From assembly GCF_900163695.1 (NCBI RefSeq), contig NZ_FUIC01000001.1, positions 1-35,810 of the forward strand: a stretch of DNA of 35,810 nt, written 5' to 3'. The notes beneath the pieces are model-generated. The model was given only the letters and a program-made list of their open reading frames with translations. It did not search any database and was not told the DNA's origin. This DNA comes from Gulosibacter sp. 10 (GTDB lineage: Bacteria > Actinomycetota > Actinomycetes > Actinomycetales > Microbacteriaceae). The translations under genes were made by a program, and so were the position numbers. Shown here piece after piece: positions 1-35,810 of the stretch; the stretch's first letter is position 1; each line of letters opens with the position of its first letter.

Positions 1-16
1 TCTGCTCGAAGCCGGC

Positions 17-94
17 GGTTTCAGACCTCGACTACACCCTCGTTCGTGAAGAGCCGGTTTCAGACCTCGACTACACCCTCGTTCGTGAAGAGCC
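17..94. repeat. Two tandem 39-bp copies of a probable ISL3-type insertion-sequence end
   Basis: Positions 17-55 and 56-94 are identical 39-bp units in direct tandem. Read on the minus strand each begins GGCTCTTCACGAACGAGG. From memory, GGCTCTTC is how the terminal inverted repeats of ISL3-family elements such as the corynebacterial IS31831 begin. On that reading the element extends left beyond the window and its end has been duplicated. No transposase is visible here, so the family is inference. Confidence 0.5.
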
Positions 95-223
95 TCAAAT
101 CTCGCTGCGTGCTTGTTGTCCCTCGCGCGGACGCCATTCCAAGGTGGCGGGGGCTTCAATCGCCAGATTCAAGGGACTGGACGATGGCCAGGGCGGAAGA
201 TGTCGAATGCGCATCCCCGCGCC

Positions 224-1027
224 TCATTGGTTCTCTGGCGAGTCGAGGCTGACATGAATACGATTCTGGTTGAAAGCCTCCCAATCGACGTTGAGGATGA
301 ATGATTGATCGCTGGGTGTTCGCTCGATATCGGTGGAGGTTGAGAAGCCCCCTTCATCTATGAGAACTCCGATTGCGCTTCGCACGTCTTCGGGGTCGGT
401 CTCGAGTTGCGCGGCGAGTTGGTCAAGGCTTACAAGGACGTGATCGAGCCCTTGCCCCTCGGTTCGAAAAAGTCGAATGATTGCCTGTGATGCTTCCTGG
501 TGCAGACGTTCCCACCGAAGCTTGTCCTGGATTTCAACTTCTTTGCTGTCAAGCGGCAGCACTTCAGCGGGAAGTGGAGCGGACTCGTTGAGTGACAGAA
601 CGCCGGCATGGTCCATCGTGACGACCTCGCAGGCGATTAGCAGGTCTAGCAATGCGCTTACGGTGTGCTCAATCGGGACCCCTTTCGACACCAGGTACTG
701 TTCAAAGGTTGCTTGATCCGCTAATCGCTGAGCCGCTTCTTCGGCGTTTAGTTCATCGGCAGTACGGGGCTCATCGAGGTCGCCGTAGTCCGAGTCCAGC
801 GTGGCCAGCGATTCGTCCGTCCACAGATCGAGCGGCTCCCATACAGATGAGTCAAGGCCCTGCGGAGTATGGGGGTTGGCTTCCCGCAGCATCGCGTCAA
901 AGTCGGCTCGCACGATCGGAGCGGATTGGGCGATCTCACCAAGCACGATGACGAGGGTGCTCGGCAGGGTGCTGCTCCATCCCTTTCCGAAGAGAATGTC
1001 TGCCATGAGCTGCTGCGCTTCTTCCAT
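224..1027 (-). CDS. Hypothetical protein with C-terminal winged-helix-like region (DUF6042-like?)
   Basis: A 267-residue soluble acidic protein with no signal peptide or membrane segment. The start was set at the ATG at 1027 (MEEAQQLMAD) rather than 14 codons upstream, because the extra residues are basic and read through the intergenic region. Residues around 180-230 (LDQLAAQLETDPEDVRSAIG and following) look like a winged-helix fold. The middle part, including PLPAEVLPLDSKEVE and LRWERLHQEAS, reminds me of DUF6042 proteins, but this is from memory and weak. It is transcribed away from the gene at 1084 with only 56 bases between the starts, so the two probably share a control region. Function unknown. 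Confidence 0.65.
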   Translation of the reverse strand: MEEAQQLMADILFGKGWSSTLPSTLVIVLGEIAQSAPIVRADFDAMLREANPHTPQGLDSSVWEPLDLWTDESLATLDSDYGDLDEPRTADELNAEEAAQRLADQATFEQYLVSKGVPIEHTVSALLDLLIACEVVTMDHAGVLSLNESAPLPAEVLPLDSKEVEIQDKLRWERLHQEASQAIIRLFRTEGQGLDHVLVSLDQLAAQLETDPEDVRSAIGVLIDEGGFSTSTDIERTPSDQSFILNVDWEAFNQNRIHVSLDSPENQ

Positions 1028-1083
1028 GTACCGATTATCTCGTGAGCGCGACGGCCTCAGTGGCCTCATGGCAGAATACTCGC

Positions 1084-1935
1084 ATGCCTGCTGATTCCAT
1101 CACTGACTGGATCTCGAGCGTCTCCACAGCTCTCACAGCCCTCGTCGCGATCTTCGCCCTGTTCTATGCGGGGCGTCAGGTCAAGGAGGCACGGAAGTCG
1201 CGTGAGCTAACGAGGGAGCTCGAGGTTGAGCGGTCGCAGCCGTATGTGGTGGCGTTCACTGAGCCGTCAGAAGCCACGAACCTCGCAATTGACTTGGTTA
1301 TCAAGAACTTCGGTCTTACAGCGGCACGGAATGTGCGCATCTCCCTAGATCCCTGGCCGAGGCGATCCGGACGAGATGGGGACGGGGCAACGGTAGGGGT
1401 TCCCGGAGTTTTGTCGATCCTTGCGCCGGGCCAGGAGTGGCGGACATCGTGGGACTGGGGTCCGGAGCGCCAGGACTCATCCCTTCCTGACAAGCACGTC
1501 GGTGAAGTCACGTTTGAGGGGCTCAACGGTGCGCGCCTCAGTTCCCCGGTGATTCTCGATCTCGGGATATACAAGCCTCGCGAGTGGATCGAAGTACGCG
1601 GGATGCACGACGCTGCCCAGGCACTACGAGACATCCGCGGCATGATGAAGAAGTGGTCAGAGTCCCCAAACGGTCTAAGTGTATTCACGAGAGACGGCGA
1701 CGCTAAAGACGAAGAACTACGGCGAAAAGCGGAAGCGTGGAGGGCCGCGCACAAACGCAGGGAAATGGATAAACAGGTGGACGGCGCTGCAGATGCGTCG
1801 CCGGACGAAGGGACCCTTTCTGATTCCGCAACGGGGAAAACCTCTGGCGCGGATGCGATCACTAAACACCCAGTCGAAGACCACGGGACTGCTGAAGAAA
1901 ATGATGACGAGGGAACTTCCTCTGGACAGGAGTAG
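1084..1935 (+). CDS. Hypothetical N-terminally membrane-anchored protein
   Basis: A 283-residue protein. The start chosen is the ATG at 1084 (MPADSITDW), which places one hydrophobic segment at residues about 8-28 (VSTALTALVAIFALFYAG). A charged helix follows (GRQVKEARKSRELTRELEVE), as in many bacterial one-pass proteins with a cytoplasmic domain. Residues about 60-165 look like a beta-rich domain (IDLVIKNFGLTAARNVRISL, LAPGQEWRTSWDWG). The last 60 residues are hydrophilic, low-complexity and probably disordered. The codon use is less GC-biased than in the core genes of this window. I do not recognise the family. Similar one-pass proteins are common as orphan cargo on actinobacterial mobile elements. 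Confidence 0.65.
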   Translation: MPADSITDWISSVSTALTALVAIFALFYAGRQVKEARKSRELTRELEVERSQPYVVAFTEPSEATNLAIDLVIKNFGLTAARNVRISLDPWPRRSGRDGDGATVGVPGVLSILAPGQEWRTSWDWGPERQDSSLPDKHVGEVTFEGLNGARLSSPVILDLGIYKPREWIEVRGMHDAAQALRDIRGMMKKWSESPNGLSVFTRDGDAKDEELRRKAEAWRAAHKRREMDKQVDGAADASPDEGTLSDSATGKTSGADAITKHPVEDHGTAEENDDEGTSSGQE

Positions 1936-2179
1936 ACGAGTCACTCGGGGACGTCGCGAATCTCAGCACTTGAAATCTGACGTTAACGCAGATCTCCCGC
2001 TTCGGTGATGTTCGTCTCCAAACCGTGTGTTCTTGGTGTCCAAACGAATGAGTGGCGTCGGTGATCTTCGCAACTGTGTGCTGTCCGCTTTGCCTGATCA
2101 CCAAGCAGTCTCAGTAGCAGTTGAGGACTCCTGCCACATCCTGGGTCGGCCGGCGAGTTGACGGCCAAGCCAGCCCCGC
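1936..2179. other. Non-coding gap between convergent genes
   Basis: The 244 bases between the convergent genes ending at 1935 and 2180 contain no convincing ORF. An imperfect direct repeat (CGGTGATSTTCG) occurs near 2002 and 2059. No clear terminator hairpin was found. An attachment site for the neighbouring recombinase could lie here, but nothing in the sequence shows it. Confidence 0.3.
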
Positions 2180-3349
2180 CTACCCCGCTGCTTCGAGGTG
2201 CTCGGTGGTTGAGGCATCGACGATCTCGTCGCGCGGAACGTAGTGGATCTGGGTGATGCGCGAGTCGGTGTGCCCGAGGAGCGTGGCGGCGAGGTCGATG
2301 CCGGCGGCGTCGTTGATCGCAGTCGCGACCGCGCACCGGAATCGGTGCGGTGTGACCGCGTCGATACCCGCCTTGGCCGTGACATCACGCAGTCGCCGAC
2401 GGATGTTGTTGGTCGTGTGCGGGGTACCGCGCCGGGTGGAGAACAGCAGCGTGTCTTTCCCGCGGACGATGACGTTCCGCAGCCGAGCACGGATCGCGTC
2501 GACAGCGAACTTCGGGAGTGCGATGCGCCTGACCGACTGCGCGGTCTTGGGATGATCCTGCCGGTGCGTGGGCTCGCAGGCGCGGCTGACAATCGTACCG
2601 CAGATCCGTACCGTCGGGATGGCGGACTTCAAGTCGAGGTCGCACAAGCGGATCGCGAGCACTTCCCCGATGCGGGCCGAGGTGCCGAGCATGACCTCGA
2701 CAATCTGGCCGAGCTGTCCATCCGGGCGGGGTCCGGCCGTGACCTCGCGTTCCTCCCAAGTTCGGATCGCGGTCCGGATGTATCGCACCTCCGCAGGAGT
2801 AAATGTATTGACCTCGCGCGACGGCCGGCGAAGCCTGGAGACGTGGTCCATCGGGTTGCGCGGGATCAGCTCGTGCCGGACAGCGAGCCCGAGCGCGAGA
2901 CGCATGGCGACTCTGGCCTGGCGTGCCTTGTTATAGCTGTCCTTCGCGAGCTGCTTGATGAAGTAGTCGCAGCGGGCGACGCCGATCTCGCGGAGGGTGA
3001 GATTTTCAAAGAGGGGTAGGACGAGCTTGCGTATGTTCCGCTCGTACAACAGTCGGGTCGTGTGGGAGAGCCGATCCTCGATCTCCATGTCCTCGATCCA
3101 GTAGTCGACCAGCGCAGCAAAGCTGCTGTCCGGGGTCATACCGGTGAAGGTCGGCTGGAACAGAGGGCGCTCGGAGAGCTTGTGCTTGAGCAGGCGCTCG
3201 GCACCGGCCGAGGAGCTCGCGGTGCACTGGACGAGTCGCGTGCGGCCGTCCCAGTCCCGGTACCGCGTTGAGGCGGTGTAGCGGCCGCTATGGAGACGTT
3301 TGCACGAGATGCGGCCGTGCGTTCCGATCGGAGTGCGAGGCCTAGCCAA
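2180..3349 (-). CDS. Tyrosine recombinase / phage-type integrase
   Basis: A site-specific recombinase of 389 residues, the usual length for integrases of actinobacterial mobile elements. The N-terminal arm-binding part (residues 1-70) is followed by a SAM-like core-binding domain (about 75-170). The catalytic domain (about 185-380) has the full active-site set: Arg226 (TSARIGEV), Lys268 (HPKTAQSVRR), His335 and Arg338 (PHRFRC), His360 (LLGHTD) and nucleophile Tyr370 (TQIHYV). The start is a TTG at 3349 with GGAG seven bases upstream. It should therefore be active in integration or excision. It lies about 6 kb from the tRNA-Pro end of the island, unlike the usual integrase-next-to-tRNA layout. 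A second, truncated integrase occupies that position instead. Confidence 0.93.
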   Translation of the reverse strand: MARPRTPIGTHGRISCKRLHSGRYTASTRYRDWDGRTRLVQCTASSSAGAERLLKHKLSERPLFQPTFTGMTPDSSFAALVDYWIEDMEIEDRLSHTTRLLYERNIRKLVLPLFENLTLREIGVARCDYFIKQLAKDSYNKARQARVAMRLALGLAVRHELIPRNPMDHVSRLRRPSREVNTFTPAEVRYIRTAIRTWEEREVTAGPRPDGQLGQIVEVMLGTSARIGEVLAIRLCDLDLKSAIPTVRICGTIVSRACEPTHRQDHPKTAQSVRRIALPKFAVDAIRARLRNVIVRGKDTLLFSTRRGTPHTTNNIRRRLRDVTAKAGIDAVTPHRFRCAVATAINDAAGIDLAATLLGHTDSRITQIHYVPRDEIVDASTTEHLEAAG

Positions 3350-3728
3350 CAGCGCGCTCCGTCTCGAGGACGTAGCGCGAGGCTCGTTGGTTTTTCAATA
3401 TCTGGGTTCTCGATGTGGTCATTGCTCCAGCCTGGCAATCTTCTCGAGTCCACCTGCCGACGGCGCCACGGCCAGGCGCACTGGGCCGCGACACGCCGAG
3501 CGAGCGCGGGGAACGATTCTTGCCCGAAGTCGCGAGCAGGGTGCGCATCGGTGCGGACTGAGACTGCTTTCTGTGGCGCTCGGCGCTTAACCGAGCATCA
3601 CATGGCATCACATTGGAGCATCGCATCGGGGCATCACAAAGAGGCGTCACATGATCTAGCACCAGACTGCAAGTGGCTCTTTTCGCTGTGAAATGGTTGA
3701 CCGCGTGGGCTGTGGTTTGGTTGTAGGT
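3350..3728. other. Non-coding region with iteron-like repeats
   Basis: This 379-base region lies between the divergent recombinase and winged-helix genes. Its right half carries short direct repeats (separate entry). No ORF here has a credible start or coding character. It is the natural place for promoters of both flanking genes, and for an origin if the downstream gene is a replication initiator. Confidence 0.45.
3595..3652. repeat. Iteron-like cluster of GCATCACAT repeats
   Basis: The 9-mer GCATCACAT occurs exactly at 3595-3603 and 3605-3613. Near copies are GCATCACAA at 3631-3639 and GCGTCACAT at 3644-3652, and a doubled GCATC lies at 3618-3627. All are in the same orientation within 58 bases, ending about 75 bases before a gene with two winged-helix segments. 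Plasmid origins bound by winged-helix initiators often look like this, but the spacing is irregular and a repressor operator is equally possible. Confidence 0.5.
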
Positions 3729-4619
3729 ATGAGCGACAGAAATTCCGTGCCGATTGACAAGCCGAGCGGGGCTACGCCCGCCAGCACTCGTGAGCACATG
3801 ACGAAGCTCTCGGGGCGAGGCTACGCGCAGGTACGTCATGTCCTGGTGCAGCTCCCCGACCAGGACAAGCCCCGGGCCAGCACCTTGGCACGCATGGTGT
3901 CGGGCCGCCGTCATCGAGAGCTGCTGTTGTACCTGCTGTTATTGACCTGCTGGCCTTGGCTGGCGGACCGTAAGACACCGCTGCCGGCCGGGGCATGGAT
4001 CCGAGCACTCACTGCGGCTCAGGGTCCGACGTGGTCGGAGACGACGTTGTCGCGTTGTTGGAAGCGGCTGGAGGATCTCGATCTCATCGAGAAACGGGAA
4101 CGAGAGAACCGGCTCGTGCGCATCGTGCCTCGTCGCGAGGATGCGGGAGAGCCATACAGTGCTCCGCTCGGTCGAGATTCGCGCTGGCATACGTACTTCG
4201 TGCTGCCGGATGAGTTCTGGAACCAAGGAGTCTTCGCGGAGCTATCGCTACCCGCACTGGCTGTCTTCCTCGTCGTCGCCAGCGAGACCAACGGGAAGAA
4301 GGAGTGTTGGTTCACGTATGAGCTGATGGACGAATGGTACGGATTGAAGGCTCGCACCGTGCAGGCCGGGGTGAAGCAGTTGCAGGATCTCGGCCTGCTC
4401 ATGGTGCGAGAAGAGCCCTTTGAAGCGCCGCTGTCGGCGACGGGAATGTCTACACGGCGGTACTACTCCCTGACTGGGCCTTTCAGCTACAGCGCGAGGG
4501 AAAAGTTGCGAAAGATCGCACAACAGAAGACGAAGGATCGTGCGAAGAAGGCGGCCTCGAAGACGAAGGTTCGAATGGCGCCGATCAAGCCGAAGAAGTC
4601 AGTCAATAACAAGAAGTAG
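3729..4619 (+). CDS. Double winged-helix DNA-binding protein, possible replication initiator
   Basis: A 296-residue basic protein with no membrane segment. Two winged-helix-like segments are visible. One includes WSETTLSRCWKRLEDLDLIE (about residues 100-120). The other includes LKARTVQAGVKQLQDLGLLM (about residues 205-225). Both have the recognition-helix pattern followed by 'LxxLGLI/L'. The C-terminal 40 residues are Lys-rich. Paired winged helices plus upstream iteron-like repeats resemble plasmid replication initiators. A plain transcription regulator is the alternative, and no catalytic motif is seen. The start is uncertain: an ATG at 3693 adds 12 residues, another at 3798 removes 23, and none has a good ribosome-binding site. 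A small membrane protein follows after 12 bases. Confidence 0.7.
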   Translation: MSDRNSVPIDKPSGATPASTREHMTKLSGRGYAQVRHVLVQLPDQDKPRASTLARMVSGRRHRELLLYLLLLTCWPWLADRKTPLPAGAWIRALTAAQGPTWSETTLSRCWKRLEDLDLIEKRERENRLVRIVPRREDAGEPYSAPLGRDSRWHTYFVLPDEFWNQGVFAELSLPALAVFLVVASETNGKKECWFTYELMDEWYGLKARTVQAGVKQLQDLGLLMVREEPFEAPLSATGMSTRRYYSLTGPFSYSAREKLRKIAQQKTKDRAKKAASKTKVRMAPIKPKKSVNNKK

Positions 4620-4631
4620 GAGCCACCTGCG

Positions 4632-4841
4632 ATGAGCGAGGAGAGGAAGGTGATGCATATGCTGGGTCCGAAGCTCGGCCCTGATGGCTGGAAGACGATA
4701 CGCTCCGCCTTGGACAACTGGGGACGCACGATGCGCTTCGCTGTCCTCTGGCTCGCGCTATGCGCGCCCGTGGTCGCGGTTCTCTGGCTGTTCGCTGATC
4801 GGGTCGCTGCACTCTCGAACGCGATTCACCTTTTGCCGTGA
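4632..4841 (+). CDS. Small one-pass membrane protein
   Basis: A 69-residue protein starting at an ATG preceded by AGGAG at a nine-base spacing, 12 bases after the winged-helix gene, so probably co-transcribed. Residues about 35-56 (FAVLWLALCAPVVAVLWLFA) form one hydrophobic segment after an amphipathic, positively charged N-terminus, suggesting N-in topology. Its stop lies 8 bases from the end of the convergent protease gene. No family is recognised. Small membrane proteins next to replication or transfer genes are frequent on actinobacterial mobile elements, but a role cannot be assigned. Confidence 0.6.
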   Translation: MSEERKVMHMLGPKLGPDGWKTIRSALDNWGRTMRFAVLWLALCAPVVAVLWLFADRVAALSNAIHLLP

Positions 4842-4849
4842 GCGCAAAG

Positions 4850-7378
4850 TCAGGTCGCGGAGACCTCGGTCGCGATCGGGACTTGGAGCTGTGTGGCGAT
4901 CGGGGTGTAGAGGTCGACACCCTGCTCTCGCGTCTGAAGTGATAGGAGCAGCGCATAGCGGACAGGAAGCTCTTTCCGGTCGGCACGTCGGTTGTTCTTC
5001 CACCAGCCGCCGACCGGGTACACGGCGACGCTGCTACAACGTGCCAGTTCTGCGCCGGTTCCATGCCACTCGTCTTGGTGGAGGGAGCCGAGGTTGCGGG
5101 ACTGTTCTCCGATAAACCAGCGTTGTGAGGCGTTCTTACCGGGCGGGGAACCTTCTTCAGCGTTCTGTGCTTCGCGGTTGATGCGGGCGACAAACTCTGC
5201 ACGGTTCTCGAGCGGGCCCTGGAGATCGAAGCGCAAACCGTGTGAGGCGTATGCGTAGCGGTTGCGCCAACCGCGCCGCGAGGCCGAGGGCTCGATGAAG
5301 TAGGACAGCGTGAGTCGTAGCCGAACCTCAGTGCCGCCGAGTTCCTCCAGTACCTCCGCGGGCCAGGGCAGGGAGTGCAGTCGGAAGTGGCGCATTGCGA
5401 GATCCGACCCTTGGAAAGGAACGAACTGATCTTGAGCGATGAGCGTGACCGCTTGACGGGACGAGTTGAGAACCGTCTCCTCCATCGGAACGCCCCACCC
5501 GAACTGTCTCAGCAGTTGGTGGCGATCGGTCTTCTTTTCGACGCCGTCGACCTCTTGCCGCATCGGCTCCGTCCACTCGGCCGAATGCGTGAGCAGTCCC
5601 CGGATCGTCTCAGGCCAGTAGTCCGGATAGCGATCCATCGCCAGGGCGGCAAGGCGGGCAGCCTGGGCCGTTGCGGCGCTGGTGGCATTGGCGGAAGTGA
5701 GCGCGACATCGCTGGTGTTGCCGGTCGACCGTAGGGAGAGCAGGGAGTGGCGCTCGTTGAGCCCTCCCGCTCCATCGGTCAGGACGTTGCCGCCCTCCAT
5801 ACAGATATCTGGCTTGACGGGCCACCGTCGTTGGTCGAACATCACCGAAGTACGGCTATGCGGGGAGAGTTCCCCGGTATTCGCCATCGCCGACCACCCG
5901 GCATACTGCGGATGCTGCGGCAGCACGGCACGCTCAGTGTAGGCGCCCACCGTCAGCGCGTTCCACGCCTGCGCCGGATCTTCGATCGGCGAGGTGATCG
6001 AGTTGGTTCGGTAGTCTTCCATATATGGTGAGACGTTCCCGGCCGCCACCACGATCAGGCGTGAATTGTCCGGATCCGGTGACCCGATGAGCTGGAACTG
6101 ATCACCGTCGCGGGTGTTCTCGGTGCCGACAGCGAGAGCGTCGACGGCAGCGGACCACAAGGTGGGTTCCCCGGTGTTCTCGGGCGGGTAACTGAGTGTC
6201 AGGCAATAGACGCGACGCCGCGGGTTGGTGATCTCCGCGAGGGCAGCGGCCTGAACGGTGGCACTTCCGTAGTCGATCGGATCGATTGTCGATTCACCGC
6301 GCGCCGGGGTCATACGGACGGACTCGAGGCGATGCCGCAGGCTGATTTCATTCGTGCCGAGGAGGTGGGGCTCGAGATCCCCATACAGGGCGAGTCCGGC
6401 CATTGAGGTGCCGTGTCCCTGGTGATGAGCGTCGTTGCCCGAGGTTCCGATCACGGTGTGATGGTCCTCGGTCGCGAGAGAATCACGGAGGAGCACGTGG
6501 GTTCTAAAGACGCCGGTGTCGAAGTGGCACACCGCCGGCGCGTCCGAGGGGGCCGGGATAACACGATCAACGAGGTCTGCGACGTAATCGGTTTGTTCGT
6601 CGACGTCGAGGTCTTCGACAGTCTCGATGAACTCCGGCCGTCGAATCTCTGTGAGCGGAACCGCAGTGAAGGGCAGGATCTCCAGTTGAGCCCAGCTCGC
6701 TTCGACCCATACGATCACGCGGTCCCGAAGCCGCAGCGACCGGTCGAGGATCCGCAAGCCGTTGGCTGTGATGAACTCGCGCAGGGCATCGAGGTGCTCG
6801 CTGCCCGCGTCAAGCCAGAGCTCCCACCAGTGTCGACCGTGGTAACGGGGCTCGCCATCGGAAGTCCACAGATCAGACAGAACAGCATGGCGGATACGAG
6901 CGATGTTGGCGACGAGGTCCTGGTTCTTGGGGTTTCCCCCACGGCTGCTTTTCTCGAGGTAGTCCTCGAACAGTTGCAAGAATTTCTGCCGGAACTCATC
7001 CGCGACCCACACAGTGGCACGTTCGGGCTGCTCGTCGCTGGCCTCACGGACCGACAGGAGAAGCCATTTGGGACGGTTGATCTTGTGCTGGGTATACGAG
7101 TCCAGCGATTCGAGCTTAAGCGGGTGCGCGGCGCTCTCGCCTTCCAGGACGATGACGGTGCCGGTTGCGCGGAGCTGATCATCGTCGGGGAGACAGCTAT
7201 CGCGTTCCTCATCGGACTCGCTAAAGGCGTCCTGCACGGCCGACTGCAGCGCTTGCCCGTGACCGTGACGCTCGACAGTGCGCCGTTTGAAACCTCCGCC
7301 TCCCCGGCGGTGGAAGTCGGCCGTCTCGGCGTACCCGTGGATGTAGAGGTGGTCGAGATCGCGGCCGGGCTCAGCCAA
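4850..7378 (-). CDS. ietS: Subtilisin-like (S8) serine protease, IetS type
   Basis: A predicted cytoplasmic serine protease of 842 residues with no signal peptide. An N-terminal domain of about 270 residues precedes the S8 domain (about 275-600). The catalytic triad is visible: Asp287 (CHFDTGV), His322 (QGHGTSMAG) and Ser567 (NATSAATAQAA), with the oxyanion Asn448 (VVAAGNVS). A beta-rich C-terminal region of about 240 residues follows. Pairing with an upstream AAA ATPase is diagnostic of IetAS. There IetS acts as toxin and IetA as antitoxin in the Ti-plasmid example (established knowledge, from memory). The start is a TTG at 7378, 8 bases inside the ietA end, with no clear Shine-Dalgarno sequence of its own. 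Translation is therefore probably coupled to ietA and limited. The natural substrate is unknown. Confidence 0.88.
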   Translation of the reverse strand: MAEPGRDLDHLYIHGYAETADFHRRGGGGFKRRTVERHGHGQALQSAVQDAFSESDEERDSCLPDDDQLRATGTVIVLEGESAAHPLKLESLDSYTQHKINRPKWLLLSVREASDEQPERATVWVADEFRQKFLQLFEDYLEKSSRGGNPKNQDLVANIARIRHAVLSDLWTSDGEPRYHGRHWWELWLDAGSEHLDALREFITANGLRILDRSLRLRDRVIVWVEASWAQLEILPFTAVPLTEIRRPEFIETVEDLDVDEQTDYVADLVDRVIPAPSDAPAVCHFDTGVFRTHVLLRDSLATEDHHTVIGTSGNDAHHQGHGTSMAGLALYGDLEPHLLGTNEISLRHRLESVRMTPARGESTIDPIDYGSATVQAAALAEITNPRRRVYCLTLSYPPENTGEPTLWSAAVDALAVGTENTRDGDQFQLIGSPDPDNSRLIVVAAGNVSPYMEDYRTNSITSPIEDPAQAWNALTVGAYTERAVLPQHPQYAGWSAMANTGELSPHSRTSVMFDQRRWPVKPDICMEGGNVLTDGAGGLNERHSLLSLRSTGNTSDVALTSANATSAATAQAARLAALAMDRYPDYWPETIRGLLTHSAEWTEPMRQEVDGVEKKTDRHQLLRQFGWGVPMEETVLNSSRQAVTLIAQDQFVPFQGSDLAMRHFRLHSLPWPAEVLEELGGTEVRLRLTLSYFIEPSASRRGWRNRYAYASHGLRFDLQGPLENRAEFVARINREAQNAEEGSPPGKNASQRWFIGEQSRNLGSLHQDEWHGTGAELARCSSVAVYPVGGWWKNNRRADRKELPVRYALLLSLQTREQGVDLYTPIATQLQVPIATEVSAT

Positions 7379-8339
7379 GGCTGGCCGTTCGGCGGGCGGT
7401 CAGAGCGGCGATCAGGTCATCGCGGTCGACATGCGTCTCAGCACGCATCAACACGGCCTTTGCCGCTGATTCTGCGGCCTTTACGAGTTCGGCATGACTG
7501 AGCTCGTTCGTGAACTCACCCAGCTTGGCCATGCTCGTGCCAGCCGCGAGAGATCCTAGCCGCGCCCGGATGACGGCGACAGCTTGCCTGGCATCCGGGA
7601 GGCTGTATGTCAGGACAGCGTCGAACCTGCGGAAGAGAGCCTTGTCAAGGATCGCCCGGTGGTTTGTCGCGGCAAGCACGAGCGATTCAGGGCTGGCCTC
7701 CTCCAGGAACACGAGGAAGGAATTCAGAATCCGGCGAGCCTCGCCAACATCGTTGCCGGCACGATCGGCGCCGAGCGCATCGAACTCGTCGAAAAGGTAG
7801 ACCGCACGGTGCCGTGCGACAGCGTCGAAGACCAGGCGAAGTTTGCTGGCCGTCTCACCCATGAACTTACTCAAGAGGCTGTCCAGTCTGATGGTGAACA
7901 TCGGAATGGACAGTTCCGTGGCGAGCACGGCAGCAGTCATGGTCTTTCCCGTGCCGGGAGGCCCTTCAAGCAAGAGCCGGTGCGCCGGAGCGAAACCATG
8001 ATCAAGAAGCGTCTTCCGCTGTCGCTGCTCGGCAAGGACCTGCTTGATCTGAGCAACGAGTTCTGCGGGAGCGACGAGTTCACGGAGCCGAACATCCGGG
8101 CGAGTCTCCTCGACGAGCTCTGCGAACTCGCCACGAGGCTGCGCCATCGGCGTGACGGTTCCCAGTGGTGCACGTTGACGAGAGGAGTCGACAGCCTTCT
8201 TGATATCGCCGGCGAGCACATGGTGCCCACGTTTGGCCTCACGTGCGGCAACCTGTAACGCGACAGAGTAGAAAGCTGCATCGTCGCCAGCTGCGTGGCT
8301 ACGCACCATCGCAGTGATGTGCTCTGCTGTGCCGGCCAT
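7371..8339 (-). CDS. ietA: AAA+ ATPase partner of S8 protease, IetA type
   Basis: A 322-residue AAA+ ATPase. A helical N-terminal domain (residues 1-85) precedes the ATPase core, with Walker A GPPGTGKT at 126-133, Walker B VYLFDEFDA ending in Asp184-Glu185, sensor-1 Asn226 (LAATNH) and Arg237/Arg238 (FRRFD) as arginine finger. The core resembles the FtsH/katanin/spastin group. The start was set at the ATG at 8339 because GAGGGGG lies six bases upstream. The 28 in-frame codons before it read through IS-derived sequence. It is the first gene of a two-gene operon with ietS. By analogy with the Agrobacterium pair it is the antitoxin or regulator that restrains the protease. The upstream region is truncated by an IS3 remnant, so its native promoter may be lost or replaced. 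Confidence 0.88.
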   Translation of the reverse strand: MAGTAEHITAMVRSHAAGDDAAFYSVALQVAAREAKRGHHVLAGDIKKAVDSSRQRAPLGTVTPMAQPRGEFAELVEETRPDVRLRELVAPAELVAQIKQVLAEQRQRKTLLDHGFAPAHRLLLEGPPGTGKTMTAAVLATELSIPMFTIRLDSLLSKFMGETASKLRLVFDAVARHRAVYLFDEFDALGADRAGNDVGEARRILNSFLVFLEEASPESLVLAATNHRAILDKALFRRFDAVLTYSLPDARQAVAVIRARLGSLAAGTSMAKLGEFTNELSHAELVKAAESAAKAVLMRAETHVDRDDLIAALTARRTASLG

Positions 8340-8345
8340 GATGCA

Positions 8346-8352
8346 CCCCCTC
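8346..8352 (-). promoter_or_regulatory. Ribosome-binding site deciding the ietA start
   Basis: The minus strand reads GAGGGGG here, six bases before the ATG at 8339. It supports this start over the upstream in-frame ATG at 8423. Confidence 0.7.
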
Positions 8353-8430
8353 ACCCTTGTGCTCCTATCGTACTCGGCGAGCTTCGCGGCCCGCGGGAAG
8401 GAAAGACGCGGGTTGAATCCCACGGTGCTT

Positions 8431-8487
8431 CGGCTCGACCTCGAACTCGGCGCGATGCGCGTCGATGTACGCGGTCTTCTCGGTCAT
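8431..8487 (-). pseudogene. 5' remnant of IS3-family transposase OrfB
   Basis: Starting at the ATG at 8487, the frame reads MTEKTAYIDAHRAEFEVEP, the characteristic beginning of OrfB in this IS3 group. It then loses similarity and stops after about 40 codons. The DDE catalytic domain is absent. The ATG overlaps the orfA stop in an ATGA, the usual arrangement for programmed -1 frameshifting in this family. Confidence 0.75.
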
Positions 8488-8795
8488 CGTGAGGGGCGGT
8501 CGAGCTCCGCCGCGAAGAAAGCCGACGCGGACTTCAGGATCTGGTTCGCGCGCCGCAACTCGCGCACCTCGCGTTCGAGTTCTTCGACCCGTTCAGATTC
8601 CTCGGTGGTAGTGCCGGGGCGGAGGCCCTCATCGACTTCTGCTTTCCGCACCCACTTCCGGAGTGTCTCGGGAAGGAGATCGAGCTGCTTCGCGATGCGG
8701 GTGATCGCGCCATCACGAGTCGCGAGGTCTTTGCGGGCCTCGAGCGCGAGCCGGACCGCGCGTTCGCGGATCTCAGCGGGGTAGGGGACGGGCAT
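8484..8795 (-). CDS. IS3-family transposase OrfA
   Basis: A 103-residue DNA-binding subunit of an IS3-type transposase. The helix-turn-helix (about residues 10-50, AVRLALEARK through PETLRKWVRKAEVDEG) is followed by a leucine-zipper-like coiled coil (about 62-88, ERVEELEREVRELRRANQIL), the normal OrfA layout. It ends LKSASAFFAAELDRP, also typical. The start used is the ATG at 8795 (MPVPYPAEIR). An earlier in-frame ATG at 8846 would add 17 residues that lie at the element's edge. Because orfB is destroyed, this copy cannot transpose by itself. Confidence 0.88.
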   Translation of the reverse strand: MPVPYPAEIRERAVRLALEARKDLATRDGAITRIAKQLDLLPETLRKWVRKAEVDEGLRPGTTTEESERVEELEREVRELRRANQILKSASAFFAAELDRPSR

Positions 8796-8839
8796 GGTGC
8801 CAAGGGTTCCTTTCAGTACAGGATTACCCTCCATCAAAC

Positions 8840-9007
8840 ACGACACGATTCATCCTCGGGCACGCATCTGTGGAAACCATCCGCGGCTACCTGCACCCCG
8901 GCGACCGGCACCTCGCGTCCGCCGCAGAGCAAGCCAACGCCTTCCTCTCAGCCGCCGGACAGCGCCGTCACGCACGCCAGAACCAGCCGCCGAAACGCGA
9001 ACTTTAA
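8840..9007 (+). pseudogene. 3' remnant of a tyrosine recombinase (integrase)
   Basis: From about 8840 to the TAA at 9005-9007 the plus strand encodes the last 55 or so residues of an integrase. They include the second catalytic His and the nucleophile Tyr in ILGHASVETIRGYLHP, followed by a hydrophilic tail ending in PPKREL. Everything upstream, including the Arg, Lys and His-x-x-Arg residues, is missing and replaced by the IS3 remnant. It points toward the 3' end of tRNA-Pro, about 220 bases away. That is the expected layout for the original integrase of a tRNA-integrated island. Confidence 0.8.
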
Positions 9008-9041
9008 CATCTCCGAAGGGCACCACGGGAAGGGCCCGGAA

Positions 9042-9181
9042 ACGTTCTGGTCCCTATTTGGTCCCCTTTTGGTCCCCTTATCCACAGGGAAGCGGCCCGA
9101 GCCGAGTCGGCCGTCCGCAGAGCGGCTCTCCGAACAGTGTCAGGGGGACCAGAGGGACCAACAAAAACCCGTCCAGAACGT
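9042..9181. repeat. GGTCCC direct repeats flanked by an inverted repeat
   Basis: GGTCCC occurs at 9049, 9060 and 9071, exactly 11 bases apart. Two copies in the opposite orientation (GGGACC) lie at 9145-9150 and 9154-9159. The whole is framed by ACGTTCTGG at 9042-9050 and its reverse complement at 9173-9181. This lies between the integrase stump and the tRNA 3' end, where integrase arm-type binding sites are expected. That assignment is inference. Confidence 0.55.
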
Positions 9182-9185
9182 GAAG

Positions 9186-9220
9186 AAGCCCAGGAGAGAA
9201 ACTACTTCTCACCTGGGCTT
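9186..9220 (-). terminator. Hairpin downstream of tRNA-Pro
   Basis: AAGCCCAGG (9186-9194) pairs perfectly with CCTGGGCTT (9212-9220), extended by a GAGAA/TTCTC inner stem after a mismatch. It starts five bases after the mature tRNA 3' end. No long U-tract follows, so strength is uncertain. Confidence 0.55.
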
Positions 9221-9225
9221 TCCTG

Positions 9226-9299
<74 letters not shown>

Positions 9300-9316
9300 A
9301 TGCTGCCGAAGCAACC

Positions 9317-9322
9317 TGTATA
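9317..9322 (-). promoter_or_regulatory. Possible -10 box of the tRNA-Pro promoter
   Basis: The minus strand has TATACA ending 18 bases before the mature tRNA 5' end, a plausible -10 position. No convincing -35 was found at the right distance. Confidence 0.35.
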
Positions 9323-9410
9323 GATTAGCGCATGTTTCCCCCGCACGGAAACCGGCCGCACTACCGGGCATGTCCGGCGTTTCGGCAGCCTCCGCTCGTA
9401 CCCTGGCGGC

Positions 9411-9938
9411 ATGCAGCGAACCCTCTATGTCATGCGCCACGCCAAGTCCTCCTGGCAGACCGGCGAGGCCGACCACGAGCGTCCCCTCAACGAGCGCGGC
9501 CGCCGCGACGCCCTCGTCGCCGGCGAGTACTTCGCCTCGCTCCCCCAGCCTCTCGACCGCGTCCTCAGCTCCAGCGCCCGCCGCACGCGCCAGACCTGGA
9601 GCCGCATCCTCGACGGCGGCGCCGAGGCCGGCACCGTCACCTACCACGACGAGATCTACGAGTCCTCGCCCGCCGACGTGCTGCCGCTCCTCCGCAACCT
9701 CGACGCCGACATCCGCTCCTCGCTCGTCATCGGCCACTTCCCCTGCGTCAGCCTCCTCGTGCGCGCCCTCGCGACACCCGACGAGCATCCCGGCTGGAAC
9801 GCCATCGACCACAACTACCCCACCGCCGCCATCTCGGCCATCGCCTTCGACGCCGACTGGACCGACCTCGACGAGGGCATCGGGCGGCTCGACGACTTCG
9901 TCGTCCCCCGCGCCGAGGGTAGCCCGAACTTCGACTAA
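9411..9938 (+). CDS. SixA-like histidine phosphatase family protein
   Basis: A 175-residue cytoplasmic member of the histidine phosphatase (phosphoglycerate mutase-like) superfamily. The N-terminal catalytic motif RHAKSSW carries Arg9 and His10. RPLNERGRRDA (about 25-35) follows as in SixA, then SSSARRTRQT with the second Arg, and the second catalytic His lies in VIGHFP (about 108). The length fits the short SixA branch, which removes phosphate from phosphohistidine proteins in Escherichia coli. The true substrate in actinobacteria is not known. It is a single gene, convergent with the NUDIX gene whose stop is 8 bases away, and is the first chromosomal coding gene beyond tRNA-Pro. Confidence 0.88.
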   Translation: MQRTLYVMRHAKSSWQTGEADHERPLNERGRRDALVAGEYFASLPQPLDRVLSSSARRTRQTWSRILDGGAEAGTVTYHDEIYESSPADVLPLLRNLDADIRSSLVIGHFPCVSLLVRALATPDEHPGWNAIDHNYPTAAISAIAFDADWTDLDEGIGRLDDFVVPRAEGSPNFD

Positions 9939-9946
9939 CAGGCCGG

Positions 9947-10513
9947 CTAGCCCCAGAGCACCCCGCGCAGCCGCTCCTCGATGGTCTCGAAGCGCCGCAG
10001 CCACGGCCCCGCGAAATCCACCCGCCGCGGCTGCTCGAAGATCTCGCGCGGATGCACCCAGCGGTACGCATCCACCTCGCCAGGCTGCGGCGTCACCTCG
10101 AGCGGCTCCGCGACCCGCACCACGTACACGTCGAACAGCGCCGTCCGCTCCGTGATGCGCTCGAAGAACTCGAACTCCGAGGCCTCGAACCGCAGCCCCG
10201 TCTCCTCCGCCAGCTCCCGCTGCGCCGCCTCCACGCTCGTCTCGCCCGCGAGCGCGCTGCCCGCCGGGAACTCCCAGCGGCCCTCGTGCGTCTTGCCCGG
10301 CGCGCGCCTCGTCACCAGCACGCTGCCGTCTTCCGCGAGCACGCACATGCCCACCACGAGGTGGTACTCCCCCTCGCCGAACTCCCGTCTGCCCCGCAGC
10401 GTCGTCCGCCCCGTGGGCGTGCCATCCGCGAGCAGCACGTCCCACTCTTCGAGCGCCTCCTCGGCGGCGGAATCGGCGGCGGGATCGACGGGGGCGGGCG
10501 CAGAATTCTCCAT
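9947..10513 (-). CDS. NUDIX hydrolase (Idi/YfcD-like)
   Basis: A 188-residue NUDIX protein. The Nudix box GX5EX7REUXEEXGU is complete at about residues 84-106 (GSALAGETSVEAAQREL then AEETGL). The preceding strand pattern (EEWDVLLADGTPTGRT, LVVGMCVLAEDG) resembles the isopentenyl-diphosphate isomerase-like branch. The isomerase-specific Cys and Glu signature was not identified, so hydrolysis of an unknown nucleotide-type substrate is more likely. The start was set at the ATG at 10513 (MENSAP). A longer open frame continues upstream but runs antisense into the neighbouring gene. The gene diverges from the one at 10583, with 69 bases between starts. Confidence 0.82.
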   Translation of the reverse strand: MENSAPAPVDPAADSAAEEALEEWDVLLADGTPTGRTTLRGRREFGEGEYHLVVGMCVLAEDGSVLVTRRAPGKTHEGRWEFPAGSALAGETSVEAAQRELAEETGLRFEASEFEFFERITERTALFDVYVVRVAEPLEVTPQPGEVDAYRWVHPREIFEQPRRVDFAGPWLRRFETIEERLRGVLWG

Positions 10514-10582
10514 GCCCCAAGCATCCTTCCGCCCCTGCCCTCGCGCAACTTGCGTCCGCCACCCGCGTATCCTGGACGCACC

Positions 10583-11497
10583 ATGCTCCATCAGGTCGAC
10601 AGCCCGACGCGCACGCTCCCCGCCGCCGAATGGCAGGCGCTCGAAACCGCCCACCACGAGCGCGCCGACGAGCTCACCGCCGTCTACCGCGAGCGCCGCG
10701 CCCGCGGCGAGAAGCACGCCATCGACGACTTCCTGTTCACCTACTACTCGTACAAGCCCGCCGTACTGCGCCGCTGGCACCCCGGCGTCGGCGCCGCCCT
10801 CGAGGATGCGGATGCCTGGCTCGACAAGCGCTGGTACCGCGCGGTCGGGCACGGTCGCGTCGCCGTCGACGCGGGAGCCTTCCTCGAGGCGAAGACGCCG
10901 CTCGTCGCCGAGATCGAACGGCTCACCGAGGCGATCCTCCACCGGCCCGCGCGCTTCAACTGCTTCGGCCTGCACGAGTGGGCCATGGTCTACCGCGAGG
11001 AGGAGCACCGGCACCCCATCCCCCTGCGGCTGGGGCGACGCGGCACCGACGAGGTCGTCGGCTCGCACGACATCGCCTGCAGCCACTTCGACGCCTTCCG
11101 CTTCTTCACACCCGAGGCGCGGCCGCGCAACAGACTGCAGCCCACCCGCGAGACGCAGTGCGCGCTCGACCAGGCGGGCTGCCTGCACGCCAACATGGAC
11201 CTCTACAAGTGGTGCATCAAGCTCGGCCCGCTCGTGCCGGGCGAGCTGCTGCTCGACGCCTTCGCGCTCGCCCGCGAGATCCGCTGGACCGACATGCAGG
11301 CCTCCCCCTACGACGTGAGCGACTACGGCGTCCCCGCGATCGAGATCGAGACCCCCGCGGGCAAGGCCGAGTACGTCCGGCTCCAGCGCGACTACTCCGC
11401 GCGGAGCCAGGCCCTGCGCGAGCGGCTGCGCGAGGTCATCCGCGCCGCCCGGCGCGAGTTCGAGGCCCGCGACGGGGCCGCCGCGCCGAGCGCGTAG
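10583..11497 (+). CDS. Conserved actinobacterial protein commonly annotated as 3-methyladenine DNA glycosylase
   Basis: A 304-residue soluble protein starting at the ATG at 10583 (MLHQVDSPTRTL). Conserved-looking stretches include FLFTYYSYKPAVLRRWHPG (about 53-71), NCFGLHEWAMVYR, CSHFDAFRFFTPEA, QPTRETQCALDQAGCLHANM and DMQASPYDVSDYG. I recognise this as a protein widespread in actinobacteria and usually labelled 3-methyladenine DNA glycosylase. I see neither a helix-hairpin-helix with catalytic Asp (AlkA/Tag) nor an AAG-type fold signature. The several conserved His, Cys and aromatic residues suggest a metal- or nucleotide-binding enzyme. The label should be treated as unproven. It is monocistronic, with a hairpin just after the stop. 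Confidence 0.8.
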   Translation: MLHQVDSPTRTLPAAEWQALETAHHERADELTAVYRERRARGEKHAIDDFLFTYYSYKPAVLRRWHPGVGAALEDADAWLDKRWYRAVGHGRVAVDAGAFLEAKTPLVAEIERLTEAILHRPARFNCFGLHEWAMVYREEEHRHPIPLRLGRRGTDEVVGSHDIACSHFDAFRFFTPEARPRNRLQPTRETQCALDQAGCLHANMDLYKWCIKLGPLVPGELLLDAFALAREIRWTDMQASPYDVSDYGVPAIEIETPAGKAEYVRLQRDYSARSQALRERLREVIRAARREFEARDGAAAPSA

Positions 11498-11502
11498 ACG
11501 AG

Positions 11503-11520
11503 CGTGCCGGGAACGGCACG
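11503..11520 (+). terminator. Hairpin after the glycosylase-labelled gene
   Basis: CGTGCCG and CGGCACG form a perfect 7-bp stem with a GGAA tetraloop, six bases after the stop. A longer alternative pairs 11503-11512 with 11538-11547, which could also end transcription of the convergent SDR gene. No U-tract is present. Confidence 0.5.
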
Positions 11521-11561
11521 AGCAGGACTCGGCGCGCTCCCGGCACGGACGGACGAACAGG

Positions 11562-12344
11562 CTAGTTGTAGAGCATGCCGCCGTCGACGAGCAGCACCTG
11601 TCCCGTCACGTAGTCCGAGTTCGGGCTCGCGAAGAACGAGACCACGCCCGCGACGTCCTCCGGCGTCTCCACCCGGCCGAGCGAGATCGTGTCGATGTTC
11701 TCCTGCAGGTTCTGCCCGAGCGGCTTGCCGTTGATCTTGTGCAGCTCCTCGTCGATGTGGTCCCACATCGCGGTGCCGACGATGCCGGGCGCGTAGGCGT
11801 TCACGGTGATGCCCTTCGGCGCGAGCTCCTGCGCCGCCACCTGCGTGAGTCCGCGCACCGCGAACTTCGACGACGAGTACGCGCCGAGGATCGGGAAGCC
11901 CTGGATCGACGCGATCGAGGCGGCCGAGATGATCTTGCCCTTCTTGCCGAGCTCCTCGAACTTCGCCGCGGCCGCCTGGATGCCCCACAGCACGCCGTTC
12001 ACGTTGATCGAGAAGATCTTCTCCATCTCCTCCTGCGTGACCTCGAGCAGCGGCCGCACCTGGGCGATGCCGGCGTTGTTCACGAGCACGTCGAAGCTGC
12101 CGAGCTCCGAGGCGGCGCGGTCCACGGCCGCGAACACCTGATCGCGGTTCGAGACGTCCGCCTCGACGAACACGGCCCTGCGGCCGAGCTGCTCGATCTC
12201 GGCGACGACGGACTCGGCCTTCTCCTGCTGGAAGCCGAGGTCCGCCACCGCGATGTCGAGCCCGTCGCCCGCGAGCTGCAATGCGATCGCCCGTCCGATC
12301 CCCTGCCCCGCTCCGGTCACGAGGGCTACGCGCTGTTCCGTCAT
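11562..12344 (-). CDS. Short-chain dehydrogenase, probable acetoin/diacetyl reductase
   Basis: A 260-residue classical SDR that would reduce diacetyl or acetoin (or oxidise 2,3-butanediol) with NAD(H). The Rossmann motif TGAGQGIG is at about residues 11-18, NNAG at about 89-92, and the catalytic Ser, Tyr and Lys lie in SAASIASIQGFPILGAY and SSSK. The C-terminus DGGMLYN and the GKPLGQNLQENIDTISLGR stretch are typical of the BudC/ButA acetoin reductase branch. The ATG at 12344 was chosen because it gives the standard SDR N-terminus, while upstream codons run through non-coding sequence. It is preceded by the GAPDH gene in the same direction, separated by a strong terminator, so it is probably transcribed alone. 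The family is secure, the substrate is inference. Confidence 0.87.
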   Translation of the reverse strand: MTEQRVALVTGAGQGIGRAIALQLAGDGLDIAVADLGFQQEKAESVVAEIEQLGRRAVFVEADVSNRDQVFAAVDRAASELGSFDVLVNNAGIAQVRPLLEVTQEEMEKIFSINVNGVLWGIQAAAAKFEELGKKGKIISAASIASIQGFPILGAYSSSKFAVRGLTQVAAQELAPKGITVNAYAPGIVGTAMWDHIDEELHKINGKPLGQNLQENIDTISLGRVETPEDVAGVVSFFASPNSDYVTGQVLLVDGGMLYN

Positions 12345-12477
12345 TCCGACTCCAATCCGTTCGTGGTCGCACCCGCGGCCCCATGCCACGGGCGACGCTT
12401 GCGAGCGCCACGATAGGAGCGCATTCTGGACACGGTCGGAGTATCCGGGCGTAGGCTGAAGCGGTCTGGAAACCACA

Positions 12478-12505
12478 CGTGGCGGGCCCGATCGGACCCG
12501 CCACG
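12478..12505 (-). terminator. Terminator of the GAPDH gene
   Basis: CGTGGCGGG (12478-12486) and CCCGCCACG (12497-12505) form a perfect 9-bp stem starting 17 bases after the GAPDH stop. The minus strand continues TGTGGTTTCC, moderately U-rich. Confidence 0.7.
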
Positions 12506-12522
12506 AAGATGGTCGAGGGGCG

Positions 12523-13983
12523 CTAGACCTGCGTCACCTCGCGCCGCGCCGGCACGACGAGCGGGTGCACCCCGCCGATGTGCTCGATCACGCGCACGAC
12601 CTGCTTCGAGTAGCCGAACTCGTTGTCGTACCAGACGTAGAGCACGACGCGGTTGCCGGTGGCGATGGTGGCCTTGCCGTCCACGACGCCGGCGCGGTCG
12701 TTGCCCACGAAGTCGGTGGAGACGATGTCGGGCGAGTCGATGTAGTCGATCTGCTGGCGCAGGTTCGAGTGCAGCGACACGTTGCGGAGGAAGTCGTTGA
12801 GGTCGTCCTTCGAGACCTCCTGCTCGAGCTCGAGGTTGAGCACGGCCATCGACACGTCCGGGGTGGGGACGCGGATCGCGTTGCCCGTGAGCTTGCCCGC
12901 GAACTGCGGCAGCGCCTTCGCGACGGCCTTCGCGGCGCCGGTCTCGGTGAGCACCATGTTCAGCGTCGCGGCGCGACCGCGGCGCGAGCCCTTGTGGAAG
13001 TTGTCGATGAGGTTCTGGTCGTTCGTGAACGAGTGCACCGTCTCGACGTGGCCGTGCCTGACGCCGTACTTGCGGTCGATCGCGGCGAGCACCGGCGTGA
13101 TGCCGTTCGTGGTGCAGGAGGCCGCCGAGAGGATCCGGTCCTCGTCGGTGATGTCGCCGTGGTTGATGCCGAAGACGATGTTGCGGATGTCGCCCTTGCC
13201 CGGCGCGGTGAGCAGCACGCGCTTGACCCCCTTCGACTGGAGGTGCTGGCCGAGCCCCTCCTCGTCGCGCCAGCGGCCCGTGTTGTCCACGACGATCGCG
13301 TCGTCGATGCCGTACTCGGTGTAGTCGATGGACGCGGGGTCGTTCGAGTAGATCACCCGGATGAGCGTGCCGTTCGCCAGGATCGTGTTGTTCTCGCGGT
13401 CGACCTTGATCGTGCCGTTGAACGGCCCGTGCACCGAGTCGCGGCGCAGCAGCGAGGCCCGCTTCTCGAGGTCGTCCTCGCTGTTCTTGCGCACGACGAT
13501 GGCGCGCAGGCGCAGGCCGGGCCCCGTCGAGGCCTGCTGGATGAGGATGCGCGCGAGCAGCCGGCCGATGCGGCCGAAGCCGTAGAGCACGACGTCGGCG
13601 GAGGAGCTCTGCTCGGAGCCGGCCGAGCCGACCTCCTTGAGCTGCTCCGCGATGAAGTCCTCGAGCGAGGTGCCCTCGGGCTGCTGCCTGTAGAGGAACG
13701 CGAGCGTGCCGATGTCCACCGAGGCGGTCTCGAACTCCGTGCGGCCGAGCGCGTCGAGGATCTCCGCACTGAGATCGAGCGACAGCTCCTGGCCCTGGTT
13801 GCGGCGCGCGGCGCGGTGCACCTTGATCAGCTCGATGGCCGAGCGGTCCATGAGGCGGCGCCCGTGGATGGACGTGACGATATTGCGCTCCCGGTACAGC
13901 TTCGAGATCCGCGGAATCATCTGCTCCGCGACCGCAACGCGGCTGAACCACTCAGCCTGTGATTGAGCGTGCAAATCGGTCAT
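12523..13983 (-). CDS. Glyceraldehyde-3-phosphate dehydrogenase, long actinobacterial form
   Basis: A 486-residue GAPDH with an N-terminal extension of about 125 residues compared with the usual 335-residue enzyme. The NAD(P)-binding motif GFGRIG is at 135-140, the catalytic Cys290 in SAASCTTNGITP, and the paired His317 in VETVHSFTND. C-terminal GAPDH motifs (VPTPDVSMAVLNLE, WYDNEFGYS) are present. The long form corresponds to Corynebacterium glutamicum GapB, a second GAPDH used in gluconeogenesis. A role in the reverse direction here is inference. The start is the ATG at 13983 with GGAGG nine bases upstream (13993-13997). It follows der in direction, but a 138-base gap and its own terminator suggest an independent unit. 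Confidence 0.92.
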   Translation of the reverse strand: MTDLHAQSQAEWFSRVAVAEQMIPRISKLYRERNIVTSIHGRRLMDRSAIELIKVHRAARRNQGQELSLDLSAEILDALGRTEFETASVDIGTLAFLYRQQPEGTSLEDFIAEQLKEVGSAGSEQSSSADVVLYGFGRIGRLLARILIQQASTGPGLRLRAIVVRKNSEDDLEKRASLLRRDSVHGPFNGTIKVDRENNTILANGTLIRVIYSNDPASIDYTEYGIDDAIVVDNTGRWRDEEGLGQHLQSKGVKRVLLTAPGKGDIRNIVFGINHGDITDEDRILSAASCTTNGITPVLAAIDRKYGVRHGHVETVHSFTNDQNLIDNFHKGSRRGRAATLNMVLTETGAAKAVAKALPQFAGKLTGNAIRVPTPDVSMAVLNLELEQEVSKDDLNDFLRNVSLHSNLRQQIDYIDSPDIVSTDFVGNDRAGVVDGKATIATGNRVVLYVWYDNEFGYSKQVVRVIEHIGGVHPLVVPARREVTQV

Positions 13984-13992
13984 TATGTGGTG

Positions 13993-13997
13993 CCTCC
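13993..13997 (-). promoter_or_regulatory. Ribosome-binding site of GAPDH
   Basis: GGAGG on the minus strand, nine bases before the ATG at 13983, decides against the 14-codon longer reading. Confidence 0.7.
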
Positions 13998-14121
13998 GTT
14001 GGGTCCAGTCGAACTCGAGTCGCAAAAAGACTGCGTCCGACTACCCTACCGAAGGGTGTGACAAACCCGGGACATGTCAGGTCATAGTGACCGCGCCCCG
14101 GATTTGTCAGTTCACCACTGT

Positions 14122-15681
14122 CTACTTCTTCTTCGACCGCCGCTCGCGCACGCGCATGTTCACGCGGATCGGGCTCCCGACGAAGCCGAACGTCTCGCGC
14201 AGCCGGCGCGTGATGAAGCGCCGGTACCCCGGGTCGAGGAACCCGGTGGTGAACAGCACGAACGTGGGCGGCCGCGTCTGCGCCTGCGTCGCGAAGAGCA
14301 CCCGAGGCTGCTTGCCGCCGCGCAGCGGGTGCGGGAAGGCCTGCGCCAGCTCGGTGAGGAACGCGTTGAGCTTGCCGGTGGGGATGCGCGTGTCCCAGGA
14401 CTCGAGCGCCGCGTCGAGCGCCGGCACGAGCTTCTCCAGGTGCCGGCCGGTCTTCGCCGAGATGTTCACCCGAGGCGCCCAGGCCACGTGCGCGAGATCC
14501 TTCTCGATCTCCCGCTCGAGCATCCACCGGCGCTCCTCGTCGAGCTCGTCCCACTTGTTGAAGGCGAGCACGAGCGCGCGGCCCGACTCGAGCACCGTCT
14601 CGACGATGCGCACGTCCTGCACCCCGATCGGCTCGGTCACGTCGAACACGACCACGGCCACCTCGGCCCGCTCGATCGCGGTGGCGGTGCGCAGCGAGGC
14701 GTAGAAGTCCGCGCCCTGCTGCAGGTGCACGCGCTTGCGGATGCCCGCGGTGTCGATGAAGCGCCAGGTCCGGTCGCCGATCTCGACGAGCTCGTCGACG
14801 GGGTCGCGGGTCGTGCCCGCGAGGTCGTTCACGACCACGCGCTCGTCCCCCGCCGCCTTGTTCAGCAGGCTCGACTTGCCCACGTTGGGGCGGCCGACGA
14901 TCGCGACCCGGCGGGGCCCGCCGACCTCCTCCTTCGCGACCGCGGAGGTGGTGGGCAGGATGCGCATGGCCTCGTCGAGCATGTCCGCCACTCCGCGCCC
15001 GTGCAGGGCGGAGACGGGGAAGGGCTCGCCGAGCCCGAGGCTCCAGAGCACCGAGGCGTTCGGCTCCTGCACCGTGTCGTCCACCTTGTTGGCGACCAGC
15101 AGCACGGGGCGGTCGCTGCGGCGCAGCAGCCGCACGACCTCCTCGTCGGTCGAGGTGGCGCCCACGTTCGCGTCGACGACGAAGAGCACCGCGTCGGCGA
15201 GCTGGATGGCCATCTCGGCCTGTTGCGCCACGGAGCGGTCGATGCCGCGGGCGTCGGGCTCCCAGCCGCCCGTGTCGACGAGCGTGAAGTTGCGGTCGAG
15301 CCAGCCCGCCCGGTAGGAGACGCGGTCGCGCGTCACGCCGGGGACGTCCTCGACCACGGCCTCGCGGCGGCCGAGGATGCGGTTCACGAGCGCCGACTTG
15401 CCGACGTTCGGGCGCCCCACCACGGCGAGCACGGGCAGCGCGGGCATGAGGAACGTGCCGTCCTCGCCGAAGTAGCCCTCGAGCACCTCGCGGTCGTCGG
15501 CCTCGAGGTCGTACTCCTCGAGCGAGCGCCGCAGCATGTCGGCGCGCATCTCCGCGGTCTCGTCGTCGATGCGCTCGAAGTTCTCGATGACCGTGTCGGA
15601 TGCGGTCTCGTAGGCGTCCTCGAAGGAGCCGTCGCCCTCGACGAACTCGGGCTCGAATGCGGGCGTGTTCCCGTCGGTCAT
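14122..15681 (-). CDS. der: Ribosome biogenesis GTPase Der (EngA)
   Basis: An essential tandem-GTPase factor for 50S ribosomal subunit assembly, 519 residues. The first G domain begins with [12 protein letters not shown] (89-100), with DTGGW and NKVD following. The second has [12 protein letters not shown] (263-274), DTAG and NKWD. The C-terminal KH-like domain ends with the basic tail [10 protein letters not shown]. An acidic N-terminal extension of about 80 residues precedes the first G domain, as in other actinobacterial Der proteins. The ATG at 15681 overlaps the cmk stop (ATGA) and has AGGAG six bases upstream (15688-15692), so it is translationally coupled to cmk. It is the last gene of the parA-scpAB-rluB-tyrA-cmk-der operon. 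Confidence 0.97.
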
Positions 15682-16382
15682 GGCGTGCTCCTGGAGGTGA
15701 TGAGTTCGTGGGCGGCGTCGATCGTGGCGTCGAGGCCGAGGTTCGTGGAGTCGAGGACGGCGACGCCCTCGGCCGCCTCGGTGAAGTTGACGACGCGGGA
15801 GTCCTTGCGGTCGCGCGCGCTCACGGTGGCGGCGACGGCCTGCGCATCCTCCCCCGCCTTCTCCCTGAGCCGGCGAGCGACGCGCACCTCCTCGTCGGCG
15901 GTGAGCAGGATGCGCACGGGCGCGTCGGGCGCGACCACCGTCGTGATGTCGCGGCCCTCGGCGATGATGCCCTCGGCGTCGGCGTTCGCGAGCAGCTCGC
16001 GGAAGCGCTCGTTCACGGCCTCGCGCACGGCCGGGATGCCCGCGACCTTCGAGACCACGCCCGAGATCTCCGTCTCGCGGATCGCGTCGGTGATATCGGT
16101 GCCGCCGACGCGCACCCAGCGCTCCTCGGGGGAGAGCGAGAGCGTCCACCGCTCGAGGAACTCGGGCACCGCGGCGATCACCGCGTCCGGGTCGTCGAGG
16201 TCGACGCCGCGCTGCAGCCCGAACCACGCGAGGGCGCGGTACACCGAGCCGGTGTCGAGCAGCTGCCAGCCGAGCCGCACCGCGAGCGCGCGCGACACGG
16301 TCGACTTGCCCGAGCCCGAGGGGCCGTCGATCGCGACGACCACCGCCCGGCCGTCCGAGGCCCTGGTTCCGCTGCTGCTCAC
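15678..16382 (-). CDS. cmk: Cytidylate kinase
   Basis: A (d)CMP kinase of 234 residues, phosphorylating CMP and dCMP for pyrimidine salvage and DNA precursor supply. The P-loop [11 protein letters not shown] lies near residue 20, followed by [12 protein letters not shown] (substrate-binding region) and GRDITTVV, with the LID-like RRLREKAG region later. I place the start at GTG 16382, because GGAGGG lies seven bases upstream and the GTG overlaps the tyrA stop as GTGA. The ATG at 16397 would put that site inside the gene and adds five residues. It ends in an ATGA overlap with der. The cmk-der pair is a conserved actinobacterial arrangement. Confidence 0.95.
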
Positions 16383-17485
16383 TGTGCGACCCTCCATCCG
16401 GTTTCGTCGAGCTTGTCGAGGAGCTTCTGGCGCACCTCCGGCACGACCGCGATCGACGCGAGGCCGAGGTTCGCGCCCGGCGAGTGCTCGAAGGCGAAGT
16501 CCTCGACGTTGATCTCCGCATCGCCGATGTCCTTGAACAGCAGCGCGAGCTGGCCCGGGGTGTCGTCGAGCATCACGGTCACGCTCACGAACGTGCGGCG
16601 CGTGCCGTGCTTGCCCGGGATGCGCGCGACGCCTTCGTTGCCGGCGAGCATGTGCTCGGCGACGATGCGCCGCGCCCCCGGCTGCTCGATGTCGTCGAGC
16701 GCGTCGGCGAGCCCCTCGAGGTCGGCGGCGAGCAGGCGCAGGATGCGCGCCACCCGCGGGCCGGTCGCGGCGAGGATCTGGCTCCACAGCGTCGGATCGG
16801 ATGCGGCGATGCGCGTGACGTCGCGCAGGCCCCCGCCCGCGAGCGCCGCGGCGCCCTGCTCGTCGTCGAGGAGCCGCTCGGCCATCGCGGTGGAGAGCAG
16901 CTGCGGGACGTGCGAGATGAGCGCCACGGCGTCGTCGTGCTCCTCGGCCGTCATCGTCTCGATGCTCGCGCCGAGGTCCAGGGCGAGGCCCTCGACCTCC
17001 TGCAGCGCGGCCACCGTCGTCGTCTCGTGGGTGGCGATCACCCACGGCCGGCCCACGAACAGGTCGGCGCGCCCCGCGAGCGGCCCGCCGGTCTCCCGGC
17101 CCGCCATGGGGTGCGAGCCGACGTAGCGGCTGATGTCGATGCCCGCGGCGCGGATCTCGGCCAGCGGCGCCGCCTTGACGCTCGTCACGTCGGTGACGAT
17201 CGCATCCGGCCACGCCTGCAGCTGCTCGGCGGCGACCTGGCCGGCGACGTCGGGCGGCACGCACACGACGACGATGCGCGGCACGTCCTCGGGCGCGGCC
17301 TCGGCCGCGGTCGGCGCGGTGGCGATGCGCCCGGCGCCGTAGTCGGCGGCGAGGCCGAGCGCCACGGGCGAGGCGTCGCGGAGCAGCACGTCCACGCCGA
17401 GGCGGCGCAGGCCGAGCCCGACGGAGGTGCCGAGCAGCCCCGTGCCGACGATGAGCACGGGCGAGCTGGTGCGGGTGGGGGTCAT
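16379..17485 (-). CDS. tyrA: Prephenate dehydrogenase with ACT domain
   Basis: Oxidative decarboxylation of prephenate to 4-hydroxyphenylpyruvate with NAD(P)+ in tyrosine biosynthesis. The 368-residue protein has the Rossmann motif GTGLLGTS (about 14-21), a central helical domain with [12 protein letters not shown] (about 123-134, containing the catalytic His), [15 protein letters not shown], and a C-terminal ACT domain (about 290-365, [19 protein letters not shown]) that in this family binds tyrosine for feedback inhibition. It overlaps rluB by 4 bases (ATGA) with GGGAGG nine bases upstream, and overlaps cmk by 4 bases. In M. tuberculosis tyrA lies elsewhere and rluB is followed directly by cmk, so its place here is a lineage-specific insertion into the operon. 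Confidence 0.94.
16390..16395 (-). promoter_or_regulatory. Ribosome-binding site deciding the cmk start
   Basis: The minus strand reads GGAGGG, seven bases before GTG 16382. It lies inside the codons just after the competing ATG at 16397. Confidence 0.7.
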
Positions 17486-19512
17486 CGGCGAGGTCCTCCC
17501 TTGCGATCGCGGGGCGCGTCGCCGCGCCGGCCGCCGCGGGACTCGCCTCGGCGCTCGCGCTGCCGGCCCTCGCCGGAGGACGACCGGCCGCGCTCCGCCT
17601 TCCCGCCCTGCTCGCCCCGCTGGGACTGGTGGTAGGCGCGGGTGGCCTCGGCCTTGCGCGCCATCCGCAGCAGCTTGCGCAGCTCCTCCTCCGAGAGCTC
17701 CCGGGTCTCGCCCGAGCGCAGCGGGCCGAGCTGGAGCGGCCCGAAGCTGCGGCGCACGAGCTCCTGCACCGGGTGGCCGATCTCGTCGAACATGCGGCGC
17801 ACGATGCGGTTGCGGCCCGAGTGCAGCGTGATCTCGACGAGCGTGGCCTGCGAGGAGGAGCCCTTGGCCATGATGTGCCCCGAGTCGGCCCGGATGAAGC
17901 CGTCCTCGAGCTCGATGCCCTCGAGCAGTCGCTTGAGGTCGCCCTGCCGCAGCTTGCCCTCGACCTTCACGACGTAGGTCTTCACGACCTCGTAGGAGGG
18001 ATGCGAGAGCACGTTCGCGAGCTCGCCGTCGTTGGTGAGGATGAGCAGGCCCGAGCTGTCGGAGTCGAGGCGCCCCACGTTGTAGATGCGCTCGCTGAAC
18101 TCGCGCGTGTAGCGGCGCAGGTCCGGGCGCCCCTGCTCGTCGCGCATCGTCGAGAACACGCCCACGGGCTTGTTGAGGAGCACGTAGCGCTTGGACTGGT
18201 CGAACTGCACCGGCGTGCCCTCGACCACCACGCGGTCCTTCTCGGGGTCGATGCGGCTGCCGAGCTCGGTGACGGTCTCGCCGTTGACCTCGACGCGGCC
18301 GTCCGCGATGAGCTGCTCGCAGACGCGGCGCGAGGCGACGCCCGCGTTCGCGAGCGCCTTCTGCAGCCGCACGCCCTCGGTGCTGCGCTCGGGCGCGGGC
18401 GCCGCGCCCTCGGGGCGATGCTCCGGATGGAAGGGGATGTCGTCGAAGTCGGCGAGCGAGTAGCCGCCCTTCGGCCGCTCGCGCTGCGCCTTCACGAGCG
18501 CGTCGCGGGCCGCCTGCGCCTCGCGGCGGTCGGCGGCGCGCTCCTGCGCCCGCTGCCGCGAGAGCTCGTCCCGCTCGCGGCTCTCGAGGCCGCGCGGATT
18601 GCGATCGCGGTAGTCGCCGTCACGGCGATCGCCGCCGGGGCCGCGGTACTCGCGGCGCTCCCGATCGGGCCGGCCGCCCCGCTCCTCGCGGCGATCGCGG
18701 CCGCCCCGGGCGGCACGGCGGTCATCGCCGCCGCGGTCATCCCGGAAGCCGCGGCGGTCCGCTCCCCCGCGGTGCGCGCGATCGCTGCGGTACTCGCGAT
18801 TGCCGCGGTACTCGCGACGCTCTCGGCCCTCGCGATCCCGGCTTTCGCGCTCGGGGCGTCCGCCCCGGTCCTCGCGGCGGCGGTCCTCGCGGTAGCCCCG
18901 CTCGTCCCGATCCCCGCGCTGCTCGCGGTAGCCGCGGTACTCCCGCCGATCGCTCCCGCGGAAGGCGCGGTCGTCGCGACCTCCACGGTCGCGGGCGCGC
19001 CCGCGACCCTCGCGGTAGCTTTCGCGCGGGCGCCGGTCGTCGCGGCGCTCGGGTCGGCGATCCCGGTCGTCCCGGCGGTCGTGCTCGCGCCGGTCGCCGT
19101 CGCGGCGGCCCTCGTGCCGGCGATCGCGGTCGGCACCGCCGCGGTCGCCGCCGTGCTCGCGCCGTCCGCGGCCGTCGCGGTCGCCTCGGTCGTCCCAGCC
19201 GCCGCGCCGGTCGCGGCCGCGGTCCTCGCGAGCGCGATCGTCACGGCCCCGGTCGCCCCGGCCCCGGTCATCGCGACCGTGGTCGTCACGACCCCGGTCG
19301 TTCCGCGCCCGGTCGTCCCGCCCGCGGTACTCCCGGCGGTCTCGATCCTCGCGGGGCCCGCGCTGCTCGCGGCGGTCCTCGTCCCGACGGGAGGGGCGGC
19401 CGCCGCGGTCGTCGCGCTCGTGCCGACGAGCGCCGCGCCGGCGGTCGTCGCCGTCGCGGCGCGAGGGGCCCTCGCGTCGCGGCCTGCGCTGCTCGTTAGT
19501 CATTGAATCCAT
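17482..19512 (-). CDS. rluB: 23S rRNA pseudouridine synthase RluB-like, with long Arg/Asp-rich N-terminal tract
   Basis: A 676-residue protein, more than twice the usual 240-300. Residues 1 to about 320 are a low-complexity tract of Arg, Asp, Gly, Glu and Tyr in RRD, RGG and RDDR units, likely disordered and RNA-binding. The S4 domain follows (about 381-420, VRLQKALANAGVASRRVCEQ), then the RsuA/RluB catalytic domain with Asp483 in GRLDSDSSGLL. A short basic tail of about 45 residues ends the protein. The enzyme would isomerise a uridine in the 23S rRNA peptidyl-transferase region (position 2605 in E. coli RluB). It overlaps scpB by 17 bases. An alternative ATG at 19503 removes three residues. 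Only the tract is unusual, the catalytic part is normal. Confidence 0.93.
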   Translation of the reverse strand: MDSMTNEQRRPRREGPSRRDGDDRRRGARRHERDDRGGRPSRRDEDRREQRGPREDRDRREYRGRDDRARNDRGRDDHGRDDRGRGDRGRDDRAREDRGRDRRGGWDDRGDRDGRGRREHGGDRGGADRDRRHEGRRDGDRREHDRRDDRDRRPERRDDRRPRESYREGRGRARDRGGRDDRAFRGSDRREYRGYREQRGDRDERGYREDRRREDRGGRPERESRDREGRERREYRGNREYRSDRAHRGGADRRGFRDDRGGDDRRAARGGRDRREERGGRPDRERREYRGPGGDRRDGDYRDRNPRGLESRERDELSRQRAQERAADRREAQAARDALVKAQRERPKGGYSLADFDDIPFHPEHRPEGAAPAPERSTEGVRLQKALANAGVASRRVCEQLIADGRVEVNGETVTELGSRIDPEKDRVVVEGTPVQFDQSKRYVLLNKPVGVFSTMRDEQGRPDLRRYTREFSERIYNVGRLDSDSSGLLILTNDGELANVLSHPSYEVVKTYVVKVEGKLRQGDLKRLLEGIELEDGFIRADSGHIMAKGSSSQATLVEITLHSGRNRIVRRMFDEIGHPVQELVRRSFGPLQLGPLRSGETRELSEEELRKLLRMARKAEATRAYHQSQRGEQGGKAERGRSSSGEGRQRERRGESRGGRRGDAPRDRKGGPRR
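18552..19480. repeat. Degenerate low-complexity repeat DNA inside rluB
   Basis: This stretch is a run of short degenerate units such as CGGTCGTCGCGGC and CGCGGTACTCGCG in irregular order, encoding the Arg/Asp/Gly tract. The same unit style recurs at about 33090-33990. Both tracts could expand or shrink by slippage or recombine. Confidence 0.75.
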
Positions 19513-20077
19513 CCCGTCCGTCCTCGAGGAGCGGCGAGATCTTCGGCAGTTCCTCGAGGGAGTTAATTCCTAGGTGTTGCAAGAGCAACTCGGTGGTCAC
19601 GTAGAGCGTCGCCCCCGTCACCGCATCCTGTCCGGCCTCGTCGATCAGACCGCGCGCGAGCAGTGTGCGCACGACCGAGTCGACGTTCACGGCGCGGACC
19701 TGGGCGACCTGCGAGCGCGTCACCGGCTGGCGGTACGCGATCACCGTGAGGGTCTCGAGCGCCGCCTGCGACAGCCTCGAGGGCTGTCGCACCGACACGT
19801 AGTCGCCGACGATGTCGTCGAAGCGCTCGCGCACGTACATGCGCCAGCCCCCGCCGACCTCTCGGAGCTCGAAACCCCGCACCGGTCCGTCAAGCTTTCC
19901 ATCATAGTCCTCGACCAGCCGATGCACAGCCTCCCGGACCTGCTTGACCGGGGCGGAGACCGCCGCGGCGAGCGCGACCAGCGGCACCGGCTCGTCGCTC
20001 ACGAACAGGATCGCCTCGAGCGCGCGGTCGAGGTCCACCGTCTCCTCCGCGGCTGGCGCCTCGTGCTCAGCTGTCAT
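19496..20077 (-). CDS. scpB: Segregation and condensation protein B
   Basis: A 193-residue kleisin-partner subunit of the SMC-ScpAB condensin, which organises newly replicated chromosomes. Two winged-helix domains are visible: LDRALEAILFVSDEPVPL (about 16-33) and the conserved LSQAALETLTVIAYRQPVTR with VDSVVRTLLARGLI. The length fits the family. The ATG at 20077 lies inside the scpA end (11-base overlap) with GGGAGCG just upstream. The scpA-scpB order and overlap are conserved across actinobacteria and firmicutes. Confidence 0.96.
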   Translation of the reverse strand: MTAEHEAPAAEETVDLDRALEAILFVSDEPVPLVALAAAVSAPVKQVREAVHRLVEDYDGKLDGPVRGFELREVGGGWRMYVRERFDDIVGDYVSVRQPSRLSQAALETLTVIAYRQPVTRSQVAQVRAVNVDSVVRTLLARGLIDEAGQDAVTGATLYVTTELLLQHLGINSLEELPKISPLLEDGRDGFND

Positions 20078-20894
20078 AGTCCGCTCCCAACGTGCTCAGC
20101 TCGTCGTCGTTCCACTCCGCCGCCTCCCACGAGACGGTCAGCTCGCCGAGGGGCGCCTCCTGCTCGAGCTCCACGGCCGCCCGCCGGTACAGCTCGAGCA
20201 CCGCGAGGAAGCGGGCGACGAGCACCCCGCGCTCGTCCGCATCCGCCACGAGCTCGCGGAAGGTGAGGGCGCCGACCGCCCGCAGCCGCTCCACGAGCAG
20301 CGCCGCCTGCTCGCGGATCGAGACGAGCGGCGCGTGCAGATGGTCGAGCCCCACGGTGGGGATGGCCCTGGGCGCGAGCGCGAGGGTCGCGATCGCGGCG
20401 AAGTCCTCGAGCGAGGTCGTCCACACGAGGTCGGGGATGCGCTCCCGGTACTTCGGCTCGAGCGGCGCGGCGCGCGGGTGCCGCACCGACTCGATCCGCA
20501 TCCGCTCGGCGAACCACTCCCCCGCCTGCTTGAAGGCGCGGTACTGCAGCAGCCGTGCGAAGAGCAGATCGCGCGCCTCGAGCACCGCGACGTCCTCGGC
20601 GTCCACGTAGTCTCCCTGCGGCAGCAGGCTCACGAGCTTCATGTCGAGCAGCGTCGCCGCCACGACGATGAACTCGCTCGCCCGGTTGAGGTCGTCGTCC
20701 GTGTCCATCTCGGCCACGTGGGCGATGAACTCGTCCGTGATCACCGAGAGCGCGACCTCGGTGATGTCGAGCTCGTGCCTGCCGATGAGCTGCAGCAGCA
20801 GGTCGAAGGGGCCCTCGAAGACGTCGAGGGCCACCCGGAACCCGCCGTCGGCCGCCTCCTGCGGCGCGCCCTGGTCGGTATCAGGCCGCGGCAC
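20067..20894 (-). CDS. scpA: Segregation and condensation protein A (kleisin)
   Basis: The kleisin subunit of the SMC-ScpAB complex, 275 residues, bridging SMC heads. The N-terminal signature FEGPFDLLLQLIGRHELDIT is at about 26-45, then the helical SMC-neck-binding region (ASEFIVVAATLLDMKLVSLL) and a C-terminal winged helix (GVLVARFLAVLELYRRAAV) with an acidic end. The start is a GTG at 20894, overlapping the parA end by 14 bases. No SMC gene is in the window. Confidence 0.95.
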   Translation of the reverse strand: MPRPDTDQGAPQEAADGGFRVALDVFEGPFDLLLQLIGRHELDITEVALSVITDEFIAHVAEMDTDDDLNRASEFIVVAATLLDMKLVSLLPQGDYVDAEDVAVLEARDLLFARLLQYRAFKQAGEWFAERMRIESVRHPRAAPLEPKYRERIPDLVWTTSLEDFAAIATLALAPRAIPTVGLDHLHAPLVSIREQAALLVERLRAVGALTFRELVADADERGVLVARFLAVLELYRRAAVELEQEAPLGELTVSWEAAEWNDDELSTLGADYDS

Positions 20895-21861
20895 CGCGGG
20901 CTACCAGCTCGCGGGCGAGCTGCCGGTACGCCTGCGCGGCGGGATGGCCGGGCGCGAACTCCACGATCGGCACGCCTGCCACCGACGCGTCCGGGAACTT
21001 CACGGTGCGGCCGATGATGGTGTCGAAGACCTTGTCGCCGAACACCTCGAAGACGCGGTCGAGCACCTCGCGCGCGTGCAGCGTGCGGCCGTCGAACATG
21101 GTCGGGAGGATGCCGTCGAGCTCGAGCGCCGGGTTGAGCCGCGAGCGCACCTTGTCGATGGTCTCGATGAGCAGCGCGACGCCGCGGAGCGCGAAGTACT
21201 CGCACTCGAGCGGGATCATCACGCCGTGGCTCGCGGTGAGCGCGTTGACCGTGAGCAGGCCCAGCGAGGGCTGGCAGTCGACGATGATCACGTCGTACTC
21301 GTCGCTCACCCTGCGCAGGATCGACGCGAGGATCTGCTCGCGGGCGACCTCGGTGACGAGGTGCACCTCCGCGGCCGAGAGGTCGATGTTCGCGGGGATG
21401 AGGTCGAGGCGCTCGAACGCGGTCTTCTGGATCGCGTCGTGCGGATCCGAGACCTGGCCGATGAGCAGGTCGTAGATGGTCGGGATGTTGTGGGTGGAGA
21501 CGCCGAGGCCCGCCGAGAGCGCGCCCTGCGGGTCGAAGTCGATGCACAGCACGCGGCGGCCGTAGTCGGCCAGCGAGGCGGCGAGGTTGATCGAGGTGGT
21601 GGTCTTGCCCACCCCGCCCTTCTGGTTGCACATCGCGATCACGCGGGCGGGGCCGTGCTCGGGCAGTGGCTCCGGCACCGGGAACTTCTTGTAGAGCCGC
21701 GTGGAGACGGCCTCCGCGGAGCGCGGCTGCCCGGGCTCCGAGCCCGGCGCCGCGGGCACGGCCTCCCCGTCGCCCCGGGACCGCTTCGCCCCGGTCGTCG
21801 GGGCCAGCAGTCCCTTGGGGATCTCGAGGCCCGGCAGTGCGGGCAGGTCGGCTTCTGTCAT
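20881..21861 (-). CDS. ParA/MinD-family ATPase of the scp operon
   Basis: A 326-residue ParA-type ATPase. A Pro/Ala-rich N-terminal extension of about 70 residues precedes the deviant Walker A KGGVGKTT (81-88), with FDPQGALSAGLG and DVIIVDCQPSLG (Walker B region) following. It is the first gene of the parA-scpA-scpB-rluB operon, as in M. tuberculosis (Rv1708). No parB or parS candidate is nearby, so it is an orphan ParA. A link to condensin or chromosome positioning is inferred from context only. The start is ATG 21861, with AGGAGG 15 bases upstream. An in-frame GTG at 21867 is nine bases from that site and is an equally good choice. Confidence 0.92.
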   Translation of the reverse strand: MTEADLPALPGLEIPKGLLAPTTGAKRSRGDGEAVPAAPGSEPGQPRSAEAVSTRLYKKFPVPEPLPEHGPARVIAMCNQKGGVGKTTTSINLAASLADYGRRVLCIDFDPQGALSAGLGVSTHNIPTIYDLLIGQVSDPHDAIQKTAFERLDLIPANIDLSAAEVHLVTEVAREQILASILRRVSDEYDVIIVDCQPSLGLLTVNALTASHGVMIPLECEYFALRGVALLIETIDKVRSRLNPALELDGILPTMFDGRTLHAREVLDRVFEVFGDKVFDTIIGRTVKFPDASVAGVPIVEFAPGHPAAQAYRQLARELVARGAAA

Positions 21862-22082
21862 GGCCACAGGCAACCGCCTCCTCATCCAGTCGTACGCGCT
21901 GCCCCGATGGTATCGCCGCGACCCGGGGCATCCGCCCGTGCGCCGCGGGTGTCGCGCAAGGCGCTTCAAGCGGCACTTGAGGGTTGACGATGCCGCCGAG
22001 ACGTGCCGCGGGGTGCGGAAAAACGTTGTGACACTGCACAAGAACCGTGTGAAACGGCCCCTCGCGAAGTAGTCTGAAGGAT

Positions 22083-23339
22083 ATGTCTGCCGCGGGTCCC
22101 TTCCAGATGCGTCGCTGGCGCCTCGGCGCGGCGATCGCGATCGCCGTGCTGGTCGTGGCGCTCGTGGCGGGGGCGCTCGTGTTCTTCTCCGGCGGCAAGG
22201 ACGACGCGCAGGCGCAGATGGAGCGCATCCGCAGCGCCGTGGAGGAGTCCGGCGTGGCCGCCGACTTCGAGATCCTGCCCGCCAGCACCGGCGAGGCCGG
22301 CTACTCGCTCGACATCTCGCTCGCGGAGGGCGCCGAGGCCGAGGCCACGGGCGGGCTGCTGCACACGCTCTACGAGGAGATCGCCGTCGTCGCGAAGGTG
22401 GACCTCGCCTTCGCCGAGGAGCAGACCCTGAGCACCACCCGCGTCACGCGCAGCGAGTCGGAGTGGACGGAGCTGATCGAGCACGTCGACGGCCTCGGCC
22501 CCGTCACCGCGACCTTCAGCCAGGTGGGGCCCACCGGGGCCGCCACCTACTGGCTCGACCTCGTCGCCGAGCACGAGAGCCCCGCCGACGAGTACGAGCG
22601 GCTGCTCTCCCTCGAGCGCCCCGACTGGCTGACCTACGGGCACGTGCAGCTCACGACGGCGCCCGACACGTGGCCCTCCCTCGTGATCGACGCGGGCCGC
22701 GAAGTCACCGAGGAGGAGCTCAGCACCTTCCGCGCGCTCGATCAGGAGCTCGCGGCCACGATGGCGGAGGGCGAGCAGTACGAGCTGCGCATGTTCGTGG
22801 AGCTCGGCGGCGAGAGCGCCCAGTTCGAGATGCGCATCGTCACGCAGCCGCTCTCGCACCAGGGCGAGTCCGATGCGCCCGCCCCCGACGGCGGGTCGGG
22901 CGACGGCGCTCCCGAGGACGCCGCGCCGCAGCCCGAGGCCACCGAGGAGTCGCAGCCCGGGCCTCAGCCCGAGGCGCCCGAGACGCCGCAGCGCGAGCCC
23001 GAGTCCTCGCAGGAGCCGGCGCCCTCGCAGCAGGAGCCCGAGCCGGCGCCGCGCCCCGATCCGGACGGCGCGCAGCAGCCCGACCGCGGCGAGGAGCCCT
23101 GGCAGGACGACTCCGATTCGGTGGAGACGCCGAACCGCGGCGAGGAGGGCGCCCCGGGCGCGACGCCGGATCAGGACTCCGACACCCCCGACAAGAGCGA
23201 TCCGAGCGTGCGCATCCAGGCGATCTCGGAGCGGCTCTCCTACCGCTCGGAGCTCATCCTGCTCGAGAGCGGCATCGACCGGGCCCAGCTCGAGATCTCG
23301 ATCGACGGCTCGGAGCCGATCGTCATCACGAACGAGTAG
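22083..23339 (+). CDS. Hypothetical membrane-anchored protein with Pro/Glu/Gln-rich linker
   Basis: A 418-residue protein. One hydrophobic segment at about residues 14-36 (LGAAIAIAVLVVALVAGALV) after a basic start (MRRWR) predicts a signal anchor with the rest outside the membrane. Residues about 45-260 form a globular alpha/beta region. Residues about 265-385 are Pro, Glu, Gln and Asp-rich, like a wall-spanning linker. A short folded-looking end follows (VRIQAISERLSYRSELILLE). No family is recognised. It is transcribed against both operons: divergent from parA with a 221-base gap, and convergent with xerD with only 3 bases between stops. A cell-envelope role is inference. Confidence 0.78.
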   Translation: MSAAGPFQMRRWRLGAAIAIAVLVVALVAGALVFFSGGKDDAQAQMERIRSAVEESGVAADFEILPASTGEAGYSLDISLAEGAEAEATGGLLHTLYEEIAVVAKVDLAFAEEQTLSTTRVTRSESEWTELIEHVDGLGPVTATFSQVGPTGAATYWLDLVAEHESPADEYERLLSLERPDWLTYGHVQLTTAPDTWPSLVIDAGREVTEEELSTFRALDQELAATMAEGEQYELRMFVELGGESAQFEMRIVTQPLSHQGESDAPAPDGGSGDGAPEDAAPQPEATEESQPGPQPEAPETPQREPESSQEPAPSQQEPEPAPRPDPDGAQQPDRGEEPWQDDSDSVETPNRGEEGAPGATPDQDSDTPDKSDPSVRIQAISERLSYRSELILLESGIDRAQLEISIDGSEPIVITNE

Positions 23340-23342
23340 TGC

Positions 23343-24290
23343 TCACCCCTTGAGCGCCCGCGGATGCGAGGTCGCGTACATCTCGCGCAGCGCGTCCACC
23401 GTGACCTTCGTGTAGATCTGCGTGGTCGAGACCGAGGCGTGCCCGAGCAGCTCCTGCACGACCCTCACGTCCGCCCCGCCCTGCATGAGGTGGGTGGCGA
23501 ACGAGTGCCGCAGGGTGTGCGGCGAGACCCGCCCCGGCATCCCGGCGCGCTTCGCGATCCGCTCGAGGACGAGCCCCGCGGACTGGCGCGAGAGCGGCCC
23601 GCCCCGCACGCCGAGGAACAGGCGCGGGCTGCCCGCGCCCTTCGCGGCGAACAGCGGCCTGGCGCGCACGAGGTACGCGTCGAGCGCCTCGCGGGCGAAG
23701 GAGCCGAGCGGCACGATCCGCTGCTTGTCGCCCTTGCCGCGCACCCGCACGAAGTCGCGCTCGATCACGTCGTCGACGTCGAGCGACACCGCCTCGCTCA
23801 CCCGCGCCCCGGTGGCGTACAGCAGCTCGAGCAGGGCCCGGTCGCGCAGCTGTGCGGGCTCGTCTCCCCCGGCGGCGTCGAGCAGCGCCTGCACCTCCGC
23901 GATCGTCAGCGCCTTGGGCAGCCGGCGGGGCAGCTTGGGCGCCCGGAGCTCGCCCGCGACGTCCTCGTCGACGAGCCCCTCCTCGTCCATGAAGCGGTGC
24001 AGGCTGCGCACGCTCGAGGCGGAGCGGCTCGCGGAGGAGGCCGCGAGCCCGAGCCCGCCCTCCTCGGGCGCCTCGCGCAGCCACGCCACGAAAGCGCGCG
24101 GATGCTCGGCGCCGATCGCGCGCGGCTCGCGCACGCCGCGCGCGTCGAGGAACTCGAGGTAGCGGCCGAGATCGCGCTCGTAGGCGGCGACCGAGTGCTG
24201 CGACAGGCCCCGCTCGATCGTGAGGAACCGCAGATAGCGGTCGAGGATGCGCCCGAGTTCCGATCGCTCGGGCCCGGGCCCGGTGCTCAC
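23343..24290 (-). CDS. xerD: Site-specific tyrosine recombinase XerD
   Basis: Chromosome-dimer resolution recombinase (315 residues), acting at dif at the division septum with FtsK. The N-terminal core-binding domain begins LDRYLRFLTIERGLSQHSV. Catalytic residues are visible: Arg in TGARVSEAV, Lys in GKGDKQR, His and Arg in SPHTLRHSFATHL, His in LLGHASVSTTQ, and Tyr in QIYTKV. The start is GTG 24290, forming a GTGA overlap with the NUDIX stop. The open frame upstream is antisense noise. This place, directly after pyrG and an ADPRase-type NUDIX, matches M. tuberculosis xerD (Rv1701). It is therefore chromosomal and unrelated to the island recombinases. Confidence 0.95.
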   Translation of the reverse strand: MSTGPGPERSELGRILDRYLRFLTIERGLSQHSVAAYERDLGRYLEFLDARGVREPRAIGAEHPRAFVAWLREAPEEGGLGLAASSASRSASSVRSLHRFMDEEGLVDEDVAGELRAPKLPRRLPKALTIAEVQALLDAAGGDEPAQLRDRALLELLYATGARVSEAVSLDVDDVIERDFVRVRGKGDKQRIVPLGSFAREALDAYLVRARPLFAAKGAGSPRLFLGVRGGPLSRQSAGLVLERIAKRAGMPGRVSPHTLRHSFATHLMQGGADVRVVQELLGHASVSTTQIYTKVTVDALREMYATSHPRALKG

Positions 24291-24976
24291 GCCCGGTTGC
24301 CGTCCGCGAGCGCCCGCGGCAGCACCGAGGGCCCCGCCGACTTCGTGGGCCACGGCGCGTCCGCGGGGCGGAGGGTCTCCCAGCCGCGGCGGCGCGCCTC
24401 GTTCGCGGCGAACACGCCTTGCAGCATGGCGGGGTTGTGGAGGTCGCCGCGCAGGATGGCCGTGACCGCCTCGTCGAGGGGCACCCAGGCCGTCTCGATG
24501 TCGGCCTCCTCGTGCACGCGCTCGAAGATCCGACCGGTGGGGGTGAGCCCCCGCGCGAGGAAGATGCGGATGGACTCGTTGCAGCCGCCCGGCGTGGTCC
24601 AGAAGTCGAGCAGCAGCGACCACTCCTCGGCCGCGTAGTCGGCCTCCTCGGCGAGCTCCCGCTGGGCGGCGACCAGCGGCGACTCGTGCGGGTCGTCCAG
24701 CAGCCCGGCGGGCAGCTCCCACTGGCGGAAGCCGACCGGGTGCCGGTACTGGCGGATCAGCAGCACGCGGTCCTGCTCGTCGAGCGCGACGACGCTCACG
24801 GCGCCGGTGTGGTCGATGAACTCCCGCGTGATCTCGCCGTCGCCGTACGCGGCGGTCTCGGATTTGAGGTTCCAGACCCAGCCGCGGTGCACGAGCTCCT
24901 CCGAGCGCACCTCGTGCCGCTCGGGGATGTCGCGGAGCTCGAGCACCGCGTCCGCGCCCTGCTCGGCGACGGTCAT
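24287..24976 (-). CDS. NUDIX hydrolase, ADP-ribose pyrophosphatase-like
   Basis: A 229-residue enzyme expected to cleave ADP-ribose to AMP and ribose 5-phosphate, as reported for the syntenic Rv1700. The family hallmark [18 protein letters not shown] precedes the Nudix box ([10 protein letters not shown]). The ADPRase branch has one extra residue before the first Glu, as here. The box's usual Gly after EE-x is Asp in this protein (EEADY), a departure that should not touch the metal ligands. The ATG at 24976 overlaps the pyrG stop (ATGA), and the gene overlaps xerD as GTGA. Confidence 0.9.
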
Positions 24977-26691
24977 TCCGCGCCGGCCTCGTCCTCGACC
25001 TCGACGAGGCGGCTCGCCGCCTGGCGGTCGAGCGCCGCGCCGATGAGTCCGGCGAACAGCGGGTGGGCCCGGTTGGGGCGGGACTTCAGCTCGGGGTGCG
25101 CCTGGGTGCCGACGTAGTACGGGTGCGCCTCGGTCGGCAGCTCGACGAACTCGACGAGCCTGCCGTCGGGCGAGGTGCCGGAGAACTCGAGGCCGGCCTC
25201 CGCGAGCCGCTCGCGGTAGTCGTTGTTCACCTCGTAGCGGTGGCGGTGGCGCTCCGAGACGGACTCGGCGCCGTAGGCGTTCGCGATGACCGAGCCGGGG
25301 CGGAGCGCGGCCGGGTACGCGCCGAGGCGCATGCTGCCGCCGAGGTCTCCGCCGTCGACGATCTCGATCTGCTCGGCCATGGTCGTGATGACCGGGTCGG
25401 CGGCCTCGGGGTCGAACTCCGAGGAGGAGGCGCCCTCGATGCCCACGACGTGGCGGGCGTATTCGATGACCATGCACTGCATGCCGAGGCACAGGCCGAG
25501 GGCGGGGATGCGGTTCTCGCGGGCGAAGCGGAGCGCGCCGAGCTTGCCCTCGATGCCGCGGATGCCGAAGCCGCCGGGCACGCAGATGCCGTCCACGTCG
25601 GAGAGCAGCGCCGCGGCGCCCTCGGGGGTCTCGCACTCGTCGGAGGGCACCCAGCGGATCTCGGCGCGCGAGCCGTGCGCGAAGCCGCCGGCCCGCAGCG
25701 CCTCGGTGACCGACAGGTAGGCGTCGGGCAGGTCGACGTACTTGCCGACCAGCGCGATCTTGACGGTGTGCTTGGGCTCGTGCACGACCTCGAGCAGCTG
25801 CTCCCAGCCGGTGAAGTCGAAGCCGTCGACGTCGAGGCGGAGCTGCTCGATGATGTACTCGTCGAGGCCCTGCTCGCTCAGCTTGCGCGGGATCTCGTAG
25901 ATCGAGGAGAGGTCGGGGGTGTTGACGACAGCCTTCGAGTCGACGTCGCACATGAGCGCGATCTTCGCGCGGTTCGACTCGGTGACGGGCCGGTCGCTGC
26001 GCAGCACGAGGGCGTCCGGCTGGATGCCGGCGGAGCGGAGCGCGGCGACCGAGTGCTGGGTGGGCTTGGTCTTCTGCTCGCCGGAGGCGCCCATGAAGGG
26101 CACGAGCGAGACGTGCACGAAGAACGCGTTGTTGCGGCCGAGCTCGTGGCGGATCTGCCGCGCGGCCTCGATGAAGGGCTGCGATTCGATGTCGCCGATC
26201 GTGCCGCCGACCTCGGTGATGATCACGTCGGGGCGCGGGGTCTCGGTGGCCTGCAGGCGCATGCGGCGCTTGAGCTCGTCGGTGATGTGCGGGATCACCT
26301 GCACGGTCTCGCCGAGGTACTCGCCGGCCCGCTCCTTGGCGATGACGGTCGAGTAGATCTGCCCGGTGGTGACGTTCGCGGCGCGCGTGAGGTCGACGTC
26401 GAGGAAGCGCTCGTAGTGGCCGATGTCGAGGTCGGTCTCGGCGCCGTCCTCGGTGACGAACACCTCGCCGTGCTGGAACGGGTTCATCGTGCCCGGGTCG
26501 ACGTTGAGGTACGGGTCGAGCTTCTGCATGACCACCCGCACGCCGCGGGCTCGGAGCAGGTTGCCGAGGCTGGCCGCGGTGAGCCCCTTGCCGAGCGAGG
26601 AGACGACACCGCCCGTCACGAAGATTTGCTTGACCGGGGTTTCGATCGGCGCGGAGGGGGCCGGAGCAGATGCGTCATTCACGGGGTTCAA
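24973..26691 (-). CDS. pyrG: CTP synthase
   Basis: Makes CTP from UTP with glutamine or ammonia and ATP. The 572-residue protein has the synthetase domain (about 20-290) starting [20 protein letters not shown] with P-loop, and [20 protein letters not shown]. The class-I glutamine amidotransferase domain has GGFGIRG, nucleophile Cys in LGLCLGMQ, and His-Glu in [10 protein letters not shown]. It starts at TTG 26691 just after the recN stop (7-base gap), with GAGGTGAG eight or so bases upstream. An in-frame GTG nine bases later (26682) is the alternative. It ends in ATGA with the NUDIX gene. Confidence 0.96.
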
Positions 26692-26698
26692 TCCTATC

Positions 26699-28432
26699 TC
26701 ACCTCGCGACCGACGCCGCGGCGTCCGAGGCTCGGCGGAGCAGTTCCTGGGCGTGCGCGCGCCCCGATTCGGAATCCACGAGACCGCTGAGCAGGCGTGT
26801 CATCTCCTCGATGCGCCCCTCCTCGTCGAGTTCGCGGATGGCGGAGCTGGTGACGCCGCTGGCGGTCGACTTCTCGATGCGCACGTGGTGGTCGGCGAAG
26901 GCCGCGACCTGCGCCAGGTGGGTCACGACGATCACCTGGCTCGAGCGCGCGAGACGCTGCAGCCGGGCGCCGATCTCGAGCGCCGCGGCGCCGCCGACAC
27001 CGGCGTCGACCTCGTCGAAGACGAGCGTGGGCACCGGGTTCGCGCCCGCGAGCACGACCTCGAGCGCGAGCATCACGCGGCTCAGCTCGCCGCCGGAGGC
27101 GCCCGCGCGCAGCGGGGCGGGGTCGCTGCCCGGATGCGGCTCGAGCAGGAGCTCGATCCGGTCCCGGCCGTGGCGGCGGATGGTCTCGTCCTGCTCGACG
27201 CGCACGACGAGCCGCGCGTTGGGCATCGCGAGCGCGCGCAGCTCCTCGGTGGCCTCGACCTCGAGCTGCGCGGCGCTGCGCTCGCGCACCTCGGTGAGGG
27301 CGGATGCGGCGGCCTCGAGCTCGGCCTCGGCCTCGGCGACCTCCTCCGTGAGCCTGGGCAGCCGCGTGTCCTCCCCCGTGAGCTCGAGCAGGCGCCTGCC
27401 CGCCTCCTCGTACTCCTCGAGCAGCTCGACGAGGTCCTTGCCGTAGTCCCGCTTGAGCCCCTCGATCGCGGCGAGGCGCTCGTCGAGGGCCTCGAGCTCC
27501 CCGACGCCCTCGGTGTCGAGGTCCGCGAGATAGCTCGCGAGGTTCTCGGCGAGCTCGTCGATCGCGTACTCGAGGTCGGCGGCGCTCTCGACGGCGAGGT
27601 CGAGCGAGGCGTCCGACCGGTGGCCGCGGTCGACGCTGGCGCGGACCTCGCGCACCCGGTCGCGCAGGGTGCCGCCGGGCACCTCCTCGCCGGCGAGGAG
27701 CATGTGCGCCCCGCCGATATCCGCGCGCAGCTGCTCGCGGTTGCTGAGGCGCTCGATGCGGCGCAGCAGCGAGTCGTCCTCCCCCGGCTCGGGGTTCACC
27801 GCCTCGACCGCGTCGATGAGGGCGCGCAGATGCTCGCGCTCCGCCTCGCGGTCCTCGGCGCCGGCCCGCAGCCGCTCGTGCTCGGCGCGCAGCTCGGCCA
27901 CGCGCTCATAGCGCTCGGCGAGCACCGTCAGCGCGTCCCGCGCCGCCTCGCCCCCGAACTGGTCGAGGGCGTCGCGCTGGGCGCCCTCCTGCGTGAGCCG
28001 GAGCTGCTCGGACTGCCCGTGGATCGCGACGAGCATCTCGCCGGCCTCCCCGAGGGACCCCGCGGGCACCGACTGGCCGCCGAGCCAGGCCCGGGAGCGG
28101 CCGTTGCCGGCGATCTGCCGGGCGAGGACGACGGCCGAGCGCTCGCGCCCCTCCGCGTCCTCGAAGCCCTCGCCCTCGCCGCCGGCCTCGTCGACGAACT
28201 CCGCGAACCGCGACTCCGCGTCCACGAGCACGTGCCCCTCGATGCGCGCGCGGTCGGCACCCTTGCGTACGACGTTCGCGGAGGCGCGTCCGCCGAGCAG
28301 GAGCCCGAGCGCGGTCACGACCATCGTCTTGCCCGCGCCGGTCTCGCCGGTGACGGCCGTGAATCCGGGGCCGAGCGGCAGCCGGGCCTCCTCGATGACG
28401 CCGAGTCCACGGATCTCGATGTCTTCGAACAT
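26699..28432 (-). CDS. recN: DNA repair protein RecN
   Basis: An SMC-like ATPase of double-strand break repair, 577 residues. The N-terminal half-ABC domain has [20 protein letters not shown] (Walker A about 30-37). A long coiled-coil region with Glu/Ala-rich heptads (about 165-370) follows. The C-terminal domain has the signature [15 protein letters not shown], Walker [13 protein letters not shown] and VVTHLAQVA. The start ATG 28432 overlaps the nadK stop by one base (TGATG). Gene order tlyA-nadK-recN is conserved in many Gram-positive bacteria. No SOS box was identified, and expression likely follows the operon. Confidence 0.96.
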
Positions 28433-29358
28433 CAGGCGCGCCCCCTCCATCCCACGACCGGCAGCTGGAACTTGTCGACGAGCCGCTTCGTGAACGGCGA
28501 CTGGTGCAGCCGGGCCAGCTTGACCGACTGCGGCGATCGGGTGGCGGTCACGCGCGCGCCGTCGGGCAGCTCGACGGATCGTCGGCCGTCGAGCCAGAGC
28601 ACCGCGTCGCCGGCGTCCCGCGGCTGCACCTCGACCTCGAGCTTCGAGTCGGGCGCCACGACGAGCGGCTTCGCGAACAGCGCGTGCGCGGAGACCGGCA
28701 CGAGCACCATGGCCTCGACCTGGGGCCAGACCACGGGCCCGCCGGCCGAGAAGCAGTAGGCCGTCGACCCGGTGGGTGTGGAGAACAGCACGCCGTCGCA
28801 GCCGAAGCTCGACAGCGGCTCGCCGTCGACCCAGATCATGACGTCGAGCATCCGCTCGCGGTTGCCCTTCTCGATGGCGGCGTCGTTGAGCGCCCATTCG
28901 CTGCGGTGCTCGCCCGCGGCGTCGACCACGTCGATCTGCAGCGCGAGCCGCTCCTCGACCTCGTACTGGCGGGCGATGATGCCCTCGACCACGCTCGGCA
29001 GCGCCTCCTTCTCGCTCTCGGCGAGGAAACCGACGTGGCCGAGGTTCACGCCGAGCACCGGCACGTCCGCCGTGCGGGCGAGCTCGACGCCGCGGAGGAT
29101 CGTGCCGTCGCCGCCGAGCACCACGACGAGCTCGCAGTCCGCGATCCCGCAGTCCTCCCCGAGCCGCTCGACCGTGTGCGGGAGCGCGACGTCGAGCTCC
29201 GAGTAGAGCTCGGTGGCGGAGTGCGCCTCGACCACCGGCACGATCCCGGCCTGCGCGAGATGCTCGATGACGCCGAGACTCGTGTCGATCGCCTCCTGCC
29301 GGGCGAAGTGGCTCACCACCAGAATCCGTCGGGCCGATTCCCCTGCCGGTCGCGTCAT
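28432..29358 (-). CDS. nadK: NAD kinase
   Basis: Phosphorylates NAD+ to NADP+, 308 residues. The GGDGT motif lies in VVVLGGDGTILRG (about residues 76-88). NLGHVGFLAE follows, then LNDAAIEKGN with the conserved Asn-Asp (as the NE/D motif), and FSTPTGSTAYCFSAGGPVV. The start ATG 29358 overlaps the tlyA stop as ATGA. Upstream in-frame codons (31 residues) lie inside tlyA and read as basic noise. It corresponds to the syntenic Rv1695 of M. tuberculosis. Confidence 0.96.
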   Translation of the reverse strand: MTRPAGESARRILVVSHFARQEAIDTSLGVIEHLAQAGIVPVVEAHSATELYSELDVALPHTVERLGEDCGIADCELVVVLGGDGTILRGVELARTADVPVLGVNLGHVGFLAESEKEALPSVVEGIIARQYEVEERLALQIDVVDAAGEHRSEWALNDAAIEKGNRERMLDVMIWVDGEPLSSFGCDGVLFSTPTGSTAYCFSAGGPVVWPQVEAMVLVPVSAHALFAKPLVVAPDSKLEVEVQPRDAGDAVLWLDGRRSVELPDGARVTATRSPQSVKLARLHQSPFTKRLVDKFQLPVVGWRGRA

Positions 29359-30206
29359 GCCGCCCCTTCCATGATGGTGGATCGAACTCGATCCTCCCAT
29401 TCTGACGCATCCGTCCCTGTGGTGCCGCCGGGTCGATCGTCCGCGGAGCACCAGAGCAGGTACTCGGCGTTGCCGTGGGTGCCCCTCACCGGGGAGGGGC
29501 GGAATCCGCGCGGCCGTAGACCGGCCTCGCGCGCCTCGCGCAGCACGTCGATCGCGCGCTCGGCCGCCACCTGCGGATCGGTGACGATGCCGCCGCGCAC
29601 GTGCGCGCGGCCCACCTCGAACTGGGGCTTCACGAGCAGCACGACGTCGCGCAGCGCCGGGAGCGTCGCGGGCAGCACCGGCACGATGTGCCGCAGGGAG
29701 ATGAACGAGAGGTCGCCCGTCGCGAGCGCGATCTCCTCGGCCCGCAGCGGCGGACGGTCCCGCCGCTGCGCCTGCAGCAGCCGGTCGAGCCGCGCGCGAT
29801 CGAGGTGGCGGGCGTTCTCGCCCTCGATCGCCGTGACGCGGGCGTCCGCGCGGATGAGCGGATCGAGCTGGTCGTGGCCCACGTCGAGCGCGACGACGGC
29901 GCGGGCGCCGCGCTCGAGCAGCACCTGCGTGAAGCCGCCGGTGGACGCTCCGAGGTCGAGCGCCGCGCTCCCCCGCACATCGATGCCGAACGCGTCCAGC
30001 GCGTCGAGGAGCTTGTGCGCGGCGCGCGACACGTAGCGGTCCGGCTCGACGACGGCGAGCTCGTCGTGCTCGTCCACGGTCCGGGCGGCGCGGGTCGCGG
30101 GCTCGCCGTTGACGCGCACCGCGCCGTCGGCGATGAGGCGAGCGGCGGCCGTCCGGCTGCGCGCGAGGCCGCGCTCCGCGAGCGCGCGGTCGAGTCGCCG
30201 GCCCAT
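29355..30206 (-). CDS. tlyA: TlyA-family rRNA (cytidine-2'-O)-methyltransferase
   Basis: A 283-residue methyltransferase. It has an N-terminal S4 RNA-binding domain (RLDRALAERGLARSRTAAAR, residues about 4-60) and a class-I SAM fold (ALDLGASTGGFTQVLLERGA about 82-101, VVALDVGHDQL, GDLSFISLRHI, LVKPQFEVG). In mycobacteria TlyA methylates 16S C1409 and 23S C1920, and its loss gives capreomycin resistance. The same sites are presumed here. The start ATG at 30206 follows the 55-aa gene by 3 bases. The C-terminal end overlaps nadK by 4 bases. Confidence 0.95.
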   Translation of the reverse strand: MGRRLDRALAERGLARSRTAAARLIADGAVRVNGEPATRAARTVDEHDELAVVEPDRYVSRAAHKLLDALDAFGIDVRGSAALDLGASTGGFTQVLLERGARAVVALDVGHDQLDPLIRADARVTAIEGENARHLDRARLDRLLQAQRRDRPPLRAEEIALATGDLSFISLRHIVPVLPATLPALRDVVLLVKPQFEVGRAHVRGGIVTDPQVAAERAIDVLREAREAGLRPRGFRPSPVRGTHGNAEYLLWCSADDRPGGTTGTDASEWEDRVRSTIMEGAA

Positions 30207-30209
30207 GCG

Positions 30210-30377
30210 CTACGCCTCCGGCGCCTCGGGCGGCGCATCGGCGCCCTCGAGCGCCGCGCGGAGCGCTTCGAGCGCCCCCTCGTAGGCCTCGGCGCGCTCC
30301 GCGAGCGGGAGCGACTCGGCTTCGTGCCGGGGCGGCTCCGCCCGTCCGTCCGCGGCCGCCTCGCCGTGCTCGCTCAC
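30210..30377 (-). CDS. Small conserved acidic protein (55 aa)
   Basis: A 55-residue protein, read from GTG 30377, which overlaps the HAD stop as GTGA and ends three bases before tlyA. The sequence is Ala/Glu-rich with one likely amphipathic helix (LAERAEAYEGALEALRAALE). M. tuberculosis has a similarly sized gene (Rv1693) in the same place, from memory, which supports its being real despite its size. Function unknown. Its tight packing may mainly serve to couple translation from the HAD gene to tlyA. Confidence 0.7.
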   Translation of the reverse strand: MSEHGEAAADGRAEPPRHEAESLPLAERAEAYEGALEALRAALEGADAPPEAPEA

Positions 30378-31417
30378 GACTGCGCGTCCCACTGCTCGTA
30401 GAGGTGCTCGGGGATGCGCAGTGCGTAGATGAGCTTGTCGGAGTTCCAGATCGCCGCGCACGCGGCCCGCAGCAGGTCGAGCCTGTTCCTGCCCCGGGAG
30501 CGGACGCGCAGGTCGATGCCGTCGAGCACGCAGTGCTCGCCGCCGACGCGCGCGTCGACGAGCTCCGGGCCCGGATGCGAGACCTTCACCGCGGGATACG
30601 GCTGCTCGAGCCCCCGCAGGTCCTCGAGGATGAAGTCGGGCCGCTCGGCCGGTCCCGCGGCGATCAGCTGCTTGGGGCCGTCGATGCCGGTGAGCACGAG
30701 CGCGCTCGCCACCCCGGCCGCGTTCGCGCCCTTGATGTCGGTGTCGAGGCGGTCGCCCACCATGATGGGCCGCTTCGCGCCGAACCGCTCGCGGGCGGCC
30801 TCGAAGAGCGGGGTCTCGGGCTTGCCCGCGACCCTGGGCAGCTTGGCCACCGCGGTGTGCACGGCGGACACGAGCGTGCCGTTGCCGGGGGCGATGCCGC
30901 GCTCGACGGGGATGGTCCAGTCCTGGTTCGTGGCGACCCAGGGGATGTCCCGGGCGAGCGCGAAGGAGGCCTCGGCGAGGTGCTTCCAGCCGACGTCCGG
31001 CGCGAAGCCCTGCACCACCGCATCCGGCCGGTCGTCGGCCGAGCGCGTGACGCGGAAGCCCGCTTTCCGGAGCTCGTCCACGAGCCCCTCGCCGCCGACC
31101 ACCAGCACGAGGGCGCCGGGCTCGACGAGTTCGCCGAGCATGCGGACGGCGGCCTGGGGGCTCGTCACCACGTCCTCCGCCTCCGTGCGCAGTCCGAGGT
31201 CGCGCAGGTGCGCCGCCACGGCCTCGTCGGTGCGGGAGGCGTTGTTCGTGATGTAGCCGACGCGACGGCCTTCGCCGGCGTACCGGTTCAGCGCGTCCAC
31301 CGCGTGGGGAACGGCGTTCGGCCCCCGGTAGACGACCCCGTCGAGATCGGCCAGGATGACGTCGACGCCCTCGAGCGGCGCGGGGCCCTGGCCGGTGCCG
31401 CTGCGGAATAGTGCCAA
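30374..31417 (-). CDS. HAD-IIA family phosphatase, glycerol-3-phosphate phosphatase-like
   Basis: A 347-residue NagD-type HAD hydrolase. The nucleophile motif is DLDGVVYRG (Asp24, Asp26), motif II is ITNNAS, and motif III/IV are in KPETPLFEAA and MVGDRLDTDIKGA. The C-terminal ~80 residues extend beyond the HAD core, as in the syntenic M. tuberculosis Rv1692, which was shown to dephosphorylate glycerol 3-phosphate. The same reaction here is inferred from position and architecture. The start is TTG 31417 (MALFRSG), with GAGGAGAG about five bases upstream. It follows the TPR gene after 99 bases containing a GC-rich hairpin. Confidence 0.9.
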   Translation of the reverse strand: MALFRSGTGQGPAPLEGVDVILADLDGVVYRGPNAVPHAVDALNRYAGEGRRVGYITNNASRTDEAVAAHLRDLGLRTEAEDVVTSPQAAVRMLGELVEPGALVLVVGGEGLVDELRKAGFRVTRSADDRPDAVVQGFAPDVGWKHLAEASFALARDIPWVATNQDWTIPVERGIAPGNGTLVSAVHTAVAKLPRVAGKPETPLFEAARERFGAKRPIMVGDRLDTDIKGANAAGVASALVLTGIDGPKQLIAAGPAERPDFILEDLRGLEQPYPAVKVSHPGPELVDARVGGEHCVLDGIDLRVRSRGRNRLDLLRAACAAIWNSDKLIYALRIPEHLYEQWDAQS

Positions 31418-31473
31418 GTTTCTCTCCTCGATGTGGCGGAGCCGGTCGTGGTGGTGGATGCGGATGGTCGGGG

Positions 31474-31495
31474 GGGGCCGCGGAACGGCCGCCCC
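31474..31495 (-). terminator. GC-rich hairpin between the TPR and HAD genes
   Basis: On the minus strand GGGG-C-GGCCG pairs with CGGCC-CCCC around a TTCCG loop, 22 bases after the TPR stop. There is no U-tract. It could attenuate rather than end transcription into the downstream operon. Confidence 0.35.
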
Positions 31496-31516
31496 TCAGT
31501 TCAGGTGTCGAACAGA

Positions 31517-34024
31517 TCAGATGTCGAACAGCGAGAGCTGCTCGTCGTCCCCGTCCTCGTCGGACTCCTCGCGCTTCCCGGTCTTCTTCGAAGCGGCCTC
31601 GGAATCCTCGGATCCGCCCTCAACGGTACCCTCGGCCGCCGACTTCGCGGCCTGCTCGGGCGCCGACTCGGGCTCGGGCTTCGGCTCGATGTCGATGAGC
31701 TCCACCTCGATGTCCTGGCTTGCCGGGAGTTCCTGCTCGGCCGGGAGGTCCTGCTCGGCAGCATCCGAGCCTGCAGCGTCCGACTCGACAGGGTCCGAAC
31801 CGGCAGCGTCCGACTCGACAGAGTCCGACTCGACAGAGTCCGACTCGACAGCGTCCGACTCGACAGAGTCCGAACCGGCAACACCTGAGCCCGCAACACC
31901 CGAGCCGGCAGCGACGGTCTTAGCGGTGTCCCCCGCGGTCGCGGCGGCGGCCTCGGCGTCCGCCTCCTGCTCGATCTGGGCGATGAGCTCCTCGTACTCG
32001 GCCTGGATCTCGCTCTCGAGCTCCGCGCCCGTAGGCAGGTCCTCGAGGTCCACCGGGGCGCTCGGCGCCGCCGGCGATCCCGCCGTGCCGGTCTCGGCAG
32101 CGACGGCCGCATCGTCTCCGTCGTCCGCGGAATCGACCGCTGCAGCGGAGTCTTCGACCGATTCGGTCGGCTGAACCGACGCGGACGACTCGGCCGGTTC
32201 GACCGACTCGGAGGGCTCGACCGCATCGACCGACTCGACCGGTTCGTCGGCGGTGCGCGGCTCGGCCTCGAGCGCCGTCTGCTCGCGCTCCTCGGGCTCG
32301 CGCTCCTCGGATTCGCGTTCCTCCTGCTCGGGCTCGTCGGACTCGAGCTCCTCGGAGACGATCTCGATCGTCTCGAACTCGTTGTGCGAGACGGCTTCGA
32401 GCGCCGCCTCGGCCCGGCGGGCCGCCGAGTGCCACTGGGCGGCCTCCGCGGTCTGCCCGAGGTCTTCGAGAACGGTGGCGTAGGCCGCGAACAGCGCGGG
32501 GCTGTACTCGAAGGCCCGCGTGCGGTCGAGCTGCGGGATCTCGAGCTCGGCCAGGGCGAGCTCGGGCTGCTCCTGATCGAGGCGCGCACCGGACATCGCG
32601 ATGGCGAGCTGCACGCGCTGAGCCGCGGGCAGGGCGTCGCGGTCGGCCGTGCGGCCCAGCTCGAGGGCGCGATCGGGTCGGCCGAGCCCCCGCTCGCAGT
32701 CCACCATGAGGGCGAGCTGATCGTCCTTGCCGGAGATGCGGCGGTAGGTGCGCAGCTCGCGCAGCGCGAGGGCGTAGTCGCCGATGGTGTAGGCGGTGAT
32801 CGCGAGCGTCTCGCGGACCATGGCGATGCGGCCGCCGCGCCGGGATGCGCTGAGCGCGTGCTGGTGCGCGAGCTCCGGATCGCTGTCGATGAGCATCGAG
32901 GACATCGCGAGATGCTTCGCGACGAAGCTGGCGTTCTCCTTCGAGAGCGTCTTCAGCTCCATCCGCGCCTTGTTGTCGAGGTCGCGATCGGTGATGCCCT
33001 CGGGGATCTCGGGATCCTCGTGCTCGGCGCGCACCGCGCGCAGCTCGATGGGGCGCTCCGGCTGCAGGCGCACGCCCTCGCTCGGATCGATGTGGGAGCG
33101 GTCGCGGCCGCGCGGACCGCCGTGGTCCCGCCGCGGGCCGCGGTCGTCGCGGCGCCGGTCTCCCCCGAATCCGCCGTCGCGGCGATCCCCGCGCGAGCGG
33201 TCGTCACGGCCCCGGTCGCCGCGCGGACGATCCTCGCGACGGGGCGCATCCCGTCGATCGCCGTCGCGACGGTCCCAGCCGCGCCGATCGCCATCGCGGC
33301 GGTCGCCGCGGGGGCGATCCTCACGGCGGGCGAAATCGCGGCGGTCGCCGTCACGGCGATCTCCCTCGCGCCGATCGGAGCCACGCCGGTCGGAACCGCG
33401 CCGATCGCCGCCGTCGCGCTGCTGACGGAAGGGGCGGTCTCCGCGATCGAAGTCGCGGCGGCGACCGCCGCGCTCCTCGCCGTCGCGCGAGTAACCTCCG
33501 CGACCGCCATCTCTGCGCCGGTCGTCGTCGCGGGGCCGGCCGCGCCCGTCGCCCCGGTAGCCGCCGCGGCGGTCGTCGCTCCGACCGTAGCCGTCGCGAC
33601 GATCGCCGTCCCGGCCCTGTCCGCCGCGATAGCCGCCGTCCCGGTTCCCCCGGTATCCGCCCTCGCGGTCGCCGCGGTACTCCCGGTCGCGGCCGTCGCG
33701 CGGGCCGCGCTCCCGTCCCCGGTCGTCGCGTCGATCATTGCCGCGGCCGTAACCGTCCCGGCGATCCCGGTCGCCGTCCTTCCGGCCGCGGTAGCCGCCG
33801 TCGCGGCCGCCGCGGGATTCTCCGCCGCGATCGTAGCGGCGGTCGTCGTGCCGACGGTCGCCGTCCTGCGAGGATCGGCCGCCGCGGTCGTCGCGGCGCG
33901 TTCCTTCGCCTCGTGCACCATCACGGGAACGTCGGCCTCGCGAATCTCCCCGGTACTGCCCCTTGCGGTGCCGGTCGCCGGAACCGTCGCGGTCCCTGCC
34001 CTCATCGCGGCGTTCTTCAGCCAT
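31517..34024 (-). CDS. TPR-like protein with Arg/Asp/Gly-rich N-terminus and acidic repetitive C-terminus
   Basis: An 835-residue three-part protein. Residues 1 to about 312 are a low-complexity tract rich in Arg, Asp, Gly and Tyr (RRDGDRRD, GGYRG, REDRPRGDR). About 315-570 is an all-helical core of TPR-like pairs (MVRETLAITAYTIGDYALAL, YSPALFAAYATVLEDLGQTA). About 575-835 is acidic and repetitive, with a five-residue SDSVE-type repeat, ending EQLSLFDI. The core sits where M. tuberculosis has the TPR protein Rv1691, so it is probably the same family. No catalytic motif is visible. Strongly basic/acidic alternating N-tract and acidic tail suggest RNA or ribosome association (inference). The ATG at 34024 has GAAGGGAACGAGC upstream. 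It is the first gene of the operon through xerD. Confidence 0.85.
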   Translation of the reverse strand: MAEERRDEGRDRDGSGDRHRKGQYRGDSRGRRSRDGARGEGTRRDDRGGRSSQDGDRRHDDRRYDRGGESRGGRDGGYRGRKDGDRDRRDGYGRGNDRRDDRGRERGPRDGRDREYRGDREGGYRGNRDGGYRGGQGRDGDRRDGYGRSDDRRGGYRGDGRGRPRDDDRRRDGGRGGYSRDGEERGGRRRDFDRGDRPFRQQRDGGDRRGSDRRGSDRREGDRRDGDRRDFARREDRPRGDRRDGDRRGWDRRDGDRRDAPRREDRPRGDRGRDDRSRGDRRDGGFGGDRRRDDRGPRRDHGGPRGRDRSHIDPSEGVRLQPERPIELRAVRAEHEDPEIPEGITDRDLDNKARMELKTLSKENASFVAKHLAMSSMLIDSDPELAHQHALSASRRGGRIAMVRETLAITAYTIGDYALALRELRTYRRISGKDDQLALMVDCERGLGRPDRALELGRTADRDALPAAQRVQLAIAMSGARLDQEQPELALAELEIPQLDRTRAFEYSPALFAAYATVLEDLGQTAEAAQWHSAARRAEAALEAVSHNEFETIEIVSEELESDEPEQEERESEEREPEEREQTALEAEPRTADEPVESVDAVEPSESVEPAESSASVQPTESVEDSAAAVDSADDGDDAAVAAETGTAGSPAAPSAPVDLEDLPTGAELESEIQAEYEELIAQIEQEADAEAAAATAGDTAKTVAAGSGVAGSGVAGSDSVESDAVESDSVESDSVESDAAGSDPVESDAAGSDAAEQDLPAEQELPASQDIEVELIDIEPKPEPESAPEQAAKSAAEGTVEGGSEDSEAASKKTGKREESDEDGDDEQLSLFDI
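31763..31912. repeat. 15-bp tandem repeats encoding the SDSVE-type pentapeptides
   Basis: Units close to GTCCGACTCGACAGA recur with 15-bp period about nine times, with variants such as GTCCGAACCGGCAGC. In the TPR protein they encode repeats like SDSVE, SDAVE and SDAAG. Confidence 0.8.
33089..33990. repeat. Degenerate low-complexity repeat DNA inside the TPR gene
   Basis: A run of short units such as GCGATCGCCGTCGCGGCGG and CGGTCGTCGCGGCG encodes the Arg/Asp/Gly tract. It is very similar in style to 18552-19480 in rluB. Confidence 0.75.
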
Positions 34025-34054
34025 TGCTCGTTCCCTTCATCGGTGCACTGTGGA

Positions 34055-34097
34055 ATTATCATCCACCATTGTACGCGGCCACCCGACGGCGCCGGAA
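34055..34097 (-). promoter_or_regulatory. Possible promoter of the TPR-xerD operon
   Basis: The minus strand carries TACAAT at 34068-34073, with a weak TTCCGG at 34092-34097, 18 bases apart. A second -10-like GATAAT lies at 34055-34060. The region between the divergent genes (34025-34191) has no ORF. Which box is used cannot be decided. Confidence 0.35.
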
Positions 34098-34191
34098 GGC
34101 AGTGCGGCATCGAGCCGCCTCCGCAGCACGCAGGCGGGCGTGACAGGCTGGCCGTGGCAATGACCACGATCCCCGTCGAGAGGAACCGCCC

Positions 34192-35589
34192 GTGACCGTC
34201 GATCCCGCAGCATCGAGCCCGTATCGAGTCGTCAATCCCGTCGACGGAACGCTGGTCGAGACATTCGCCCCGGCCGCCGACGCCGAGATCGAGCAGGCCG
34301 TCGCCTCCGCGCAGCGCTCGTTCGAGTCCTGGAGCGAAGAGCCGATCGGGCGGCGGGGCGAGTACGTCCGGCGGATCGCCCGCGCCTTCTCCGCGCGGAG
34401 GGAGGAGCTGGCCGGCATCATCACGCTCGAGATGGGCAAGCCCCGCTCCGAGGCCGAGGCGGAGGTGGACTTCTGCACGGACATCTTCGACTACTACGCC
34501 GAGCACGGCGCCTCGCTGGCGGCGGACCGCGAGATCGACACCCTCTCGCGCGACCGCGCCGTGATCCAGCACCTGCCGGTGGGACCGCTGCTCGGCATCA
34601 TGCCGTGGAACTACCCCTACTATCAGGTCGCGCGCTTCGCGGCTCCGAACCTCATGCTGGGCAACACGATCCTGCTGAAGCACGCCGAGTCCTGCCCGCG
34701 TTCGGCGCTGGCCATCCAATCGATCATGGATGACGCGGGGCTCCCCGCGGGCGCCTACGGCACGGTCTTCGCGAGCCACGAACAGGTTGCCGGCATCATC
34801 GCCGACCCCAGGGTGCAGGGCGTGTCGCTCACCGGCTCCGAACGGGCGGGCGCCATCATCGGCGAGCTCGCGGGAAAGCACCTGAAGAAGGCCGTGCTCG
34901 AGCTCGGCGGATCGGATCCCTTCATCGTGCTCGATTCGGAGGACGTCGCGGCGATCGCCGATACCGCCTGGGCGGTGCGGATCGAGAACACCGGACAGGC
35001 CTGCAACTCGAACAAGCGGATGATCGTCGCCGAGGAGATCTACGACGAGTTCGTCCGCGAGCTGATCGCGCGTGCGGAGGGGCTCGTCCCGGGCGATCCC
35101 GCCGAGGAGCTTCCCGGGACGTTCGCGCCCCTCTCGTCCCGGCGGGCCGCCGAGCAGCTCGATGAGCAGGTGCGGGATGCCGTTGCGAAGGGGGCGACGC
35201 TCCATGTCGGCGGTGAGCTCTTCGACGGCCCCGGCAGCTACTACTCCCCCGCCGTGCTCACCGGGGTCACCCCGGAGATGCGCGCCTACCGCGAGGAGCT
35301 CTTCGGCCCTGTCGCGGTGGTGTATCGGGTCTCGTCCGAGGAGGAGGCGATCCGGCTCGCGAACGATTCGGTCTACGGGCTCGGCGGATCGGTCTTCTCG
35401 CGGGACGAAACCCGCGCGGCTCGGGTGGCCCGCCGGCTGCGGACCGGGATGGCGCACGTCAACGTGGCTCAGGCCGAGACCGCCCAGATGCCGTTCGGCG
35501 GGGTGAAGCGTTCGGGATACGGACGTGAGCTCGGGCCGCTCGGCATGGACGAGTTCGTCAACAAGCGCCTCTTCTACGTCGCGAGATAG
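34192..35589 (+). CDS. NAD(P)-dependent aldehyde dehydrogenase, probable succinate-semialdehyde dehydrogenase
   Basis: A 465-residue aldehyde dehydrogenase. Motifs: PVGPLLGIMPWNYPYYQVAR (cofactor/substrate region), LTGSERAGAIIG (cofactor turn), catalytic Glu in LELGGSDPFIV, nucleophile Cys in TGQACNSNKR, EELFGPV and MPFGGVKRSGYGRELG. The short length and these variants place it with GabD1/GabD2-type succinate-semialdehyde dehydrogenases of actinobacteria, but the substrate is inference. The start is GTG 34192, with GAGAGGA seven bases upstream. It diverges from the TPR gene and runs toward the rRNA operon on the other strand. Confidence 0.9.
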   Translation: MTVDPAASSPYRVVNPVDGTLVETFAPAADAEIEQAVASAQRSFESWSEEPIGRRGEYVRRIARAFSARREELAGIITLEMGKPRSEAEAEVDFCTDIFDYYAEHGASLAADREIDTLSRDRAVIQHLPVGPLLGIMPWNYPYYQVARFAAPNLMLGNTILLKHAESCPRSALAIQSIMDDAGLPAGAYGTVFASHEQVAGIIADPRVQGVSLTGSERAGAIIGELAGKHLKKAVLELGGSDPFIVLDSEDVAAIADTAWAVRIENTGQACNSNKRMIVAEEIYDEFVRELIARAEGLVPGDPAEELPGTFAPLSSRRAAEQLDEQVRDAVAKGATLHVGGELFDGPGSYYSPAVLTGVTPEMRAYREELFGPVAVVYRVSSEEEAIRLANDSVYGLGGSVFSRDETRAARVARRLRTGMAHVNVAQAETAQMPFGGVKRSGYGRELGPLGMDEFVNKRLFYVAR

Positions 35590-35658
35590 CCGGCTGCACG
35601 CGGTGTCGAACGCATCGCATGGTCCCGGGGCACCGTCCGGTCTCGGAAACCGCGAAAA

Positions 35659-35683
35659 GGGGATACCCCTCACGGATATCCCC
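35659..35683. terminator. Hairpin between the aldehyde dehydrogenase and the rRNA operon
   Basis: GGGGATA (35659-35665) pairs with TATCCCC (35677-35683). On the minus strand it is followed by TTTTC, so it may be a second rRNA terminator. It also lies 70 bases after the plus-strand gene. Confidence 0.5.
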
Positions 35684-35716
35684 GCTTCCACACCCCGAGC
35701 CCGACCACGGCCCCGG

Positions 35717-35757
35717 AAAAACAAGTATGGGAGACCCCAGATCAGGGCCTCCCACAC
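35717..35757 (-). terminator. Rho-independent terminator of the rRNA operon
   Basis: On the minus strand GTGTGGGAGGCCC and GGGGTCTCCCATAC form a long stem with a TGATCT loop, followed by TTGTTTTT. It begins 15 bases after the 5S 3' end. Confidence 0.85.
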
Positions 35758-35771
35758 TTCATTCAAAAAGA

Positions 35772-35810
35772 GTCCGGCAGTGTCCTACTCTCCCACACAG
35801 TCCCCCATGC
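35772..35810 (-). rRNA. 5S rRNA, 3' end only
   Basis: The minus strand ends GTGTGGGAGAGTAGGACACT then GCCGGAC, the characteristic 3' part of actinobacterial 5S rRNA (loop E/helix IV and the closing stem). The rest of the gene, and presumably 23S and 16S, lie to the right of the window. The exact 3' end may differ by one or two bases. Confidence 0.88.

Follow-up and report, generated by a model that had tools for sequence, protein, structure and literature searches.

The sgiAT genes (S026-S025) of Salmonella genomic island 1 (SGI1) encode a toxin protease, SgiT, and an antitoxin ATPase, SgiA, and stabilize SGI1; as reported in the accessible portion of that study, deletion of sgiAT increases the loss of SGI1 in the presence of an IncA/C plasmid, and no post-segregational killing was observed with sgiAT under its own promoter (PMC5006074). 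The same portion already describes sgiAT homologs in Actinobacteria, always side by side (PMC5006074). SGI1 also has an iteron-containing oriV and RepA, according to the excerpted text of a second paper (PMC7826253), so that Salmonella already provides an example of an integrated element combining an IetAS-type pair with a replicon.

IetAS is also listed as a phage defense system, with a mechanism that the excerpts of two studies call undescribed or unknown (PMC9958689, PMC11878078). In the Pf-phage study, the evidence for defense by IetAS is correlative, since, by its excerpted text, no IetAS-phage lysogens were found (PMC11878078), and a review table places ietAS among systems tied to phage proteins such as polymerase, helicase or terminase, without naming the one for ietAS in the part of the table available (PMC10286901). 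No paper on the mechanism of IetAS was found in the literature that we searched. A preliminary description of the locus analyzed here, made from its sequence, had left its role between stability, defense or both, which is also the published state of the family as far as these partial texts go (PMC5006074, PMC9958689, PMC11878078).

The ietA-ietS pair and its relatives

The stretch of DNA analyzed here (the window) comprises all 35,810 bases of contig C15 from the Gulosibacter sp. 10 genome (3.65 Mb in 55 contigs). On its minus strand, ietA (7371..8339) encodes a classical AAA ATPase, 322 amino acids long when read from its ATG, with an N-terminal three-helix bundle, and ietS (4850..7378) encodes an S8 (subtilisin-like) serine protease of 842 amino acids with a TTG start. 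The two genes overlap by eight bases (7371..7378, TTGGCTGA on the minus strand), the ietS TTG lying within the end of ietA, and are presumably translationally coupled through this overlap. A complete protease and an ATPase gene with such an overlap had been proposed in the preliminary description, and both the open reading frames and Pfam bear this out (Peptidase_S8, 5.9e-46, for IetS; AAA, 8.2e-28, for IetA). The catalytic residues of IetS are D287 (minus-strand codon 6518-6520), H322 (6413-6415) and S567 (5678-5680), in the contexts DTG, HGTS and ATSA and at the positions given in the preliminary description, and no obvious signal peptide was seen on IetS upon inspection by eye. In IetA, we take GPPGTGK to be Walker A, FDEFD to be Walker B, and KFMG to be a pore-loop-like motif. 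Within KFMG, K158 and M160 are nearly invariant and G161 is invariant in our alignment, and F159, the aromatic residue of the motif, falls outside the columns conserved at 90%.

The AlphaFold model of IetA has a pLDDT of 84, and its nearest folds in a fold search are PAN/Rpt, FtsH, p97 and Vps4. The predicted structure of IetS is of moderate confidence (pLDDT 69.9, worst at residues 1-38); the fold search retrieved subtilisins, including KP-43 and SubHal (1wmd, 5fax), and the IetS profile had no sequence match in the PDB at 0.001.

Profile searches place the pair in the IetAS family rather than in a different S8/AAA family. The protease matches PADLOC model PDLC02198 (2.2e-31) and five further IetS models, the ATPase matches the IetA models PDLC04232 (4.8e-64) and PDLC02196 (1.3e-63), and these are the best PADLOC matches for the pair, so the IetAS identity first suggested from the sequence is right at the family level. 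The scores against the NCBIfam models are far below the equivalog cut-offs (IteS, 48.1 bits against 900; IteA, 177.8 against 510), and therefore the pair belongs to a divergent actinobacterial branch rather than to the NCBIfam equivalog, and the transfer of function to it is uncertain. Copies of IetA carried by Agrobacterium plasmids share about 50% identity with the window protein. The features of IetAS/SgiAT that are present comprise the matches to both profiles, adjacent genes on the same strand with the ATPase first, an intact S8 triad and the Walker motifs.

Scanning GTDB contigs yielded 43 IetAS loci, all in Actinomycetota judging by their record titles. Wherever the contig extends beyond the start of the protease gene (42 loci), the ATPase gene is present and precedes it; the contig of the 43rd, L076, starts inside the protease gene. 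The eight-base overlap together with an open ietS frame of at least 600 codons was found in 36 of these 42 loci, with TTG as the start in 30, ATG in four and GTG in two. In L079 the overlap TTG is present and the ietS frame is broken, and the overlap is absent in L066, L070, L071, L074 and L083. D287, H322 and S567 are invariant in all 32 aligned rows, that is, the window and 31 of the 43 loci; L055, L056, L073, L075, L076, L077, L079, L080 and L083 never entered this alignment, and L070 was removed for an in-frame stop, with L066 and L084 leaving at that step too.

The nearest IetS, from Jonesia, is 78% identical to that of the window, above the relatives from the genera that we assume to belong to the window's own family, namely Salinibacterium and Cryobacterium (~70%), Microbacterium azadirachtae (66-67%), Herbiconiux (59-61%) and Agromyces (55-56%). 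IetA is more conserved than IetS (86% against 78% for Jonesia). Within the genus the pair was found in one of 11 genomes, and within the family in four of 150, the genome under study being counted in both. By tblastn, IetS has relatives in 452 plasmid records, and in 370 of them a single place spans 80% or more of the query. Rhodococcus and Nocardia supply the best three (63-66%), followed by Pseudonocardia (55%); the rest of the best 40 of the 452 are 34.7-41.4% identical and come from Rhodococcus, Proteobacteria (e.g., Burkholderia), Deinococcus and cyanobacteria. No IetAS relative was present among 138 pattern stretches of viral contigs, and IetS had two matches in phage records. The linkage of homologs to mobile elements, on which the preliminary description had relied, thus holds, given the 452 plasmid records and the tRNA 3' ends described below.

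The island at tRNA-Pro and the role of the pair

The window contains the tRNA-associated island recognized earlier: a tRNA-Pro(ggg) gene lies at 9225..9299 on the minus strand, its 3' end toward the island and 886 bases from ietA, and integrase genes are present. Leftward of the tRNA gene, the island consists of remnants of an integrase and of IS3 OrfA, then ietA, ietS, a gene for a small membrane protein, the winged-helix gene and its array of repeats, a tyrosine integrase gene, a gene without a Pfam match and a DUF6042 gene, and it is cut off at the left because the window is all of contig C15. The first of these is a C-terminal tyrosine integrase remnant (8849..9007, plus strand; translation, LGHASVETIRGYLH..., read by eye), and the IS3-family OrfA remnant (8484..8846, minus strand) was identified by profile searches; since only 145 bases separate the latter from ietA, there is no room for OrfB. 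The intact tyrosine integrase, int1 (2180..3349, minus strand), is 389 amino acids long and 60.6% identical to int2 on another contig, C32. Rightward of ~9.2 kb the DNA looks chromosomal, with six of the 10 ORFs scanned matching Pfam at 1e-5, including a histidine phosphatase, an EngA-type GTPase, a pseudouridine synthase, CTP synthase and an aldehyde dehydrogenase.

The 3' part of tRNA-Pro (9225..9267) is a putative attachment-site core, of which a second copy, identical at 42 of 43 positions, lies at C32:337-379, about 410 bases from int2. Repeats of GGTCCC/GGGACC occur at ~9048..9159 (at 9049, 9060, 9071, 9145 and 9154) and, in two more copies 11 bases apart, beside the copy on C32 (227 and 238; 227-243), on the presumed interior side of the element in both cases, and they may be integrase arm sites. 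In another genome of the genus, G100, the tRNA end recurs at a distance of 8.2 kb from tRNA-Pro, next to the remnant of an integrase. Since copies of the tRNA end lie near an integrase gene on C32 and next to such a remnant in G100, tRNA-Pro is an integration site in this genus. We infer that C32:1-336 would form the distal end of the element in the window and that a second element would follow it, the join between C15 and C32 being putative.

Among the actinobacterial loci, five of 42 (L045, L056, L067, L070 and L079) have a tRNA gene on the same strand ending at most 1 kb upstream of ietA, against 0.44 expected (P = 1e-4, from a density of nine tRNAs in eight of 43 loci over the same 836 kb), and the tRNA-ietA distance in the window resembles those in these five. 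A search for exact repeats of at least 12 bases at seven tRNAs in six tRNA-linked IetAS loci gave one 12-base match and no credible attachment repeat, and Rfam at the gathering score returned only tRNAs in nine sources.

Taken together, we consider it likely that the pair, both genes being intact, represents a divergent actinobacterial branch of the IetAS (SgiAT) family, is carried as cargo of an integrative element at the tRNA-Pro 3' end and acts as a toxin-antitoxin-type system in both defense and stability. Since the TTG start of ietS lies inside the end of ietA, less protease than ATPase is expected from such an arrangement. IetA would then be made in excess and, as a threading ATPase like PAN, FtsH and Vps4, would hold or gate IetS. 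Release might follow the engagement of IetA by a phage protein, or loss of the element if IetA is then the first to decay, and the freed cytosolic IetS would cut host and/or phage proteins so that growth stops. A single switch of this kind could provide both abortive phage defense and stability of the element. Weighing against this reading are the low NCBIfam scores, the position of F159 outside the columns conserved at 90%, the moderate confidence of the IetS model, the far boundary of the element lying beyond the window and, in published work, the lack of post-segregational killing by sgiAT under its own promoter and the correlative nature of the Pf-phage evidence (PMC5006074, PMC11878078).

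Alternatively, IetA might be an unfoldase that feeds IetS, the two forming an infection-activated, two-part, ATP-dependent protease rather than a toxin and its antitoxin. The closeness of its AAA fold to PAN/Rpt and FtsH and the pore-loop-like KFMG with its conserved K158, M160 and G161 are in line with this possibility, which we nevertheless regard as rather unlikely, given that F159 is not conserved at 90% and that the SGI1 protease is toxic alone and relieved by the ATPase, and so works without a motor there, as the available part of that paper describes (PMC5006074).

The neighbors of the pair bear on whether it acts in defense, in stability or in both. In an uncontrolled scan, matches at 1e-10 were obtained for 175 PADLOC models in 147 neighboring ORFs from an ORF caller that admits antisense ORFs (the nearest two ORFs on each side, 150 chosen, without L066:3-518, L079:12077-12779 and L081:13991-14320). 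The GajA and GajB models each had two members among these ORFs, and the matches to AriA and DRT-helicase models could reflect cross-hits of Gabija genes. When nine chosen proteins were scanned, GajA and GajB were confirmed adjoining IetS in L046, GajA in L075, BrxL and PglZ in L050, and genes for a cyclase, E1-E2 and a phospholipase in L080; the protein chosen from L057 had only a partial viperin match, and for L062 and L077 homologs of the L080 genes are indicated solely by clustering with blastp. In Salmonella, Gabija and ietAS lie on one reference contig, and 95% and 91% of copies occur with its integrase, according to the excerpted text (PMC9958689).

It might be argued from the Gabija genes of L046, BrxL-PglZ of L050 and the CBASS genes of L080 that the pair serves host defense only, in a defense island where the signals of mobile elements hitch-hike; C32, with the second attachment-site copy, also encodes a RelA_SpoT protein and an ATPase whose match to NACHT is sub-cut-off and whose match to PDC-M54A is weak. 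However, we find this unlikely, considering the adjacency to tRNA 3' ends, the carriage on plasmids and the stabilization of SGI1 by SgiAT in the accessible account (PMC5006074). The opposite proposal, that the pair does nothing but stabilize the integrated element, as sgiAT does in SGI1, and has no anti-phage role, draws on the tRNA-linked islands, on the loss of SGI1 without sgiAT in the presence of an IncA/C plasmid (PMC5006074, in part) and on the iteron oriV and RepA of SGI1 (PMC7826253, in part), but it seems improbable where Gabija, BREX and CBASS genes adjoin some of the loci and the family is listed under phage defense in the excerpts of two studies (PMC9958689, PMC11878078).

The winged-helix gene and the repeat array

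On the other side of ietS, the winged-helix gene (3693..4619, plus strand) encodes a protein of 308 amino acids, or a shorter one from an ATG at 3729. It had been described as a double winged helix; Pfam recognizes only HTH_36, at residues 183-236, and none of our analyses confirmed a second winged helix at the N terminus. The gene is followed by one for a 69-amino-acid protein with a single hydrophobic span (4632..4841, plus strand), a recurrent type of partner of the winged-helix gene, in which the motif W-K-[TA]-[VI]-R is found in four of five aligned sequences. Upstream lie five tandem, iteron-like repeats of the GCATCACAT type (3594..3652, plus strand; spacing 10, 13, 13 and 13). The repeats are real, with five copies against 0.29 expected in that stretch; over the whole window the motif with two mismatches has 24 matches against 19.6 expected, which is not above chance, and it is the clustering that stands out.

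Homologs of the winged-helix protein occur in 48 plasmid records. The repeat motif of the window is found upstream of the homologs (p <= 0.014) in five of the seven relatives of known orientation, L012, L013, L017, L018 and L019, from Kocuria, Arthrobacter and Rhodococcus plasmids and 40-55% identical to the window protein. A test for chains of repeats spaced by 9-14 bases gave p <= 0.05 in seven of 16 rows, the window being one of them, and, with L094 excluded for a T-rich and unrelated repeat, related arrays in the window and five of 15 relatives; L012 had p 0.1 in this test, though four motif copies in the motif test, and L014 and L023 had no significant repeats in either. The recurrence of the arrays in relatives therefore supports a DNA-binding protein with its own array of sites. 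In a profile search of the PDB the protein had one match (E 0.72), and no relative of it was seen in 57 stretches of viral contigs or in phage records.

The proposed link of this gene to a replicon stands only in part. The winged-helix gene and the repeats are real, and a comparison of neighbors found arrays beside the winged-helix homologs, but the gene was not seen in the DNA covered at any of the 43 IetAS loci (near-full flanks in 25 of 42) or at L015, L016, L020 and L021, and three plasmids with close homologs have other replicase candidates. The initiator encoded by the Kocuria plasmid is of the Replicase family (PF03090), and HTH proteins of 627 and 618 amino acids, with weak, sub-cut-off primase-polymerase matches, are encoded near ParA on Rhodococcus DN22 p4 (~84% read) and a Dietzia plasmid. 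The winged-helix protein had no convincing match to the Dietzia HTH protein (hhalign probability 0.6, E 0.094). A 24.6 kb Streptomyces plasmid and a Paenarthrobacter plasmid (~78% read), both of which carry distant homologs, have no annotated initiator.

The partner of the winged-helix gene differs among loci. It encodes a one-span small protein in the window, L014, L017, L019, L023, L089 and perhaps L095, and it is annotated as a DUF3800 gene in Kocuria and Arthrobacter; ORFs in L091, L024, L093 and L094 look DUF3800-like by eye, Pfam finding nothing in the fragments of L093 and L094, and neither type was seen in L018, L088, L090 and L092. Five recombinase queries against nine other winged-helix loci gave two serine-recombinase matches, both in L118 (6e-12 and 3e-7), and none elsewhere.

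We read the winged-helix gene and its array as a module separate from IetAS, rather than as a replicon. We tentatively propose that it could be a two-part module of conflict or toxin type, found on actinobacterial plasmids and islands, with a DNA-binding regulator on an operator array that controls a swappable effector, either a small one-span membrane protein or a DUF3800 protein. The module lies tail to tail with IetAS, and if this proposal were true, the island would hold two independent stability or defense modules. A reading of the island as an integrated plasmid-like element, as offered earlier, is weakly possible, and its fuller form, in which the winged-helix protein is the initiator and the repeats at 3594-3652 are oriV, is doubtful: the motif copies upstream of five of seven relatives, the spaced arrays, the 48 plasmid records and the two plasmids without an annotated initiator would suit it, but the other replicase candidates on the Kocuria, Rhodococcus DN22 p4 and Dietzia plasmids, the lack of a convincing match to the Dietzia protein, the switching partner gene and the absence of the winged-helix gene from the DNA covered at all 43 IetAS loci argue against it.

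Comparison with known systems

The IetAS family, its linkage to mobile elements, its dual role and its side-by-side occurrence in actinobacteria are already published (PMC5006074, in its accessible part). Our analysis adds a branch of 43 actinobacterial loci with the ATPase first, an eight-base overlap, a protease start that is mostly TTG and a recurrent location at the 3' ends of tRNA genes, and these shared design features give a testable dosage model for the family. The combination of winged-helix gene, array and effector is the more novel object than the IetAS pair itself.

In structure, IetS resembles KP-43 and SubHal (1wmd, 5fax) in having a subtilisin domain followed by a C-terminal beta domain, and differs from them in its ~270 extra N-terminal residues, its AAA partner gene and the lack of a signal peptide as judged by eye. 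KP-43 and SubHal are secreted enzymes. With respect to the phage-defense systems modeled as IetA/IetS in PADLOC and as IteA/IteS in NCBIfam, both window proteins match the former and score far under the cut-offs of the latter.

The founding pair, ietAS of pTiC58, likewise consists of a subtilisin-type protease and an AAA ATPase and acts as a toxin-antitoxin system in plasmid stability, as described in the available text (PMC5006074); it differs in being plasmid-borne. The sgiAT pair of SGI1 is closer in setting, being an ATPase-protease pair on an integrative element that also carries int, an iteron oriV and RepA (PMC5006074, PMC7826253, both in part), whereas SGI1 is proteobacterial, integrates at trmE rather than at a tRNA gene, and is under the control of a helper plasmid.

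Integration at tRNA-Pro and the second contig

The 3' part of tRNA-Pro that serves as the att core recurs on another contig of the same genome (C32, locus L031), where this second copy is followed by genes encoding a tyrosine integrase, a large serine recombinase, a 1206-amino-acid ATPase and a RelA_SpoT-domain protein (337-9480). These may be defence genes carried by a tandem island; the ATPase gave a sub-cut-off match to NACHT and a weak match to PDC-M54A. GGTCCC/GGGACC repeats, several of them spaced 11 bases apart, lie close to both copies of the core (window 9048-9159; L031 227-243), and are perhaps integrase arm sites. The same tRNA-Pro integration site is in use in G100, a genome of the same genus, where a second copy of the tRNA-Pro end, 8.2 kb from the tRNA, adjoins an integrase remnant (L125 1140-1765, 9960-10092).

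Contig ends and left-end genes

At its start the window has a 39-base tandem repeat (16-94) that includes GACTACACCCTCGTTCGTGAAGAGCC, and C32 carries a near-identical string in the same direction close to its own start (1-60). Both contigs seem to break at this repeat, which resembles the terminus of an insertion sequence, presumably an ISL3-like one. Further inward lie a DUF6042 gene (224-1069, minus strand) and a gene without a Pfam match (1042-1935, plus strand), neither of which was found among the 43 IetAS loci.

The winged-helix gene and its partners

The winged-helix gene, often with an array of 10-13 base repeats, is present in the window (3594-4841) and in L012, L013, L014, L017, L019, L023, L089, L090 and L092; counting its own genome, homologues occur in 21 of the 396 genomes of the order. 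What lies downstream of it varies among several relatives, being a small membrane protein with a single span in some and a DUF3800 gene in others, and the pairing is possibly a new regulator-effector module. Two of the nine other winged-helix loci scanned contain tRNA-Lys(ttt) genes (L119 1258-1332; L122 9767-9841), perhaps marking another integration site.

Decay and neighbours of IetAS loci

Some related genes are decaying copies, namely an IetS with an in-frame stop (L070 10001-12532), an IetS with a broken frame (L079 10001-11977), and an integrase close to that of the window, split into three pieces (L075 17576-18766). Upstream of IetAS in L062, L077 and L080 are the cyclase, E1-E2 and patatin phospholipase genes of CBASS, confirmed by PADLOC in L080 only.
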